From the NCBI RefSeq assembly GCF_900169565.1, contig NZ_LT828648.1:3198501-3262500 (forward strand): a DNA stretch of 64,000 nt. The letters run 5' to 3'. Made by a program: the position numbers and the translations under genes. Position 1 is the stretch's first letter. The number at the start of each line of letters is the position of its first letter. The notes under the pieces were generated by a model. That model was not told where the DNA came from. It saw nothing but the letters and a program-made list of their open reading frames with translations, and did not search any database. Positions 1 to 64,000 of the stretch are shown here, piece by piece. This DNA comes from Nitrospira japonica (GTDB lineage: Bacteria > Nitrospirota > Nitrospiria > Nitrospirales > Nitrospiraceae).

Positions 1-744
1 GAAGTTTGTATGCGAATCCAGCGTGTCGGGGGAGGTCTGCTGATTTTTGACCGGACGCATGGCGAACGCCCGCACTTGCCAGTCGGTGGCTTTTCCCCAC
101 GACCAGTGGGCGCCAACAAACGAATATGGGACATTGCTGTAGAAGCTTCGCGCAATCAGCCGGCTCTTTCCAAACGCTTGGGTAAACTTGCCGATCTGCA
201 GTTCGGTCGGCTGACCTGATCCCAGAAAATTATCTGACCACAGACTGCCATAGAGCTGAAGCATGTCGTTCCGATTCTCCATGTTGCCGCTGACGATCAC
301 ACCGTAGTTGTACAACGGGCGCGCGTCCAGAAACTCCGCGTGGAATTTAAACGGCTTATAGCGCATCTCCATGTTCACGTCCGTGCGTTCCGAGAATTGC
401 GCCCCGCCGGTCGTCTCATTCTTCTTGACCGGCTGACTGTAGGACTCATAGCGGGTCCGGAAATCAACGCTCAGATGGAGCCAGTCCGGGACGTGGAGCG
501 CCTGATCAAGATGGAATTGCGATTGAGGGAGGCGTACAGGCGACCCATCCGACATCACGATGTCGTGGAGCCGTTGCACAAGAGGGCCGAACCGCGGTGA
601 TTCTTCTTCGGATGGCGACGATTCTAAAATTCGTGCAGAGTTCTCGCTCGGCGGATTCGCCGGAGAGTTCTCTTCAGCCCATGCCGCCTGAACCGTGAGC
701 GTGCTGCAGAGAAGGAGGAAGCGCAGAAGGTAACGGAGGACCAT
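1..744 (-). CDS. Alginate-export-type outer-membrane porin, N-terminal part (runs off window)
   Basis: Reading the minus strand from an ATG at 744 gives 248 codons with no stop before the window edge, so the 3' part is missing. The product starts with a hydrophobic Sec signal (Leu-rich, ending AAWA before EEN). A linker of about 60 residues follows, then the stretch LSVDFRTRYESYSQ, which resembles the opening of alginate-export/AlgE-like beta-barrels with alternating aromatic strands. These outer-membrane proteins act as porins; the substrate cannot be told here. A weak AGGG lies about 9 bases before the ATG. The fold is inferred from the strand pattern and my memory of Nitrospira homologues. 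Family fairly likely, function unknown. Confidence 0.7.
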   Translation of the reverse strand, partial: MVLRYLLRFLLLCSTLTVQAAWAEENSPANPPSENSARILESSPSEEESPRFGPLVQRLHDIVMSDGSPVRLPQSQFHLDQALHVPDWLHLSVDFRTRYESYSQPVKKNETTGGAQFSERTDVNMEMRYKPFKFHAEFLDARPLYNYGVIVSGNMENRNDMLQLYGSLWSDNFLGSGQPTELQIGKFTQAFGKSRLIARSFYSNVPYSFVGAHWSWGKATDWQVRAFAMRPVKNQQTSPDTLDSHTNF

Positions 745-861
745 GCTGAACGCCCTGTCACGCGGCAATCACAGCCATACGCCTGCCGCACCAACAAACA
801 CTCATATTCCTTGTTCTATACCGACCTACCGGTGGAAAGGTGCCGCTCGGTTGTGATCATC

Positions 862-960
862 GAGATGGCCATACACAATTGGCGACTTGGTTATAGTATT
901 CCTCGACTTTATTCAACTCGTATCACCGTAGGGTCCGGAGTTCGAATCCAGGCCATCTTC
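862..960 (+). other. tRNA-like remnant
   Basis: GAGATGG at 862-868 pairs with CCATCTT at 953-959 (one G-U), as a 7-bp acceptor stem would. TTCGAATCC at 941-949 matches a T-loop. The T-stem does not pair (only the outer and closing pairs form), no anticodon arm can be drawn, and no CCA follows. It may be a decayed tRNA or the tRNA end left by an old integration. It could also be chance. Confidence 0.25.
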
Positions 961-1037
961 GTGTCGCTGACCGTACTCGGGAACCTCTGTCGTAGAGAGA
1001 AAGAAGGGAACAGGCTGACAGATAAAGGAGGCGGGTG

Positions 1038-1075
1038 GGGGACAGTTTGTATCAATTGGTGGATAAACCGTCCCC
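1038..1075. promoter_or_regulatory. Inverted repeat upstream of sigma-54 promoter, candidate activator site
   Basis: GGGGACAGTTT at 1038-1048 and AAACCGTCCCC at 1065-1075 form an 11-bp inverted repeat with one mismatch and a 16-base spacer. It sits about 40-75 bp upstream of the -24 element, a usual place for an enhancer-binding protein to bind. GGGGACAG-type inverted repeats also occur as relics of REP-like elements, so a regulatory role is inference. Confidence 0.35.
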
Positions 1076-1113
1076 ATAGAGCAATTTTTACGTGTTAAGG
1101 CTAAAGAATGAGG

Positions 1114-1128
1114 TGGCACTGGATTTGC
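1114..1128 (+). promoter_or_regulatory. Sigma-54 (-24/-12) promoter
   Basis: TGGCAC-N5-TTGC followed by TTTT matches the RpoN consensus, with exactly ten bases between the -24 GG and the -12 GC. The start of transcription would fall near 1140, about 55 bases before the ATG of the 27-codon ORF at 1195. Confidence 0.75.
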
Positions 1129-1194
1129 TTTTCTCATGTACTTGGTACGTTGTTATGTCAGACTCGATCAAAGAGTAACGAAGGAGGATCAAGC

Positions 1195-1278
1195 ATGCAG
1201 AGTTTAGCGTTTGTACTCTCCATCATGGGTTTTGGACTTGAACTCGCCGCATTTCTTCTGACGGTTTCCGTCTTATAG
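1195..1278 (+). CDS. 27-residue hydrophobic peptide behind a sigma-54 promoter
   Basis: ATG at 1195 is preceded by AAGGAGG with good spacing. The 27 codons encode a peptide that is almost entirely one hydrophobic helix (starting MQSLAFVLSIMGFG and ending TVSVL), with one Glu inside it. This is the make-up of single-pass bacterial small membrane proteins. The unit is compact: sigma-54 promoter at 1114, strong ribosome site, ORF, stop, then two hairpins (1287-1305 and 1335-1377). I do not recognise the family. Sigma-54 control suggests a stress or nutrient-responsive peptide, by analogy with phage-shock-type membrane regulators; that is inference. It could alternatively be a leader whose RNA, not peptide, matters. 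Confidence 0.6.
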   Translation: MQSLAFVLSIMGFGLELAAFLLTVSVL

Positions 1279-1334
1279 AGCCTGACAGGCGCGATGTGGG
1301 CGCCTATTCGTGGTGCCCGCATGAATTCCACAAC

Positions 1335-1377
1335 AGAAGGCCATTCATGTTCATCTCAGAGCATGAGTGGCCCTTCT
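1335..1377 (+). terminator. Strong hairpin after the 27-residue ORF
   Basis: AGAAGGCCATTCATG and CATGAGTGGCCCTTCT form a long, nearly perfect stem around a 12-base loop. A smaller perfect hairpin (AGGCGC, 7-base loop, GCGCCT) lies at 1287-1305. Neither has a run of T after it, so the pair may terminate with Rho or protect the 3' end. I see no gene in the rest of 1279-1602. Confidence 0.5.
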
Positions 1378-1602
1378 TGCTTCCAATGACATCACGAGTT
1401 CCGCTTGTGGGATCTTCTAGGCCGCGCCCTTGGCTAATGACCAGGTGTACCGGAGCTTGCCATAGCTAAGGTATCTTGAGGAAGTAAGCTAGTTCACAAT
1501 CGCGGATGAATGGTGAGTACGAGTTCCGTAAGGGACGAAGCCAATCGAAGGGTAGGGACATACGAGGGCGGGGTTAGCCTGTATGCCTATGTCAGAGATG
1601 GA

Positions 1603-1908
1603 TCATCGAGACCCTCTAATCGGTACACGCGTCTTGCGCCGACGACGGCTCTGATCGCCGTTCTTTTCGACTTCCCCGTTCGCTTCTTCTACTGGTGAAG
1701 CTTCCGCTTTTGCTGACGCCTCTTCTGCAGGAGGCTGACTGCTCTGTTGAGCCAGATCTGCTCTGGCTTCGGCGACGATATCTTTAAACTTCTCACCGGC
1801 CTCCAAGGCAACCTCGGATACTGTATCAAACAGGTAGATCCCCCCTTTGATCAATTCCTTGGCCAAAGGACGCAACGTCGCTCCTATACCTGAAAGAATA
1901 TCAGCCAT
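1603..1908 (-). CDS. DUF5132-type small envelope protein
   Basis: The product has 101 residues. Residues 1-50 hold the helical motif LAKELIKGGIYLFDTV and a following EVALEAGEKFKDIVAEARADL, typical of DUF5132 proteins, some of which sit near gas-vesicle or magnetosome genes in other bacteria. The second half is a disordered Ala/Glu/Ser tail ending in a basic RRRRK patch. The ATG at 1908 has AAGGAGAGGA about 8 bases upstream. It is divergent from the gene at 2213, with a 304-bp shared upstream region in which I see no clear promoter. The biochemical role of the family is not established. The basic tail could bind nucleic acid or acidic lipid; that is speculation. Confidence 0.7.
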   Translation of the reverse strand: MADILSGIGATLRPLAKELIKGGIYLFDTVSEVALEAGEKFKDIVAEARADLAQQSSQPPAEEASAKAEASPVEEANGEVEKNGDQSRRRRKTRVPIRGSR

Positions 1909-2212
1909 CGGTGTCTTTCCTCTCCTTGGAGACTCGTCGGTCTCTTATTTCAATGCCTCGAACAGCCACATTCGGCCCTCCGGCGCATGAGCATGAGCTG
2001 ATCGTATGAGGTCTTGGAAGCCTAATTGCCAGATCTGGGCGGTCATTTTGAACGAACAAACCTTTTGCGGTCAATCCCCAGAGTTTATTCAGACTGCCGG
2101 ATAGCCGTGCAACATCCGCTCAAGGCCTGCTCACAATGCGAAGACTAATTTACAAACCGATTGAATTTCAGCTAGAGTACTCCATCTTCGTGGTCTCTCT
2201 AGGAGGTGAACG

Positions 2213-2581
2213 ATGCAGGAAGGCACAGCTGGGACGATTGACACAGATCGGACCGAATCAACCTCTTGGACCGACTCGGTTGCCCCGGGCGGCAACAGCG
2301 TGCTCAGGACGGTGGAGGACGGCGTCAACTCGGCTGGCCACGCCACGTGGGAATTTTTTCATCACCTCCCCGGTCACGGAGCGGTTATTGGCGGGGCAAT
2401 GGGTCTCGGCGCTGCCATGGTCGTTGGCGTCGCTGAATTAGCGACGGCGTGCTTTGCAGGCTATGTCAGCTACCGCATTTTCGCGTATGGTGAATCGCTA
2501 TGCGAGGCCATTGAAAACGCCATCAAGTTTGAATCCGGCAAACTCGACAAGGAAGAAATCGACAAGCCCATCCCGGATTGA
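2213..2581 (+). CDS. Conserved-looking small membrane protein of unknown function
   Basis: The ATG at 2213 follows a textbook AGGAGGTGAACG. The 122-residue product has a Ser/Thr/Asp-rich N-terminus of about 45 residues, an amphipathic segment with HATWEFFHHLPGHG, and one glycine/alanine-rich hydrophobic stretch (about residues 58-85) that looks like a membrane helix of the glycine-zipper kind. An acidic C-terminus ends DKPIPD. It is divergent from the DUF5132 gene, and both are small proteins with one hydrophobic helix, so a shared envelope role is plausible. I do not recognise a family. A longer overlapping frame at 2136 lacks a ribosome site and is rejected. Confidence 0.65.
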   Translation: MQEGTAGTIDTDRTESTSWTDSVAPGGNSVLRTVEDGVNSAGHATWEFFHHLPGHGAVIGGAMGLGAAMVVGVAELATACFAGYVSYRIFAYGESLCEAIENAIKFESGKLDKEEIDKPIPD

Positions 2582-2665
2582 GCCAGCGTATCCATCACCC
2601 GCCACAATCCGACGAGAAATCGTCCGCCAGACCCTGGTTTCTCCCTCGTGCGATTCAAAACATCT

Positions 2666-3391
2666 CTAGTGCTTCATCGTCGGCAGGTTGAACTGTGTCC
2701 CGTTCAGCACCGCATATGCGGTACCCGGCCACACGAAATGCCGGCCTTCCGGTGCGTGGATTTGAATGCCGGTGAACAGGCCATAGTCGCTTCGCATGGG
2801 ATCGACAGTGAGTCGAATCATCCGTTCGAGCTCCTCGACGATGACCGCATGGGCAATTCTGGTCAAAGAGAGCAGATTCGGAACCTCGCCGTACTTGAGC
2901 TTGCGCAAAAGATGTTGCTTGAGAATACTCTGCTCCAAGTCGTCGGGATCGAGCGCCAATTCGAGAGCCCCGTTCGCAAGTTCGTGGTGAAACGCCACTA
3001 AGGCACCGCAGGCATGAGAGACCTTCTGGCGACCTGGTCGGTAATAGTTCCCGAATTCTCCCTGAGCATCGATCGCGATGTGAGGCAGCGCATAATAGGC
3101 ATATCGCTCTCGGCCATGTTCAATCGGAGCATGTTGCTGAGCGGCTGAGAACCCCGTCTTGCCCAAGGTGAGCATTCCCCCGAGGCTGGAAAACGTGAAG
3201 ACCTCTCCCCACGTTTTCTCGATAGCTTCCACGAGGGATAAGGCGACCTCATCGCGGCAGACACTGGCGAATGCGATGGTATTCTCCGCCCGAAATCCGT
3301 GGCAGTGGAGTGCCTCATGCGACCCGGCAACGAAGCGGTCCTGCGACACAGCCCCGGGAAACTCACGCGCCAGTGATGATTTCCAGCTCAT
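2666..3391 (-). CDS. LCIB-type (theta class) carbonic anhydrase
   Basis: The 241-residue product matches the limiting-CO2-inducible protein B/C family of zinc carbonic anhydrases. Candidate zinc ligands and catalytic residues follow the family order: C45 in CRDE (Arg46 and Asp47 being the expected dyad), H87 in QQHAP, the PHIAID segment at 103-108, and C128 in SHACGA. The central 64-82 stretch rich in Gly and Ser also fits. The family interconverts CO2 and bicarbonate; no signal peptide is seen, so it should act in the cytoplasm. In an autotroph it could balance CO2 and bicarbonate for carbon fixation. It stands alone, convergent with the gene at 2213. Activity is inferred from motifs. Confidence 0.8.
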   Translation of the reverse strand: MSWKSSLAREFPGAVSQDRFVAGSHEALHCHGFRAENTIAFASVCRDEVALSLVEAIEKTWGEVFTFSSLGGMLTLGKTGFSAAQQHAPIEHGRERYAYYALPHIAIDAQGEFGNYYRPGRQKVSHACGALVAFHHELANGALELALDPDDLEQSILKQHLLRKLKYGEVPNLLSLTRIAHAVIVEELERMIRLTVDPMRSDYGLFTGIQIHAPEGRHFVWPGTAYAVLNGTQFNLPTMKH

Positions 3392-3696
3392 TTCTTGTTC
3401 GGGATGGAGTTCATGTGCTGCGATCGATGGTTTCCCGCACAGTAGCCGAAATCACCATGGGATTCCATATGCTTGAACGGCCAATCCATTCTCAAGCCAT
3501 TTGATCCATCACAGCCACTCAATTCAATTCCCTCGGACGATCACACGATTGAAACGGAAACCCGGGCTGAGGAATAGACCTGAAAAACAGACGTCGCCCA
3601 CATTGCGGCGAAGCGGCGCGTGCAAGCACTTGCGTCGCTGTCTGAATTAGTAGTACGCTCGCCTCACTGTTCTCCATACTCGCGCCATTCCAAAGA

Positions 3697-3864
3697 ATGA
3701 CCACGCGATACACGATTCAGGCGCTGCTTCCGGCTCTTCTTTTTCTGCTCTTCGGATGCCACCCGGACCGTCCGATCCCGCAACCGATAATGACCGCCTC
3801 TCTTATGACAGAGGAAAACGTGACGCTGTCGGCCGACAGGGTCGTCCACAGGTTCGTACGATAG
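3697..3864 (+). CDS. Possible 55-residue lipoprotein, perhaps a truncated gene
   Basis: ATG at 3697 opens 55 codons: a basic start, hydrophobic core ALLPALLFLL, then the lipobox FGC at residue 21, which is a good lipoprotein signal. The mature part is only about 35 residues with no recognisable domain, and the frame ends abruptly at 3864. It may be a genuine small lipoprotein or the surviving 5' end of a longer gene. No good ribosome site is visible. Confidence 0.35.
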   Translation: MTTRYTIQALLPALLFLLFGCHPDRPIPQPIMTASLMTEENVTLSADRVVHRFVR

Positions 3865-3965
3865 AGCCGTTTTCTTGCCTCGACCGTATCGAGGACAACA
3901 GCGCGTGAAGCCTGCCGATTTGCTTCTTGTCCCCAGCAAAACCCTTAGGCTGTGGATATTGAGGT

Positions 3966-4145
3966 CTAGGGCCGAATGTCCCGGGCGCCTACCGATAGGG
4001 CGCGGGCTGCGGCATGATCCTCGAGCCAAAAATGTGCAACAAATACGGGATTCCTTGATTCGACCACTACAAATAGTGGCACGTCTCCTGAGGCACCTAT
4101 GCCTAAAAAATAGGCAATTTGATCGATAATGCGTCTAGTGCTCAT
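3966..4145 (-). CDS. Possible 59-residue protein, unknown
   Basis: ATG at 4145 has AGGTGA five bases upstream. The product starts MSTRRIIDQIAYFLGIGAS and has a mixed, protein-like composition with a hydrophobic PLFVVV segment, ending RDIRP. Codon use is much more AT-rich than in neighbouring genes. Two perfect 6-bp hairpins (4064-4079 and 4100-4116) lie inside the frame. It could be a small acquired gene or a chance frame. I see no other convincing gene between 3865 and 4353. Confidence 0.35.
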   Translation of the reverse strand: MSTRRIIDQIAYFLGIGASGDVPLFVVVESRNPVFVAHFWLEDHAAARALSVGARDIRP

Positions 4146-4179
4146 TTCGCTCACCTATCACAACTACTTGTACACAGCA

Positions 4180-4188
4180 TTATCCACA
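4180..4188 (+). promoter_or_regulatory. DnaA-box match
   Basis: TTATCCACA is an exact DnaA box. A nine-base near-match on the other strand lies around 3950 (TGTGGATAT). There is no dnaA, dnaN, gidA or AT-rich unwinding region nearby, so an origin is not supported. Confidence 0.3.
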
Positions 4189-4353
4189 GAAGATGGGGAC
4201 TAAGCGTTTTCATGCCGGAGCTGTCGGACTCGGCAACACTGTTCTTGTTTCGTTTTATCATTGCGAATTTACTCACTCGTCACTTCTTGACAGAGGCGGG
4301 GAGACGGGCCTAGCCTGCCGCAGTCACGACCTCGACACGTTGCGGAAGAGAGG

Positions 4354-5094
4354 ATGGCCATGCGAGTGCTTGCTTACCTATTCGTGCTGTTGATCATTCC
4401 TGGTGCTGTTCAGGCCGGTGGGGGAGCAGGACCGGACATCCCGACTTTGACGGTCAACGGCAACGGTGTCGTGACCGTTCAACCCGACACGGCCTTTGTC
4501 ACGGTGGGAATGGAAACGGCCGCCAAGTCCTTGTCCGAGGCCCAGCGCCTGAACAGCATGACGATGCAGAAGGTGATGGATCGGTTGCAGCAGCAATTGA
4601 AAATCGAAAAAGAGCGTATTCAAACCTCGTCGTTCAACGTCATGCCACAGTACAGGCCTCCGAGCAAACACCCGGTGGATGCACCGGCTGCGGCGCCCGA
4701 GATCGTCGGCTATACCGTCAGCAATCGGATTACGGTCGAGATCCGTGATCTGCAGAAAGTGGCCGCAGTGATCGAAGAAACCTCGGCCGCAGGGGCCAAC
4801 CACTTTCAGGGGCTGCAGTGGGGACTGCGCGACGAGCAGCAGGCACGCCTGCAGGCACTCAAGCTGGCAGCGGGCAAGGCCCGCGAAAAAGCCGCGACCC
4901 TGAGCGAAGCGTTGAGTCTCAAACTCGCCCGGTTGATGAACGTGACCGAAGGCGTCCAGTTCATCCGTCCCGCTCCCTATGCAGGCCGCGCCATGATGGC
5001 CGCAGACAGCGGTGGAGGAGACATCCCCCTCCTGTCCGGAGAGATGAGAGTCGAGGCGACGGTCACGCTGAGCTACGAAATCAGCAAGGACTAG
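4354..5094 (+). CDS. SIMPL-domain (DUF541) periplasmic protein
   Basis: The 246-residue product has a Sec signal (MAMRVLAYLFVLLIIPGAVQA) and then the whole SIMPL/DUF541 domain: TLTVNGNGVVTVQPDTAFVTVGMET at the front, the helical RLNSMTMQKVMDRLQQQL segment, YTVSNRITVEIRDL in the middle and a terminal EATVTLSYEI strand. Members such as E. coli YggE are periplasmic and linked to oxidative stress; their activity is unclear. GGAAGAGAGG precedes the start; the second ATG, six bases on, is also possible. It is monocistronic by spacing. Confidence 0.85.
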   Translation: MAMRVLAYLFVLLIIPGAVQAGGGAGPDIPTLTVNGNGVVTVQPDTAFVTVGMETAAKSLSEAQRLNSMTMQKVMDRLQQQLKIEKERIQTSSFNVMPQYRPPSKHPVDAPAAAPEIVGYTVSNRITVEIRDLQKVAAVIEETSAAGANHFQGLQWGLRDEQQARLQALKLAAGKAREKAATLSEALSLKLARLMNVTEGVQFIRPAPYAGRAMMAADSGGGDIPLLSGEMRVEATVTLSYEISKD

Positions 5095-5259
5095 TGAAGA
5101 CAAGCGGTACGGTGCGCATTTCGAGCCCACCCGATCATTTCTCCCACTCGTGACACCTGGATGACACAGGCAGTGGCGACAAAAGGAGACGGAGTTAAAC
5201 CGCCGCCTTGCCAATACGCGTAGATCATGAAAGACGCCGGCTGGCGCGGTTCTTGTACC

Positions 5260-5289
5260 TTGTTTGAGCTGCATGTCATTTTGTATAGT
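5260..5289 (+). promoter_or_regulatory. Candidate sigma-70 promoter
   Basis: TTGTTT at 5260 and TATAGT at 5284 are 18 bases apart, with transcription expected near 5296. This supports the ATG at 5332 rather than the in-frame ATG at 5227 as the start of the next gene. Confidence 0.4.
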
Positions 5290-5331
5290 GGCAGCATCGA
5301 GGCAGTATCAAGAACGATCGATGATAAGAAT

Positions 5332-5760
5332 ATGATGAAATCGCTCCTTATATTCGCTTCAACCTGCTGCTCGGCCCTGCTGTTGTGGTCAGCCGTGGCC
5401 GCCTCGGATTTGGACCGTTCGATGGTGATCGGCGGACACATCGTGCCGCTCGGTCCCGAGACATTTGGGAAACGTTCCGGGCTGATCGGCAATACGGTGC
5501 AGCCGGTTCCTGACCAAGGGGCTGCCTCCTCATCCACCCAGGTCTTTCGAGACATTCCCTCGATCAGCGGCAGCTATTCAATCGGCGGTCAGATGTTCTT
5601 GCCGTACGTCGGCGCGGGGTTCGGAAACGGATATGCTACTGACTTGGACCGTTCTCTGCACCGGCTTCCGACGATTAGTTCGGACCAGGGATTGCATAAT
5701 CAATTCGGTCAAAGCGTTGCGCCCAACGAATTTCAGATGGGTATCCGCATCCCCTTCTAA
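5332..5760 (+). CDS. Secreted protein of unknown function
   Basis: From the ATG at 5332 the product has 142 residues and a clear Sec signal (MMKSLLIFASTCCSALLLWSA, cleaved near AVAA-SD). The mature protein contains the twice-used phrase DLDRS (right after the signal and near residue 103) and a segment rich in Gly and aromatic residues (SGSYSIGGQMFLPYVGAGFGNGY), suggestive of a small periplasmic or outer-membrane-associated protein. It ends in IPF, a terminal aromatic as in barrel proteins. An upstream in-frame ATG at 5227 would bury the signal and precede the likely promoter. No family recognised. Confidence 0.6.
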   Translation: MMKSLLIFASTCCSALLLWSAVAASDLDRSMVIGGHIVPLGPETFGKRSGLIGNTVQPVPDQGAASSSTQVFRDIPSISGSYSIGGQMFLPYVGAGFGNGYATDLDRSLHRLPTISSDQGLHNQFGQSVAPNEFQMGIRIPF

Positions 5761-5884
5761 GTCGCCTTTTCTGCCAGTCCCATTCTCGCCAGGATGTCCG
5801 ATCGATTCGCCACGCGTCGAATAGCCGCGTGCCGCATTGATTCCGTTATGATAGGCTTCCACGGACCATCGGGGAACCACGATC

Positions 5885-6853
5885 ATGCAATACCGTCATC
5901 TCGGTCGCTCAGGCGTCAGGGTCAGCCGTCTCTGTCTCGGCACCATGAATTTTGGACCGCAGACGAGCGAGATGGACAGCTTTACCGTGATGGACCGTGC
6001 GCTTGAACTCGGCATCAACTTTTTCGATACCGCGAACGTCTACGGATGGAAAACGGGGGAGGGATGGACGGAGCAGATCGTCGGGCGCTGGCTCGCGCAA
6101 GGAGGGCGCCGTGACCAGATCGTACTGGCGACGAAAGTGTATGGCCGCATGGGCGACCGGCCGAACGAATCTCGATTGTCGGCCCTTCACATCAAGCGGG
6201 CCTGCGAAGCCAGCCTCCGCAGACTCCATACGGACTGCATCGATGTGTATCAGATGCACCACATCGATCGGGACACTCCGTGGGATGAAATCTGGCAGGC
6301 CATGGAACAACTGGTGCGGGAAGGGAAGGTGATTTACATCGGCAGCAGTAACTTCGCCGGCTGGCACCTCGCCCAAGCGCAAGAACTGGCCCGCAACCGC
6401 CATTTCCTCGGGCTCGTCTCGGAGCAGAGCCTGTACAATCTGACCGAGCGGACGATCGAACTGGAAGTGATTCCGGCCTGTCAGGCGTATGGGATCGGTC
6501 TGATTCCCTGGAGTCCGCTTGCACGAGGGCTGTTGGCGGGAGCCCTCGAATCGGCGGCGGCGGGCCGACGAGCCGATCCGGAGGTCCGGAAGGACGTCGA
6601 TACCCACCGCCACAAACTGGAGACCTATGAGGCGCTCTGTCGCCGGCTCGGGGAACGTCCTGCGGACGTGGCACTCGCCTGGCTGCTTCACCAAGAATCC
6701 GTCACGGCTCCGATCATTGGGCCGCGCACGGTGGAGCAATTGAACGAGAGCATCCGGGCACTGGCCCTCACCTTGAACCGCGAGACGTTGAAGCGGCTGG
6801 ACGAGATCTTTCCCGGTCCCGGCGCTCCCGCGCCGGAAGCCTACGCCTGGTGA
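5885..6853 (+). CDS. Aldo/keto reductase
   Basis: This is a full-length 322-residue NADPH-dependent aldo/keto reductase of the (beta/alpha)8 type. The catalytic tetrad is visible: D48 (FFDTAN), Y53 (NVYG), K84 (ATKVYG) and H125/H126 (YQMHHID). The nucleotide-binding C-terminal GPRTVEQLNES is present. It resembles the YajO/Tas-like and voltage-gated-channel-beta-like branch, which reduces aldehydes or ketones of unknown identity in the cytoplasm. The start matches family N-termini (MQYRHLGRSG). It is flanked by the secreted protein upstream and a convergent DUF4403 gene 18 bp downstream, so it is probably transcribed alone. Confidence 0.9.
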   Translation: MQYRHLGRSGVRVSRLCLGTMNFGPQTSEMDSFTVMDRALELGINFFDTANVYGWKTGEGWTEQIVGRWLAQGGRRDQIVLATKVYGRMGDRPNESRLSALHIKRACEASLRRLHTDCIDVYQMHHIDRDTPWDEIWQAMEQLVREGKVIYIGSSNFAGWHLAQAQELARNRHFLGLVSEQSLYNLTERTIELEVIPACQAYGIGLIPWSPLARGLLAGALESAAAGRRADPEVRKDVDTHRHKLETYEALCRRLGERPADVALAWLLHQESVTAPIIGPRTVEQLNESIRALALTLNRETLKRLDEIFPGPGAPAPEAYAW

Positions 6854-6871
6854 GGGCCGATCCGCTGACCA

Positions 6872-8431
6872 TTACGGACGTTCGTCCGGTATCAGCACCG
6901 CCTTGGGCGGCTGGCTTTCGACCGGCGGGCCATCAATTGGACGGTCCGTCATTTCGGGGGAAGCCTGCTGCGCCAGCTGATTGACGGGTAATCGGCCGGA
7001 GGCGCTGGCCGTACCTTCCAGCACAATATCCGCAACCAGATTGTCACCGGTAGACAGCAGTTGACTCGCTTGCTGCCTGGCCAGGAGCAGATCCATCGTC
7101 AGCCCCCCGGCTTTGTGATGACCGCTCAGCGCGGTTTTCATATTGGCCACGCGCTGCGAGAGATCGATGATGGCGGCCTGTTCCAGCCGCGGTCTCAACT
7201 CAGCGTCGACGACCTGCCAGTAGCCGGTCTTGATGCCATCCAGGGCGATTTTGGTCTCATCCGCCATCTGGAGATCCGGCATCATGATCGAGCTCCCGTC
7301 CGCTTCCAGCCGGGGCGTCGCCCAGTAGTACAAGGTTCCTTCTACATTCCCGCTCGTGACGACGGAAAACAGCGTGCGGCCATTGGCGTCCGCTGCCGTC
7401 ACCCGTTCGATCATGATCGTCGTCTTGCCGAACGTCGCGGGAAGTTTCATCTCTTGATGGAACAGCCGCTGCTGTAACTGCTGATTCATGAACGCGTAGG
7501 GTACCGGCACGCTCAACAGGACGCGGTACGGTTGACCGTCCGGAATCGGCGCCGTGCTGTCCATGCGCACAGGCAGGGGAGACGCACCGGTCTGGAGCTG
7601 GCAGGGTGTCTGAAACAATGCCACCGGTGTTTGACGGGCGGCGCCGACGATGGTGGTTTGTTCGGCCGGCCCTTTCATCGACCCAACGATGAAGTCCTTC
7701 GCCTTACCGTACAAACACAGTTGTGTCTCGGACGATTTGACGGCCACCGGCTCCTGAAGATGGTCCCAGACGGTCGCGACTGGCACCACGAAGCCGGCCT
7801 GCTCCACTGATCGCACGATGTTTTGCTTGACGGCTTCTATCCTCATCAACTCCGCCAATTGCGCTTTCAACGGGGCATTGAACATGTTGCACTTATTGTC
7901 GCTTTCAGGTCTGAGGTTGATCGACATCTGAGACTCGCCCAGCGTCACATGCAACCCGTCCGGTTGTTCGCCGAGAAGCAATCGACCGGTACCTTCGATG
8001 ACCGGATAGACCGGATCGAGCCGGCAGGCCCTGGCGGCATTCGATGCCACTTCTCCGCGATACAACGCCTGATATCTCACCAGACCGTCCTTGATCACGA
8101 CCTGCGGTTCACCCTCGCGCACGAAGCGCCAGCGATAGGCTTCTTCCAATGGATGATTGATTTCGGTGAACTGCGACGGCAGCGCCGCCTGGATAGTCCG
8201 TTGGACCGGAGACAAATCCGCCGTAATAGTGACCGGCAGGAGCGACTCAGGCGCCTGCGCCTGTTTCTGCCGGGGACTGAGCGGCTGAACGGCCGGCGGG
8301 GTCTTGCCCAATTGAGGCGGAGGCTGCGGCTTTGAGGAAGTCGGAGGAATCGTATGGCTGCATCCCACCACGAACAGTGTCATCGCGGCGAACACGAACG
8401 CGGAAGTCGAGGCGGATGATCTCCCACTCAT
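6872..8431 (-). CDS. DUF4403 family lipoprotein
   Basis: From the ATG at 8431, with AAGGAGG eight bases upstream, the product has 519 residues. It begins with a lipoprotein signal (AAMTLFVVGC, lipid on Cys24) and a Pro/Gln-rich linker (residues 25-60). The remainder is the long DUF4403 domain, likely built of repeated lipid-binding-like alpha/beta modules (ITADLSPVQRTIQAALP and the later LSVPVPYAFMNQQLQQRL). Family members are envelope proteins of unknown activity. A longer frame from 8500 would place 23 residues before the signal and has no ribosome site. An imperfect 21-bp direct repeat lies at 8610-8644, upstream. Confidence 0.85.
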   Translation of the reverse strand: MSGRSSASTSAFVFAAMTLFVVGCSHTIPPTSSKPQPPPQLGKTPPAVQPLSPRQKQAQAPESLLPVTITADLSPVQRTIQAALPSQFTEINHPLEEAYRWRFVREGEPQVVIKDGLVRYQALYRGEVASNAARACRLDPVYPVIEGTGRLLLGEQPDGLHVTLGESQMSINLRPESDNKCNMFNAPLKAQLAELMRIEAVKQNIVRSVEQAGFVVPVATVWDHLQEPVAVKSSETQLCLYGKAKDFIVGSMKGPAEQTTIVGAARQTPVALFQTPCQLQTGASPLPVRMDSTAPIPDGQPYRVLLSVPVPYAFMNQQLQQRLFHQEMKLPATFGKTTIMIERVTAADANGRTLFSVVTSGNVEGTLYYWATPRLEADGSSIMMPDLQMADETKIALDGIKTGYWQVVDAELRPRLEQAAIIDLSQRVANMKTALSGHHKAGGLTMDLLLARQQASQLLSTGDNLVADIVLEGTASASGRLPVNQLAQQASPEMTDRPIDGPPVESQPPKAVLIPDERP

Positions 8432-9196
8432 ATAAAAAACCTCCTTGTTGTTATCTCTCGGGCTCTCACCATGTTTCAGGGATGACAGTCGATCGTGCAA
8501 GGCATGTACCGATACAGAATGAAGACGATGAAAGAGCCATTGCCCCGCTCTAGATGGAGTTTCCGAAGATTTCCTCCGGCAAAACGCCTCGACACCTCAT
8601 GACAAGTTGTCCCGTCTATGACGAGAGTTCTCCCGTCTTACGAGGAAGACTAGGACAATCCCTCGTTCAGATTTGCCCGCGCGGCGCTATGGTTTGATAG
8701 ATTCGTTGAATGAAGGACGATCTTGCGACGGAAGATGTTCGAACATCACATTGATACAGACATTAGTTTGCTTGACGGACCTGAACCCAACGCCTATGGT
8801 GCAGAGGTGGGAGGAGTGAACGCCCGGGGGAATATGGTTCAACAGGGGGTCGAGCGCTGAGGATGGTGTGCAAGCCCAGCTCGTACTGGGAAGCCTAAAG
8901 TCCTCCCAAGACCTCCGCCGTACCTGCTGACTCTCGGTAGGTGCGTGGCTCCTCCCACCCTAATCAGCCGCTGAAAAGGCTCGCCGGCTACGTTCTCATT
9001 CGCTTCCAGCTCGCTGTACCGATAAGAGTACGACTCGCCCGTTTCACTGCCTCGTGGCCGGACGACGTCACTCAGTGCGTCACAGAAAATCTTCAGCGCC
9101 GGCGACGTGAGATCGTTCGAATTCGAGGCTCGGCTATTTGCCTCTCCGCATGTTTTGTGGTACCAAGACACAGTGCAATTAATCTTGAGAGGATGA
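8432..9196. other. 765-bp region with no convincing gene
   Basis: The stretch between the divergent DUF4403 and topoisomerase VI genes holds an imperfect direct repeat (TCCCGTCTATGACGAG at 8610 and TCCCGTCTTACGAG at 8631, one 21-bp period). A minus-strand open frame of 110 codons (8839-9171) contains a protein-like stretch (IFCDALSDVVRPRGSETGES) but no ribosome site or recognised domain. It could be a decayed gene. I see no RNA gene here. Confidence 0.4.
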
Positions 9197-11269
9197 ATGG
9201 CGAAGCAGACAGCGTCCGCTCCGGTTGTCGGGTCCGCTCCTTCCGCGTCACGATCTCCTGAAGCAGCCGTTCAAAAACAGTCTTCCGCAAAGCCCGCGCA
9301 GCAGGTGACGGCGGTCGAGATGGGTGCGCGCCAGCGGGAGATCTCCGTCTCGGAATTTTTCACGAAGAACCGGCATCTGCTCGGCTTCGATAGTCCAAGA
9401 AAATCCCTCCTGACCTGCGTGAAGGAAGCCGTCGACAATGCACTCGATGCGAGCGAGGAAGCCGGCATTCTTCCGGACGTCACCGTCCGGCTGGAAGTCG
9501 TCCCGACGAACGGCACGACGCCGCCGGCAAGTCAGGCGACACGCTTCCGCATCACCGTCACCGACAATGGCCCCGGCATCGTCCGGCAGCAGATTCCCCG
9601 CATTTTCGCGAAGCTGCTCTACGGCTCCAAGTTTCACCGCATGCGCATGAGCCGAGGCCAGCAGGGCATCGGCATCTCCGCCGCGGGCATGTACGGCCAG
9701 CTCACGACCGGCAAGCCGGTGAAGATCATCTCGCGCACGGGACCGCGCGCGGCCGCGCACTTTTTCGAGGTGCAGATCGACACGAAGAAGAACGAGCCGC
9801 TCGTTCATGAGAACAAGCAGATCGACTGGCATCAGCCTCAGGGCACGGAGGTCACGCTCGAAGTCGAAGGCAAATATCAGAAGGGCCGGGCATCGGTGGA
9901 CGAGTGGCTCGAGCAGACGTCCATCGCCAATCCGCACGTCAGGCTGATCTACCATACGCCGGAAGGGGAGACGAAGGAGTACCCGAGGACGTATCACGAA
10001 CTGCCGCCGTCGCCGCGCGAAATCAAGCCGCATCCCTACGGCATCGAGTTCGGCATGTTCCTGAAAATGCTGCAGGACACCAAGAGCCACGGCGTCGCGG
10101 GATTCCTGACCAGCGACTTCTGCCGCGTGTCTCCGCAACTCGCCGAAGACATGTGCAAGGCCGCCAAGGTCTCGCCCAATCTGGCGCCGCGCGCCCTCAA
10201 GGGACCGGCGGCCGAGGCGCTGTACCGAACCATTCAGGACACGAAGATCATGGCGCCGCCGACGAATTGCATCTCGCCCATCGGCGAGAAGGCCATCCTG
10301 TCCGGCCTCTACAAGCAGATCAAGGGCGAATTCTACACGGCGGTCAGCCGGCCGCCCGCCGTCTATCGCGGCAATCCTTTCCTGATCGAAGCAGGTTTGG
10401 CCTACGGCAACCGGCCCGTGGATCAAGCGAAGCCGCAACAGCCGGTGCAGCCCAAGGCGGAAGGCGAGGACGAAGAAGAAGACTCCGAACTGGCACGGGT
10501 GATCCGCTATGCCAATCGGGTCCCGCTGCTGTATCAGCAGTCGGCCTGCTCCACGTTCAAGGCCGCCCTGAGCACCACATGGAAACATTACGGCGTCTCG
10601 CAATCACGCGGTGCATTGCCGGCAGGACCGATGGTCATTTTCGTTCATATGGCCTCGGTGTGGGTGCCCTTCACGAGCGAATCGAAAGAGGCGATCGCCG
10701 ACTACGATGAGATTCAGAAGGAAATCACGCTGGCTCTCCGCGAGTGCGGCAGACGTCTGGGTCTCTTTCTCCGCCGGCGCGAACGGGCGGCGAGCGAGTT
10801 CCGGCGCCGAAATATCTTCGAGCTCTATATCGAAGAGGTCGTCGAGGCCTGCGACCGTCTGAAGGGCGGCACGCTGCCGAAAGCCAAATTGAAGGCTCAA
10901 CTTCAGAAGATCGCCTCGTCACGCACCGGCGGCGCCAAGACCGACGAGGCCTTGGGCAAGACCGGCGGCGGGCCGGAAGGATTGCCCCATTCGATCATCG
11001 TCACGGCGGACGGGGTCGAGGGAGACGTGGTGGTGGCCTCGCCAGTCGAAACCGACGCCGCAGCCGCCCCCGCTGAAACCGACCTGCTCGGCAATGCGCC
11101 GGAGGAGGAGACCCCGGCGCGGACTCGTCCGGACAGGATGAAGCCGCCGAAAGCGGGAACCGGCGGAATGAAGAAACGGCCTTCCCCGCAAATACCGCTC
11201 TTCGACAAGGCAAAGCCATCGGGGAGGTCGAAGAAGCCGGCTCATCCCGCACCACGGGGAAAGAAATAA
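9197..11269 (+). CDS. top6B: DNA topoisomerase VI subunit B (ATPase)
   Basis: This 690-residue protein is the ATP-hydrolysing half of a type IIB topoisomerase, which relaxes and decatenates DNA by passing one duplex through another. The GHKL ATPase motifs are present in order: KEAVDNALDA (N-box, E77/N81), DNGPGI (123-128) and RGQQGIGISA (153-162). The transducer K-loop region TTWKHYGVSQSRG and VPFTSESKEAIADY are intact. There are about 40 disordered residues before the domain and a lysine/proline-rich tail of about 120 after it, absent from typical archaeal subunits. GAGAGGATGA precedes the ATG. Subunit A follows after 3 bases, so the two are co-translated. Topoisomerase VI is sporadic in bacteria. 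Confidence 0.95.
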   Translation: MAKQTASAPVVGSAPSASRSPEAAVQKQSSAKPAQQVTAVEMGARQREISVSEFFTKNRHLLGFDSPRKSLLTCVKEAVDNALDASEEAGILPDVTVRLEVVPTNGTTPPASQATRFRITVTDNGPGIVRQQIPRIFAKLLYGSKFHRMRMSRGQQGIGISAAGMYGQLTTGKPVKIISRTGPRAAAHFFEVQIDTKKNEPLVHENKQIDWHQPQGTEVTLEVEGKYQKGRASVDEWLEQTSIANPHVRLIYHTPEGETKEYPRTYHELPPSPREIKPHPYGIEFGMFLKMLQDTKSHGVAGFLTSDFCRVSPQLAEDMCKAAKVSPNLAPRALKGPAAEALYRTIQDTKIMAPPTNCISPIGEKAILSGLYKQIKGEFYTAVSRPPAVYRGNPFLIEAGLAYGNRPVDQAKPQQPVQPKAEGEDEEEDSELARVIRYANRVPLLYQQSACSTFKAALSTTWKHYGVSQSRGALPAGPMVIFVHMASVWVPFTSESKEAIADYDEIQKEITLALRECGRRLGLFLRRRERAASEFRRRNIFELYIEEVVEACDRLKGGTLPKAKLKAQLQKIASSRTGGAKTDEALGKTGGGPEGLPHSIIVTADGVEGDVVVASPVETDAAAAPAETDLLGNAPEEETPARTRPDRMKPPKAGTGGMKKRPSPQIPLFDKAKPSGRSKKPAHPAPRGKK

Positions 11270-11272
11270 GTC

Positions 11273-12379
11273 ATGGCCGCTGAAAGCAAAAAAAAGACGA
11301 CCGTCGTCGGACGAAAACTGATCGGACTTGCCGACGTCGTGATCGGCGCCGCGGAACGTTCCAAAGATCCGACCTTCTCCATCCCCATTCGCGCGCTGTC
11401 CAACGTCTCGTTCAATCCACGCAAGGGGTTGATCGAGATGGGCGACAAGAAACAGGCGCGTTCGTTCTTCAACGTCGGCATGGCCAAGAAGTTCATGCAG
11501 ACCGTGCTCGTCGCGGACGCCCTGTCCGAACTGCAGCGCGCGGACCTGACCACGTCGCTCAGAGAAATCTACTACCGGACGAAGCACACGATCAAAGACT
11601 CGCATGAGAATACGTTCGACACGCAGGACGAGTCGGATCCGGTCATCGAGGATCTGGAAGTCTCCCTGGCCGCCCTGCGCGAAGAACTGCACGTGCGGGC
11701 GGAGAACAGCGGCAGCATCGTCGGGCCGGTCGTCTTCGGGGACGACGGCGATCGCGTCGATTGCTCCAAGCTCGGCAAAGGCGGGTACTCAGTGCCCTCG
11801 ATCGTGGAACCGGAGTACTTGGAGATCCGCCGGTGCACGGCCGACTTCGTGCTGCTCGTCGAGAAGGGAACCCAATGGAACCGGCTGTCGGAAGACAAGT
11901 TCTGGCGCCGATATAATTGTGTCTTGTTGACGGGAAACGGCCAGCCGCCTCGTGGCGTGCGCCGGCTTACCAGACGCCTCCATGAAGAATACAAGCTGCC
12001 GGTCTATGTCCTGGTCGATAATGACCCGTGGGGCTACTATATTTATTCCGTCGTCAAACAGGGCTCCATCAACCTGGCGTTCGAGAGCCAGCGCATGGCG
12101 ATTCCGAAAGCCAAGTTCATGGGATTGTCGAGCGCCGACCCCGAACGTTATGAATTACCAAGAAATGTCGGCATTAAGCTGAATGAGAAGGATATCGCCA
12201 GAGCCAAGGAACTCATGAACTATCAATGGTTCCAGAAACCGGCCTGGCAGGCTGAAATCAAACGGATGCTCAGCAGCGGGTTGAAGTACGAACTGGACGC
12301 CCTGGCCAATAAGGATTTCCAGTATCTCACGAAAAAATATCTCCCGCGGAAACTCAAGGAAAAGGACTGGCTCGACTAG
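11273..12379 (+). CDS. top6A: DNA topoisomerase VI subunit A (Spo11-like)
   Basis: This 368-residue protein is the DNA-cleaving half of topoisomerase VI. The winged-helix motif TSLREIYYRTKHT carries the catalytic tyrosine (Y100/Y101), which makes the covalent 5' link to DNA. The Toprim metal site is complete: E197 in VEKGTQW and D249/D251 in VDNDPWG. Length is normal for the family. It starts 3 bases after the B subunit stop and should form the usual A2B2 enzyme with it. The A subunit is homologous to the meiotic break-maker Spo11. The last gene-like signal before the next unit is the stop at 12379; a 113-bp gap follows. Confidence 0.95.
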   Translation: MAAESKKKTTVVGRKLIGLADVVIGAAERSKDPTFSIPIRALSNVSFNPRKGLIEMGDKKQARSFFNVGMAKKFMQTVLVADALSELQRADLTTSLREIYYRTKHTIKDSHENTFDTQDESDPVIEDLEVSLAALREELHVRAENSGSIVGPVVFGDDGDRVDCSKLGKGGYSVPSIVEPEYLEIRRCTADFVLLVEKGTQWNRLSEDKFWRRYNCVLLTGNGQPPRGVRRLTRRLHEEYKLPVYVLVDNDPWGYYIYSVVKQGSINLAFESQRMAIPKAKFMGLSSADPERYELPRNVGIKLNEKDIARAKELMNYQWFQKPAWQAEIKRMLSSGLKYELDALANKDFQYLTKKYLPRKLKEKDWLD

Positions 12380-12492
12380 CGGCTTATTTCTTCGGCGTTT
12401 TCCAGGCCTCGACTCCATATGAGAATAGCCCTCAACCGTTCCAGGGAATCGCCTAGTGGTACCTCCGAGCTCTCATAGGTTAGTGTTTCTTC

Positions 12493-12849
12493 ATGCGAAA
12501 CAAGACGAAACCGGTGATCGTCCCGATGATGTTTTTTACCGCTATGACCATCTGTGCATGGTCCGGGCCGAGCTATTCGGCAGACCAGCTTCCACCCGGC
12601 GGCTCCGAATCTCCTCCGGGCAACAATCCGGAAACTCGTCCCAAAACACCGCCGCCCGATCTGCCGCCGCCCTCGCGCGATCCGGGGATCGTCAAGCAGC
12701 CGGAGACGGTGCCTCATCCAGACTCGGTCGTGGTGCCGCCCGTCGTCGACCCGGGCATGGCCGTCAATCCCGAGCAGCCGCAAGGCACGAAGCCGAACCG
12801 ACCGCCAGCACGCGACAATCCGCAACACGATCCCGCTCCACGCCGGTGA
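12493..12849 (+). CDS. Secreted proline-rich protein
   Basis: The 118-residue product has a Sec signal ending near SGPSYSA and an otherwise low-complexity mature region. Proline is very frequent (PPPDLPPPS, VVPPVVDPG, NRPPARDN) and there is no folded domain. Such tails often span the cell wall or serve as linkers. No clear ribosome site precedes the ATG. Its stop overlaps the next start as TGATG at 12847-12851, arguing that the two are translated together. Function unknown. Confidence 0.5.
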   Translation: MRNKTKPVIVPMMFFTAMTICAWSGPSYSADQLPPGGSESPPGNNPETRPKTPPPDLPPPSRDPGIVKQPETVPHPDSVVVPPVVDPGMAVNPEQPQGTKPNRPPARDNPQHDPAPRR

Positions 12850-13172
12850 TGACCCAACCGCAAGCGGTACAGAGTCACGTCAAACGGCTGGTCATCACCG
12901 GATGCAAGGTGGAACTCATCTTTCGGGTCGAGCAGGGGACTCACTGGAGTGTGCAGGGGATCGTAGAATGCGGAACCGAGGGCAATCGCCGCGAACAGCG
13001 GTTCAGCACCGATCGGTTCGATACGATGGAGGCGGCGGAGCAGGAGGCCCTGCGTCAAGCGGAACATCTCCTCGGACATAACGAAGACCGCAGCACGTCG
13101 CGGACAAAAAATTGGAATGAGACTACCCAACCCGGAGGCCGAAATGCCGATGATCGGACAGTTGATTCCTGA
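12849..13172 (+). CDS. Small hypothetical protein, coupled to the gene before it
   Basis: The ATG at 12849 overlaps the preceding stop. The 107-residue product has a compact first 75 residues with beta-strand character (HVKRLVITGCKVELIFRVEQ, THWSVQGIVECGTE) and a helix AAEQEALRQAEHLLG, reminiscent of small transcription- or stress-related orphan proteins. The tail is Asn/Thr/Arg-rich and overlaps the peroxiredoxin start by 29 bases. No family recognised. It is probably cytoplasmic, as there is no signal. Confidence 0.5.
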   Translation: MTQPQAVQSHVKRLVITGCKVELIFRVEQGTHWSVQGIVECGTEGNRREQRFSTDRFDTMEAAEQEALRQAEHLLGHNEDRSTSRTKNWNETTQPGGRNADDRTVDS

Positions 13173-13710
13173 CGCTACGTTCACCTGTTACCATCAAGAC
13201 CAGATCCAAGAAATCAATCTGCAATCCTACCGGGGCCGGTGGGTCGTGCTGGTGTTCTACCCCGGCGACTTCACCTTCATTTGTCCGACCGAATTGGAAG
13301 ATCTTGGAACGCTCCATGCCGAATTTCAGAAGTTGGACGCCGAGGTATTGGGCGTCAGCACGGATTCCGTCTATGTCCATAAGGCCTGGAGGGACGTCTC
13401 CCAAGCCGTGAGAGACCTTCCGTTTCCGTTGGTGGCCGACGCCGGCGGGCGTCTGGCTCGTGCGCTGGGAATCTACCTCCCTCAGGAAGGCGTTGCCTTG
13501 CGCGGCAGTTTCATTTTTGATCCGGACGGCAAGCTTTGCGTCTTCGAGGTCCATCACAACTCGGTCGGCCGCAACATGCACGAGTTGCTCCGCAAGGTAC
13601 AAGCCGCCGCCTTCGTGCGAGAGAACGGAGGAGTGGAGGTGTGCCCGGCCGGCTGGAGGCCGGGAGATCGCACGCTGAAACCCGGCCTCGACCTCGTGGG
13701 AAAGATCTGA
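13144..13710 (+). CDS. 2-Cys peroxiredoxin (AhpC/Prx1 type)
   Basis: The enzyme reduces hydrogen peroxide and organic peroxides in the cytoplasm using an external thiol donor. Starting at the ATG 13144 (GGAGG five bases upstream) the protein has 188 residues. The peroxidatic cysteine is C47 in FTFICPTE, with the preceding P-G-D-F loop; the resolving cysteine is C167 in VCPAGW, typical of two-Cys enzymes. It lies just before a small thioredoxin-fold protein that could serve as reductant. The longer in-frame start at 13117 overlaps the previous gene and lacks a ribosome site. Confidence 0.9.
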   Translation: MPMIGQLIPDATFTCYHQDQIQEINLQSYRGRWVVLVFYPGDFTFICPTELEDLGTLHAEFQKLDAEVLGVSTDSVYVHKAWRDVSQAVRDLPFPLVADAGGRLARALGIYLPQEGVALRGSFIFDPDGKLCVFEVHHNSVGRNMHELLRKVQAAAFVRENGGVEVCPAGWRPGDRTLKPGLDLVGKI

Positions 13711-13811
13711 GAAAAGGACGCGACGGCAACGCATTTCCGGCAGATTGAAACGACGGCCAGGCGTGTCGTGCCTTGAACCTGGTTTTGGCCGGATGTTACA
13801 ATCCGCACGCT

Positions 13812-14078
13812 ATGCCGAACATCACCTTGCTCGTCTCTCCCAGTTGCGGCGCTTGTCCATCGGCGAAGAGCCTGTGGAAACAGTTGCGCGTGAAGTACAG
13901 CTTTTCCTATCGCGAAGTGGACATCACCACACCGGATGGTCAGGAGTTGGCCGGCCGCCATGCGGTGCGGGCAGTCCCTGCCACCATCATCGACGGCCGA
14001 TTGACGTTCGTCGGCGTGCCCAGTCGAGAGAGCGCGGAGAAGGCCCTGCAGCTCAAGATGCGGCCGCGGGAAGGTTAA
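13812..14078 (+). CDS. Small thioredoxin/glutaredoxin-fold protein
   Basis: From the ATG at 13812 the product has 88 residues with a CGAC active site (SPSCGACPSAKSLW), a cis-proline segment RAVPATIIDG and a C-terminal helix. This is the minimal thioredoxin or glutaredoxin fold, expected to exchange disulfides in the cytoplasm. It lies 101 bp behind the peroxiredoxin, so it is a plausible electron donor to it. The start at 13773 would add 13 residues not typical of the fold. Confidence 0.75.
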   Translation: MPNITLLVSPSCGACPSAKSLWKQLRVKYSFSYREVDITTPDGQELAGRHAVRAVPATIIDGRLTFVGVPSRESAEKALQLKMRPREG

Positions 14079-14151
14079 GCCGCGATCGGCACATGCCGGA
14101 CATCCTGACGACTGTCGATACCCGACGCGTTCCACATCGAATATCGAACCC

Positions 14152-14310
14152 ATGATGGACGAAGACGACATCGAGTTGCCCATCCTGCCCAGGATTGACA
14201 AAGGTCCGCCGCCGGATTGCCCGATCTGCGGTGATCCGATGTCGTTCATCGACGGAGACTGGGCTTGTGTCGACTGCAACGGTGAGCTCCTCGGACCGGA
14301 AACCGGCTAG
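14152..14310 (+). CDS. 52-residue zinc-ribbon protein
   Basis: ATG at 14152 opens a 52-codon frame. It has an acidic front (MMDEDDIELP), then CPIC at residues 23-26 and CVDC at 39-42, a four-cysteine zinc ribbon with 12 residues between the pairs. Such small ribbons bind zinc and usually nucleic acid or protein partners. It lies between the thioredoxin-fold gene and the addB-like gene, all on the plus strand. No strong ribosome site. It is too short for most gene callers. Confidence 0.55.
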   Translation: MMDEDDIELPILPRIDKGPPPDCPICGDPMSFIDGDWACVDCNGELLGPETG

Positions 14311-14376
14311 CCTCATCGTTCAGTCCGCACGCAGGAGGTCCGGCAGCCCAACAGCTCCCGACGCTTCCATTCCCTC

Positions 14377-17300
14377 ATGCTGAAGGTCGTCACCGGTTCG
14401 TTTCATCCCCATCTCGAGTCCGCGTTCGTCGAACATCTCCAACTGGCCAAGGCCGGAGATCCGTTCGTTCCCGTTGCAGTGCTCGTCCCCTCGGCTCCCT
14501 TGCTCGAGCGACTCAAGCGCCTGCTGACCCTGGATCGACAACTTTCCTTCCTGAACGTTCACTTCTTGACCTTTCACCAACTGGCCCTGCGGCTCGTCGA
14601 CGAAATGACCGGCGACACCGCGCGCCCGGCTCCGGTGCATGTCGTCGACGATCTCTTCTTCGAGCAATTGGTGCGTCACCTCGTCAAGACGCGGCTTTCC
14701 GGCCTGACCGCCTTGCAGCAGGTCGGCCATTCTTCAGGAACCTGGGGAGCCTTGTGGTCATCCATCCGTGACCTGAAGGATGCAGGGGTCGATCCTGCGG
14801 AAGCACGGCGCGGAGTCACCGAAGGCTGCTTCGACGAGGACGACCGGGAGTGGCTCCTCGCCCTGTTCTCACTCTACGCCGCCGTACAGGACGTCGGACG
14901 GGCGCTCAACGTCGGAACCGCGGACGATCTCGCGCAGTCCCTGTTGCCGTTCGTCCCGGCTTCTCCGTTCATCCGCTCGCTCCGCCACGTCTTCTATTAC
15001 GGGTTCTACGACCTGACGCAGATCCAACTCTCGCTGTTCGAAACAGTCACCGCCGCCGCACCGGCCACGCTGTTCTTCCCGCTCGAGGGGGAACGTTCCT
15101 TCACCTTCGCACGACGGTTTTTCGAACGGCACATCCAGCGACAGGTGACGTCCCCGGAGTCCGTCATGACGCCCGGCGATTCCCCTCAGCGGGAAGTCGG
15201 TTCTCCTGTCTTGTCCGTTCGAAGCGCCATCGGTCTCGACCAGGAACTGGCCGCGACCTGTCGGACGATCCTCGAGCTCGTCGAGACCAACGGATACCGG
15301 TTCGACGAGATCGGCGTGGTGGCCAGAACTCTGGATCCCTACCGTCTGCACCTGCATGCCGTGTTCGACCGCCACCGTATTCCTTTCACCACGACGACGG
15401 CACGCCCGCTGATTCACGAGCCGCTGTGCAAAGCGCTGCTTCAGCTGGCCTCCTTGCCCACGAATGACTTCTATCGCGCCACGATGCTCGACCTGGTGAC
15501 GTCGCCGCTCTTCGTCACCTCGCTGAACCATGACCGATCGCCCTTCTATCGTCCCGAACAGTGGAAACTCCTCGTTCCATCCCTGCAGATCACGAGAGGG
15601 CGGGAAGAGTGGGCCAGATTGAAGCAGGCCGGCCAATGGTCGTCGGGACCGGACGGGGAAGCGGATGAAGAAACCGGTCTGCCGCTGCCGTTGGATATTG
15701 CGCCGGACGTCGTCGAACTCTTATGGCACGTCGTGGCAACGCTCATCGACGGCTGCGCCGTACTGCCGCAACGAGGCACCATCGGGCACATGCTCGAGGC
15801 CTTTCAGCCGCTGGCCCTAAGGCATCTGCGCCGTTTGGATGGAGGACAAGCCGGCGCGCCGGATCGCGGAACAGCCCGTCTCCAGGCGGCCTGGGATGCC
15901 ATCGAGCGCACATGGGCGTCCCTCGCCGAATTGGAGCCGATTGCCGAGACGCTGACCTGGATCGAATTCGTCGAACTGCTCACCCACGCGTTCGAACGGA
16001 CGACGCTGGTCCTGGATCAGCCGGCGCCGGCGGGCGTGATGGTGCTCGACGCCATGGCCGCCCGCGGTCTGTCGTTCAAGGCGCTGTTTGTCCTCGGCCT
16101 CAACGACAAGATGTTTCCCCGTTACATCCGGGAAGACGCCTTTCTCCGCGATCGGCACCGGCGCGTATTGGACGCCACGCTCGGCTTCAAGATCGATGAA
16201 AAGCTCGCCGGCTACGACGAAGAGTCGCTCCTGTTCGCTCTGCTCCGCCGGGCCGCCGGCTCCCGATTATATTTGTCGCATCAGCGGGCCGACGACGCGG
16301 GCCGCACGCTGGCTCCCTCTCCCTATCTCTGGGACATCGCTCGCCTCTCCGGTCTCGACGCGCAGGCGACGGACATGATTCCCCGGCGTCTGACCGATCT
16401 GATCGCCCAGCGACCGGCGATACGACAGACGCTCCCGCCCGCCGACCTCGCGCGGTGGATGGCCATGAACGGGGAGAATCCGGCAGACCTTCTGCAATCA
16501 GTCCAAGGTGAGGCGGACCTCCTTCGTCATGCCGTCGAGGCGCTGGGCCATATCGAAGACGACCACGCGGCACTGGCCGCATACGACGGAATAACCGGTC
16601 CCTTGACGTCCCACTGGTCCAGGTCGATGCAGCGGGGGTTGGCGCCGACGCCGCTCGAGCGGTATGCGCGCTGCCCGTTTCAATATTTTTCCGTGGACGT
16701 GCTGAAGCTCGACCCGGTGCGAGTGCCGGCGTCACAGGAACCGGATGCAGCCCTGCTCGGTACCTTGTGCCACGGCGCCCTCCGTCGTTGCTATGAAGCA
16801 CTCCTGGCCGCCGGTTGGCCCGCGAACGCGCTGTCGGATGACGCCGTCAACGGTGCGGCCGTCACGGCTGTCGAACAGGCGGCAGCCGAGTGCGCCGTGC
16901 ATCAGCGCACCGGGCACTATCTGCTATGGGAACTGGCGAAAGCCGCGACGATCGACCTGATCACGGCCGCGGTCGTCTCGGATTCGGACAGACTGGCGGC
17001 GGAGGGGTTCGCTCCGTTCGCCTTTGAAGTGGAGGCGGAAGGCACCCTTCGGATCGAATCGGGAGGCGAGGGCGTCCCCATGAAATTCCACGGCCGCGTG
17101 GACCGGATCGACCGGCACAACGCGTCGGGCGCCTTGCGGATCATCGACTACAAATTCAAGAGCAACTCAGCGATGAAGACGGACGACCGGCACCTCCTCC
17201 AATCCGCAATCCGCGGCTCCCGGCTCCAACCCCCTCTCTACACCTCGCTCGATCTTCCGGCAGGCGGCAAGGCGGACGCCGTTCAGTTCTTCTTTCTCGC

Positions 17301-17583
17301 CCCTGCGTGGGAGTCTCCGATTGCACGATCCACGTTCAACGCAAGCGACTGGTCCTCGGAAACCGGGACGCTGATCCATCGGACCCTCGCCGGCTTGATC
17401 GACGGTATGAAACGCGGCCGATACTTCATCCTGCCGGGAACCCATTGCACGACCTGTCCCTATCGGGTGCTCTGCCGGCGCGAACATGCGTCGACCTGGT
17501 GGCGAGCGCACCGGGCGGGCGAACAGAAGCAGCTCGCGGCCCTTCGCAAGATGACGGTGAAAAAGGTGACCGATGTCCGGTGA
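14377..17583 (+). CDS. addB: AddB-type nuclease subunit (inactive helicase, PD-(D/E)XK nuclease)
   Basis: This is a 1068-residue partner of the AddA helicase-nuclease for processing double-strand DNA ends before recombination. The C-terminus has a PD-(D/E)XK nuclease core (GRVDRID near residue 905 and IIDYKFK near 922-928). Four cysteines, C766 in RYARCPFQYF and C1024/C1027/C1033 in CTTCPYRVLC, match the AddB iron-sulfur cluster that braces the nuclease. The N-terminal superfamily-1 helicase part keeps the layout but its Walker A is unrecognisable (VVTGSFHPHLES). The last 11 bases overlap addA. No ribosome site is obvious for the ATG at 14377, and no better start exists in frame. Confidence 0.8.
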   Translation: MLKVVTGSFHPHLESAFVEHLQLAKAGDPFVPVAVLVPSAPLLERLKRLLTLDRQLSFLNVHFLTFHQLALRLVDEMTGDTARPAPVHVVDDLFFEQLVRHLVKTRLSGLTALQQVGHSSGTWGALWSSIRDLKDAGVDPAEARRGVTEGCFDEDDREWLLALFSLYAAVQDVGRALNVGTADDLAQSLLPFVPASPFIRSLRHVFYYGFYDLTQIQLSLFETVTAAAPATLFFPLEGERSFTFARRFFERHIQRQVTSPESVMTPGDSPQREVGSPVLSVRSAIGLDQELAATCRTILELVETNGYRFDEIGVVARTLDPYRLHLHAVFDRHRIPFTTTTARPLIHEPLCKALLQLASLPTNDFYRATMLDLVTSPLFVTSLNHDRSPFYRPEQWKLLVPSLQITRGREEWARLKQAGQWSSGPDGEADEETGLPLPLDIAPDVVELLWHVVATLIDGCAVLPQRGTIGHMLEAFQPLALRHLRRLDGGQAGAPDRGTARLQAAWDAIERTWASLAELEPIAETLTWIEFVELLTHAFERTTLVLDQPAPAGVMVLDAMAARGLSFKALFVLGLNDKMFPRYIREDAFLRDRHRRVLDATLGFKIDEKLAGYDEESLLFALLRRAAGSRLYLSHQRADDAGRTLAPSPYLWDIARLSGLDAQATDMIPRRLTDLIAQRPAIRQTLPPADLARWMAMNGENPADLLQSVQGEADLLRHAVEALGHIEDDHAALAAYDGITGPLTSHWSRSMQRGLAPTPLERYARCPFQYFSVDVLKLDPVRVPASQEPDAALLGTLCHGALRRCYEALLAAGWPANALSDDAVNGAAVTAVEQAAAECAVHQRTGHYLLWELAKAATIDLITAAVVSDSDRLAAEGFAPFAFEVEAEGTLRIESGGEGVPMKFHGRVDRIDRHNASGALRIIDYKFKSNSAMKTDDRHLLQSAIRGSRLQPPLYTSLDLPAGGKADAVQFFFLAPAWESPIARSTFNASDWSSETGTLIHRTLAGLIDGMKRGRYFILPGTHCTTCPYRVLCRREHASTWWRAHRAGEQKQLAALRKMTVKKVTDVR

Positions 17584-20500
17584 CGCGGTGATTCCGGATC
17601 GGCAGGCGAGGGAATCCGCCGAAACCACCTTCGATCGCAACGTCGTCGTCGTGGCGGGAGCGGGAACCGGCAAGACGACGCTCCTGGTGAATCGCCTGAT
17701 CCATCTCCTGATGAAGGAGCCTGATCCCGTCGCCGTCACGCAGATCGTCGCCCTGACCTTCACGAACAAGGCCGCCACGGAGATGAAGACCCGCCTGCGG
17801 GATCGGCTGACCATGCTGGCGCGTCCCGTGACCGGGAGTCAGAAGGGAATCGACGGAGGGGCCCTCTCGATCGGCGCGTTGCAAGCCCGTTACCGGCTCA
17901 CCGACCGCGAAATCGCGGCGCGGGCCGAATCCGCATTGCGGGAGTTGGAAAAGGCGCAAATCGGCACGCTGCACAGTTTCGCGGCGCATCTGCTCCGACT
18001 GCATCCGTTGGAAAGCGGCGTGGACCCGGCGTTCCAGGAAGACGACGGGCAGCGGTTCGACGAATACTTTACGGAAGCCTGGGACCTGTGGATCGATCGG
18101 GAACTGGGCCGCGACGGCTCTCATCACGACGACTGGCGGACGATCCTGAAGACCGCCGACTTGGATACGCTCCGCGACCTGGCTCGCGCACTTTCCAGTG
18201 AACTGATCGATCTCGACGCGGTTGAGACGCAACTGAATGCCGCCTGTCTCAACCCGATTCTCATGGACCGGCTCCGCCATCTCGCGACCCGCGCTCAGGT
18301 ACTCCTCGACGCCCATGACCGCCCGAAGCGGCGCAAGATCGAATCGATGCTCGCCGCCTCCGGATCGCTTCTGACCCTGCTTGCGGACGAGGGAGTAGAT
18401 GCCACGCGAGCCGTACCGCAGGATCTACGTGATTGCTTGAAAAAAGATGTCGGCGATCCGGTCGCCGGCTGGGAGGAATCCGATTTTGCCGAAGCGGTAT
18501 CGATCATCAAGCTAGCCCAGCAATTACAGAATGTTGATCATGACTACTTCATTGTATTGTTGAGATTATTCCTGCCGCTGATCCGATCGATCCGCACGTC
18601 CTTTTCAGCACGAGGCTGGCTCTCGTTCGACGGCCTGCTCGCGCGGGCAAGACAACTCCTCTGGAACCATGGCGCCGTACGCGAGCGGGTCAAGCGCGAC
18701 TACCGGGCCGTGCTCGTGGACGAGTTTCAGGACACGGATCCGGTGCAGTACGACATCATCCTCGCCATCTCCGAACGGGCGGGATCCCATGCGACCGATT
18801 GGCGCCACATCGCGCTCGATCCCGGAAAGCTCTTCATCGTCGGAGACCCGAAGCAGTCGATCTATGCCTTCCGCCGCGCGGACATCGAAGCGTTCGATCG
18901 GGTCGTCGAGAAGATCGCGAACGACGGAGGCCTGGTCGCCACGCTGACGACGAATTTCCGGAGCGATGCAGCGGTCCTGGATTCCATCAATGACGTCTTC
19001 GACCGCCTCTTTGAACGTCGCCCGCTCATCCAGCCGGCCAACGTGCGGCTGGGAGCCCACTCGCAACGCCCGCCGGCCCGTACGGACGCCGGTGTCCGCT
19101 TTCGCGTGGTCGCGCCGAAAGAGGGGAGCGATCCGTTCGATGCGGAAGAGGCGGCCAGGGCGGAAGGCGAAACCTTGGCCCGCTGGCTCACGGAGGAATT
19201 CGCGACTCATCCGCACCTGCAGGCACGGCACGTCGCGCTGCTGTTCCGTCGGCTCACGCAAGCGGATGCATATCTCGACGCCTTGCGCCGACACGACATC
19301 CCGTACGTCATCGAAGGGGAGAAACATTTTTACCGCCGCCAGGAAGTGATCGACCTGGTCAACGTGCTCCGGGTCCTCGACCATCCGCACGACCGCCTGG
19401 CGCTCGCGGGAGTCCTGCGATCGCCCCTGGGCGGCTGTACCGATACGGACCTCGTTGCCCTGCAGGAGGCGGGACTGCTCGACCACGTGAACGAGTCCAA
19501 GCTGTCGGCCTGGCCCCATCCTTGCGCGGCGGCCGTTCGGCGCTTGTATCGTCGGCTGACCGAACTGCGGCGGGACACGGCAGCCGTCTCGTTGGCCGAA
19601 GTCGTCCAATTGGTATTCGACCGTCTGCCGCTGCTCGAATTGGCGGCAGCCTCGCTCCATGGAGAACAGGCCGTGGCGAACCTCCTCAAGGTACAACAGA
19701 CGGCGGTCTCCCTCTCCGATCGGCCGCACCTGACGTTCAGCTCCTTCGTGGACTTGATGGTGGCACGATTGGAGGAACAGCCGGATGAGGCGGAAAGTCC
19801 CCTGGCCGAGGAGAACGCCGATGCGGTCCAGATCCTGACGATCCACAAGGCCAAGGGCCTCGAGTTCCCGGTCGTCCTCCTGCCGGGGCTTCATCAGGGA
19901 AGCGGACGCGAGCCGTCGAAACCGATGGTGGTCTACGATTGGTCGAGCGGAGCCTATGGCCTGTCGCTCGGCGATCGCCGGACGTTCGGCTCCGTGCTGA
20001 TTCGCGAGAAATTCGCGGCGCGCGAGGAAGCGGAACGGCGGCGCGTCCTCTACGTCGGCATGACCAGGGCCAAGGATCTGCTGGTGCTCTCCGGGAGCGT
20101 CACGGAACGGTCCGCCGGCGAAAATGTCCTGGGCCTGTTCCAAGACATCGGCGAAGGAGAGTTGGGCATGGCCTCGACCAGACACGTGAAGATCGGCGCG
20201 AGCGTCATTCCACACCATCTGGTTCACGCGCCGGACCGAAAATGGCCGAAGCGGTTTCCGGCCAAAGTGTCCGAACCCTCGTGCGTCGATCCTCAGGCCG
20301 TTGCCGGATTGTGGAGCGAACGGACGGCGCGATGGCTCACCCTGCGCGGAGTCGATTGGCATGTGACGCCGACGGAATCGGAAACCGGTCCTGACAGTCC
20401 GCAGGTCAGACCTGCCGTCAGAGGCCAGGGACGGGAACCGTCCCGCCTCGTCGGAATCCTGGCTCATCGGATTCTCGAACGTTGGGACTTCGCTGAACCA

Positions 20501-20929
20501 CCCGGCCGCCTGCTGGATCAGATTGAGCCGGCCTTGCGCACGGTTTCCGGACCGGACGAACGGGTGTGGCTCCCGGAGCTGATCGACTCTCTCCGTGAGC
20601 TGTTCCTCACCTTCGGCAAATCCGAACCCTATGAACGGCTTCGATCGGCCGTTATCCTGGGCCGTGAAGTGCCGTTCGTGCTGCCCTGGGAGAACAGGAA
20701 GATGATGGACGGGGTCATCGACGTCGTCTACCGGCTTGACGGGAAGATCTGGCTCGCAGACTATAAAACGGATCGCGTCGCGGCGGACGAGGCGGCCGAT
20801 CGAGCCCGGCGGTATGCCCGGCAGGCAGCGGTCTACCGAGCCGCGGCAGAACGCGGCCTGGGACAGCCGATCGCCGGGTTCCAGTTCATATTTCTCCGGG
20901 CGGGTGTCGCAGTCAAACTCAGCGAATAG
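17573..20929 (+). CDS. addA: AddA-type UvrD-family helicase-nuclease
   Basis: The 1118-residue protein has all superfamily-1A helicase motifs: AGAGTGKT (28-35), LTFTNKAATEM, VDEFQDTDP (near 383), GDPKQSIYAFR (near 424), TTNFRSD, TIHKAKGLEFP (near 757) and YVGMTRAKD (near 828). A C-terminal PD-(D/E)XK nuclease follows (DGVIDVV near 1046 and ADYKTDR near 1062). It unwinds DNA from broken ends with ATP and cuts the strand, in complex with the AddB-type protein whose gene it overlaps by 11 bases. The overlap implies translational coupling. With topoisomerase VI nearby the block serves DNA topology and break repair. Confidence 0.85.
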   Translation: MSGDAVIPDRQARESAETTFDRNVVVVAGAGTGKTTLLVNRLIHLLMKEPDPVAVTQIVALTFTNKAATEMKTRLRDRLTMLARPVTGSQKGIDGGALSIGALQARYRLTDREIAARAESALRELEKAQIGTLHSFAAHLLRLHPLESGVDPAFQEDDGQRFDEYFTEAWDLWIDRELGRDGSHHDDWRTILKTADLDTLRDLARALSSELIDLDAVETQLNAACLNPILMDRLRHLATRAQVLLDAHDRPKRRKIESMLAASGSLLTLLADEGVDATRAVPQDLRDCLKKDVGDPVAGWEESDFAEAVSIIKLAQQLQNVDHDYFIVLLRLFLPLIRSIRTSFSARGWLSFDGLLARARQLLWNHGAVRERVKRDYRAVLVDEFQDTDPVQYDIILAISERAGSHATDWRHIALDPGKLFIVGDPKQSIYAFRRADIEAFDRVVEKIANDGGLVATLTTNFRSDAAVLDSINDVFDRLFERRPLIQPANVRLGAHSQRPPARTDAGVRFRVVAPKEGSDPFDAEEAARAEGETLARWLTEEFATHPHLQARHVALLFRRLTQADAYLDALRRHDIPYVIEGEKHFYRRQEVIDLVNVLRVLDHPHDRLALAGVLRSPLGGCTDTDLVALQEAGLLDHVNESKLSAWPHPCAAAVRRLYRRLTELRRDTAAVSLAEVVQLVFDRLPLLELAAASLHGEQAVANLLKVQQTAVSLSDRPHLTFSSFVDLMVARLEEQPDEAESPLAEENADAVQILTIHKAKGLEFPVVLLPGLHQGSGREPSKPMVVYDWSSGAYGLSLGDRRTFGSVLIREKFAAREEAERRRVLYVGMTRAKDLLVLSGSVTERSAGENVLGLFQDIGEGELGMASTRHVKIGASVIPHHLVHAPDRKWPKRFPAKVSEPSCVDPQAVAGLWSERTARWLTLRGVDWHVTPTESETGPDSPQVRPAVRGQGREPSRLVGILAHRILERWDFAEPPGRLLDQIEPALRTVSGPDERVWLPELIDSLRELFLTFGKSEPYERLRSAVILGREVPFVLPWENRKMMDGVIDVVYRLDGKIWLADYKTDRVAADEAADRARRYARQAAVYRAAAERGLGQPIAGFQFIFLRAGVAVKLSE

Positions 20930-20941
20930 AAGGAGGCGTTC

Positions 20942-21358
20942 ATGTCTCTCATGCCGTGGCTGATGACCCTGATCCTGCTGGCGGGATGCGCCAGCGCCAT
21001 GCCGCAGATTCCTGCCACCGTCCTCTCCGCGCCCGCCGGCACGAACGCGGAAATCAACGCGCAGCTCGAACGAGGCAACGCGCTCTTCGCGTCGCGCGAT
21101 TGGGCCGGGGCAGAAAAAGTGTACCGGGAGGTCGTCTCATTCGAGCCCTCAATGGCCGAGGCCCACTACAACCTGGCCGTCGCGCTCGACCATCAGGGCA
21201 AGCAGGCCGATGCGCGAAAGCATTATGTCGAGGCAGCCAACCTTGCACCGGGCAACAAAGTCATCTGGGATTCACCGGTCTTTCATGAACGGACCGGTGG
21301 ATACGGCCATAACATCGAGCGTCCGTCGTTTCAGGATCCGTCGCACAAGGGCTATTGA
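20942..21358 (+). CDS. TPR lipoprotein
   Basis: The 138-residue product follows a strong AAGGAGG. It has a short lipoprotein signal with lipobox LLAGC (Cys16) and about two tetratricopeptide units (NAEINAQLERGNALFASRDW, EAHYNLAVALDHQGKQADAR), then a short tail. It is likely an outer-membrane lipoprotein that acts as a protein-binding scaffold. It lies 12 bases after addA and abuts the next gene, so it is at the end of the same transcript, though its function is unlikely to concern DNA repair. Confidence 0.75.
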   Translation: MSLMPWLMTLILLAGCASAMPQIPATVLSAPAGTNAEINAQLERGNALFASRDWAGAEKVYREVVSFEPSMAEAHYNLAVALDHQGKQADARKHYVEAANLAPGNKVIWDSPVFHERTGGYGHNIERPSFQDPSHKGY

Positions 21359-21360
21359 CG

Positions 21361-21744
21361 ATGGGACCGCGAGGGTCGGGGCAGATTTCCCCCGAAGCAT
21401 TTGACCGTTTGGTCAAGGAAGCGCTCCGCGATCTGCCGGCCCGATATGCCGAACTGGTGGAAGAAGTATCCGTCGTGGTGGAAGAAGAACCGCCCGTCGA
21501 AGTCCTGGCCGATCTGGATCTCGATTCGGAAGATGATCTGCTGGGACTCTACCAAGGCCTGCCCCTCAGCGAAGAGTCGTTCTTTCAGCCGGGCGGACAA
21601 CAACCGCCGAGGATCTCGATTTACCGGGGGCCAATTCTCCGGCTCTGCACCACGCCGGAAGAGGTGAAGCAGGAAATCCGCGACACGGTCGTGCACGAGT
21701 TGGGACATCATGTCGGGCTGGACGACGACGAGATGCCTTATTAG
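21361..21744 (+). CDS. Minimal zincin metallopeptidase-family protein
   Basis: The 127-residue product carries HELGHHVGLDDDEM near the C-terminus, the HExxHxxGxxD zinc motif of the small PF06262-type metallopeptidase family (zincin fold). Members are cytoplasmic and their substrates are unknown. An acidic insert (EEVSVVVEEEPPVE) precedes it. ATG at 21361 lies 2 bases after the previous stop; a TTG at 21355 overlapping that stop is an alternative and would add two residues. The stop codon runs into the inverted-repeat element at 21744. Confidence 0.8.
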   Translation: MGPRGSGQISPEAFDRLVKEALRDLPARYAELVEEVSVVVEEEPPVEVLADLDLDSEDDLLGLYQGLPLSEESFFQPGGQQPPRISIYRGPILRLCTTPEEVKQEIRDTVVHELGHHVGLDDDEMPY

Positions 21745-21869
21745 CAGGCTGTTGACAAAGGCTCCCAGCAGCGTTCTCGCATCGCTCAGAGGCTCAACGT
21801 ACGGAACTGAGTACGCTTCGCCTCTTCACTCGCTGCGGCCTTGCTGGACGGCCTTTCTGAACAGCCTGC
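21744..21869. repeat. 126-bp MITE-like element with terminal inverted repeats
   Basis: GCAGGCTGTT at 21744 and AACAGCCTGC ending at 21869 are perfect 10-bp terminal repeats. The match extends inwards to about 26 bp with few mismatches (GCAGGCTGTTGACAAAGGC against GCAGGCTGTTCAGAAAGGC). The interior has no reading frame of note. The sequence type is one I associate with dispersed intergenic repeats of Nitrospira. It overlaps the last base of the zincin stop codon. A left-end fragment recurs at 24102. Confidence 0.75.
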
Positions 21870-21996
21870 GGGCATGCTGATGGCGTCCGTGACATCAGAC
21901 ACGACTCTATTTCCGAGATCATCACGTAGATTGTCAACACACTGCTAGTGGACAGAGCCGGAGACGACGGAACTCGCCTCCACATCGCCCGGCGGC

Positions 21997-22827
21997 CTAT
22001 TGCGGTTTGAGGGATGGATCGATACGGCGGGCCAATGCCTGCCGCTGATACCCCAATGCGAGCATGAAACTGCCGATGACGACCATCGGCAACGAGAGCA
22101 GCTGCCCCATGGAGATGGCTCCAAAAATAAAGCCGATGTGGGCGTCCGGCTCTCGAAACAGCTCCGCCAGCAAGCGGCAGAGTCCGTAGCCCGTGATGAA
22201 GCTCCAAAATACCGTGCCGGGCGGGGTGGGTCGTCGCCCGATCACCCACAAGGCGGAAAACAGCAGCACGCCTTCCAGCCCCAACTCGTAGAGTTGCGAC
22301 GGATGCCGACAGGCCGGTCCGCCGGCGGGAAAGACCATGCACCACTCCACGTCCGCCGGACGACCGAAGAGCTCACCGTTGATGAAATTCCCGAGCCGCC
22401 CGAGACCGAGACCGATCGGCGTGACGGAAGCCGCCATGTCCGCGATGGTATAGATGGGAACGCCGTGGCGCTTGCCGAACCAGATCAGCGCGACGATCGT
22501 CCCGATCAATCCGCCGTGAAATGACATCCCGCCTTCCCAGACCGCGAGAATCTTGCTGGGATACTCCAGGTAATAGGGGAGGTTGTAGAAGAGCACGTAG
22601 CCGAACCGCCCGCCGATGAAGACCCCGAAGGCCGCCCATACCACCATGTCGTAGACTTGATCTTTCGTCAGCCCCAACCCCTGCGCCTCCGCCTTCTGAC
22701 GAATGACGAAATAGGCAATCGTCAGCCCGATCAGATACATGAGCCCATACCAGCGAAACTGGAGAGGGCCCAATTCGAGAAACACGGGATCGATGTTCGG
22801 ATACGGGATTGCGGCAAGCCGGTTCAT
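21997..22827 (-). CDS. lgt: Prolipoprotein diacylglyceryl transferase
   Basis: Lgt moves diacylglycerol from phosphatidylglycerol to the lipobox cysteine of prelipoproteins in the inner membrane, the first step in lipoprotein maturation. The 276-residue product has seven hydrophobic segments, the conserved HGG (H104 in MSFHGGLIG) and the family signature GLGRLGNFINGELFGRP (141-157). GAGG lies five bases before the ATG at 22827. The many lipoproteins in this window are its expected substrates. It is transcribed alone, towards the inverted-repeat element. Confidence 0.95.
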   Translation of the reverse strand: MNRLAAIPYPNIDPVFLELGPLQFRWYGLMYLIGLTIAYFVIRQKAEAQGLGLTKDQVYDMVVWAAFGVFIGGRFGYVLFYNLPYYLEYPSKILAVWEGGMSFHGGLIGTIVALIWFGKRHGVPIYTIADMAASVTPIGLGLGRLGNFINGELFGRPADVEWCMVFPAGGPACRHPSQLYELGLEGVLLFSALWVIGRRPTPPGTVFWSFITGYGLCRLLAELFREPDAHIGFIFGAISMGQLLSLPMVVIGSFMLALGYQRQALARRIDPSLKPQ

Positions 22828-23066
22828 TTCTGCCTCATGTGACGTCGGTGTGCCGGATGATATGTGAGCGATGCCGCCATTGCAAGCAACGCGGCGCGCG
22901 AACCGGATCCACGCACGACAGCCTCTCGATAAAACGAAGACGGGATTGTTGGCTTTCCGTCACGCCTGTGTTGTGTTGTGTCAGAAAAACGCTACCAAAA
23001 ATTAAGCCTGATTAATCGTGCGGCGCCGCAGCGCTCGAAATCCCTCGAAAAGCCCCGATTTTACCC

Positions 23067-23081
23067 TGGCACAGTTGATGC
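23067..23081 (+). promoter_or_regulatory. Sigma-54 promoter of the YtxH gene
   Basis: TGGCACAGTTGATGC has the -24 TGGCAC and a -12 TGC with exactly ten bases between GG and GC. Transcription would begin near 23094, 62 bases before the ATG at 23156. The upstream 22828-23066 stretch has a small inverted repeat ATTAA-N6-TTAAT near 23000 and the palindrome GCGGCGCCGC near 23020, but no gene. Confidence 0.6.
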
Positions 23082-23155
23082 GAAACGACCGGACAGGACG
23101 TCGGCACAGCGGCACCGACCCACTGAACTCTAACCGATTCGCAAGGAGGTCTACC

Positions 23156-23392
23156 ATGTCAGAGCAAGGAAAGCAGGCGGTGAAAATGGCGGCGATGGTG
23201 GCCGGCAGCGCGGCTATCGGCGCGGGGCTCGGCCTTCTGTTTGCGCCTCAGACCGGCGCGGAGACACGGCGTGAACTCAATCGGTACGCGAAGAAGGCGC
23301 AGGTGCAGGCGACCCGCTGGAGCCGCGCAATCAAGTCCGGCATCCAGGAAGTTGCGGATCGCACGAAACGGCCGGTCGTAGAAGCAGCCTGA
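23156..23392 (+). CDS. YtxH-domain membrane protein
   Basis: ATG at 23156 follows AAGGAGG with good spacing. The 78-residue product has a hydrophobic Gly/Ala helix (KMAAMVAGSAAIGAGLGLLFAP, residues 10-31) followed by the YtxH hallmark FAPQTGAETRREL and a basic amphipathic helix. YtxH proteins are small single-pass stress-associated membrane proteins with no known enzyme activity. The sigma-54 promoter 75 bp upstream suggests induction by an enhancer-binding regulator. A frame extending back to 23018 crosses the promoter and is rejected. Confidence 0.8.
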   Translation: MSEQGKQAVKMAAMVAGSAAIGAGLGLLFAPQTGAETRRELNRYAKKAQVQATRWSRAIKSGIQEVADRTKRPVVEAA

Positions 23393-23642
23393 CGAATCAC
23401 GGAGGAAACAGTCGAGAGGGGATCGAGGCATCCCGAGTCCCGGCAACTGCATACGAGCGCCAACGGCCTGCTGCTGACACCGGCACAGGCTGTTGGTGCG
23501 TGGTTTTCCCCTCCCATTCTCCCGTTCGCCCCTCACTCACTGGATTGCTTGAAACCTCCTGACCCCGATGCTAGAGTTTCGCGGCTCGTCCCTGACCGCA
23601 TGCAGAGCAGTTCCTCGGTCTTCACGATGGTGATCTACCCGG

Positions 23643-23729
23643 GCGGGAGTGGCGAAATCGGCAAACGCACAGGACTTAAAATCCTGTACCCGTAAGGGTT
23701 TGAGGGTTCAATTCCCTCCTCCCGCACCA
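23643..23729 (+). tRNA. tRNA-Leu (UAA)
   Basis: An 87-base cloverleaf with acceptor GCGGGAG/CTCCCGC, anticodon stem CAGGA/TCCTG around loop CTTAAAA (anticodon TAA), a class-II variable arm (TACCCGTAAGGGT) and T-arm GAGGGTTCAATTCCCTC. The CCA end is encoded (23727-23729). It is on the plus strand between two small genes. No integrase lies nearby. Confidence 0.97.
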
Positions 23730-23768
23730 CTTAATTCCAACATTCCATTCACACGAATTGAGGTGTAG

Positions 23769-24098
23769 ATGAAACGTATCCTATTGACCATCATGATTGG
23801 CGCGCTGTTCAGCGGACCGGCTTGGGCCAATCCTACCCACGAACTGGTGCAGCAGATGTCCGACCCCGACCGGAACGCCTATTTCACGAAGGTCCTGCAG
23901 GATGCGGGCGAGCGTTGCGACGGGGCGACCAAGACCCAGTTTCAACGCCGGGGCAATTCCGGCGATGCCGTCTGGAATGTCGCCTGCCGCAACAAGAAAT
24001 CCTATTCGATCGTGATTCACAGCGATACGAAAGGATCGACGATGATTACAGACTGCGCCACGCTCAAAGCGCTGCACGTCGAACAATGCTTCAAATAG
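23769..24098 (+). CDS. Small secreted protein of unknown function
   Basis: The 109-residue product has a Sec signal (MKRILLTIMIGALFSGPAWA, cleaved before NPTHE). The mature domain of about 89 residues has four cysteines (C50, C73, C95, C107) that may form two disulfides, and the phrase GDAVWNVACRNKKSYSIVI, which recalls small secreted proteins I have seen annotated only as hypothetical. GAGGTG precedes the ATG. It lies 39 bp after tRNA-Leu and is followed by a hairpin at 24123. Confidence 0.65.
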   Translation: MKRILLTIMIGALFSGPAWANPTHELVQQMSDPDRNAYFTKVLQDAGERCDGATKTQFQRRGNSGDAVWNVACRNKKSYSIVIHSDTKGSTMITDCATLKALHVEQCFK

Positions 24099-24101
24099 CG
24101 G

Positions 24102-24150
24102 GCTGTTGACAACGTCATCCAGCGAACGGCAACGGGACAGTTGCCGTTCG
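24102..24150 (+). terminator. Repeat fragment and hairpin after the secreted protein
   Basis: GCGGGCTGTTGACAACG at 24102 resembles the left end of the element at 21744. It runs into a perfect 11-bp hairpin, CGAACGGCAAC and GTTGCCGTTCG around GGGACA (24123-24150), which has no T-run. It probably ends transcription of the gene before it. No right end of the repeat is found. Confidence 0.45.
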
Positions 24151-24285
24151 GAAGGGCGACAGTCCCCTCGCTGAAGCCTCGGTGAATCCGATCCTGCGGC
24201 CGCCGGCGGCATATCATCTCCTACAAAAGTAGCCATAGATCCTCGCACCGCATTTAGGCATGATGGGGGAGGGGATACGCCGGCC

Positions 24286-25044
24286 ATGCAACAACTCGTA
24301 TATCGTCCATTGATCAGCCTGTTCATACTCGTCTGCCTGTTGACGCTGTACGGCTGCGGAGAACAGGATCAACCGGCGACGACGCAAACCAGTTCAGCCG
24401 AGGGATTTTGGACCGGGAATACCAACACCAATCGCACCCTGACCGGCGTGGTCCTCGACGACGGAACCTACTACTTTTTCTACTCAGCCGCGTCCGCTCC
24501 CGCTCAAGTCGCCGGAGTCATTCAAGGCACCGGCACGTCCAGCGACGGAACCTTCACCTCCGGTAACGCGAAGGACTTCCGCATCGGGGCGAGCGCGCTG
24601 GACGCCACCATCACGGGCACGTACGGGAACCGCAGCTTCCTGAACGCCACGATCACCTACACGGGGGGCGCGGTCGTCACGTTCACGAGCAGCTTCAACA
24701 CGGTGTATAACAGTAATCCGACCCTCGCTGCCGTATCGGGGTTCTACACGGGACAGGCCGGAAGCTCGAACGGCGTACAGACGGGCAACATCAACGTCAC
24801 CGCCAGTGGTCCCTTTGCCGGTGCAGAAACGAACGGCTGCGCCTTCACCGGCACCGCCACACCCAGGATTCGCGGCAATGCCTTCAATCAAACGACGACA
24901 TTCGGGGGCTTGCCCTGTTTCTTTGCCGGCTCGACGTTTCAGGGCATCGCGCTGTTCGATCTCGGAACACTCCGCTTGATGTCCGCGGCTCCCAATGGAA
25001 CCAGAACCGATGCCGCGATTTTTTCCGGCCTGAGAACCTTCTGA
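24286..25044 (+). CDS. Lipoprotein, probable beta-rich fold
   Basis: The 252-residue product has a lipoprotein signal with lipobox LYGC (Cys24). The mature part is rich in Gly, Thr, Ser and Asn with many short strands: SAEGFWTGNTNTNRTLTG at the front, a repeat-like AAVSGFYTGQAGSSNG near the middle, and GLRTF at the end. The pattern suggests two similar small beta-barrels of about 110 residues each. Such lipoproteins are common in Nitrospirota and have no known role. Single gene by spacing. Confidence 0.65.
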   Translation: MQQLVYRPLISLFILVCLLTLYGCGEQDQPATTQTSSAEGFWTGNTNTNRTLTGVVLDDGTYYFFYSAASAPAQVAGVIQGTGTSSDGTFTSGNAKDFRIGASALDATITGTYGNRSFLNATITYTGGAVVTFTSSFNTVYNSNPTLAAVSGFYTGQAGSSNGVQTGNINVTASGPFAGAETNGCAFTGTATPRIRGNAFNQTTTFGGLPCFFAGSTFQGIALFDLGTLRLMSAAPNGTRTDAAIFSGLRTF

Positions 25045-25152
25045 CAGTTTCTACACCGACAGAACCCCACGGTCCGTTCACGCGAATCGCAAAACAATTG
25101 CCACCCTAAGGGGTTGTTGCTAGGCTCGAACGCGTCCACTCATACCCGATCC

Positions 25153-26073
25153 ATGACCGGATCGCTCGCTATGGCGCAGGCAACCACTTCCTGGACGATC
25201 GAGGACGACGGAGCGGCCCGCACGCTCACGATCGGAACCCGGCGGGTCACGACGAGCTATTCGACCAAACTCATCGAGTTGCTGATCGCGCGAAAGGGCC
25301 CCGAGCGGGCCTCGCAGTTTCTTGTCCATCGAACCGATCGCGCCTGGTTTCTCGCCCCGCTGTTCGACGTCTTGAATAGGACCCGGACAGGCTTGAACGT
25401 GCTGGAGGTCGGTTGCTCCGCCGGCCATCTCACGGAATATCTCAATGAACAGCCCTGCATCGACTCGATCCATTCGTTCGACGTCGACAAGGCTTTCGTC
25501 GATGTCGTTCGGTTGAAGCAACACGAACTCGGCCTTCGCAAGGTCAAATGCGTCGATCACTTCTCGATTCGATCGACCCAAGCATTGCCGTATGAGGATG
25601 ACTATTTCGATCTGGTGATCGTCGCCGCGGTCGTGGAACACCTGCCGTTCGAGAACAGGCACCTGTACGTCGATGAATATTATCGAGTCCTCAAAGAGGG
25701 CGGCCTCGTGGGCTTCTGGGACACCCCGAACCGATGGTATCCGATGGAGTCGCACTCGATCGGACTGCCGTTCATCTCGCTCCTTCCACCTCCCGTCGCC
25801 TATGCGTACGCCAGGCTGTTCAAGCGGGAGAAGATGCGTGACGTCGGCTTCCCGCTGTTCGTCCGAGCGGGAACCGGCTGGAGAAATTCCAGCTATCACG
25901 AGCTGCTCCCGCAATCGGTCATGGCCGACGTGGAAGACGTCTCGAACGGTTTCGGGTACCAGCCCGGCGCCGGACGGTGGGGAAGAATTTTCGCTCAGCT
26001 CCTCAAGGTTCCTCCGGCCTTTTTCGCACCAAGCTTCAACCTGGTGTTCAAGAAAGTCCGGCAGTACGACTGA
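25153..26073 (+). CDS. SAM-dependent methyltransferase (class I)
   Basis: The product (306 residues from the ATG at 25153) has a class-I Rossmann methyltransferase core: LNVLEVGCSAGHLTEYL for SAM binding, HSFDVDKAF as the acidic loop, and DDYFDLVIVAAVVEHLPF then YRVLKEGGLVGFWDTPN, as in UbiE/Methyltransf_11 proteins. The substrate is unknown; similar proteins modify sugars or lipids. Starts at TTG 25114 and ATG 25171 are also possible; none has a strong ribosome site. It is probably cytoplasmic. Confidence 0.75.
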   Translation: MTGSLAMAQATTSWTIEDDGAARTLTIGTRRVTTSYSTKLIELLIARKGPERASQFLVHRTDRAWFLAPLFDVLNRTRTGLNVLEVGCSAGHLTEYLNEQPCIDSIHSFDVDKAFVDVVRLKQHELGLRKVKCVDHFSIRSTQALPYEDDYFDLVIVAAVVEHLPFENRHLYVDEYYRVLKEGGLVGFWDTPNRWYPMESHSIGLPFISLLPPPVAYAYARLFKREKMRDVGFPLFVRAGTGWRNSSYHELLPQSVMADVEDVSNGFGYQPGAGRWGRIFAQLLKVPPAFFAPSFNLVFKKVRQYD

Positions 26074-26160
26074 GCACGACCGACGACGACTCCCGGCGCC
26101 TTCCTTTCCGCAATCCCATCCATTAAGATACCCGCACACCGTTGGTTGGATTCCTTCCTG

Positions 26161-27522
26161 ATGAAAGCCAAAACCGTATTCTCCTGCCAGGCCTGCGGCC
26201 ACCAATCGCCTCGATGGTTGGGCCGCTGCCCCGATTGCGGCGGCTGGAACACGATGAAAGAAGAGCGGCAGGCTCCGACGGGCAAGGGTCGGCCGGCCGC
26301 GATGACCGCCGCTCCGGCCCGCGCGACGCCGATCGCCGACATCGAAGTAGTCGGCGAGAACCGGCGGCTGACCCGGATCGGCGAGTTCGATCGGGTATTG
26401 GGCGGCGGGGTGATTCCCGGCGCCGTCGTCCTGATCGGCGGGGATCCCGGTATCGGCAAGACCACGCTGCTGCTGCAAGCGTTGCCGAGGCTGGCGTCCT
26501 CCTCCCAGCCGGTGTTGTACGTCTCCGGAGAGGAATCGCCGCGCCAGATCAAGATGCGGGGACAGCGACTGGGCGTGGAGCATCCGCACCTGTTGATCCT
26601 GGCCGAGACGTCCCTCGAACAAATCTTGAAAGCCATTCAGGAAATCGGACCGGCCGCGGTGGTCGTCGATTCCATCCAGACGGTGTACACGGAACAGATG
26701 ACGTCCGCCCCGGGCAGTATCAGCCAGGTGCAGGAGGTCGCCGGCCAACTGATGTGGTTCGCAAAGCGGGCTGGCGTGCCGGTCTTTATCATCGGGCACG
26801 TCACGAAAGACGGGGCCATCGCCGGCCCGCGCCTGCTCGAGCACATTGTCGACACGGTGTTGTATTTTGAAGGGGATAAGGGGCACAGCTATCGCATTCT
26901 GCGCGCCGTCAAAAACCGCTTCGGGTCCACCAATGAAATCGGCGTCTTCGAAATGAAAGACGCCGGCCTCGAGGAGGTGAGCAACCCCTCGGAATTGTTC
27001 CTGGCCGAGCGGCCGCAGCGCAGCACCGGCTCCGTGGTCGTGTCGAGTCTCGAAGGCAGCAGACCCATCCTGGTCGAATTGCAGGCCCTCGTGTCACCGA
27101 CGAGCTACCCGATGCCCAAACGGATGACCAACGGTGTCGATCTCAACCGGGTCTCCCTGCTGCTGGCGGTGATGGACAAGCGGCTGGGCGTCCATCTGTC
27201 GGGCCAGGACGTCTACGTCAACGTCGTCGGCGGCATGCATATCGACGAGCCCGCCATCGATCTGGGAATCGTCAGTGCCGTGACGTCGAGCCTGCGCGAA
27301 ATACCGGTGGAGCCGGGGCTGCTCATCCTGGGCGAAGTGGGACTCGGCGGAGAAGTCCGGGCGATCAGCCAGGCGGAGTTGCGGATCCGGGAGGCGGCTA
27401 AAATGGGATTCAAACGAGCATTGTTGCCGGAGCGGAATTTGCCGAAGTTGGAGGGGGTAGAGGGCATCGAACTCATCGGCATTGCCGATGTACGGGAGGC
27501 GTTGGATGTCGTGCTCGCATAA
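26161..27522 (+). CDS. radA: DNA repair protein RadA
   Basis: RadA is a RecA-like ATPase and helicase for branch migration of recombination intermediates. From the ATG at 26161 the protein has 453 residues. The N-terminal zinc finger is C9/C12/C23/C26, the Walker A is GDPGIGKT (94-101), and the RadA-specific KNRFG lies at 251-255. A Lon-protease-like domain ends it, with no catalytic role expected. The TTG at 26146, 15 bases upstream, is less likely. It stands at the head of a rightward run of conserved genes. Confidence 0.95.
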   Translation: MKAKTVFSCQACGHQSPRWLGRCPDCGGWNTMKEERQAPTGKGRPAAMTAAPARATPIADIEVVGENRRLTRIGEFDRVLGGGVIPGAVVLIGGDPGIGKTTLLLQALPRLASSSQPVLYVSGEESPRQIKMRGQRLGVEHPHLLILAETSLEQILKAIQEIGPAAVVVDSIQTVYTEQMTSAPGSISQVQEVAGQLMWFAKRAGVPVFIIGHVTKDGAIAGPRLLEHIVDTVLYFEGDKGHSYRILRAVKNRFGSTNEIGVFEMKDAGLEEVSNPSELFLAERPQRSTGSVVVSSLEGSRPILVELQALVSPTSYPMPKRMTNGVDLNRVSLLLAVMDKRLGVHLSGQDVYVNVVGGMHIDEPAIDLGIVSAVTSSLREIPVEPGLLILGEVGLGGEVRAISQAELRIREAAKMGFKRALLPERNLPKLEGVEGIELIGIADVREALDVVLA

Positions 27523-27568
27523 TCCGCCATTGATCATGGCACGGCCCCGTCACTTTTCCCACTTTCCC

Positions 27569-28387
27569 ATGTACCGGCTCATCTCGGCGCTCGTATTGGC
27601 CATCACGTTACTGGTCGTCATCGGATGCGCGACGGGGAGGGCGAAAGATGCGCCGCCGCTCAAGCAGGCGACGGCGGAGGAGTTGACCGCGCTGCTGAAG
27701 CAGCGGGAAGCGGCCCTACAGAGCTTGAAGGGACTGTTCAGCGCCAAAGTGCGCGGCGGGATCTTGCCCATCACGACCCGAGTGGAGGGAACCCTCTACT
27801 ACGAACGGCCGAACGCGCTTCGTCTGCGCGGCTTCACTCCGATCGGCGGAGAATTGTTCGAGTTTCTCCAATCGGATGATCAATTCACCCTCCGGCTGCC
27901 CACGATGGGACGGGTGCTGTCCGGCAACGGTTCCGATACGGGTGAGATGGGGAAATTGGCGCGGCCGTTCCAATTGAGCGTGTGGGCGATGAGCGGTGTA
28001 TTGGGTACCGACGCCGTGGCCCCGTTTGAAACCGTCACCCTGTCCGAGGACGGCGACCGCTACCGGTTGGATGTCTTCGGTCCGCTGACGAACGGCGGCA
28101 ACGGCTTGCGGCGGCGGCTGTGGTTCGACCGGCAACGGCTGCTGGTCGTCCAGGCGGAACGGCTCACGGATTCCGGGAACATCGACGCATCGATTCGCTA
28201 TGACGATTTTCGTCCCGTGGGAACGGATGCCGTACCGGTCTCTTCGCCGGACTCTGCGCAGGACCGGATGCTACGCCCCTTCAAAATCTCCCTCGAGGAC
28301 GGGCGCGGAGAGGGAAGCGTACAGATCATGTTTCACGAACTGATTCCCAATCAACCGCTCAAGCCGTCCGACCTGGGCCGAGGATGA
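27569..28387 (+). CDS. LolB/DUF4292-like outer-membrane lipoprotein
   Basis: The 272-residue product has a lipoprotein signal with lipobox VIGC (Cys20 from the ATG at 27569). The mature part has the half-barrel layout of LolA/LolB-type lipoprotein carriers: LQSLKGLFSAKVRGG, EGTLYYERPNALRLRG, and later IDASIRYDDFRPV. It likely works at the outer membrane, perhaps in lipoprotein or lipid placement; family function is unsettled. It starts 46 bases after radA; an ATG at 27536 would add 11 residues. tsaB follows after 37 bases. Confidence 0.7.
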   Translation: MYRLISALVLAITLLVVIGCATGRAKDAPPLKQATAEELTALLKQREAALQSLKGLFSAKVRGGILPITTRVEGTLYYERPNALRLRGFTPIGGELFEFLQSDDQFTLRLPTMGRVLSGNGSDTGEMGKLARPFQLSVWAMSGVLGTDAVAPFETVTLSEDGDRYRLDVFGPLTNGGNGLRRRLWFDRQRLLVVQAERLTDSGNIDASIRYDDFRPVGTDAVPVSSPDSAQDRMLRPFKISLEDGRGEGSVQIMFHELIPNQPLKPSDLGRG

Positions 28388-28424
28388 ATACGAAGAAGAC
28401 AGTCGGAAACGGAACGGTCGGACC

Positions 28425-29177
28425 ATGAAAATCCTGGCGGTGGATACGGCGACGGCGTGGCAGAGCGTGGCGCTCTTGGACGATGCAACGGTCCTGGCCC
28501 TCGAGGAGCAGGAAGCCCGCGGTTCCCACACCCGACTGCTGCTACCGGCCATCCGCCGACTCTTCGCGCGCACCGGATTATCCCTCGCGCGGCTCGATGG
28601 TCTTGCCGTGTCCGCGGGACCGGGCTCCTTTACCGGCCTGCGGGTCGGCCTGGCCACGCTGCTCGGGTTCAGGACGATCAGCGGTCTGCCCTTGGCGGTC
28701 GTGCCCACGCTCGAAGGCATGGCTTGGAATTTCCACGGAACCGACGTGCCTCTCTGTCCGATCGTCAACAGCAGGCGCGGTGAAGTGTACTGGGCGCTCT
28801 TTCGTTGGCACGGCGATCGGTTGGAACGGCTCGCGGCCGAACGCGCCGGAACGGCGGCCCAACTCGCCGCCACGTTGAGCGGGCGGACGATGCTGTACGG
28901 GGAGGGATGGACCACCGAGGGGGAGGCCATCCGCGCCGCCTGCACCGGCAAGCTTCGCGCCCTGATCGAGACTCCGGACCGGAATCAGACTCCCTCCGCG
29001 GTGTCGGTCGGTTACGCGGGCATCGACAAGCTGCGGCGGGGTGAACGGGCGGGGCTCGGCGTCAGCCCGCTCTATGTGCAGCGGCCGGAGGCCGAAGTAA
29101 AGTACGATGAATCCGGCGGCCTGTCTCCGCTGGCCCGGCGGCGGGCCAAGTTGGCCCGTAAACTGGCGCCACGATAA
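28425..29177 (+). CDS. tsaB: tRNA threonylcarbamoyladenosine biosynthesis protein TsaB
   Basis: TsaB is a non-catalytic ASKHA-fold partner of TsaD, needed for the t6A37 modification of ANN-decoding tRNAs. The 250-residue protein has the family start KILAVDTATAWQSVAL and the conserved SAGPGSFTGLRVGLA near residues 64-78. The C-terminus is rich in Arg. It sits between the DUF4292-like lipoprotein and rimI, the common tsaB-rimI order. A Sua5/TsaC-like gene for the first step of the pathway lies at 39949. Confidence 0.95.
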   Translation: MKILAVDTATAWQSVALLDDATVLALEEQEARGSHTRLLLPAIRRLFARTGLSLARLDGLAVSAGPGSFTGLRVGLATLLGFRTISGLPLAVVPTLEGMAWNFHGTDVPLCPIVNSRRGEVYWALFRWHGDRLERLAAERAGTAAQLAATLSGRTMLYGEGWTTEGEAIRAACTGKLRALIETPDRNQTPSAVSVGYAGIDKLRRGERAGLGVSPLYVQRPEAEVKYDESGGLSPLARRRAKLARKLAPR

Positions 29178-29205
29178 CGAAACCACACAAACGACGACGG
29201 CGCAC

Positions 29206-29775
29206 ATGACGGTTTCTCCATGCGAAATTCTCCCGGCCACCGATGCCGATCTGTCCGACATTCTGGCGATCGAAGAAGCTTGCTTCTCGGCCCCGTGGAC
29301 GCGCAAAATGATGGAAGCGGAGATGAGCGGGAACCCTTTCGCTCATTTTCTCGTCGCCCGGCGGGCGACCGCCGAAGGAGGAACATCGGCATCCATTGTC
29401 GGGTACGTGTGTTTTTGGATCGTGTTTGAGGAAGTCCGGTTGATGAATCTCGCGGTCATTGAGTCGATGCGGTGCAAGGGAATCGCCACCTCTCTGGTCA
29501 CCGCAGCTCTTCAAGCCGGTGCACTCCAGTCAGCCGTGCGTGCGGTGCTCGAAGTCCGCGCATCGAACGGCGCGGCGCAAACCCTCTATCAGAATCTCGG
29601 ATTTCGGCAGACCGGTCTCAGGCCGAACTACTACTCGGCACCGCTCGAAGATGCGGTGCTGATGGAGTTGGATTCCCTGGCGCCGGAAGCGGGCAACCGC
29701 TCCCTTGCGGGGGATCATACGGAAGGTCATCCATCCATGGGGCAGCCACTCAAACCAGGAGGTGCGACATGCTGA
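29206..29775 (+). CDS. rimI: Ribosomal-protein-alanine N-acetyltransferase RimI
   Basis: A 189-residue GNAT-family enzyme that transfers acetyl from acetyl-CoA to the N-terminal alanine of ribosomal protein S18 (and related substrates). It has the RimI start ATDADLSDILAIEEACF, the PWT segment and the acetyl-CoA loop RCKGIATSLV. The tail beyond residue 155 is not family-typical and seems disordered. The start at 29206 is chosen from family alignment; no ribosome site is visible. Its last 7 bases overlap the DUF465 gene. Confidence 0.85.
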   Translation: MTVSPCEILPATDADLSDILAIEEACFSAPWTRKMMEAEMSGNPFAHFLVARRATAEGGTSASIVGYVCFWIVFEEVRLMNLAVIESMRCKGIATSLVTAALQAGALQSAVRAVLEVRASNGAAQTLYQNLGFRQTGLRPNYYSAPLEDAVLMELDSLAPEAGNRSLAGDHTEGHPSMGQPLKPGGATC

Positions 29776-30011
29776 CGGACAATGTGATCATGGAACGGCT
29801 CCGCCAATCCAACACAGAATTCCGTGAATTGGAGGAGTCCCACCACCGCCTCGATCTGGAGCTCAACGATCTGCAGAGACGCCACGTCCTGACCCCGGCC
29901 GAAGAGTTATCCAAGAAACAACTGCAAAAGGAAAAACTCGCGAAGAAAGACAAGATGGCCGAGATGATCCGCGTCTACCGCGACCACGGACTGCAGGCGA
30001 CCGCCCATTAG
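29769..30011 (+). CDS. DUF465/YdcH-like small helical protein
   Basis: ATG at 29769 follows AGGAGG with six bases of spacing. The 80-residue product is a helical hairpin with strong coiled-coil heptads (RLRQSNTEFRELEESHHRLD, PAEELSKKQLQKEKLAKKDK), the DUF465/YdcH pattern. It has no signal. YdcH-like proteins are cytoplasmic and of unknown role. It overlaps the rimI end by 7 bases and precedes tatC by 52. Confidence 0.85.
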   Translation: MLTDNVIMERLRQSNTEFRELEESHHRLDLELNDLQRRHVLTPAEELSKKQLQKEKLAKKDKMAEMIRVYRDHGLQATAH

Positions 30012-30063
30012 CGGAAGCCCGTGACCGTCCGACGGAACGCCAACGGCCGCAGAGTTCATACCT

Positions 30064-30834
30064 ATGGCTCCCAGTATCCATCCGCTGGCCGCACACATTC
30101 AAACCGTCAAGCGGCGCCTGCTCATCATCGGCGCCACGATCCTGGTGGCACTGGCCGTTGCCTTCACGTTCTCGGCGGAGATGGTGGCATGGCTGAATCG
30201 GCCCTTCCCCGATCAACTGGTGTTTTACGGGCCCACTGAAGCGCTCTTTGCCTCGATCAAGGTCTCGTTTCTGGCGGCCATCCTGGCCAGCCTCCCGGTC
30301 GTGTTTTACCAGTTCTGGAAATTCGTCGAACCAGCGCTGCTCCCGAAGGAGCAGCGCTGGGGGATTCCGATCTTCCTGCTGGCCGGCGCGCTCTTTGCGC
30401 TCGGCCTGATCTTTTGCAACCTGGTCATCCTGCCGCTGGTCATCGATTTCTTCGTCAGCTTCGGCATGGACCGCGATATCACGCCGCAACTCAGCGTGGG
30501 CACCTACATCGACTTCAACGTCAAATTTCTCCTGACCTTCGGATGCGCCTTCGAGTTGCCCCTAATCCTGACGATCCTGGCGCGGGTCGGCGTGGTATCG
30601 GCGCAGGTTCTGGCCGCCTATCGCAAGCACGCCATTCTGGGCTCGTTGATCATCTCCGCCATCGTCACTCCCGACGCAACCCTGTTCACCATGCTGCTCA
30701 TGGCCGTGCCGCTCATGATACTGTATGAAGTCGGCATCATCGGCGCGAAGATCTTCGGACGTGCGCCGACGGACATGGACCTGCCGCTCGATCCGGACCT
30801 TCCTGTCGGAACAGCGGGGCATCGCGTCCGCTAA
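30064..30834 (+). CDS. tatC: Sec-independent translocase protein TatC
   Basis: TatC is the inner-membrane receptor for twin-arginine signal peptides. The 256-residue protein has six hydrophobic segments, the conserved first-loop FYGPTEALFASIKVSF, FWKFVEPALLPKEQRW with the key Glu, and the fourth-segment FGCAFELPLILTILARVGVV. No tatA or tatB is nearby; they must lie elsewhere. It is followed 13 bases later by a secreted propeller protein, so it may be co-transcribed with it. Length normal. Confidence 0.95.
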   Translation: MAPSIHPLAAHIQTVKRRLLIIGATILVALAVAFTFSAEMVAWLNRPFPDQLVFYGPTEALFASIKVSFLAAILASLPVVFYQFWKFVEPALLPKEQRWGIPIFLLAGALFALGLIFCNLVILPLVIDFFVSFGMDRDITPQLSVGTYIDFNVKFLLTFGCAFELPLILTILARVGVVSAQVLAAYRKHAILGSLIISAIVTPDATLFTMLLMAVPLMILYEVGIIGAKIFGRAPTDMDLPLDPDLPVGTAGHRVR

Positions 30835-30847
30835 TGCAGGGGGTGTC

Positions 30848-31897
30848 ATGACAGTCATCGCTTCTCGTCTCCTACAATTGCTCTGGTTCGTGATCCTCGC
30901 AGGCCTGGCGTTTCCGGCCGCGGCGCAACACGGACCGCAGCCCGACGACCCGACTCAAACCATCCCCGCGCAGCAAGCGGCCAGCATTCAGGCGCTCACG
31001 GCGGCAGGTAATCAATCGCTCTATGCCGGATCGTTCGGGCACGGGTTGTTCCACAGCGGCGATCGCGGCGCGACGTGGACCAAGTCGGGCGACGGCATCA
31101 CCGACCCGTTCATTCTCTCCCTGGCCACCTCGAAAGACGGCACGGTGTACGCCGGCACGTTCCGCGGCGGGGTATTCCGGACGCGGGATCATGGAAAAAC
31201 CTGGCGGCCCGTCAACGACGGCCTCAAGCGGCACGAGATCAAGACCCTGCTGCCGGTCGGGGATGTGCTGTACGCCGGCACCGCCGATGGCGCTTATCGT
31301 CTCGGACGAGGCGAGGACCGGTGGGCGGTCGTCACGACGGGGCTCGACGAAATTCTGGTCCACGCGCTGGCGCAATCGTCCGACGGCACGCTGTATGCCG
31401 GCACGTCGGGAAAAGGCGTGCTGCGGTTCAAAGCCAACTCGACGGGCTGGGTACGCTTGCGTCAAGGATTGAAAGATCATGAAGGCATGATCGAAAATTT
31501 CATCCGGGTCTTGACCATCGACTCGGAAGGTGCGATCTATGCCGGCACGTTCGACGGCGGCGTCTTTCGAAGCGAGGACGCGGGCGCGACCTGGCGCCCG
31601 ATCAGCCGGGCGTTGCCGAACGATTCGATTCGAGGCATCGTGTTCAACACTCGAGGCCTCTTCGTCGCCACCGGCCACGGCATCTTCAAGACCGTCGACA
31701 GGGGACGCCAGTGGACGCCGCTCAACAACGGACTGACCAGCATGTCCGTCCAGGTGCTCATCGAATCGGATTCCGGCTCGCTGTACGCCGGCACCAACGC
31801 CGGAGCGTTCCGCAGCGACGACGACGGAAAGACATGGGCCGCGATCAATCACGGACTCGAGGGGGGGCTGCCGCCACCGCCCTTCCTCTTTCGCTAA
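30848..31897 (+). CDS. Secreted Asp-box (Ycf48/sialidase-like) beta-propeller
   Basis: The 349-residue product has a Sec signal (ending FPAAA) and at least five Asp-box turns of the S-x-D-x-G-x-T-W kind: SGDRGATW, TRDHGKTW, SEDAGATW, TVDRGRQW, SDDDGKTW. The repeats are about 45 residues apart. This is a seven-bladed propeller as in Ycf48/HCF136 assembly factors or sialidases, without visible catalytic sialidase residues. It is periplasmic, and perhaps helps assemble envelope complexes; that is inference. The stop is 18 bases before the cyclophilin gene. Confidence 0.75.
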   Translation: MTVIASRLLQLLWFVILAGLAFPAAAQHGPQPDDPTQTIPAQQAASIQALTAAGNQSLYAGSFGHGLFHSGDRGATWTKSGDGITDPFILSLATSKDGTVYAGTFRGGVFRTRDHGKTWRPVNDGLKRHEIKTLLPVGDVLYAGTADGAYRLGRGEDRWAVVTTGLDEILVHALAQSSDGTLYAGTSGKGVLRFKANSTGWVRLRQGLKDHEGMIENFIRVLTIDSEGAIYAGTFDGGVFRSEDAGATWRPISRALPNDSIRGIVFNTRGLFVATGHGIFKTVDRGRQWTPLNNGLTSMSVQVLIESDSGSLYAGTNAGAFRSDDDGKTWAAINHGLEGGLPPPPFLFR

Positions 31898-31915
31898 CAC
31901 CAGGGGAAAGGATAC

Positions 31916-32434
31916 ATGACGATGTCAGAAGCAACCGACAAGACCAAGGCCACCATCGCAGTCACGAGCAAGGGGCAACCGATGGGAGAAATCGTGCTGC
32001 GCTTCTTCCACAGCGTGGCGCCCGGTCATGTGAAAAACTTCGTGGATCTGGCCCAGAAAGGGTTCTACAACGGCACCGCGTTTCACCGCGTCATTCCTGG
32101 TTTCATGATCCAAGGCGGCGATCCCAACAGTAAGAGCGCCGACCGGGCCTCGCACGGCACGGGCGGTCCCGGCTACCGCATCAAGGCCGAGTTCAACAGC
32201 ACGCCGCACAAGCGGGGCATTCTCTCCATGGCCCGCGCCAACGATCCGGACAGCGCCGGCTCCCAATTCTTCATCTGCGTCGCCGACGCCAACTTTCTGG
32301 ATTGGCAGTACACGGCCTTCGGCGAAGTCGTCAGCGGCATGGACGTGGCCGACAAAGTCGTGAGCGTCAAGCGGGACGGCCGCGACAATCCGCTGGAACG
32401 GATCGAAATGACGGTCACGATTTCGGAAGGTTGA
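31916..32434 (+). CDS. Cyclophilin-type peptidyl-prolyl isomerase
   Basis: A 172-residue cyclophilin that catalyses cis-trans isomerisation of prolyl bonds. The signature HRVIPGFMIQGGDP (catalytic Arg in FHRVI), GSQFFICV and the C-terminal FGEVVSGMDV are intact. No signal peptide, so it should be the cytoplasmic PpiB type. AAAGGA precedes the start. It lies between the propeller and a lipoprotein in the same orientation, gaps of 18 and 22 bases. Confidence 0.93.
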   Translation: MTMSEATDKTKATIAVTSKGQPMGEIVLRFFHSVAPGHVKNFVDLAQKGFYNGTAFHRVIPGFMIQGGDPNSKSADRASHGTGGPGYRIKAEFNSTPHKRGILSMARANDPDSAGSQFFICVADANFLDWQYTAFGEVVSGMDVADKVVSVKRDGRDNPLERIEMTVTISEG

Positions 32435-32456
32435 CGTCACCAGGGGTTAGGTTGAA

Positions 32457-33158
32457 ATGGGGATATGTCGTTTCAGCCTCCGGCGCCTCCTCGTCGCACC
32501 CTTGACCTGCCTCTGCCTGTCGGGATGCACCATTCCACAGACGCCCTATCGCACGGTCTACGAAGACCCGGTCAATTACGTTCGCCTGGAACTGGACGAC
32601 ACCGTGTTGCCCGAATGGTCGCCGGGCCATCATTCGCATCCCCGAACCTTTACCTCGGAGGAAATCGTCGCGATCCTCACCGGCATGAAAGTGCAGGAAC
32701 ACCGCATCTGGCTGCAGAAGTGGATTCAGGGGGAAGCCCCGCTGGTGCCCGCCTTTCGTGACGAGGAAGTCACGATCCTCGCGCCGCAGATCGCGGAAGC
32801 CTTCGCCGCGGCGGCGTATAACGAACGCATCACGTTTTATCTGAGCGAGCCGCAGACGTCGGCCAAACGCCTGATCACCACCGGCGGGCTCTACGTGCGG
32901 GATTCGGAGATACATGTGCTGTTGGGCAACTGGCAAATCGTGTACGGCATTCCCCTGTACGGCATGATCTACGACCGCCGGTATCCCATGCGCCCAACCG
33001 TCGCCAAGGGCTTCGACCTTTTCTTCCAGCCGGCGGACGCCGTCATCATTCAGAACAGCAGTTTTCTCGATATCTTGTTCGCCAACAACAAGGACGAACT
33101 CGTCATCAATATCGACCGGCTTCCCGCCGCGATGGTCATGGCCCCGCCACTTAAGTAA
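32457..33158 (+). CDS. Lipoprotein of unknown function
   Basis: The 233-residue product has a lipoprotein signal with lipobox LSGC (Cys24). The mature part is alpha/beta: an acidic front (YRTVYEDPVNYVRLELDD), a helical centre and hydrophobic strands later (VYGIPLYGMIYDRRYP, FFQPADAVIIQNSSF). I know similar proteins only as conserved hypotheticals of Nitrospira. It ends the cyclophilin transcript; the next gene is 116 bp away. Confidence 0.6.
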   Translation: MGICRFSLRRLLVAPLTCLCLSGCTIPQTPYRTVYEDPVNYVRLELDDTVLPEWSPGHHSHPRTFTSEEIVAILTGMKVQEHRIWLQKWIQGEAPLVPAFRDEEVTILAPQIAEAFAAAAYNERITFYLSEPQTSAKRLITTGGLYVRDSEIHVLLGNWQIVYGIPLYGMIYDRRYPMRPTVAKGFDLFFQPADAVIIQNSSFLDILFANNKDELVINIDRLPAAMVMAPPLK

Positions 33159-33274
33159 ATCTGCTCGCAGCGTCAGCTGATCCTGCCGAAAGGACTCCAC
33201 GTATTCGGCTGATTTCATTGACAACATCGGGGCTCACTGTTAGCGTTTCCTAGTCGGCCACACGGAGGTCCGTT

Positions 33275-35473
33275 TTGGGTATCGACCGCAGCAAGATCTT
33301 GCACAGCGCGCAGCTGTTCGCGTCGAAAGGGCAGTTCGACGCCGCCATCAACGAATGGAGAAAGCTGTCGGCCGAATCGCCCGCGGACGGGAGCATCTAC
33401 AATTCCATCGGCGAACTCCATTTGAAGCGGAACGCGTCCGGCGAAGCGGTCGCGGCGTTTCTGCAGGCCGCCAATGCGTTTCGGGCGGAAGGGGCCACCC
33501 TCAAGGCCATCGCCACCTATAAGAAGATCCTCAAACTCGATCCCTCCCGCTACGACATCTACCGCTACCTCGGCGACCTCAATGCCGAGCGCGGCCTGCT
33601 CAGCAGCGCGGTGCAGGATTACCTGACGCTGGGCAAGTACTATCTGAAGGAGCGCAAGACCAAGGAAGCACTCGAGGTCTATAAAAAGATCGTCAGTCAG
33701 GATCCGTCGAATCTCGATGCGCAGCAACGCGTCGCCGAGTTGTGCGTGCAGGAGAACATGCAGGATGAGGCGACGAAGGTCTACCTGCAGCTCGGCCGCG
33801 AGCGTTCCGCCCAACAGCGGTACAGCGAAGCCAAAGAAGCCTATCAATCGGTCCTGCGCATCGATCCGTCCAACAACGAAGCCAGCCAGTTCATCGAGCA
33901 TTTCGAGAAATCGGGCGGCGACCCGACCCGGATCGCCAGAAGCACCGCGACGGCTCCCACGGCGGGAAAATCCCTTGAACCGATGGATCTCCTGGCCGAA
34001 GCCCGGCGGCGCATCGAAGAGAAGCAATTTGCGGGCGCGGAAGCGATTCTCAACCAGCTGCTCTCGAAGGAGCCTGGAAATCCCCAGGTGTGTCAGCTGC
34101 TGGCCCGATTGCATTTGCATCAGGGCCAACTGCAGATCGCCCTCGGTGAGTACCGATTTCTAGCCGGCGCGGCGTTGCGGGCGCAGGAATACCCGCAGGC
34201 GGAGGCGCTGATTCGAGAATTTCTGACCGTCGAGCCCGATTCGGTGCCGCTCCTCGAACTGCACGGGGAGCTGTATGAAGAGCAGGGAGACCCGGCCACG
34301 GCCGTCCTGCACTACGGCAAGGCGGTGGAAGTCCTGCTCGAGCATCCTGAGCCTGGCCTCCCCACATTGCCCGAGGAACTCTTTGAAAAGATCAAGCAAC
34401 TCGCCCCGGAGAGCCCGGTCATTCAACGATTGGAAGCGCTGCTCAATGGCGGCTCCCCCGCCGCCGAATCCGTCGCCGTGCAAACGGACCAGACCGCCCC
34501 TGCAACGAATACGCTCCCCGTTGCCGGCACGCGGGCGGACCATGAATGGGAAGCCACGTCTCACCACTCGAGCGAACCGGAGTTCCGCCTCGCGTCCTCC
34601 GATACCGCCTCTTCAGTCGCCATCGCTCCGTCGGGGGCCACATCCCAAGCGGGCGCCGTGGGAAGATCCGGTTCGGACCAACCGACGGCAGACATGTCTG
34701 TCGCGGTCCCGTCTCTGACACGAGACGCCCAGCTTCGCTCGTTCTTGGACGCGGGACAGACCACGGAAGCGGAGCTGTGGCTGAATCGGTTGGTCGGCCA
34801 GGCGCCGCAGGACGCCGGGCTACGCGAATTGTTGGGCGGACTCTGCGAATACAAGGGAGACTCGGCCGCCGCCGCATTGCACTATGCACAGGCGTTGGAA
34901 CTGTACGTTTCTACCCCGCCCGAAACCGTTACCGAACCGCTCAGCGCGTTGTACCTCAAGCTCAGCATGCTGGCGCCGGCCCATCCGCTTGTCGAACAAT
35001 TAGCTCCGTTGTTCGCTCCCCGGGAGAATCCCCAGGGTGCAACGGCGGACACGGTCACCGAGATGGCCGATGAACTCGACCCGGAGGTGCATTACACGCT
35101 CGGCATAGCCTACAAGAACATGGGCCTCCTCGATGAAGCTCAGGAAGAATTCTCCGTCGCGATGCGAGCACAGGCCGTGTTCCTGGACTCTTGCCTCATG
35201 ACCGCCGTGTGTTTGAAGGAACGCGGGCAGGCCGATGCGGCCAGCGCCCAGTTGGAGCGGTTGCTGACGGATTCCCGTTGCCAGGGAGCCAAGGGTCAGG
35301 CGATTCGGTACGAATTGGGCTTGCTCTACGAGCAACAGGGAAAGTGGGAGCAGGCCGTGACGATGTTCGAGTCGATTCCCACCTTCCACGACGTTCCGGA
35401 GAGATTGTCCTCGATCCGCGCGGAACACCCCGCTTCCGAGCCTGCCGCCAAAGCGTTCGGATACGCCAGCTGA
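33275..35473 (+). CDS. Large TPR protein starting at TTG
   Basis: The TTG at 33275 is preceded by ACGGAGG with six bases of spacing and no ATG competes, so the start is well supported though unusual. The 732-residue product has no signal. Its first 230 residues hold about six TPR units (GQFDAAINEWRKLSAESP, ATLKAIATYKKILKLDPS, KEALEVYKKIVSQDPS). A second block of degenerate TPRs covers 240-400, a low-complexity Ala/Ser/Thr linker 400-480, and a third TPR block the end. Such proteins scaffold complexes; partners unknown. It may be cytoplasmic or membrane-associated through a partner. Confidence 0.75.
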   Translation: MGIDRSKILHSAQLFASKGQFDAAINEWRKLSAESPADGSIYNSIGELHLKRNASGEAVAAFLQAANAFRAEGATLKAIATYKKILKLDPSRYDIYRYLGDLNAERGLLSSAVQDYLTLGKYYLKERKTKEALEVYKKIVSQDPSNLDAQQRVAELCVQENMQDEATKVYLQLGRERSAQQRYSEAKEAYQSVLRIDPSNNEASQFIEHFEKSGGDPTRIARSTATAPTAGKSLEPMDLLAEARRRIEEKQFAGAEAILNQLLSKEPGNPQVCQLLARLHLHQGQLQIALGEYRFLAGAALRAQEYPQAEALIREFLTVEPDSVPLLELHGELYEEQGDPATAVLHYGKAVEVLLEHPEPGLPTLPEELFEKIKQLAPESPVIQRLEALLNGGSPAAESVAVQTDQTAPATNTLPVAGTRADHEWEATSHHSSEPEFRLASSDTASSVAIAPSGATSQAGAVGRSGSDQPTADMSVAVPSLTRDAQLRSFLDAGQTTEAELWLNRLVGQAPQDAGLRELLGGLCEYKGDSAAAALHYAQALELYVSTPPETVTEPLSALYLKLSMLAPAHPLVEQLAPLFAPRENPQGATADTVTEMADELDPEVHYTLGIAYKNMGLLDEAQEEFSVAMRAQAVFLDSCLMTAVCLKERGQADAASAQLERLLTDSRCQGAKGQAIRYELGLLYEQQGKWEQAVTMFESIPTFHDVPERLSSIRAEHPASEPAAKAFGYAS

Positions 35474-35492
35474 CTATTGGTCACTCAAGGTC

Positions 35493-35615
35493 AAATTCGA
35501 AATACGAAACTCGAAATCCGAAACATGGGATGGGAAGTTCCAAATCCCAAATACCCAAATCACAAAATCCAAGGCTCAAGGCCAAACTCGAAATACGAAG
35601 CTCGAAATCCGAAAC
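35493..35615. repeat. TCGAAAT-rich repeat, left copy
   Basis: Two units of about 32 bases (starting AAATTCGAAATACGAAAC at 35493 and CAAACTCGAAATACGAAG at 35583) share the phrase CTCGAAATCCGAAAC and lie 90 bp apart. Between them is CCAAATCACAAAATCC-type sequence. The same phrases occur inverted near 36770-36882. Confidence 0.7.
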
Positions 35616-35629
35616 CAGGTGCAGTCGAA

Positions 35630-36595
35630 CTACAGTACGGGATTCGGGGCGGGCCGCCCCGCGAGGACCGCGTCCACGTTGCGTAGGCAGATCATGCCCA
35701 TCTGCACCCGCGCATACCAGGTGGCTGATCCTAAGTGCGGCAGCAACACAACGTGCGGCAATGAGCTGAGCCCGGGATGCAGGCGAGGCTCGTCTTCATA
35801 GACGTCGAGGCCGGCCCCGGCGATCGTGCGGCGCTCCAATGCGTCCACCAGTGCCGCTTCGTCCACGATCGGTCCCCGAGCCGTATTGATGAGAATCGCC
35901 GTCTGTTTCATTGCCGCCAGTTCGGATGCGCCGATCAGGTGCCGTGTCTGCTCGGTCAGCGGCACATGGACGGACACGAAATCCGAATCGCGCAGCAGGT
36001 CGGGCAGCGAGACACCTGCCCATTGAGCGCCGGGCGGGGAGGTGAGTCGCGTGCCTCGATTGTAATAGTGCACCGGCATGCGAAAGCCGACAGCCCGGTG
36101 AGCCACAGCCTGACCGATTCGTCCCATCCCGATAATGCCCAGCGTCCGACCGGCAACCTCGGCGCCCAACAGCTGCGTCGCCGACCACCCGGTCCAGTCT
36201 CCCGCCCGCACCAGCGCATCGCCTTCCACGACCCGACGGGCCGTAGCCAAGATCAGCGCCCAGGTCAGGTCCGCGGTGGCGTCCGTCAGGACGTCCGGCG
36301 TATTCGTCAGGACGATCGAGTGATGTCGAGCGGCCGCGAGATCGATATTATTATAGCCGACAGCATAGTTGGCCACGACTTTGAGCCGGGATGCGGCAGA
36401 GAGACTTTGCGCGTCGATGCGCTCGGATAATGTGACGATGGCCGCAGTCGCCTCCTGCAATCCTTGCCGCAGCACGGCAGGGGAAGGTGGACCTTCCTCC
36501 GGTTCCGTCAGCAACTGGTACCGCTCACGGACGGTCGCCATGACCGGCTCCGGCAACAGTCTGGACACATAGAGGAGGGGACGGCTCTCGCTCAT
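35630..36595 (-). CDS. D-isomer-specific 2-hydroxyacid dehydrogenase (glyoxylate reductase-like)
   Basis: This 321-residue enzyme reduces a 2-oxo acid to the D-2-hydroxy acid with NAD(P)H. The Rossmann motif GIIGMGRIGQ and the catalytic trio Arg (NTARGPIVDE), Glu (DVYEDEP) and His (LPHLGSAT) are present. It resembles GyaR/GhrB-type glyoxylate/hydroxypyruvate reductases. It is leftward between rightward neighbours and is bracketed by inverted copies of a repeat (35493-35615 and 36849-36882), so it may have been inserted as a unit. No promoter seen. Confidence 0.88.
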   Translation of the reverse strand: MSESRPLLYVSRLLPEPVMATVRERYQLLTEPEEGPPSPAVLRQGLQEATAAIVTLSERIDAQSLSAASRLKVVANYAVGYNNIDLAAARHHSIVLTNTPDVLTDATADLTWALILATARRVVEGDALVRAGDWTGWSATQLLGAEVAGRTLGIIGMGRIGQAVAHRAVGFRMPVHYYNRGTRLTSPPGAQWAGVSLPDLLRDSDFVSVHVPLTEQTRHLIGASELAAMKQTAILINTARGPIVDEAALVDALERRTIAGAGLDVYEDEPRLHPGLSSLPHVVLLPHLGSATWYARVQMGMICLRNVDAVLAGRPAPNPVL

Positions 36596-36649
36596 CGTGA
36601 CGGCATCTTACCGAGTCAGAACCGGGACGACAACCGACCGGTCGGTTTC

Positions 36650-36882
36650 CGCTTGCGACATGCTTGCGAAAGCGGGCATCCATCTCTCATCAGACTCAAG
36701 GATGGGGAAAACAAATCGCCTGGTTTCCCGCTTCCGCGGGAATGACAGACTTCCGTGGGATTGTGGGTTCTTGTGATTTGGCTGTTGCCATTTGAGTGTC
36801 GAGTTTTGTGATTTGAGTCTTGGTTTTGGAACTATCCCCCTCTCTATCGTTTCGAATTTCGGATTTCGAATTTCGAGTTTGG
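36650..36882. repeat. Repeat-rich intergenic region, right copy
   Basis: The 373-bp gap before purH holds GAAAGCGGGCATCCATC near 36665. A perfect 7-bp hairpin TTCCCGC/GCGGGAA at 36725-36742 is part of the widespread crossing-genus repeat ending CGGGAATGAC. An inverted copy of the TCGAAAT repeat lies at 36849-36882 (TTTCGAATTTCGGATTTCG). No gene is seen. Confidence 0.65.
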
Positions 36883-36968
36883 CCTTGTGCCTTGGCCGTT
36901 CCATTTGTTATTCTCGTGCACCTTCCACGCATGCACCATTTCAACGGGCGATCCCAAGGAGTCAGACC

Positions 36969-38522
36969 ATGGCCAGCATCAAGCGGGCGTTGATCAGCGT
37001 TTCAGACAAGACAGGAGTCGTGGATTTGGCCAAGGGACTCGAAGCCTTGGGCGCCGAGATCCTTTCGACGGGGGGCACGGCCAAGGCGCTCCGCGACGCG
37101 GGCGTCAAGGTCACCGACGTGGCCGCCTATACCGGTTCCCCCGAAATTCTCGACGGCCGCGTCAAGACCTTGCATCCGAAAATTCACGGCGGCCTGTTGG
37201 GGCGCCGGTCCGTTCCCGCACACGTCGACCAGATGAAGCAGCACAACATCGGGCCGATCGATGTGGTCGTCGTGAATCTCTATCCGTTCGAGGCCACGAT
37301 CTCCAAACCCCATTGCCCGTTCGACGAAGCCATCGAGAATATCGACATCGGCGGCCCTTCGATGCTGCGGTCGGCGGCCAAGAATCATGAGGACGTCTTC
37401 GTCGTCGTCGACCCGGCCGACTATCCGCGCGTGCTGGAAGCGGCCAAGAGTACCGGCGACACGGGACCGCTCCGCCGGGAACTGGCCATGAAGGTGTTTC
37501 AGCATACGGGACGCTACGACAGCCTGATTGCGGGATATCTCGAAAAACAGATCCACGGCGCCACCGCCAAATTTCCGAAAATATTGTCGCTGCAATACGA
37601 GCTGGCCGAGACCCTTCGCTACGGAGAAAATCCCCACCAGCAGGGCGCCTTTTACCGCGAGCTCCATTCACAGGAGCCCTCCGTCTCGCGCGGCAAGATT
37701 CTCCACGGCAAGGCCATGTCGTACAATAATTTTCTCGATGCGAATTCCGCGCTGGAATTGGCCAAGGAATACGATGAGACGGCGGTCGCGATCATCAAGC
37801 ACAACAATCCCTGCGGCGTCGCGTTGGGGGCCACACCGGTAGAGGCCTACGTCAAAGCCCGCGAGACCGATCCGGTTTCGGCCTTCGGCGGCGTCATTGC
37901 CTTCAACCGCCCCGTGGATCTCGCGGCGGCGAAAGAGATCACGTCCACGTTCGTGGAGGTCGTCATCGCCCCGGGATTTACGGATGATGCGCTGGCCGAG
38001 CTCAAACGCAAGAAGGATCTGCGACTACTCGACGTCGGGCCGCTGGTGAAGGTCACGCAAGAAGGCTACGATCTGAAAAAGCTGGTCGGCGGCCTGATCA
38101 TCCAGGATCGCGACTTGGGCGTGTTGACCGATCTACGGTCGCTCTCGGTTCCCACCGTCCGCAAGCCCACCGACGAAGAATATGCGGCCTGTGCCTTTGC
38201 CTGGAAGGTCTGCAAACACGTCAAGTCCAACGCCATCATTTATGCGAAACCCGGCCAGACGGTCGGAATCGGCGCCGGTCAAATGAGCCGGGTGGACAGC
38301 GTCAAGCTCGCGGCCATGAAAGCGCAGATGCCGATCAAAGGCTGCGTCATGGCGTCGGACGCGTTCTTTCCCTTCCGGGACGGGATCGACGCAGCGGCGC
38401 AAGCCGGCATCACCGCCGTCATTCAGCCCGGCGGATCCATTCGAGACGCGGAGATCGTCAAGGCGGTGGACGAGCACGGCATGACCATGATCCTCACCGG
38501 CATGCGCCACTTCCGCCACTGA
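36969..38522 (+). CDS. purH: Bifunctional AICAR formyltransferase / IMP cyclohydrolase
   Basis: PurH performs the last two steps of IMP synthesis in the cytoplasm. The 517-residue product from the ATG at 36969 (AAGGAG upstream) has the MGS-like cyclohydrolase domain first ([31 protein letters not shown]) and the AICARFT domain after ([37 protein letters not shown] with the conserved Lys-His, and the closing [13 protein letters not shown]). Length is normal. A longer frame back to 36792 lies in repeat sequence. purD follows 128 bp later. Confidence 0.97.
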
Positions 38523-38650
38523 CGGATGTCGGCACGACGTTCCAGCCTCGGCCTCTTCTCGCGCAGGGCGCGGTCGCGCCATCAGGCGGACCTCTCTCCC
38601 TCCCGCACCTGCGCGTGTTCGCCTGGTGCAGAGTCATACGGTGAGCCTTC

Positions 38651-39931
38651 GTGAAAATTCTCGTCGTCGGAAGCGGGGGACGCGAACATGCCATCGTCTG
38701 GACACTCGGGCAAAGCCCGAGAAAACCCACCATCTTTTGCGCTCCAGGCAACGCCGGAATCGCTTCCCTCGCGACCTGCGTACCCATTGCCGCTCACGAT
38801 GTTGAAGCCCTGAAAGACTTCGTCGTCCGCAATCACATCGATCTGACCGTCGTGGGACCGGAAGTACCGCTCGCCCTGGGCATCGCCGATGAGTTTCGCA
38901 AACATCGGTTGAAAATATTCGGCCCCACCAAAGGCGCGGCGCGCCTCGAAGCCAGCAAGAGTTTTTCCAAAGAGCTCATGCAACGGGCCGGCATTCCCAC
39001 CGCACGGGCCAAGAGCTTTACCGACGCGGCGTCGGCGCTCGCGTATGCCGACCAGCAGCCGCTCCCCATGGTGATCAAGGCGGACGGCCTCGCGCAAGGC
39101 AAAGGCGTGATGATCGCCACGAACCGGCAGCAGGCGCGGGAGGCGATCGTCGACTGTATGGAGAAGGCCGTCTTCGGCGAGGCCGGAAAAGAAGTGCTGA
39201 TCGAGGAATTTCTCGACGGAGAAGAATTGACGATCATGGCCTTCACCGACGGTCGCACGATCGTGCCGATGCCGCCGGCCCAGGATCACAAGCGGGTCGG
39301 AGACGGGGATACCGGCCTGAATACCGGCGGTATGGGGGCCTATGCGCCTGCGCCGCTCGGCACGGCGGTGCTTCGCGAACAAGTCCGGCAACAGGTCCTG
39401 GAGCCCATCGTGACTCACCTCTCCAGGATCGGCTCCCCATTCCAGGGTGTGCTGTACGCCGGTCTCATGGTCGTGAAGGGGGTGCCGTACGTCCTGGAGT
39501 TCAACGCTCGGATGGGCGACCCCGAAACCCAAGTGGTCCTGCCGCTGCTGAAGACGGACTTGCTCGAAGTCATCGAGGCGGTCGTCGAACACCGGCTGGA
39601 TCAGATTGGCGTCGAATGGAGCAAGGAGGCGGCCGTCTGCGTCGTCATGACGTCGGGCGGGTACCCCGGTCCATACCGAACCGGCGTGCCGATTCGTGGC
39701 TTGTCGGAGGTCCCCCCGGAGCATGCCGTCATCTTCCACGCAGGAACGGCGTTCGATCAGCAAGCCGTCGTGACCGCCGGCGGGCGTGTCCTGGGCATCA
39801 CGGGATTGGGATCCGACATTGCGTCGGCTCAACAGACGGCGTATCGCGCCGCCAACGCGCTTTCATTCGACGGCTGTCACTACCGTCGGGACATCGCCCA
39901 TCGAGCCTTGCATCCTCGTACGTCCAGTTGA
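38651..39931 (+). CDS. purD: Phosphoribosylamine-glycine ligase
   Basis: PurD joins phosphoribosylamine and glycine with ATP, the second step of purine synthesis. The 426-residue product starts at GTG 38651 (KILVVGSGGREHAIVW) and shows the ATP-grasp fold: VIKADGLAQGKGV, EEFLDGEELTIM, and the metal-binding EFNARMGDPETQ. No in-frame ATG fits the family start. Its stop TGA (39929-39931) is 17 bases before the Sua5-like ATG at 39949. Confidence 0.96.
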   Translation: MKILVVGSGGREHAIVWTLGQSPRKPTIFCAPGNAGIASLATCVPIAAHDVEALKDFVVRNHIDLTVVGPEVPLALGIADEFRKHRLKIFGPTKGAARLEASKSFSKELMQRAGIPTARAKSFTDAASALAYADQQPLPMVIKADGLAQGKGVMIATNRQQAREAIVDCMEKAVFGEAGKEVLIEEFLDGEELTIMAFTDGRTIVPMPPAQDHKRVGDGDTGLNTGGMGAYAPAPLGTAVLREQVRQQVLEPIVTHLSRIGSPFQGVLYAGLMVVKGVPYVLEFNARMGDPETQVVLPLLKTDLLEVIEAVVEHRLDQIGVEWSKEAAVCVVMTSGGYPGPYRTGVPIRGLSEVPPEHAVIFHAGTAFDQQAVVTAGGRVLGITGLGSDIASAQQTAYRAANALSFDGCHYRRDIAHRALHPRTSS

Positions 39932-39948
39932 GCAGCCCCGACCGGCTC

Positions 39949-40596
39949 ATGGCCACCGTCCATCCATTGTCCCCGGCCACGATCCCGACACTTGCCTCCT
40001 CCGTTCGTTCGGTCATACGGGACGGAGGCCTCATCGCCATACCGACGGAAACCTTCTATGGCTTGGGCGCAAATCCGTTCGATACCGCGGCCGTCGATCG
40101 TCTGCTGGCCATCAAGAACCGGGAGGAGGGGAAACCGATCCTGGTGCTGATCGGTGACGTCGGCCAACTTCCCCTGCTAATTGCCGACATGCCGCGCATC
40201 GGACACATCCTGACGGAGGCCTTCTGGCCGGGCGCCCTGACGATCCTCCTGCCGGCCCATCCGTCCCTTCCTCTCAATCTGACGGCGCGAAGCGGACTGG
40301 TCGGCGTACGGTTGAGTTCCTGCGTTTCGCTCACGGAACTCCTGAAACAGATCGGCCCGGTCACGGGAACCAGCGCCAACCGATCAGGCCATCCGCCGGC
40401 AGCCACCGCCGAACAGGTGCAACAGGAGTTGGGGCACGAAGTCGATATGATCTTGGACGCCGGCAGGACAGCAGGCGGCCTGCCGTCCACCGTGGTGGAT
40501 GTCCGTGAACCGGTCCGGATTGTTCGAGACGGCGCAATCCCTCGACAGACGATACGGAACGTGTTAGAGACACACGGGATTGTGCTGGCCGCTTAG
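39949..40596 (+). CDS. L-threonylcarbamoyladenylate synthase (Sua5/TsaC type)
   Basis: The 215-residue enzyme makes threonylcarbamoyl-AMP from threonine, bicarbonate and ATP for tRNA t6A37. The YrdC-domain motifs are here: GLIAIPTETFYGLGANPFD, IKNREEGKPI with the nucleotide-binding KxR-type segment, and GPVTGTSANRSGHP. It lacks the C-terminal Sua5 domain, so it is a TsaC/YrdC-length protein. It works upstream of TsaB (at 28425). Start ATG 39949; TTG 39928 overlapping the purD stop would add seven residues. Confidence 0.9.
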   Translation: MATVHPLSPATIPTLASSVRSVIRDGGLIAIPTETFYGLGANPFDTAAVDRLLAIKNREEGKPILVLIGDVGQLPLLIADMPRIGHILTEAFWPGALTILLPAHPSLPLNLTARSGLVGVRLSSCVSLTELLKQIGPVTGTSANRSGHPPAATAEQVQQELGHEVDMILDAGRTAGGLPSTVVDVREPVRIVRDGAIPRQTIRNVLETHGIVLAA

Positions 40597-40643
40597 ACCA
40601 CAGCCGCTGCAATGAACGCAGCAACGCACGGAGGAGGAGAGGC

Positions 40644-41072
40644 ATGACATTGGCGACACGGGTGATGAAGCATGGCGTGGCGATACTGGCCGTCGGTTGT
40701 ATGCTGACCCTGGCTGGCTGCGACTACTGGCCGCCGGCGCTCCAAACCCAGATCGAGCAGCTTCGTTCTGAACTGCAGACCGTCACTGCCGAGAAGAGTC
40801 AATTGCAGACGCAGCTGGCGTCCATCGCCAAGGTGAAGGACGACCTGCAGGTCCAGGTCGACGATCTCAGCCGTGCGAACCGCGACAAGAGTGCCATGAT
40901 CGCCAATCTTCAAAACAGCGTGACCTCCCTGCAGGAGCGGGTCCATAAGACATCCAAGGCGGGGGCAAGCAAGGCCGTACCGGCCAAAGCACACGCCAAG
41001 GCGAAACCCAAGACGGTGGTCAAGACGTCGGCCAAGAAACGGCCGGCCGCCAAGGCAACCGCCCAGCGATAG
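40644..41072 (+). CDS. Coiled-coil lipoprotein with basic tail
   Basis: The ATG at 40644 follows GGAGGAGAGG. The 142-residue product has a lipoprotein signal with lipobox LAGC (Cys26), a long coiled coil (about residues 34-95: QIEQLRSELQTVTAEKSQ, QVQVDDLSRANRDKSAMI) and a Lys/Ala/Pro-rich tail of about 45 residues. It resembles Lpp- or YgeR-like tether lipoproteins; the basic tail may bind peptidoglycan or DNA. It is a single gene. Confidence 0.7.
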   Translation: MTLATRVMKHGVAILAVGCMLTLAGCDYWPPALQTQIEQLRSELQTVTAEKSQLQTQLASIAKVKDDLQVQVDDLSRANRDKSAMIANLQNSVTSLQERVHKTSKAGASKAVPAKAHAKAKPKTVVKTSAKKRPAAKATAQR

Positions 41073-41092
41073 CGGAGGCGGCCGATACCCGG

Positions 41093-41464
41093 TTATTTTG
41101 AAGAGGGAGTCGTGGACGGGGTCGACGCCGGAGCAGACGTGGGCGCCGGTGCGGACGTTGACGTGCCGGTCGAGGTGTTGGTCGACGGAGGCGCACTCGT
41201 CGTCGGTGCCGCCGTGGAAGCGGCTGCCGGAGCCGGCTCTTTCTTGTCAGCCGTGGATTCTCCTCCCGCTGAAGGCGGCTTCAGCTTGTCCGAATAGTCG
41301 GTCACATACCAGCCGCTGCCCTTGAACATGATGGCCGGAGAGGAGATCAACCGCTGCACCGGCTTGCCGCATCGTTCGCACGCGGCAATCGGATCGTCCT
41401 TGATGCTTTGCTTGATCTCGAACTTGTACGCGCATCCCTCGCACAGATACTCATAGATCGGCAC
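41093..41464 (-). CDS. FmdB-family zinc-ribbon protein with Ser/Thr/Pro-rich tail
   Basis: The GTG at 41464 has AAGGAGG upstream and gives the family start (PIYEYLCEGCAYKFE). The 123-residue product has a CxxC...CxxC ribbon (YLCEGC and CERCGKPV) with a conserved ISSPAIMFKGSGWYVTDY segment, the FmdB/regulatory-protein signature. The last 60 residues are almost only Ser, Thr, Pro and Ala. FmdB proteins are linked to formamidase regulation, though most have no tested role. It is convergent with the lipoprotein gene. Confidence 0.8.
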   Translation of the reverse strand: MPIYEYLCEGCAYKFEIKQSIKDDPIAACERCGKPVQRLISSPAIMFKGSGWYVTDYSDKLKPPSAGGESTADKKEPAPAAASTAAPTTSAPPSTNTSTGTSTSAPAPTSAPASTPSTTPSSK

Positions 41465-41511
41465 AGGATTCCTCCTTCGCTCACTCGTGCAGCACACACT
41501 CGTCTACGTGA

Positions 41512-42705
41512 TCAGGTAAGTCTAGCCAACGCCTTGTCAAGTCGTTCCAACCCCCGTGTGATCGTCTCCATGCCGGTGGCATAGGACAACCGGACGTGCG
41601 CCTGGCTGCCGAACGGCTCGCCCGGGACGACGGCGATGTGCGCGGTGTTCAGCAAATAGTTGGCCAGATCCGTTGGCGTCTTGACCACGCCGTCGGGCCC
41701 GCGCCGACCCAGGACGCCGGATACATTGGGAAACGCGTAGAATGCACCGGTCGGCATACGGCACGAGACGCCGCGTATCGCGTTCAATCCTTCCACAATC
41801 ACGCGTCGCCGCCGATCGAACTCCACGACCATCCGTTCGGTGAAGGCACCGCCGTCCCGCAGCGCCGCGACGGCCGCTTTCTGGGAAATCGAACAGGGAT
41901 TCGACGTACTCTGGCTTTGAACGTTCCCCATGGCCGCGATCAACTCGCGAGGACCGGCCGCGTATCCGATTCGCCATCCCGTCATGGCATAGGCTTTGGA
42001 CACGCCGTTGATGATGACCGTACGGGCGGCGATGTCGGCGCCGAGCGTCGCGATGCTGACGTGGACGGTCCCGTCGTACACGATCTTCTCATAGATTTCG
42101 TCCGAGATCACCAGCAGATCGTGCCGAAGCGCAATGGCCGCGATGGCCTCGAGCGTCGCTCGGCCGTAGGTCGCGCCGGTCGGGTTGCAGGGGCTGTTCA
42201 CGAGAATCGCTTTCGTGCGCGGCGTGATCAGTCGTTCGAGTTCCTCGGCGTCGATCGCGTAGCCCTCTTCCTCCTTGGTGGGGAGGAGCACCGCCGTGGC
42301 GTCATTCAAGAGGGCCTGGTCCGAGTACGAGACCCAATAGGGAGTCGGGATGATGATCTCGTCTCCCGCTTCCAACAGCGCCTCCGCCACGTTGTACAAG
42401 GAATGTTTGGCCCCGCACGAAATCAGCACCTGGGACTTCTCGTACCGAAGGCCCAACTCATGTTGCAGCTTGTCGACGACGGCGCCGCGCAGTTCTTCGG
42501 TTCCGGACGACGGCGTATACTTGGTGAACCCGGCACGAATCGCCGCCTCCGCCGCCGCCTTAACCGAGTCCGGCGTGTCGAAATCCGGCTCGCCGGTCGA
42601 AAAGTCGACCACGTCGATTCCCTGGGCCGCCATGGCTTTCGCCGTCGCAGCCATGGCCAACGTGGGGGAGGGAGCAATGCGCCCGACGCGGGAAGCCAAT
42701 TTCAT
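41512..42705 (-). CDS. Aspartate aminotransferase-type PLP enzyme
   Basis: The 397-residue fold-type I aminotransferase transfers the amino group of aspartate (or a related donor) to 2-oxoglutarate. It has the PLP lysine in NGVSKAYAMTGWRIGYA, the substrate Arg segment YATGMETI near the end, and NSPCNPTGATY for PLP binding. The N-terminus (ASRVGRIAPSPTLAMAATAK) is the AspC/class-Ib type of thermophiles and other bacteria. It overlaps coaD by 4 bases, so the two are co-translated. Substrate specificity not proven. Confidence 0.9.
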   Translation of the reverse strand: MKLASRVGRIAPSPTLAMAATAKAMAAQGIDVVDFSTGEPDFDTPDSVKAAAEAAIRAGFTKYTPSSGTEELRGAVVDKLQHELGLRYEKSQVLISCGAKHSLYNVAEALLEAGDEIIIPTPYWVSYSDQALLNDATAVLLPTKEEEGYAIDAEELERLITPRTKAILVNSPCNPTGATYGRATLEAIAAIALRHDLLVISDEIYEKIVYDGTVHVSIATLGADIAARTVIINGVSKAYAMTGWRIGYAAGPRELIAAMGNVQSQSTSNPCSISQKAAVAALRDGGAFTERMVVEFDRRRRVIVEGLNAIRGVSCRMPTGAFYAFPNVSGVLGRRGPDGVVKTPTDLANYLLNTAHIAVVPGEPFGSQAHVRLSYATGMETITRGLERLDKALARLT

Positions 42706-43190
42706 GGTTTGAGACTCCGTATGCGTGTCTGGAGGCGCCGCGCCACCTCCGGGTGAAGAAACGCGGTCAGCGACCCGCCGTGCATCGCGATGTCCTTGAT
42801 GATCGTCGATGAGAGATAGGAATATTCTTCGCTCGGCATGAGGAACACCGTCTCGACCTGCTTCGCCAGCTTGCGATTGACCAGCGCCATTTGAAATTCG
42901 TGCTCGAAATCCGAAATTGCGCGCAAGCCTCGAATGATCGCATGCGCCCCGGACTTCTGAACGTAATCCACCAGCAACCCGTCAAAGGTCACGACCTCGA
43001 CCTGTCCGAGGTCCTTCATGACCAGCTTCACCATCTCGACGCGCTCCGCCATGTCGAACAGCGGATGCTTGGTGGGGTTCGGGGCGACGGCCACCACCAC
43101 CTTGTCGAACACGCGCAGGCTGCGCGTAATGATGTCCGCATGCCCGTGGGTAATCGGGTCGAAGGTGCCGGGGCAGATGGCGATCTTCAT
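42702..43190 (-). CDS. coaD: Phosphopantetheine adenylyltransferase
   Basis: CoaD makes dephospho-CoA from 4'-phosphopantetheine and ATP. The 162-residue product has the nucleotidyltransferase GTFDPITHGH, the RGLRAISDFEHEFQMA segment and SSTIIKDIAMHGG with the ISSTxxR-type motif. Length normal. It lies between rsmD and the aminotransferase with 4-base overlaps at both ends, the frequent rsmD-coaD order. Confidence 0.96.
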   Translation of the reverse strand: MKIAICPGTFDPITHGHADIITRSLRVFDKVVVAVAPNPTKHPLFDMAERVEMVKLVMKDLGQVEVVTFDGLLVDYVQKSGAHAIIRGLRAISDFEHEFQMALVNRKLAKQVETVFLMPSEEYSYLSSTIIKDIAMHGGSLTAFLHPEVARRLQTRIRSLKP

Positions 43191-43759
43191 GCCGAACCCC
43201 CTGGCCGGGGGGCCGCGCCATAGAGAAAGAGGGCGGTATCGCCGTACAGATATCGTCGGATCAGCGCCGCGCCCGCCACCGACGGCGGCAACACGGCCCT
43301 GGCGTCCTGCTCAATGACCATCACTCCGTCCTCCGCGAGAAGCTCCGTTGCCCACACGATCCGCACAGTTTCGATCGCCTGCGTATCGGCGTACGGCGGA
43401 TCGGCAAACACGACGCCGTACGGCCCGTCCCACCAATCGGGCCGCGCCAGGAAATTCTCCGTGCGACCGACCCTCACCTGCGCGTGGTCTTCAAACCCGC
43501 AGGCCGCCAAATTCTTTCGCAGCACCTGCAGTGCGCGAGAATCGCATTCCACAAACGTGACCGCCGTCGCCCCGCGGCTGATCGCTTCGATTCCGACCGC
43601 CCCGGTCCCGGCGTACAAATCCAAAAATCGTCTGCCCGACACTCGAGCACCAAGAATGGAAAAGAGCGCCTCGCGCACCTTATCTGACGTAGGACGCAGC
43701 GTCGTCCCTTGTGGCCCACACAAGTGTCGACCTCGGTGGGATCCGGCGATGATGCGCAT
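43187..43759 (-). CDS. rsmD: 16S rRNA (guanine966-N2)-methyltransferase
   Basis: RsmD methylates G966 of 16S rRNA. The 190-residue product has the class-I fold with FLDLYAGTGAVGIEAISRGA and the catalytic DPPY (VVFADPPYADT). It starts RIIAGSHRGRHL, the family N-terminus. It is first gene of a three-gene leftward operon (rsmD, coaD, aminotransferase) with a promoter candidate 36-65 bp upstream. Confidence 0.94.
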   Translation of the reverse strand: MRIIAGSHRGRHLCGPQGTTLRPTSDKVREALFSILGARVSGRRFLDLYAGTGAVGIEAISRGATAVTFVECDSRALQVLRKNLAACGFEDHAQVRVGRTENFLARPDWWDGPYGVVFADPPYADTQAIETVRIVWATELLAEDGVMVIEQDARAVLPPSVAGAALIRRYLYGDTALFLYGAAPRPGGSA

Positions 43760-43795
43760 AGTCAGTCAGGTGAGAGGACGCTCAGGAGCGAATGA

Positions 43796-43824
43796 CTCTA
43801 ACATAGCGTTTTTGAAGGGGTCAA
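43796..43824 (-). promoter_or_regulatory. Candidate sigma-70 promoter for rsmD-coaD
   Basis: On the minus strand TTGACC (43824-43819) and TAGAGT (43801-43796) are 17 bases apart. Transcription would begin near 43789, about 30 bases before the rsmD ATG. Confidence 0.4.
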
Positions 43825-43911
43825 GGAGCGTGCGCGCGAGGAAATCTTCGACGAGCAGATTCGGCCATCCGAGCTCATGGCCAGAATCCGGTTCACATGA
43901 ATGGTGTTATT

Positions 43912-43940
43912 TTGACGAGGTATGCGTCGCTGACTATAAT
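43912..43940 (+). promoter_or_regulatory. Near-consensus sigma-70 promoter pointing right
   Basis: TTGACG at 43912 and TATAAT at 43935 are exactly 17 bases apart. Transcription should start near 43947. The RNA would pass antisense through the zinc-ribbon gene (44033-44215) and could reach radC. A GTG at 43962 opens a 62-codon Arg-rich frame after GGAGGTGAGG, but its leader would be only about 15 bases. The product might instead be a non-coding or antisense RNA. Confidence 0.6.
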
Positions 43941-44032
43941 TTGCGGAGGTGAGGCCGACCTGTGCGGCGAGAGACGCCAGGGCGGAACAACAACCGGCTC
44001 GATGACTCTCGCAACCGCGAGAAGAGGATGCG

Positions 44033-44215
44033 TTATCGAGCCGCCACCGGCGTGCTCGGCTGCGCATCGCGTGCGGCAAGGCTCTTACGCCGATTATTCG
44101 AAATCGTGCGATCGATGATCGCGCCGCAGTTGATGCACTTCCAGGCGTAGAAAATCAGGAAGAAATCCGAGAACCGCTCCAGCATCATGAGACCTTTGCA
44201 CTTCGGACATTCCAT
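44033..44215 (-). CDS. 60-residue zinc-ribbon protein
   Basis: The ATG at 44215 has GGGAGG five bases upstream. The product starts MECPKCKGLMMLERFSDFF and has CPKC and CINC pairs (residues 3-6 and 27-30), a single zinc ribbon, followed by a basic tail. It has no signal. Such orphan ribbons are often conserved but uncharacterised. A longer frame to 44359 lacks a ribosome site. An opposing strong promoter lies past its 3' end. Confidence 0.65.
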   Translation of the reverse strand: MECPKCKGLMMLERFSDFFLIFYAWKCINCGAIIDRTISNNRRKSLAARDAQPSTPVAAR

Positions 44216-44344
44216 CGTTCCCTCCCAGGTGATGACGTGCACAGCTGCGGGCATGGCTAAGCAAAAGCTACACCACATGGCTCCCATACGTAATTTCAAC
44301 ACCTTAGATGCTACGTATTTGCCACCAAGGGGGATCCAAGGCTT

Positions 44345-44395
44345 CTTTTCCCGGTACAAAAACGTTCACCGTGTCATATTTTTGTTCGGGAAAAG
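44345..44395. repeat. Inverted repeat upstream of radC
   Basis: CTTTTCCCG at 44345 pairs with CGGGAAAAG at 44387. Inside, ACAAAAA (44356) pairs with TTTTTGT (44379), giving an 18-bp imperfect stem. It lies between the divergent zinc-ribbon and radC genes. It could be a bidirectional terminator or an operator. Confidence 0.5.
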
Positions 44396-44430
44396 CAGAA
44401 ATCCAAGGAATGCCGACGAGGGCGACAGGC

Positions 44431-45153
44431 ATGGGTATCTCGCACTGGCCGGAGGCTGAACGGCCCCGGGAACGACTCTTGGCTCGCGGCGCCGCCGCCC
44501 TGACGGATGCGCAACTGCTGGCGATCCTGCTGCGGGTTGGTCGCCAACGGTCCACGGCAGTCGACGTCGGGATGGACATCCTGCACCACGTGGGCGGACT
44601 CAGCGGGTTGGCCCAATGTGGACTTGAGGAACTGTGCGCCGTCCCCGGCGTCGGCGAGGCCAAGGCCGCGCAACTCAAGGCCGCGCTGGAACTGGGACGA
44701 CGAGCGATGGCGATGCCCTTGTCGAAAGGCACGAGAATTTCTTCCAGCCGGGATCTGTTCAATCACTTTCATTCCAGCCTCCGGGATCTCCGCCACGAAA
44801 TCTTTAAGGTGGTCCTGTTAGACGCCAAACATGGCATCGTGAGGGAGACCACGGTGTCGGAGGGCAGCCTGACTCTCAGTATTGTTCATCCCCGAGAAGT
44901 GTTTTCACTGGCGGTGAAGGAGTCCGCGGCGGCGGTCATCTTTCTCCATAACCATCCAAGCGGCGATCCCACACCCAGCCGGGAAGACCGATTGCTCACC
45001 GCCAGGCTGGTCGCGGCAGGGGAGATTCTCGGCATTCGCGTACTTGACCATCTCGTCATCGGTGACGGACACTATGTCAGTTTTGCCGATCAAGGATGGC
45101 TGCATCGATCCGACAAGACTGACCTGACCCCAGAGGAGGCAATCGAACTGTAA
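44431..45153 (+). CDS. radC: RadC-family JAB/MPN protein
   Basis: The 240-residue product begins with the family phrase WPEAERPRERLLARGAAALT, has a helix-hairpin-helix VPGVGEAKAAQLKAALELG and the JAMM metal motif HNHPSGDPTPSREDRLLTARL. RadC's long-assumed repair role is not established; the metal site suggests a metalloprotease or nuclease-like activity. ATG 44431 has GAGGG at proper spacing; ATG 44410 (AAGGA directly abutting) would add seven residues. It is followed after 51 bases by the EF-G paralogue. Confidence 0.88.
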   Translation: MGISHWPEAERPRERLLARGAAALTDAQLLAILLRVGRQRSTAVDVGMDILHHVGGLSGLAQCGLEELCAVPGVGEAKAAQLKAALELGRRAMAMPLSKGTRISSSRDLFNHFHSSLRDLRHEIFKVVLLDAKHGIVRETTVSEGSLTLSIVHPREVFSLAVKESAAAVIFLHNHPSGDPTPSREDRLLTARLVAAGEILGIRVLDHLVIGDGHYVSFADQGWLHRSDKTDLTPEEAIEL

Positions 45154-45204
45154 TCCATCCCTCCGGAAGTCCAGACGCTTCCGGCCAACCCAGAGGAGGG
45201 CCTC

Positions 45205-47307
45205 ATGAACGAGCTGCGGACCGCATCTCTCAGGAATGTGGCTGTGATCGGGAGCCGGGGGGCAGGAAAAACATCGCTTGCGGAGGCCTTGCTCTTCTCT
45301 GCCGGAGCCGTCTCGAAACTGGGCACCATCGCGCAAGGGTCGACCGTCTCGGACTTCGAACCGGAAGAGCAGCGGCACCGCAGCTCCGTCAGTACCGCTC
45401 TCCTTCGGTTTGCCTGGAATCAGACAACCATCACGCTGCTCGACACGCCGGGTTCGCTGAGTCTCCTCGGCGAGCCTCTGACGGCGCTGGAAGCCGCGGA
45501 CGCCGTCATCGTCGTGCTGAATCCCGATACCGGCATCCGCAGTGAGTTGATTCGGCTGTGGGCCCGGGCTCGGGAGCGACGTCTGCCGTGCCTGCTGTTT
45601 GTCAACGAACCCGAGACTCAATCGAAGCCCCTCGACGAGTTGCTGGCCGCGTGCCGGCGTGAACTCGACATCAGTCCCGTGCCCATGACGCTGCCCTGTT
45701 ATCGCGATACGGCGATGGAAGGCGTCGTGGACCTCCTCGGTCACACGGTCATCCGATCCAAAGCCGACAGTCCCAAGTGCGAGACCGGCGCCGTGCCTGA
45801 CGCGATCGTGCCGCAGGTCACCGAGAGCGTGAAGCGCCTCCAAGAAGCCGTCGCCGACATGGATGACCGATTGTTGGAGCGGTACCTTTCTGCGGGAGAA
45901 CTGACGGCCGATGAACTGGCGTCCGGCATTCGAATCGGCGTGCACAAGGCGGAATTGGTCCCGCTCTATCGCGGCTCCGCGTTGAGAAACATCGGCGTCG
46001 CACCTTTGTTGGCCGGCATCAAGGAATGGCTTCCGTCCCCGGAGGAACGGCCGCAGGCGATGCCGCTCAGCGACATAGATCATGACGGAGCCGATGGTGT
46101 CACGTCCAAGCCCCATAATCCGGCGTCCTTTTCCGGGTTCATCTTCAAGACACTCATCGATCCGTTCGTCGGGCGACTGTCGTACGTGCGCATCGTCTCA
46201 GGCGTGTTACAAACCGACTCCATGATTTTTAACGGCTCGAGACAGATCAAGGAAAAATGCGGCCATCTGTATGCGCTACTCGGGAAAAAGCACACGGTTC
46301 TGTCGTCGGCCACGGCCGGAGAGATCGTCGCCATCGGGAAACTGAAAGACGCGCAGACGGGGGATACGCTGTGTGAAGAGCGTACTCCGGTTCGCCTTGC
46401 ATGGCCCGCCCTTCCTCGTCCCGTTTTGTCGTTCGCCGTCGAACCGAAATCCGGCGCCGATATCGACAAGGTCAGTCTCGGTCTTCACAAGCTGATCGAA
46501 GAAGATCCGACGCTCGACTTCTCAAGAAACGCGGACACCAAGGAAATGGTCCTGAGCGGCATGGGACAGCTCCATCTCGATCTGGCATTGGAAAAATTGC
46601 ATCGCAAGTATGGAGCCGAGGTTGTAATTCACACCCCGAAAATCCCGTATCGGGAGACGATCCGCGCCACGGCTCAGGCTCAGGGGAAGTACAAAAAACA
46701 GACCGGCGGACATGGCCAATACGGCGATTGCTGGTTGGAAATCGTCCCCGTCGCCAGAGGAGCCGGGTTTTCGTTCGAAAATCGAATCGTGGGAGGCGTC
46801 ATTCCGAGAAACTTCGTTCCGGCCGTCGAAAAAGGAGTCGTGGAGGCGATGCATCACGGCACGCTTGCGGGATTTCCCGTCGTCGACATCCGCGTGACCG
46901 TCTACGACGGGTCGTATCACGTCGTCGATTCCTCGGAAATGTCCTTCAAGATTGCCGCCTCCATGGCCTTCAAGAAAGCGATGGAGACGGCCCATCCCAT
47001 CCTTCTTGAACCGGTGATGCGGGTGGAAATCGACGCGCCGGCCGACCATATCGGAGCGGTAATCGGCGATCTCAACGCCCGGCGCGGCCGAATCCAGCAC
47101 GTGGAGTCGAGAGGACACGACGAGTCGCTCAAGGCGTTGGTCCCGCTGTCCGAACTCATGACCTATACCACCGTGCTCAATGCCTTGACCGGCGGGGGAG
47201 GGAGCTATGTCATGGAATTGGCGCGCTATGAGGAAGTGCCGCGCGAGATCAGCCTGAAGATCCTGGAGGAGCAGAAAGCGGCCCGGCAGACCGTCGCAGC
47301 GTTGTGA
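45205..47307 (+). CDS. EF-G-like translational GTPase paralogue with degenerate G motifs
   Basis: The 700-residue product has the five-domain EF-G layout: G domain (1-about 270), a beta-barrel, and C-terminal domains with GGHGQYGDCWLEI and GGVIPRNFVPAVEKGV (domain IV). The G1 loop is GSRGAGKT (16-23), not the usual GHVDHGKT; G3 is DTPGSLSL (80-87), lacking the catalytic His; G4 is NEPE (134-137), not NKxD. A canonical EF-G must exist elsewhere. It may bind nucleotide poorly or act as a ribosome-recycling or rescue-like factor; this is unknown. GAGGAGGGCC precedes the ATG. Confidence 0.85.
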   Translation: MNELRTASLRNVAVIGSRGAGKTSLAEALLFSAGAVSKLGTIAQGSTVSDFEPEEQRHRSSVSTALLRFAWNQTTITLLDTPGSLSLLGEPLTALEAADAVIVVLNPDTGIRSELIRLWARARERRLPCLLFVNEPETQSKPLDELLAACRRELDISPVPMTLPCYRDTAMEGVVDLLGHTVIRSKADSPKCETGAVPDAIVPQVTESVKRLQEAVADMDDRLLERYLSAGELTADELASGIRIGVHKAELVPLYRGSALRNIGVAPLLAGIKEWLPSPEERPQAMPLSDIDHDGADGVTSKPHNPASFSGFIFKTLIDPFVGRLSYVRIVSGVLQTDSMIFNGSRQIKEKCGHLYALLGKKHTVLSSATAGEIVAIGKLKDAQTGDTLCEERTPVRLAWPALPRPVLSFAVEPKSGADIDKVSLGLHKLIEEDPTLDFSRNADTKEMVLSGMGQLHLDLALEKLHRKYGAEVVIHTPKIPYRETIRATAQAQGKYKKQTGGHGQYGDCWLEIVPVARGAGFSFENRIVGGVIPRNFVPAVEKGVVEAMHHGTLAGFPVVDIRVTVYDGSYHVVDSSEMSFKIAASMAFKKAMETAHPILLEPVMRVEIDAPADHIGAVIGDLNARRGRIQHVESRGHDESLKALVPLSELMTYTTVLNALTGGGGSYVMELARYEEVPREISLKILEEQKAARQTVAAL

Positions 47308-47313
47308 CGACGC

Positions 47314-48714
47314 TTAGGGATCGCCCGCTTTTAGGACGACGTAAAATGCCCGGCTTTCGCGCAGCACACGCAAGAGGACGGTCTCGCCACGGCGGACCTT
47401 CGAGATGGCCGCCGTGAATTCCCCGACAGACCCGACGTCCACGCGATTGACTTCTTTGATGAGGTCTCCCTCGCGCAGCCCTTCGGATTGGGCCAGGCTT
47501 CCCGGCTCCACTTTGGTAATCAACACGCCTCGGGTTTCCCGCAACCGAAACTTGTCCGCCAATGCGGCGGTCAAATCCTGAAGATCCAGTCCCAGCTTGA
47601 CGTCGGTACGCGACGGCGGCAAAGAGGCGACCACGGCTTGATCCCGCCGTTCGCTCAGCGCGACGTCCAATACCATGCGTTTCTTGTCCCGCACCACTTC
47701 GACTTTGGTCATGACGCCCGGCTGCAGCCCGGCCACGACCCGGGAAAGCCGGTTAGGGGTGTCCACCACCGTCCCTTCGATTCGCGTGATGATGTCGCCG
47801 GGTTTGATCCCGGCCACCGCCGCCGGATCCTTCTCGAATACTTCGTTGACCAGCACGCCTTCATTGTCCGTCACGCCGAACTTCCTGGCCAGTTCCGGCG
47901 TGAGCGGCTGGATGCCCACGCCCAGCCATCCCCGCACCACACGGCCTTGGGCTACCAGCTGTTGCAGCACTTGCTTGGCCATATTGGACGGGATCGCAAA
48001 CCCGATCCCTTGCGCAAAATTGATGATAGCGGTATTGATGCCGATCACCTCGCCACGCAGGTTGAATAGCGGCCCGCCCGAATTTCCCGGATTGATCGAG
48101 GCATCGGTCTGAATAAAGTTTTCGTACCGCGACAGATTCACGTTCTCACGGCCGATCCCGCTCACCACCCCGAGGGTCACGGTCCGATCCAATCCGAACG
48201 GATTACCGACGGCCAAGACCCATTGCCCCACGCGGACGCCGGATGAATCGCCGAACTTGGCATAGGGGAGGGGATGGTCGGAGGTGACCTTCAAGACAGC
48301 CAAGTCCGTGTCCGGATCCTTGCCGACGACCTGGGCAATCAGCTTCGACTTATCGGAAAACCGTACTTCGACTTCGCTCGCATCGCCGATCACGTGGTTG
48401 TTCGTGATGATATGGCCGTCGGAATCCACCAGAACACCGGATCCGGAGCCGGGGGAATTCGGCGTTCGATCCTGGAGAAAATCCCGTCCTTTGCCGCTCG
48501 GCGTCACGGGAAAGAGATTGACCACCGACGGTTTGGTTGCCTCGGCCAAGTCGGTGATGACCGCCTGGATTTCCTCCAGCATCTGCAGACCGGTCGTCTT
48601 TCCGGCCTCCGCGGCCTGTACGTCCGCGCACCGGACCGCGACGGCAGACACCACGAGGGCCGCCAGCACGGCCGGCAGCACAGAACGTCTTCGGTTGGAA
48701 ACGACCGGCGACAT
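47314..48714 (-). CDS. DegP/HtrA-type periplasmic serine protease
   Basis: The 466-residue product has a Sec signal (ending near VQAA), a trypsin-like domain with H107 (NNHVIG), D137 (DTDLAVLK) and S212 (GNSGGPL), and two PDZ domains (around 255-345 and 370-460). It degrades misfolded periplasmic proteins and may act as chaperone. The ATG at 48714 is preferred over GTG 48735. It is convergent with the EF-G-like gene, 6 bases away, and follows the PhoU/TrkA-C gene by 58 bases. Confidence 0.92.
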   Translation of the reverse strand: MSPVVSNRRRSVLPAVLAALVVSAVAVRCADVQAAEAGKTTGLQMLEEIQAVITDLAEATKPSVVNLFPVTPSGKGRDFLQDRTPNSPGSGSGVLVDSDGHIITNNHVIGDASEVEVRFSDKSKLIAQVVGKDPDTDLAVLKVTSDHPLPYAKFGDSSGVRVGQWVLAVGNPFGLDRTVTLGVVSGIGRENVNLSRYENFIQTDASINPGNSGGPLFNLRGEVIGINTAIINFAQGIGFAIPSNMAKQVLQQLVAQGRVVRGWLGVGIQPLTPELARKFGVTDNEGVLVNEVFEKDPAAVAGIKPGDIITRIEGTVVDTPNRLSRVVAGLQPGVMTKVEVVRDKKRMVLDVALSERRDQAVVASLPPSRTDVKLGLDLQDLTAALADKFRLRETRGVLITKVEPGSLAQSEGLREGDLIKEVNRVDVGSVGEFTAAISKVRRGETVLLRVLRESRAFYVVLKAGDP

Positions 48715-48772
48715 GGTGCCGGCAGTGTACACCACCGGGAATCCAGAAACCTACGGGAAGACCCGTCGGGGA

Positions 48773-49423
48773 TCACTCCTCGCGGTAGATGGGCTTGACT
48801 TTTCGAGGCGTGCCGAACAAAGCCGCCACCTGGTCCAGGTCGGACCGGGTTCCCATGATGACGACGACGTCATCCGGCTGGAATACCAGGGAGTCGGACG
48901 GTGGAATGAGAAAAGGTCCGCGAAACACCGTGATGAAGCGCACCGACTCCGGAATCATCAGATCCGTGGGATGTTTGCCGATGGCGGGAGCGCGCCGGAC
49001 CACCGGCATCCGTTCCAGCGCGGCCGAATGCAGGCTCAAGTCGCGCTGCAGCGTCAGCAGATCTTCGTGGATGGTTTCCATCTTCAATTCACGAATCTGT
49101 CCGTCGACCTGATGCAAGGCCTGCTTGAGATCCCGGACGCGCCCGAGCGACTGATCCAGGGTCCGCTGAAGTTCGTCCGGCGCGATCGAAAGGCTGCCGC
49201 GGCCCGTAGAGACCTTGTCGGACACGACGTCGGCAATTCGATGCCCGAGCTCGCCATGCGCGCGTTCAATCTGGCTGAGAAGCTGGGCAGCCTGGCTGTG
49301 GAGGCGCAGGATGTGGACCTTTCGATTGACGCGTTCGGCTACCGCCACGACCGATTCATAGACCGCGCTGCCGGTCAGTGATAGTTCCTTCTGCAAGCGG
49401 CCGATGAATTCCAGGGACATCAT
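48773..49423 (-). CDS. PhoU-like / TrkA-C domain protein
   Basis: The 216-residue product has an all-helical first 130 residues resembling a PhoU half (LTGSAVYESVVAVAERVNRKV, SQAAQLLSQIERAHGELGHR) and a C-terminal TrkA-C/RCK-C domain (IPPSDSLVFQPDDVVVIMGT). In other proteins the RCK-C domain binds ligand next to an ion channel or transporter; here there is no channel. It likely regulates an ion or phosphate transporter encoded elsewhere. TTGACA (minus strand, 49466-49461) is a possible -35. Confidence 0.7.
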   Translation of the reverse strand: MMSLEFIGRLQKELSLTGSAVYESVVAVAERVNRKVHILRLHSQAAQLLSQIERAHGELGHRIADVVSDKVSTGRGSLSIAPDELQRTLDQSLGRVRDLKQALHQVDGQIRELKMETIHEDLLTLQRDLSLHSAALERMPVVRRAPAIGKHPTDLMIPESVRFITVFRGPFLIPPSDSLVFQPDDVVVIMGTRSDLDQVAALFGTPRKVKPIYREE

Positions 49424-49563
49424 GATTCGGAAAATCTATCGCGTCTGATAAGGGTTATTATGTCAACTTAAAAGGTTCCCGTACCGGATCTCATCCAGTC
49501 GTCCACCATTTAAGCATTCCTGTCGTCCGTAGGCATCCCTTTGGATCTACGCTAACACAGCCC

Positions 49564-49577
49564 GGCGGTTCACCGCC
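49564..49577 (-). terminator. Hairpin at the end of the hyf operon
   Basis: GGCGGT and ACCGCC around a 2-base loop form a perfect hairpin within the stop region of the 37-codon ORF. It lacks a T-run. It is the first hairpin after hyfI and the coupled ORF, so it plausibly ends the operon. Confidence 0.4.
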
Positions 49578-49683
49578 AGATCGCACAGAAATCGACATCG
49601 TGAGTGAAGTGCAGGACCGGCTCGGAGCGGGGATTTTCAAGGAGGAGCTTTCCAGGATGTTTCCAGCGGTTAACCGCTTTCAT
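49570..49683 (-). CDS. 37-residue ORF translationally coupled to hyfI
   Basis: The ATG at 49683 overlaps the hyfI stop (ATGA) and is preceded by AGGAGG within the last hyfI codons, an ideal setting for coupling. The 37 codons start MKAVNRWKHPGKLLLE and end DFCAIWR, with one Cys and a mixture of basic and aromatic residues; no membrane helix. It ends beside a hairpin (49564-49577). It could be an assembly or regulatory peptide for the complex, or the remnant of a lost gene. Not recognised. Confidence 0.4.
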   Translation of the reverse strand: MKAVNRWKHPGKLLLENPRSEPVLHFTHDVDFCAIWR

Positions 49684-50189
49684 CGTTGCCTCCTCCTCAA
49701 ATCTTGGAGTACCTGAATAATCGCTTCGGGTCTGGGAGGACATCCTGGAATGCGCACATCCACCGGCACGTGGCGCTCGACCGGCCCGGTCACGGCATAG
49801 CTCCCCTTGAACAAACCGCAGTTGATGGCGCAGTCGCCAAGAGCGATCACCAGCTTCGGATCCGCTGTCTGTTTGTATGCGTTTTTCAACGGCCGTTCCA
49901 TGTTCACGGTCACCGGCCCTGTGACCACCAAGGCATCGGCGTGACGGGGCGACGCGGCGATATGGATGCCGAACCGCTCAATGTCATAGACAGGGTTTGT
50001 CAGAGCGTTCATTTCCATCTCGCAGGCGTTGCACGACCCCGTGTCGACTTCCCGGATCGTCAGCGAGCGTCGGAACGGCAGGGCTTTTTCACGGGCATCC
50101 GCAGTCGGCTCCTCGACCGGCTCCCGACCGTCGGGATGACGGCCTGTCACGACTCCAGTCTTGAGACTCTTCTTCAGGATGCGGAACAT
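49680..50189 (-). CDS. hyfI: NuoB/HyfI-like Fe-S subunit
   Basis: This peripheral subunit of the Ehr-type complex binds a [4Fe-4S] cluster of the N2 kind. The 169-residue product from ATG 50189 (GGGAGG five bases upstream) has Cys in DTGSCNACEM (two), GDCAINCG and GCPPRPEA, the full complex-I NuoB ligand set. A GTG at 50195 is inside the ribosome site. It follows hyfG by 13 bases. In hydrogenase-4 the counterpart passes electrons to the NiFe site; here there is no such site in HyfG, so its redox partner is unknown. Confidence 0.88.
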   Translation of the reverse strand: MFRILKKSLKTGVVTGRHPDGREPVEEPTADAREKALPFRRSLTIREVDTGSCNACEMEMNALTNPVYDIERFGIHIAASPRHADALVVTGPVTVNMERPLKNAYKQTADPKLVIALGDCAINCGLFKGSYAVTGPVERHVPVDVRIPGCPPRPEAIIQVLQDLRRRQR

Positions 50190-50202
50190 GTGCACCTCCC
50201 GA

Positions 50203-51789
50203 CTAGAGATCGTTCCCGGCGTACGAGAGATTGAAGCTCTTGTTGATGAGTGGAAAATCTGGGATGATGTTTCCCGTCACCGCCCACTGAATGGCCGGCC
50301 AGTTCACAAAGGACGGATCGCGCACCTTACAGCGGTGGATCTGTCCTCCTTCTCCCGCCATGACGAAGCAGAGAATTTCTCCGCGCCAACCTTCCACGGC
50401 TGAGACGGCCCAGTCGCCTGGTATCGGAAGATTGTTTGACTCAGCGACGACCTCTCCTCGGGGAATCAGTCGACCGATCTCCCGGATGAGGCGCATGGAT
50501 TCGTGAATCTCATCCATGCGCACCCGCAGACGCGCACGGACATCGCCATATCGGTAGAGCGCCACTCTGACCGGCACTTCATCGTAGGCCGCAAACGGGC
50601 GGTCCCGCCGCACGTCCTGATCGAGTCCCGATGCCCGTCCGACCACGCCGATGACCCCATGGTCCCAGGCGATCCGTTCCGTCAGTACGCCGGTGGTTTC
50701 GAGGCGGTCGGTCAGGGAGGCATTTGCAAGAATGATGGCCTCGAGTTCCGAAAAATCCTGCTCAATCCGGTCCAATTCGCCCACCGTCTCGTCGAGTCTC
50801 CTCTGCCCCACATCGCGGGCCACTCCTCCGAGACAGAGGGCTCCGCGCAAGAATCGCGAACCGGTTAGCCGATCGTTGAGTTGCATGAGCTGTTCCTTTA
50901 TCCGTCCGCAATGCGCATGGGCCAGGGTGTAAGCCGTATCGTTGCAGATTGTCCCCACGTCCCCCAGATGGTTGTGCAGCCGTTCCAGTTCCAGAAAGAA
51001 CGAGCGCAGATACCGGGCTCGCCGCGGCACCCCCATGTGTATGAGCGCCTCGGCGGCCTGGCAGTACGCGAGGCCGTGTCCGACCGTGGTATCGCCTGAG
51101 ATCCGCTCGGCAAGCGGCAGCGCGGCCGCCAGCGGTTGCTGCTCGAACAGCTTTTCCACACCGCGGTGCTTCCAGAAATGGCGCACTTCGAGCTGCATGA
51201 TCGGTTCACCGGCCACGGAGAAGCGAAAATGTCCCGGCTCGATGATCCCGGCATGAATCGGGCCGACCGGAATTTCAAACACCCCTTCCCCTTCGATATG
51301 CCGAAAACGATATTCGCCCGGATGCCTTCCCATGACGTGGTTCCACGGAAAATCCTTCCTGAGCGGGTGCGTTCCCTTCGGCCAGTGCTCATGGCGAATC
51401 AAGCGGCGGAGATCCGGATGGCCGCCCGGAATCAACCCGTACTGGTCCCGAATCTCCCGTTCGTACCATTGCGCCGCATGGACCGATGGTGTGATCGATG
51501 GAAAGAGTCGATCTCTTCCCGTCTGCTCCAGCGTCAGCATCACCCAGGGGCGGCACGATTCCAACGCAAACAGGTAGTGAATCTCATACCGATCCGCGAT
51601 CGGTCTGCCGTCGGTGGCGAACAGCAATGCCAAACGGCCCCGCGGCTTACCGTGTAGATAGCGCGCAAGATCCGGCAGTTCCGTATGACCCACGCGATAA
51701 TGGATCACGCCCTCCCGGGACGACGGAACCGGCGACAGCGTCGGAAAGATTTCTCGGAGCTGCCGTTGGATTGAAGAATCACCGAGCAT
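50203..51789 (-). CDS. hyfG: Fused NuoC-NuoD/HyfG-like large subunit without nickel ligands
   Basis: The 528-residue product joins a NuoC-like domain (first about 160 residues, with AAQWYEREIRDQYGL and HPLRKDF) to a NuoD/hydrogenase-large-like domain. A true [NiFe] subunit needs two CxxC motifs; the N-terminal one is replaced by SGDTTVGHGLAYCQA and the C-terminal one by VRDPSFVNWP. It is therefore not a hydrogenase. The end INKSFNLSYAGNDL is typical of Ehr proteins. AGGAGG lies four bases before ATG 51789. A much longer frame to 52911 is the shadow of hyfF. Confidence 0.9.
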   Translation of the reverse strand: MLGDSSIQRQLREIFPTLSPVPSSREGVIHYRVGHTELPDLARYLHGKPRGRLALLFATDGRPIADRYEIHYLFALESCRPWVMLTLEQTGRDRLFPSITPSVHAAQWYEREIRDQYGLIPGGHPDLRRLIRHEHWPKGTHPLRKDFPWNHVMGRHPGEYRFRHIEGEGVFEIPVGPIHAGIIEPGHFRFSVAGEPIMQLEVRHFWKHRGVEKLFEQQPLAAALPLAERISGDTTVGHGLAYCQAAEALIHMGVPRRARYLRSFFLELERLHNHLGDVGTICNDTAYTLAHAHCGRIKEQLMQLNDRLTGSRFLRGALCLGGVARDVGQRRLDETVGELDRIEQDFSELEAIILANASLTDRLETTGVLTERIAWDHGVIGVVGRASGLDQDVRRDRPFAAYDEVPVRVALYRYGDVRARLRVRMDEIHESMRLIREIGRLIPRGEVVAESNNLPIPGDWAVSAVEGWRGEILCFVMAGEGGQIHRCKVRDPSFVNWPAIQWAVTGNIIPDFPLINKSFNLSYAGNDL

Positions 51790-51803
51790 CATGCCTCCTG
51801 ATG

Positions 51804-53318
51804 CTATCGGACAGCCAACAAAGCGGATGCCGCTTCCAGCAATTGGCGCAAGGGTGCGGGCAAGACCCAGCATAATCCCACGAGCAGAAGGCCCAGGAAG
51901 AGGAGCGAGAAATGCCCGGCCGACCAGGATTCTCCCTGTTCCACTGCCTGGGGAGCCGGCCCCCAGACCATACCCGTGATCCGGTAGAGAAATCCGGAAA
52001 ACGCCACCAGGCTGCACAGCAGCAGGAGCAGAACGGAGCCGCCGACGCCCTGCCCTCCCCACTTGCCCGGGAGTCCGGACGAAGCCAGCGCAGTAATGAT
52101 CTGCATTTCGCTGGCAAAGAGCGCAAACGGCGGCAGGGCCGCCAAGGCCAGTCCCGCCACCATCAGCGCCAACGCGGAACCGGGCATGACGCTGACAAGC
52201 CCCTGCACCTCCCCGATCTCGACCGTTTTGTATCGTCTGTGGATATTGCCGGCCGCAAAGAACGCCAGTGCCTTTGCAAAAGCATGATTCACCAGGTGGA
52301 ATAAGCCCCCGAAGGTTCCGACCGGTCCGCCGACTCCGAATCCGACCATCGCCAGGCCCATATGCTCGATGCTGGAATAGGCCAGCAACCGCTTGTAGTT
52401 GTGCTGCAAGAGCAGGAACAGGGCCGCAATCGCGAAAGACAACAGTCCGAACAGTGCTAGCAGGTTGCCGGAAAACTCGGGCGAGACGGCCTGGTCGACG
52501 ATGCCCCTGCTTCGCAGGATGGCGTAGACGGCGACGGTTTCCAGGACGCCCGCGAGCATGGCGGCGACAGGGGCCGGAGCTTCCGAATAGGCGTCGGGCA
52601 GCCAACTGTGCATCGGGACCAACCCGACCTTCGTGCCATAGCCGACGAAGAGAAAGACGAAAGCCAGTTTCACAATATGCGGATCCAGCCGAGCGGCAAT
52701 CTCCTGCAATTGTGTGATATTGAGCGCCAAACTGACGTCGCCGAGCACGCGGAGAGATGAATAGTACATGAGAACGACGCCGAACAGAGCCAGCGAGATC
52801 CCCACGGAGCAGAGAATCAAATATTTCCATCCCGCCTCCAACGATTCTCGGCGGCGCCAAAAGGCGATCAAGAAAGTCGTCGCCAGCGTCGTGGCTTCGA
52901 TCGCCACCCATTGCACGCCGAGACTGTTGGCGACCGTCGCCAGCACCATGGCCAGCAAGAACATGTGGAACAGGAAGAAAAACATGTTCAGGCGGTTCGG
53001 CGCGATGGTTCCCCTGGCCACCTGCTCATCCAAATACGATCGCATATAGAGAGAGCACGCCAGACCGACGGTTCCGATGATGAACAAAATGACCGACGAA
53101 AGCGCATCGATGTAGACCAACTCATCGAACGCCGTCACCGCGCCTCGTATCAGAACCGTTCGGGCGATCAGTATTTCCGCGGCCACCAGCAGACCCATGC
53201 TGCCCAGGTTGATCAGGTGAAGCTGCCGCGACGTCCGGATGAACAGACTCCAGCATCCGGCCGTGAACGGCGCACACAGAAGCACGGCGACGGCGACGGT
53301 CGTCATCGCGGCGCTCAT
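51804..53318 (-). CDS. hyfF: HyfF/NuoN-like membrane subunit
   Basis: The 504-residue product is an antiporter-like (NuoL/M/N) membrane subunit with about 14 hydrophobic helices, the conserved lysine in FVGYGTKVGLVPMHSWLPDA and the loop HLVNHAFAKALAFFAAG. In complex I such subunits translocate protons or sodium. ATG 53318 overlaps the hyfE stop by 4 bases. It is the second antiporter-like subunit, with HyfB the other. Confidence 0.9.
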   Translation of the reverse strand: MSAAMTTVAVAVLLCAPFTAGCWSLFIRTSRQLHLINLGSMGLLVAAEILIARTVLIRGAVTAFDELVYIDALSSVILFIIGTVGLACSLYMRSYLDEQVARGTIAPNRLNMFFFLFHMFLLAMVLATVANSLGVQWVAIEATTLATTFLIAFWRRRESLEAGWKYLILCSVGISLALFGVVLMYYSSLRVLGDVSLALNITQLQEIAARLDPHIVKLAFVFLFVGYGTKVGLVPMHSWLPDAYSEAPAPVAAMLAGVLETVAVYAILRSRGIVDQAVSPEFSGNLLALFGLLSFAIAALFLLLQHNYKRLLAYSSIEHMGLAMVGFGVGGPVGTFGGLFHLVNHAFAKALAFFAAGNIHRRYKTVEIGEVQGLVSVMPGSALALMVAGLALAALPPFALFASEMQIITALASSGLPGKWGGQGVGGSVLLLLLCSLVAFSGFLYRITGMVWGPAPQAVEQGESWSAGHFSLLFLGLLLVGLCWVLPAPLRQLLEAASALLAVR

Positions 53319-53983
53319 TCCTTCAACTCGCTGAGACGGCTGGTGTCCACGCTGTCGAACGCGTCCTGCAGCCGGTTCGTATAGATGCCCGCGATCAACG
53401 CCGCGACCAGCACGTCGAAGAAGACGCCCAACTCGACGATCAGCGGCATGCCGTACGTCGCAGCGGTCGCGCCCAAAAACAGCCCGTTCTCCATGACCAG
53501 GAACGCGATCAATTGGGTGACGGCCTTCTGCCGCGCGATCATCGTGAAGAAGCCGATCAGGACGATGGCCAACGCGATGGCCAGCGAGTTGCGGGTCAGC
53601 AGATGGCCGAACGAGATGATGGGTTGCGTGATGAAAAAGGCGAGCATCACCAGCGCGCCGCAGATCAGCAGACTCGCCGGCACGTTGACGTTCATGACGA
53701 GTTCGCGGGTCACGTTCAGGCGCTCGATGACCCGCCGAAGCACATGTGGAATGACAAGGCCCTTGACCGCCACCGTCAGGGCCGCGGCGACGTAGATGTG
53801 CCGCGTCCCGGTCAGGAAAGCCACCAGCGCCGCCGTCATGGCGAGAAAGAAGGATTGCAGGGCGAAAAGATCGACGCAGGCGGACAGCCGGCGCTGGGCC
53901 ACGATCGCAAAACACGTGAGGAGCAGCATGGCCGACCCGAGATCCACGAGCTGTGCGCCGACATGAGGGGTGAGCCAGGACAT
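53315..53983 (-). CDS. hyfE: HyfE/NuoK-like membrane subunit
   Basis: The 222-residue product has about six to seven hydrophobic helices; its second half has the MrpC/NuoK-like pattern (FLVMENGLFLGATAATYGMP, ELGVFFDVLVAALIAGIY) with the conserved membrane glutamate in MEN. It belongs to the hydrogenase-4 HyfE family. AAGG precedes the ATG at 53983. It is between hyfC (2-base gap) and hyfF (4-base overlap). Confidence 0.87.
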   Translation of the reverse strand: MSWLTPHVGAQLVDLGSAMLLLTCFAIVAQRRLSACVDLFALQSFFLAMTAALVAFLTGTRHIYVAAALTVAVKGLVIPHVLRRVIERLNVTRELVMNVNVPASLLICGALVMLAFFITQPIISFGHLLTRNSLAIALAIVLIGFFTMIARQKAVTQLIAFLVMENGLFLGATAATYGMPLIVELGVFFDVLVAALIAGIYTNRLQDAFDSVDTSRLSELKE

Positions 53984-53985
53984 GG

Positions 53986-54948
53986 TCAGCCTTGCAAAAT
54001 GTAAAAGAACAACAACCCCAGCAGCGCCAGGATGAATGCGACGCCGAGCAGATCGGTGACGCGGAAGAGGCGCAGTTTGGCGAACAGACACTCGATCAGG
54101 CCGATCGATGCCGCCAGGACCGACACCTTCGCCACGTAGACCGCCACGCCGATCGCGAGCGCCGGCGGCGTCGGCGACGTGGCGATGCCCCAAGGGGCGA
54201 ACACGTTGGCGATGAGCGTCAAGAACACCAACAGCTTGATGGCTGCAGCCCATTCGAGAAGGGCCAGGTACCGCCCGGAATACTCCAGAATCATGGCTTC
54301 GTGAATCATGGTGAGTTCAAGATGGGTGGTCGGATTGTCCACGGGGACGCGGCCCGTTTCCGCCAGGGTGACGATGAAGAGCGCCGCAAGCGCCATCAGG
54401 TGCGGCACCGGATCGGTCGCTCCCTCCAACAACGCAGTCCTGTGAACGATGGTACTGAGATTAGTCGATCCTGCTGTCAGCGCAATCGCAAAGATCGACA
54501 TGATCGTGGCCGGCTCGGTCAACGAGGCGACGATCGCCTCTCGGCTGCCGCCCATGCCCCCGAAGGCCGATCCGGCATCGAGCCCGGCCAGGATCAGGAA
54601 GAAGGTGCCGAGAGCGAACAAATAGACGAGCGCGATGATGTTGCCCGCAAAGCCGAGGGGAACCTGCGAGACGAACACCGGCACCAACAGCCCGGCGGTC
54701 AGCGTGGAGCCGAAGACGATGTAGGGCGTCGCCGTGAAGATCCACGACGCGGTCGTGGAGACCACCGGCTGCTTCCTGAACAGCTTGGCCAGGTCCGCGT
54801 ACGGCTGGAACAGGCTCGGCCCTCGCCGGCATTGGAGCCTGGCTTTCAGCTTGCGGATGAGCCCGACGATGAAGGGCGCCAGGATCGACAGGATGATCGC
54901 CTGAGCGACGGAAAGGGCGATGGCTTGCAGAATGGTCGGTATCGACAT
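53986..54948 (-). CDS. hyfC: HyfC/NuoH-like membrane subunit
   Basis: The 320-residue product is the NuoH/HycD-type subunit that docks the peripheral arm to the membrane. It shows KARLQCRRGPSLFQPYADLAKLF, the E-rich LAETGRVPVDNPTTHLELTMIHEAM and eight hydrophobic segments. ATG 54948 has GGAAGCG just upstream and is preferred over GTG 54960, which overlaps the hyfB stop. Length normal. Confidence 0.9.
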   Translation of the reverse strand: MSIPTILQAIALSVAQAIILSILAPFIVGLIRKLKARLQCRRGPSLFQPYADLAKLFRKQPVVSTTASWIFTATPYIVFGSTLTAGLLVPVFVSQVPLGFAGNIIALVYLFALGTFFLILAGLDAGSAFGGMGGSREAIVASLTEPATIMSIFAIALTAGSTNLSTIVHRTALLEGATDPVPHLMALAALFIVTLAETGRVPVDNPTTHLELTMIHEAMILEYSGRYLALLEWAAAIKLLVFLTLIANVFAPWGIATSPTPPALAIGVAVYVAKVSVLAASIGLIECLFAKLRLFRVTDLLGVAFILALLGLLFFYILQG

Positions 54949-54956
54949 CGCTTCCG

Positions 54957-56984
54957 TCACAAGGCGATCAGCAACAGCAGCACGAGCGTGACGAACATAT
55001 AGGCGAGGTACACATGAAGACTTCCGGCCTGGATCACCCGCAGCCGGCCGGCCAGCGCATGAACCAGAGTGGCCACCGGTTGATACAGATACATTTCGAA
55101 TACCGGCTCGATACGAAAGGTGAAGTGCCGGCGCTTGGCGAAATATTGCGATTCATGCAAGAACTCGGTTTCAAGTTTGACGGTCGGTTGATAGATCGTG
55201 CTGAACACTCGCTTGATCGGCTGGACGAAACCGGTGGCCGTATATTGCATCCGAGGTGAGAGATTGAGGCCGCACACCCAAGTTCCGGCGCGCCGGTTCT
55301 TGCGCCGGCCGCCCGCCAGAGTGGTGAGCACCAGCGCCGCGGCCGCGGATCCGGCGAGGATCAGCGCCAACACCGGCGGCGACAGGCTCGAAAACTCGGC
55401 GCTGACCGGAATCAGCGTCCACCCGTCCGGCGCGAGCATCTGATGGGCGACCGAGCCGCCGATCATCGGCTGAATCGCGCGATCCAGCAGCGGCACGACG
55501 ACCATGGGCGCCAATCCGAGCAGGACACAGGTCGCCGCCAGGATCACCATCCCAATCCGCATGCTCCACGGCACTTCTTCGGCATAGCGGGCATGGGTGC
55601 TGCGAGGCAGAGCCAGGAAAGAAATGCCGAACGCCTTGGCGAAACAGGCCAGGGCCAAGACTCCGGTCAGGGCGAGCAGCGCGGCGGCGAGCGGCAGCAT
55701 GAGCTTCATCAAGAGCGAGGGGACTTGAACGCATTGGAAAAGCGTTTGAAAGACCAACCATTCGCTCACGAAGCCGTTGGTAGGCGGCAAGGCCGAAATG
55801 GAGACCGCACCGACGAGAAAGCACGCTCCGGTCCAGGGCATGCGGCGCAGCAGACCGCCATACTCCTCCATATTGCGGCTATGGGTGGCGGAGAGCAGCG
55901 CCCCCGCCCCGAGGAACAACAGGGCCTTGAACGCCGCGTGGTTGACCGTGTGGTACAGACCTGCCAGCACACCAAGCGCTGCCAACGCTTCCAGCCCATA
56001 GGTGTGAAACAGCATCCCGGCGCCGATGCCGAGGAGAATGATCCCGATGTTTTCCACACTGTGATAGGCCAGGAGCCGTTTGACATCATGTTCCATGAGG
56101 GCATACATCACCCCAAGCACGGCGGATACCGCGCCGATGACCAGGACCGTGAACCCCCACCACCAGGGAAACTGACCGCCGAGAAAATCGAACGAGACAC
56201 GCAGCAGGCCGTAGATCGCCGTCTTGATCATCACGCCGGACATGAGGGCCGAAATATGTGACGGGGCGGCCGGATGCGCGTAGGGCAGCCAGATGTGTAG
56301 CGGCACGATCCCCGCCTTAACCCCGAATCCAATCAGAGCCGCCAGAAAGACGACCGTCCGCACCCCGTCAGATAGCGCCCGTTCGGGATGACGGAATGCG
56401 TCGAACGAGAATGTTTCCCCCTGCTGGAACAGCAGAATGAACGTCACGACAATGAATGCGGTGCCAATATGCGTCATGACCAGGTACAGGAACCCCGCGT
56501 GCCGCACCTTCGGATCTCCGTGGTCCGTGACGACGAGTAAGTAGGAGATCAACGACATCAGCTCCCATGCGAGCAAGAATAGAAATCCGTCATCGGCAAG
56601 CACGACGAGCGTCATGGCACAAAGAAATGCATTGAAAAGAGCGCCCAAAACGGCGGGGGACGCGCGTCCGGAAAGATGCCGCAGATACCCGACGGCATAG
56701 ATTGCCGCGGCAAGACCCACGAGAGAGACGGTCAGGAGGAAGAACGACGCCAGCGCATCCAGGCGAATGCTGAAGGTCAAAAGGGGCATCGTCGAGGAGG
56801 AGACGAGAGTAAGCGGCGCCTGAGCAACGATGCCGGCAACGCCTAGAACCAACCCCGTTCCAGTAGCAACGCCTGCACAGGCATGGGCGAGAACATTCTG
56901 AATATCGGGCTTGCCGGGAATGATGAGGGGAAGAACCATACCGGCGGCGTATGCCACCAGAATGACTGTCAGCAAAATGGTCAT
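54957..56984 (-). CDS. hyfB: HyfB/NuoL-like membrane subunit
   Basis: The 675-residue product is a NuoL/M antiporter-like subunit with about 15 hydrophobic helices, a long C-terminal extension and the conserved GFGVKAGIVPLHIWLPYAHP and MEHDVKRLLAYHSVENIG motifs (proton-path Lys and His). It is the first gene of the complex after the cupredoxin gene, 86 bp away in the same direction. In E. coli the homologue is the HyfB subunit. It would pump protons or sodium if the complex does. Confidence 0.9.
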   Translation of the reverse strand: MTILLTVILVAYAAGMVLPLIIPGKPDIQNVLAHACAGVATGTGLVLGVAGIVAQAPLTLVSSSTMPLLTFSIRLDALASFFLLTVSLVGLAAAIYAVGYLRHLSGRASPAVLGALFNAFLCAMTLVVLADDGFLFLLAWELMSLISYLLVVTDHGDPKVRHAGFLYLVMTHIGTAFIVVTFILLFQQGETFSFDAFRHPERALSDGVRTVVFLAALIGFGVKAGIVPLHIWLPYAHPAAPSHISALMSGVMIKTAIYGLLRVSFDFLGGQFPWWWGFTVLVIGAVSAVLGVMYALMEHDVKRLLAYHSVENIGIILLGIGAGMLFHTYGLEALAALGVLAGLYHTVNHAAFKALLFLGAGALLSATHSRNMEEYGGLLRRMPWTGACFLVGAVSISALPPTNGFVSEWLVFQTLFQCVQVPSLLMKLMLPLAAALLALTGVLALACFAKAFGISFLALPRSTHARYAEEVPWSMRIGMVILAATCVLLGLAPMVVVPLLDRAIQPMIGGSVAHQMLAPDGWTLIPVSAEFSSLSPPVLALILAGSAAAALVLTTLAGGRRKNRRAGTWVCGLNLSPRMQYTATGFVQPIKRVFSTIYQPTVKLETEFLHESQYFAKRRHFTFRIEPVFEMYLYQPVATLVHALAGRLRVIQAGSLHVYLAYMFVTLVLLLLIAL

Positions 56985-57070
56985 CGATTACATGTTCCCG
57001 ACGAACCGGAGGCCCTGCACCCTGGAACGGGCGGCCCTGTTGCGGGGGATCTTCGAATCAGTTCCCCTGA

Positions 57071-58012
57071 TCAATGACCCTGCTTCTGAATCATCGGTTC
57101 GATTTCTTTCTTTGCATCCTCGGTCACGCTATATCGCACATATTCATGGTCCAAGACCTCGTTGGCATAGAGTCGACCGGTCGGGGCCAGCACCACGAGC
57201 CCCGCCTCTGCGGTGCCTTTGGGCTCTACGGTCACGGTCTGCTCGATCACCGTTCGGATGTAAGGGTGCCACACCGACAGCTTGTACGTGCCCGGCGGCA
57301 CATCGGTGATAGTGAACCTCCCCTGCTCGTCCGTTTTGGCAAAGTACGGATTGGTCACCGCCAACCCCCAACTCTCCATGTAGACGTGAAATCCGCACTG
57401 CATCATGAAGATGCGGCGGCCTTTGCTCAGGTTGACCAATTGTTTCATCGGCGGACCCGCCATGTGCTTGTGGTACAACCCGATTTCGCTGCGATCTTTG
57501 AAGTTACGCGGGTGCTGTGGATTCATCGGCAAGGGGACGTTGAACAACACACGCGCGCCGAGATGCGAGGTTTCATAGGCCTGAATGTCATGCATCACTG
57601 GATCCATGTTGACCACGGTCACCGACTGGTCATCGCGGACGACCGTGGTGAAGGGCAGAAACAGACAGTCTTTTGCTTCTATCTGCGGCGCACCCGCGTC
57701 GTCGAAAGGCTTGCCCCTGTCGATTCCCTCCACATACACCACGACGTCCCGGAACTCGCCGGCCGGCCCGACGTTGAACGGCTGTAGGATCCGCCAACCC
57801 TGTCCATCGGAGATGCGACCGCAATAGAACGGATCGGGCAACGTCGTCAGGTTGTAGCCCTTGGGTTTGGGCACCGTCCCATCGAGTTTCACTGTGCCCG
57901 TGATGGCTCCTCCGTCCGAGACGGTCATCGCTTCATAAGAAGCCAGCACCGGCGTAGCGAAGCCTAGCACCAATGCCATCATTCCACTGGAAACGCGTCG
58001 AGTGATTCTCAT
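57071..58012 (-). CDS. Secreted cupredoxin-like protein with Cna-B-type C-terminus
   Basis: The 313-residue product has a Sec signal (cleaved near VLAS) and two parts. Residues 30-220 contain VVNMDPVMHDIQAYE and IFMMQCGFHVYMESWG; H141, C206, H209 and M212 could form a type-1 copper site, like plastocyanin but with C-x2-H-x2-M. Residues 222-275 are a carboxypeptidase-regulatory-like beta fold (GRFTITDVPPGTYKLSVWHP). AAGGAG precedes the ATG. It lies directly before hyfB and could carry electrons to or from the complex; that link is inference. Confidence 0.75.
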   Translation of the reverse strand: MRITRRVSSGMMALVLGFATPVLASYEAMTVSDGGAITGTVKLDGTVPKPKGYNLTTLPDPFYCGRISDGQGWRILQPFNVGPAGEFRDVVVYVEGIDRGKPFDDAGAPQIEAKDCLFLPFTTVVRDDQSVTVVNMDPVMHDIQAYETSHLGARVLFNVPLPMNPQHPRNFKDRSEIGLYHKHMAGPPMKQLVNLSKGRRIFMMQCGFHVYMESWGLAVTNPYFAKTDEQGRFTITDVPPGTYKLSVWHPYIRTVIEQTVTVEPKGTAEAGLVVLAPTGRLYANEVLDHEYVRYSVTEDAKKEIEPMIQKQGH

Positions 58013-58179
58013 CTCTTTGTCTCCTTACTCGGGATTCCAACGGTCATATGTCAGCCTAACGGCCAACAGCAATCCTATCCGGCTGAACGTACACGGTCTC
58101 AGCCCTTCCAGAACACCCGCATGCCCTTGACGGTAGATCACCGCCACGGATTCTCCTTACAACACCTGCCTGCGCATTC

Positions 58180-58416
58180 TCATGAAGGGGACTGCAACGG
58201 ACGTCCAACCTTTGGTGCACAGCGAGCGATACCTTCGCGAGCCTGAAGACTGTTGGGATCCGCGGCCAACAACATTTTCCAATGGACCAGCGCCTCCTCA
58301 GACTGGTTCAGACGTTCAAGCAGGGAGGCCAACTCACAGCGCGCGCTCCCATTGGTCGGGCAGACCGTCAGGGTCCGCTGCAGCGTTGTAAGGCGGTTGA
58401 TCCATTCGGTCGACAT
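58180..58416 (-). CDS. Small TPR-like protein
   Basis: The 78-residue product has about two helix pairs of TPR type (ARCELASLLERLNQSEEALVH and LAADPNSLQAREGIARCAP). It has no signal. GGGGGA lies upstream of the ATG. It is the first gene left of the operator palindromes at 58537-58617, in the same orientation as the cupredoxin and hyf genes (167 bp to the former). Likely a cytoplasmic adaptor; partner unknown. Confidence 0.6.
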   Translation of the reverse strand: MSTEWINRLTTLQRTLTVCPTNGSARCELASLLERLNQSEEALVHWKMLLAADPNSLQAREGIARCAPKVGRPLQSPS

Positions 58417-58536
58417 CGATTCCCCCAGATCCCTTCCACCCTGCAGGGACGGTGCCTGGAATAGTCGGACATGGGCTGACTAAGAAGTTGTGAAGAAGAC
58501 GATGCATTTGGACGAGATAAACAAGAGAGGAGAGTC

Positions 58537-58617
58537 GTGGCAAAATGCCACTTCCGTGGCTCGTGCAAGAATTGCAGGTTTTCGTTCTTGCGGGAAAATT
58601 CTCCTGCAAAATTTGCA
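58537..58617. promoter_or_regulatory. Cluster of palindromes, candidate operators or activator sites
   Basis: TGCAAGAATTGCA (58564-58576) and TGCAAAATTTGCA (58605-58617) are two TGCAA-N3-TTGCA palindromes, 41 bp centre to centre, about four helical turns. A third perfect palindrome GTGGCAAAATGCCAC lies at 58537-58551. They sit in the 239-bp gap between the response-regulator and TPR genes. No canonical -24/-12 promoter is visible between them and 58416. Confidence 0.55.
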
Positions 58618-58655
58618 GGCGCAATCAATCTGTCACGGTACGAGCGGGCGGCGGG

Positions 58656-60014
58656 CTATTCACGGATGCCGTATTCTTTGATCTTGTACTGAAGCGCGCG
58701 GAGGCTGATACCGAGGAGTTTTGCCGCTTTCTCGCGATGATTGACGACTTCGGCCAATGTCCGCCTGATCGCTTCTCGTTCAATGTCGTTGAGCGAGGTG
58801 CCGAGCGTCACGACCATCGTGCGTGCATGTTCCTGACTCGCCTGAATCTCTTCCGGCAAATGTTCCGGCTGGATCGCCGGCTCCTTGACCGTGATGACGA
58901 GCCGCTCCATCAAATTTCTCAACTGCCGAATGTTACCGGGCCAGGCATAAAGCCGCATCAGACGCATCACATCCCGTGAGATCTCCTTGAGGTCCCGATG
59001 ATGCTGTGCGGAGAACTCCCGGAGAAAGCGCTCGGCCAGGAGCGGAATGTCCTCGCCACGCTCGCGCAGAGGCGGGAGGCGAATCGGGACGACATTCAGC
59101 CGGTAATACAAATCCTCTCGAAAGTCGCCTTGTTTGACGGCTTCTTCCAAATTCCGATTCGTGGCGGCGACGATGCGGGCGTCCACCTTGATCACCTTCG
59201 TGCCGCCCAACCGTCGAAACTCCTTCGTTTCCAGCACGCGCAGAAAGTCGACCTGGGACTTCAGCGATAACTCCCCTATTTCGTCGAGCAGCAAGGTGCC
59301 GTTGTCCGCCAGTTCGAACCGCCCGACCTTCGTCGTCGTCGCGCCGGTGAAGGCGCCTTTTTCATAGCCGAACAGTTCGCTTTCGAAGAGGTTCTCCGGA
59401 AGCGCCCCGCAGTTCAGCGTGACGAACGGGCCGTCGGCTCTGGCGCTCTTGTGATGGATGGCCCTGGCCACGAGTTCCTTGCCCGTGCCGCTCTCCCCTG
59501 TCAATAAAACGGTCACGCCGCTATCGGCCACCATCTCGACCAGGCTGTACACACGCTGCATGGGTTCGCTTTCGCCCACCATCTGGTCGTAGCGAACTCT
59601 GGTTTCGAGGCGATCCCGCAGCTGTTTGTTCTCGTTGGCCAGAGCCCGCCGTTCGAGCGCCTTGGTGACGACCAGGGGAAACCGTTCACGATCGATGGGC
59701 TTGGTCAGGTAGTCATAGGCGCCGGACCGCATCGCTTCCACCGCCGTATCGATGGAACCGTAGGCGGTCATGACCACGACCTCGGTCTCCGGCCATGCGG
59801 CCTTCAGACGACGGATAAACTCGATGCCTCCCACGCCCGGCATTTTCAGATCGGTGATGACCAATTCCGCGCCGCAGCGGGTCAGTTCTTCCAATGCCTC
59901 CTCCCCCGACCCAACACCCCGGACGTCGTACCCCTGCTTCGACAGAACGGTGACCAGGGCATTTCGAATGTTGATCTCGTCATCGACCACGATGATCCCC
60001 GCTCGATCGGTCAT
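58656..60014 (-). CDS. NtrC-family sigma-54-dependent response regulator
   Basis: The 452-residue product has a receiver domain (phospho-Asp D55 in VITDLKMPG, D11/D12, K105), a sigma-54-interacting AAA+ domain (Walker A GESGTGKE at 173-180, GAFTGA at 220-225, LLLDEIGE) and a Fis-type helix-turn-helix (REKAAKLLGISLRALQYKI). It activates RpoN promoters when phosphorylated. It overlaps its sensor kinase by 4 bases. The palindromes 40-120 bp downstream of its end are candidate targets; sigma-54 promoters in this window are at 1114 and 23067. Confidence 0.95.
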   Translation of the reverse strand: MTDRAGIIVVDDEINIRNALVTVLSKQGYDVRGVGSGEEALEELTRCGAELVITDLKMPGVGGIEFIRRLKAAWPETEVVVMTAYGSIDTAVEAMRSGAYDYLTKPIDRERFPLVVTKALERRALANENKQLRDRLETRVRYDQMVGESEPMQRVYSLVEMVADSGVTVLLTGESGTGKELVARAIHHKSARADGPFVTLNCGALPENLFESELFGYEKGAFTGATTTKVGRFELADNGTLLLDEIGELSLKSQVDFLRVLETKEFRRLGGTKVIKVDARIVAATNRNLEEAVKQGDFREDLYYRLNVVPIRLPPLRERGEDIPLLAERFLREFSAQHHRDLKEISRDVMRLMRLYAWPGNIRQLRNLMERLVITVKEPAIQPEHLPEEIQASQEHARTMVVTLGTSLNDIEREAIRRTLAEVVNHREKAAKLLGISLRALQYKIKEYGIRE

Positions 60015-61408
60015 GCCGTCACCGTTACGGAGCGCAATTGGCCGGTTTCCGCAGGGAATTGCAGCAAGACGATCGTCCCCTGCCCGTACTCGCTCGACAC
60101 GTGAATCGTCCCGCCGTGGTCGTGCATGATCCTGTAGGCGATCGCAAGGCCAAGACCACTCCCCTCCGATTTCGTGGTGTAAAAGGGTTCGAACAGATGC
60201 GCAATGTCTTCATTTTTGATCCCGCTGCCGGTATCACTGACCGTAATATCGACCCATTCCTGACCGTTTCCGCGACGGCAGCGGGCTTCAACACGGCAGC
60301 GGCCGCCGCTCTGCATGGCATGGAACGAGTTCGCCATCACGTTCACTAGCACCTGACTGATCTGCGTCTCATCGCCCAATACAGGAGGCAATCCGTCTTC
60401 CACCAGATGCTCCAGCCGGATACTCCGCTCGTCCGCTTCGAAACGCATCAGTGACATGATGTAGTCGATGACCGACGGCACGTCCACCTCATGCAGTCCG
60501 TGTGAACCGGGGCCGGCAAACTTCATGAAGGTGTCCAAAATGGCCGACATGCGGCGGCACTCCGCGTTCAAAATCCGAATGTAGTGATCCGCATCTTCCC
60601 GTAGCCCAGCCTGCCTGGCCAGTTCATCCTCCAAGAGATGCAGATTGAGATCCACAGCACTCAATGGATTGCGCAACTCGTGCGCCACCCCCGCGGACAA
60701 CGTATGCAGCGCCGACAACTTTTCGGCCACGCGCAGCCGCTGTTCCAGCGCCAGCCAGTCCGTCACATCCTGTGCCTGGAGAATGATCCCCGCCGACAGT
60801 CCGTCGTCGCCGGTCAGTTCGGCCGTCGTCACGCGGATCGTGCGCGATTCCCTGTCTCGTCCCTGATACGGCAGATCCTGTTGACGCACGTGCTCTTGCA
60901 TTCGCAAGGCGGTGTCCAGCACGTGGCGGATCACGTCTCCCGGTGCAAAAACCGATTCATACGCGCATCCCAGCAAGTCCCCTGACGAACGCGTCAGGAC
61001 GACCTCGGCCGCCGGATTGACGGCGGTGATAATTCCGCTCTGGTTCAGGGTCAGGATCCCGGTGGGAATACTCTCTAGAATATTGCGGGCCAACCCTTTG
61101 ACCGCCTCCAGCGTGCGCCGTGCGCTATCGTAGTGCAGAAATGCGATGACGGCGCCGATGGCTCCCGCGGCCGCGACGAACACCAGCAATGCCACTAACA
61201 CCAAGTCACGGCGTGATTGCCACAGCGCGGCGAAATGCTTCGTAGGAACCGATCCATCCTTGGAGAAATCCTGCAGCAGTCGCTGGTCTTGTTGTAGGCT
61301 GAGCAGCAGCAGAAAGGACAATAGCAGCGCGAGGGACAGAAAGACCGCAGCCATGAGCCACAACGGGACGCCGCGGAATCGCACCGTGACGGGGACCGGC
61401 CTAAACAT
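60011..61408 (-). CDS. Membrane sensor histidine kinase
   Basis: The 465-residue product has two membrane helices (about 15-38 and 69-92) with a short 30-residue periplasmic loop, a PAS domain (about 105-220), a HisKA domain with H243 in SAGVAHELRNPLS, and an HATPase domain with NVMANSFHAM, DTGSGI and SEGSGLGLAIAYRIM. The short loop suggests it senses membrane or cytoplasmic cues. It pairs with the NtrC-type regulator that starts within its last bases. Confidence 0.93.
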   Translation of the reverse strand: MFRPVPVTVRFRGVPLWLMAAVFLSLALLLSFLLLLSLQQDQRLLQDFSKDGSVPTKHFAALWQSRRDLVLVALLVFVAAAGAIGAVIAFLHYDSARRTLEAVKGLARNILESIPTGILTLNQSGIITAVNPAAEVVLTRSSGDLLGCAYESVFAPGDVIRHVLDTALRMQEHVRQQDLPYQGRDRESRTIRVTTAELTGDDGLSAGIILQAQDVTDWLALEQRLRVAEKLSALHTLSAGVAHELRNPLSAVDLNLHLLEDELARQAGLREDADHYIRILNAECRRMSAILDTFMKFAGPGSHGLHEVDVPSVIDYIMSLMRFEADERSIRLEHLVEDGLPPVLGDETQISQVLVNVMANSFHAMQSGGRCRVEARCRRGNGQEWVDITVSDTGSGIKNEDIAHLFEPFYTTKSEGSGLGLAIAYRIMHDHGGTIHVSSEYGQGTIVLLQFPAETGQLRSVTVTA

Positions 61409-61643
61409 GGCGGCGCCACAGAACCGGGCTCATGATCGACTTCATGCTAGCACGCACAACCGCTTCTGTATACACGACCGGTCCGACCTGCTTGAGCGGA
61501 CGAGTCGCGTCTGAACGGTACGGGTGATTTATGTCTCGTGCACAACGATCATCGGTCTCACCGACATTTGACTTCCCTCGCGTTTCTCATTACCGTGGCG
61601 AGCACATTGCCGGCCATTCTTGATCATCAGGATTGTTGAACCC

Positions 61644-62159
61644 ATGATACGCTCCCACTTCGGTTCCGCCTTGCTCGTGATCTGTTGGACCCTTTCTTCC
61701 CTGCTTCTTACGGCCTGCCAAGACCGCCGCGCCGACAAGGCCTATACCTCGGGAAACTACGAAAAGAGCGCCAAAGAACTGGAAGCGCTCGCCAACCTCG
61801 GTGATGCGCGTGCCCAGTACAACCTGGGATTACTGTACGATCAGGGCTTAGGAGTTCCGCAGAGCGACGCCTTGGCCTTGCGATGGTACACCCAGGCCGC
61901 AGAGCGCGGGGAGCCTCGCGCGCAATACAATCTCGGCATCATGTATATGAACGGGCAAGGGATGGCGCCGGATCCGGTTCAGGCTTATTTCTGGTTCAGT
62001 CTAGCGGTGGCCCAGGGAGAGCGCAAGGCGTCTGATGCCCGTGAGTATGTCATGGAGCAGATGACCTCCGAACAAATCACCCGTGGACAACAGATGGTCA
62101 TGACACGGCTGCAAGCACAGCCTGGCGGCCATCAGCGGAGGTCAGACCCTCCACAATAG
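61644..62159 (+). CDS. Sel1-repeat lipoprotein
   Basis: From the ATG at 61644 the 171-residue product has a lipoprotein signal with lipobox LLTAC (Cys25), then Sel1/TPR-like repeats: AEALANLGDARAQYNLGLLY-type and GEPRAQYNLGIMYMNGQGMAP, followed by PVQAYFWFSLAVAQGERKA. Sel1 lipoproteins bind partner proteins in the periplasm. It is divergent from the kinase, 235 bp away, where I see no clear promoter. An in-frame TTG at 61620 is less likely. Confidence 0.72.
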   Translation: MIRSHFGSALLVICWTLSSLLLTACQDRRADKAYTSGNYEKSAKELEALANLGDARAQYNLGLLYDQGLGVPQSDALALRWYTQAAERGEPRAQYNLGIMYMNGQGMAPDPVQAYFWFSLAVAQGERKASDAREYVMEQMTSEQITRGQQMVMTRLQAQPGGHQRRSDPPQ

Positions 62160-62232
62160 TATCGCCAGCACGAATCGTTTACCTCGAATAGCATCATTTA
62201 TACCGAATACATCAAGTTCTTCCTGAACTATT

Positions 62233-63180
62233 TCACTCCTGGTTGCGGTCAAGGCCTGCATGATCGGACGCATGGTAGGAGCTGCGCACCAACGGTCCGG
62301 ATTCCACATGGTGAAAGCCCAAAGCCAGCGCCTCCGTCTTCAGCGCATCGAAGAGCGCCGGTTCGTAAAATCGCTCAACCGGTATATGCTGTTTGGTCGG
62401 CTGAAGATATTGTCCGATCGTCAAAATATCGCACTCGCCGCTTCGTAAATCACGCATGACCTGACGAGCCTCGTCGAGCGTCTCCCCCATACCCACGATC
62501 AGGCCGGACTTCGTCGTCATGCCCTGCTGCTTGGCCTGCCGGAGCACTTCAATCGACCGCCCATACTTGCCCTGAGGCCTGATGGCTGGAAACAGCCTGG
62601 CGACCGTTTCGATATTATGGTTCAGGATGTCCGGCCGCGCGCAACAGACCTCGTTGAGCGCCGCCGCATCACCGCCAAAGTCCGGAATCAATACTTCGAT
62701 CGTGCAATCGGGATTGAGTCGTCTCGTCTCGCGGATCGTCGCCGCAAACATCCCTGCGCCTCCATCCGACAACTCGTCACGATTTACGGACGTCACCACC
62801 ACGTGCCGTAGACCCAGAGCCCGAACCGCTTCGGCCACCCGCCCCGGCTCCTTCAAATCGAGTGGCAACGGTTTACCGGTCTGCACCGAGCAATAGTGGC
62901 ACCGCCTGGTGCAGATATCCCCCAGGATCAGAAACGTGGCGGTCCGTGCGTTCCAACATTCCCATCGATTCGGACAACGGGCTTCTTCACAAATCGTGTG
63001 AAGCTTGAGTTCCTCCAGCACCCGCTTGATGTATAGGTAATCGGGCCCGGTCTGCGCCTGCACACGGAACCACGCAGGGAGCCTGGGCCGTGACATGTCC
63101 GAAGAGGACAGTCCATCAGCGCTCTGAAGCCTGGATGGAGCGTCAGGCCGCCCGATACGATCGACAGGGATCAAATCCAT
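62233..63180 (-). CDS. lipA: Lipoyl synthase
   Basis: LipA inserts two sulfur atoms into protein-bound octanoyl groups to make lipoate. The 315-residue product has the auxiliary-cluster cysteines C64/C69/C75 (ICEEARCPNRWEC), the radical SAM set C90/C94/C97 (CTRRCHYC) and the C-terminal RSSYHA. ATG 63180 is chosen; TTG 63216 would overlap the upstream gene. About 30 residues precede the usual start. No lipB is adjacent. Confidence 0.93.
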   Translation of the reverse strand: MDLIPVDRIGRPDAPSRLQSADGLSSSDMSRPRLPAWFRVQAQTGPDYLYIKRVLEELKLHTICEEARCPNRWECWNARTATFLILGDICTRRCHYCSVQTGKPLPLDLKEPGRVAEAVRALGLRHVVVTSVNRDELSDGGAGMFAATIRETRRLNPDCTIEVLIPDFGGDAAALNEVCCARPDILNHNIETVARLFPAIRPQGKYGRSIEVLRQAKQQGMTTKSGLIVGMGETLDEARQVMRDLRSGECDILTIGQYLQPTKQHIPVERFYEPALFDALKTEALALGFHHVESGPLVRSSYHASDHAGLDRNQE

Positions 63181-63185
63181 GGTGT

Positions 63186-63551
63186 TCAGTTGCGGGCCGT
63201 GCGCGTGCGAAACCAATACATCAGCGAATCAAGCCAGCCGCCGGAGGTGACCGATTCCTGAGGCGGATCGGGATATTCGACCCAGGGCTCCTGCGAACCC
63301 AGGTACGACTCGCCTCTAAATGTCATCTGGGTTTTCAGCTGGCGATAGCCGCGGGACTGGAGCATATCCGTCAACGCCGGCAATACCGCATCGCGGACAG
63401 GACACCAGCCGGTCGAGAGTCGAAGGTCTTCGTACTGCAGATGGGCCCGATAGCCCGGATCGGCCTGTTCCAATTCGACGGGGCGACTAAACCCCCGCTC
63501 GCGTTCATCCAGACCGGCCAGCTGGTGCTTCTCGATCCAGTTTTTCGGCAT
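63186..63551 (-). CDS. Hypothetical protein, upstream of lipA
   Basis: From the ATG at 63551 (GGAGG four bases upstream) the product has 121 residues. There is no signal. It is an alpha/beta-looking protein with a single Cys in TGWCPVRDAVLPALTDML and a Trp-rich end (SGGWLDSLMYWFRTRTARN), perhaps an amphipathic helix. I do not recognise a family. It ends 5 bases before the lipA ATG, so it shares its transcript; a role in lipoate or membrane function is only a guess. GTG 63575 would add eight residues. Confidence 0.55.
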   Translation of the reverse strand: MPKNWIEKHQLAGLDERERGFSRPVELEQADPGYRAHLQYEDLRLSTGWCPVRDAVLPALTDMLQSRGYRQLKTQMTFRGESYLGSQEPWVEYPDPPQESVTSGGWLDSLMYWFRTRTARN

Positions 63552-63603
63552 CAGCCTCCGATGCCCTTCTGACACGAACAGTCAGGTCGCCCGCCTGCCC
63601 CCG

Positions 63604-63969
63604 TCACTCCAGGGCTCGAAACACTGCGACCAAATCGCTCAGCGCGGAGGTCTTGTGCTTGAGCGCGATCCGTTCCACCTGCATCGTTTCGTGGACTTGC
63701 CGATCCGCCGACGCGCCCCGCAAACAGGCCTCGCCGAGCGCGAGGATGCGATCGCACTCTTCCGTCAACTTCTTCTTCACCACGGGATTGACCGACAGGA
63801 TATCCATGAGCTGGCGCCTCGTGTCGGTCAAATGCTTTTTCAGTTCCGCGTCGGGATAGGCCTTCCGAGCCGATTCATCCAGGCAGCGATCCAAATACTG
63901 CGCAAGAAATACATACAACCGGACCAGCGCGGCAGCGATGTCAACCTGTTCCGTGGCGGTTACGGCCAT
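63604..63969 (-). CDS. Hypothetical all-helical protein
   Basis: The 121-residue product from the ATG at 63969 (AAGGA upstream) has four predicted helices and no signal: DIAAALVRLYVFLAQYLDRC, AELKKHLTDTRRQLMDIL, KKKLTEECDRILALGEACLR and VERIALKHKTSALSDLVAVF. It may be an FliS- or four-helix-bundle-like chaperone fold; this is a weak guess. It lies 52 bp upstream of the previous gene on the same strand. TTG 63978 is a less likely start. Confidence 0.5.
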   Translation of the reverse strand: MAVTATEQVDIAAALVRLYVFLAQYLDRCLDESARKAYPDAELKKHLTDTRRQLMDILSVNPVVKKKLTEECDRILALGEACLRGASADRQVHETMQVERIALKHKTSALSDLVAVFRALE

Positions 63970-64000
63970 GATGGTCAATCCTTTTCTTGTCTCGCGCGAG

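Follow-up and report, generated by a model that had tools for sequence, protein, structure and literature searches.

Small single-span proteins that partner P-type ATPases are a general theme, with the SERCA regulators, KdpF and MgtS as examples (PMC10925321). KdpF, a single-span protein of 29-30 residues in the KdpFABC potassium P-type ATPase, is co-transcribed with kdpABC, while MgtS, a conditional single-span protein of 31 residues, stabilises the Mg2+ P-type ATPase MgtA. YohP, a stress peptide of E. coli, is 27 residues long and has one hydrophobic span. In the window (the whole 64-kb stretch of DNA that was analysed, from a genome referred to here as G000) we identified a gene for a 27-residue peptide that resembles KdpF in its size, its single span and its being encoded with a P-type ATPase, would resemble MgtS in being conditional, and matches YohP in length and hydrophobic span. 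It differs from KdpF in having its own sigma-54 promoter and terminator and in lying in an island whose ATPase is of the heavy-metal (HMA_2) type and is not KdpB. The promoter class of MgtS differs from sigma-54, and action on an ATPase is only proposed for the peptide described here. Unlike YohP, the window's peptide is linked to an island, and in this genome it has no basic residues. Alignments of the peptide with KdpF, MgtS and YohP scored no better than alignments with shuffled sequence, and searches of Pfam, NCBIfam and PDB with the peptide returned nothing meaningful. By analogy, the peptide most likely works in the manner of KdpF, MgtS or sarcolipin and not as a demonstrated relative of them, and we class it as a new family of an already known type, the small membrane regulators.

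To look for relatives of the peptide we searched 175 genomes of the family and found it in two other genera, with 81% identity in genome G013 and 63% identity in genome G151, together with a decayed copy in genome G163. Intact copies are present in 3 of the 236 genomes of the order. Looking for wider homologues, we scanned genome contigs with two degenerate DNA patterns, which gave none and 8 chance matches. A plasmid search for the peptide gave no match, and profile matches in other genomes were discarded as they lay mostly within long membrane proteins, whose open frames run to several hundred codons. The sequence-only reading had proposed a strong ribosome site followed by a 27-codon hydrophobic ORF, and both are borne out: the frame runs from an ATG at 1195 to a TAG stop ending at 1278, the same ribosome site precedes it in G013 and G151, and the two homologous frames reveal purifying selection. 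Changes among the three ORFs are concentrated at third codon positions (pairwise differences by codon position of 6/1/13, 8/2/10 and 7/2/14), with dN of 0.12-0.19, dS of 0.7-1.5 and dN/dS of about 0.08-0.26. Synonymous change therefore runs about 4- to 12-fold above amino-acid change, which shows selection on the peptide itself. The residues invariant across the three peptides include a G-F-G-L-E block and A-F-L-L-T-V. Glu16 is the one charged residue in G000 and G013 and is joined by Lys2 in G151. Judged from these comparisons, the ORF is almost certainly a real gene for a 27-residue peptide, and its product is predicted to span the membrane. The gene is unannotated. Because gene callers pass over ORFs this short, most regulated membrane peptides of non-model bacteria go unnoticed.

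An RpoN promoter had also been read upstream of this frame, and here the initial reading proved accurate. At each of the ten specified positions of TGGCAC-N5-TTGC the site has the consensus base, and the required GG-N10-GC spacing is kept; the published consensus is TGGCACG-4N-TTGC(T/A) (PMC7910581). A corresponding site lies at nearly the same distance upstream of the ATG in the two other genera. Within the window it is the sole exact match. Across the 4.08-Mb genome, exact matches number 10 against 6 for a reversed control pattern, so the site alone is near chance and its significance comes from conservation. The distance from promoter to ATG is 81 nt in G000, 78 nt in G013 (TGGCACGCAGCTTGC, 10/10 bases) and 82 nt in G151 (TGGCACAGAAGCTGC, 9/10 bases). 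Given a chance expectation of 4.15 one-mismatch matches per 64 kb on both strands, such a site would occur in a given 5-nt interval about 2 times in 10,000. The remaining upstream region could not be aligned among the three genomes, with a single 8-mer common to one pair at differing positions and no shared motif of at least 8 nt at a like position, so the promoter has been kept against a diverged background. These data make it very probable that the peptide gene is driven by sigma-54, and the promoter spacing predicts a transcription start near 1140. A leader hairpin, GGCTTGATTCAAATCAGGCC, is common to G013 and G151, and the leader of G000 folds differently.

The inverted repeat further upstream had been proposed as the site of the activator. 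The repeat is real and occurs once in the genome, which rules out a REP-like repeated element, but it is absent upstream of both homologues, and repeats of its form number 36 in the 64-kb window against about 25 expected in Markov sequence, which is not above chance. A role for it as an activator site is unsupported, and we judge it to lie outside the conserved unit (Table 1). A tRNA-like T-arm stretch, GGAGTTCGAATCC, lies at window positions 932-957, where neither ARAGORN nor Rfam called a tRNA, and is possibly a decayed tRNA end.

Two hairpins had been assigned to the unit, and of these only the terminal one has counterparts in the homologues. Its stem, GGCCACTCATG...CATGAGTGGCC, is nearly unchanged in G013 and G151 and is followed in G013 by TTTTTTT, while no helix matching the first hairpin was found in either genome. 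The claim of a compact transcription unit is upheld by the joint conservation of promoter, ORF and terminator in the two other genera and by the presence of one RpoN gene in the genome (PF04552, E 1.7e-56).

Table 1. Features of the peptide gene and of the surrounding island. Positions are those of the window unless a locus or contig is named.
Feature	Position	Strand	Basis or remark
Inverted repeat GGGGACAGTTT-N16-AAACCGTCCCC	1038..1075	+	proposed activator site; judged outside the conserved unit
Sigma-54 (-24/-12) promoter TGGCACTGGATTTGC	1114..1128	+	10/10 consensus match, kept in homologues
5' leader	1140..1194	+	predicted start near 1140 from promoter geometry
Ribosome-binding site AAGGAGGA	1181..1188	+	conserved in G013 and G151
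27-codon ORF, product MQSLAFVLSIMGFGLELAAFLLTVSVL	1195..1278	+	one hydrophobic span, invariant Glu16; homology, dN/dS
First hairpin	about 1294..1322	+	moderate fold, z -2.7 against shuffles; G000-specific
Terminal hairpin, probable intrinsic terminator	about 1335..1377	+	z -5.9 against shuffles; stem conserved
Conserved island	L061:7892-14123 = G000:C1:3187892-3194123, plus window 1-3391
Alginate_exp outer-membrane protein (N-terminal part in window)	1..768	-	Pfam PF13372
DUF5132 protein	1603..1908	-	Pfam PF17195
122-residue membrane protein (TM122), island marker	2213..2581	+	island comparison
LCIB-type beta carbonic anhydrase	2666..3391	-	Pfam PF18599

The window starts inside a conserved island that extends leftward (into L061, G000:C1:3180001-3200000), and the peptide adjoins genes of this island in each of the three genomes. 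The islands of G000, G013 and G151 contain a CAX Ca2+/H+ exchanger (TIGR00378), several DUF5132 proteins, a heavy-metal HMA_2 P-type ATPase, an HMA_2/DUF454 protein and TM122. A TolC-type outer-membrane protein belongs to the island and was not seen in the G013 contig; the carbonic anhydrase and the Alginate_exp protein are in the islands of G000 and G151, the former recurring in most island copies, and a ParA-like ATPase is found in several copies. With TM122 as its marker, the island was located in 13 of the order's 236 genomes, from two families, and all 3 genomes with an intact peptide fall within these 13 (hypergeometric chance of about 1e-4). When the 13 island loci were filtered for a sigma-54 site, a ribosome site and a short hydrophobic ORF, only these three were returned. 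The peptide is missing from most islands (G005, G072, G106, G107 and others), which excludes it as an essential subunit. In G013 and G151 some 120-155 bp separate the peptide gene from the HMA_2/DUF454 gene, and in G000 it sits between the Alginate_exp and DUF5132 genes. Its distance to the P-type ATPase gene is less than 1 kb in G013 and G151 and about 5.6 kb, within the same island, in G000, where the ATPase gene is at G000:C1 3191562-3194123. In all three loci it forms a unit of its own and belongs to no operon.

The island is reminiscent of ferrosome (fez) clusters in that it encodes an HMA_2 P-type ATPase as well as an HMA_2 protein containing an (S)IPGRVRLRV stretch. Unlike ferrosome clusters, however, it includes genes for a Ca2+/H+ exchanger and for a carbonic anhydrase, and its ATPase reads DYGTG at the position where classical heavy-metal (copper, zinc) pumps have CPx. 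A ferrosome reading of the island was rejected because the scanned island proteins of G013 and G151 gave no match to DUF4405 (FezC-like), and an intracellular-carbonate reading was considered and set aside. Our literature search found no paper describing the island.

Islands of the second family carry another hydrophobic peptide, of 26 residues (MSFLSEILASFLGVLAAF(F/T)VLGALAV), beside a DUF454-type gene. It is intact in two genomes (L085:10996-11076, plus strand, and L087:9093-9173, minus strand), is interrupted by stops in L084 and L086, and has a strong ribosome site and a terminator with no sigma-54 site. It aligns with the 27-residue peptide no better than shuffles do and was rejected as a homologue, but we keep it as a possible functional counterpart. 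This pattern suggests that the island repeatedly includes a tiny single-span peptide, but one that it can do without.

Selection on the peptide in three genera, and the same island each time, suggest that it probably serves one island membrane protein as a switchable helper. We give a probability of roughly 0.5 to the reading that the peptide, made conditionally and crossing the membrane once, acts as an accessory or regulator of such a protein. The earlier suggestion of a "stress peptide or membrane regulator" would thus be sharpened, by way of the island linkage, to an accessory peptide of an ion-transport island. We hypothesize that RNA polymerase with sigma-54 transcribes the unit once an enhancer-binding protein is active and that transcription ends at the unit's own intrinsic terminator, which would make the gene monocistronic. 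The peptide, as a facultative component of the island, would then be inserted in the membrane, where it may bind an integral island protein and adjust the stability or activity of this partner under the sigma-54 condition. Weighing against this reading, intact sequences number only three and the decayed G163 copy sits outside the island, and physical linkage by itself names no partner. Given that small single-span regulators of P-type ATPases recur, the HMA_2 P-type ATPase would be the first candidate, with the 122-residue or HMA_2/DUF454 proteins next, although the ATPase specifically is a tentative choice. What sequence comparison does establish is a gene with coding selection, a conserved promoter and terminator, and linkage to a defined island, and this makes the partner question directly testable. 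A bolder proposal, which we regard as unlikely, is that in this order sigma-54 drives a whole class of tiny single-span proteins of which the 27-residue one is a switchable subunit of the DYGTG P-type ATPase in an undescribed island of the Ca2+/bicarbonate type.

The peptide could instead work on its own, as an envelope-stress or membrane-potential peptide like YohP or TisB that is controlled by sigma-54 and acts on the lipid membrane, its proximity to the island being accidental. Its size and hydrophobicity fit such a role, and the sigma-54 genes of the order, which encode among others small single-span proteins, proteins with CBS domains and a probable Hsp20-like protein, resemble a stress regulon. 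However, TisB-type peptides have basic residues at their ends (PMC12719787), whereas the window's peptide has no basic residue at either end. Further, its intact copies are confined to island-bearing genomes and it has no similarity to YohP, and we consider a stress peptide of this sort rather doubtful.

It is also conceivable that the functional product is the RNA, either a small or a dual-function RNA, and that the peptide is minor. The terminal hairpin, kept in both primary sequence and pairing, would be in keeping with this, but dN well below dS is a strong coding signature, the ribosome site is conserved, the first hairpin and the leader are not kept across all three genomes, and no Rfam match reached the gathering score. 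In G163 the decayed copy, which sits outside the island, is interrupted by an in-frame stop, no longer has its start in frame and has a broken promoter; this is what a dying gene should look like, and not an RNA-only unit. Among the relatives examined, none was seen to keep the promoter without the frame: G013 and G151 have retained both, and G163 has lost both the frame and the consensus promoter. An RNA as the main product therefore seems improbable.

A short hydrophobic ORF in a structured RNA also recalls the toxin of a type I toxin-antitoxin pair, which would be restrained by an antisense RNA. No sigma-70-like site was found on the minus strand over 1114-1377, which is a weak test, and the peptide has no basic residues, is present in a single copy and has a dedicated sigma-54 promoter, which is unusual among type I toxins, making a toxin very improbable. 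The idea that motifs came together by chance and that there is no gene draws on the near-background number of exact sigma-54 matches in the genome and on the chance-level inverted repeat, but is already contradicted by the homologues, in which promoter, ribosome site, frame and terminator are conserved across three genera, and we give it next to no credence.

Finally, we searched the order for the use of this promoter class. TGGCAC-N5-TTGC followed by AGGAGG within 45-75 nt was found in 119 of 236 genomes. The pattern gave about 158 matches and its reversed control about 22, and this roughly 7-fold excess indicates that the sigma-54 consensus is in use in the lineage. At the 30 loci read, the products of the downstream genes include CBS-domain proteins and response regulators, as well as a lipoprotein with a relative behind another G000 site and several small proteins of 24-62 residues with a single span, suggesting that sigma-54-driven single-span small proteins form a class in the order. 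The peptide thus points to a sigma-54 regulon rich in such proteins in this lineage, of which our literature search found no description. Sigma-54 sites precede single-span proteins of 24 to 62 residues at L095, L098, L104, L106, L108 and L114 in other genomes, and a conserved MVALFFLLLGG... family is among them. In G000, exact sigma-54 sites also lie about 80 nt before the genes for two single-span proteins, of 55 and 59 residues (L005 and L010; G000:C1:795360 and 2806017, minus strand). At L004 (G000:C1:649838, minus strand) an exact sigma-54 site lies between the gene for an enhancer-binding protein with a GAFTGA motif and the gene for a 168-residue exported protein.
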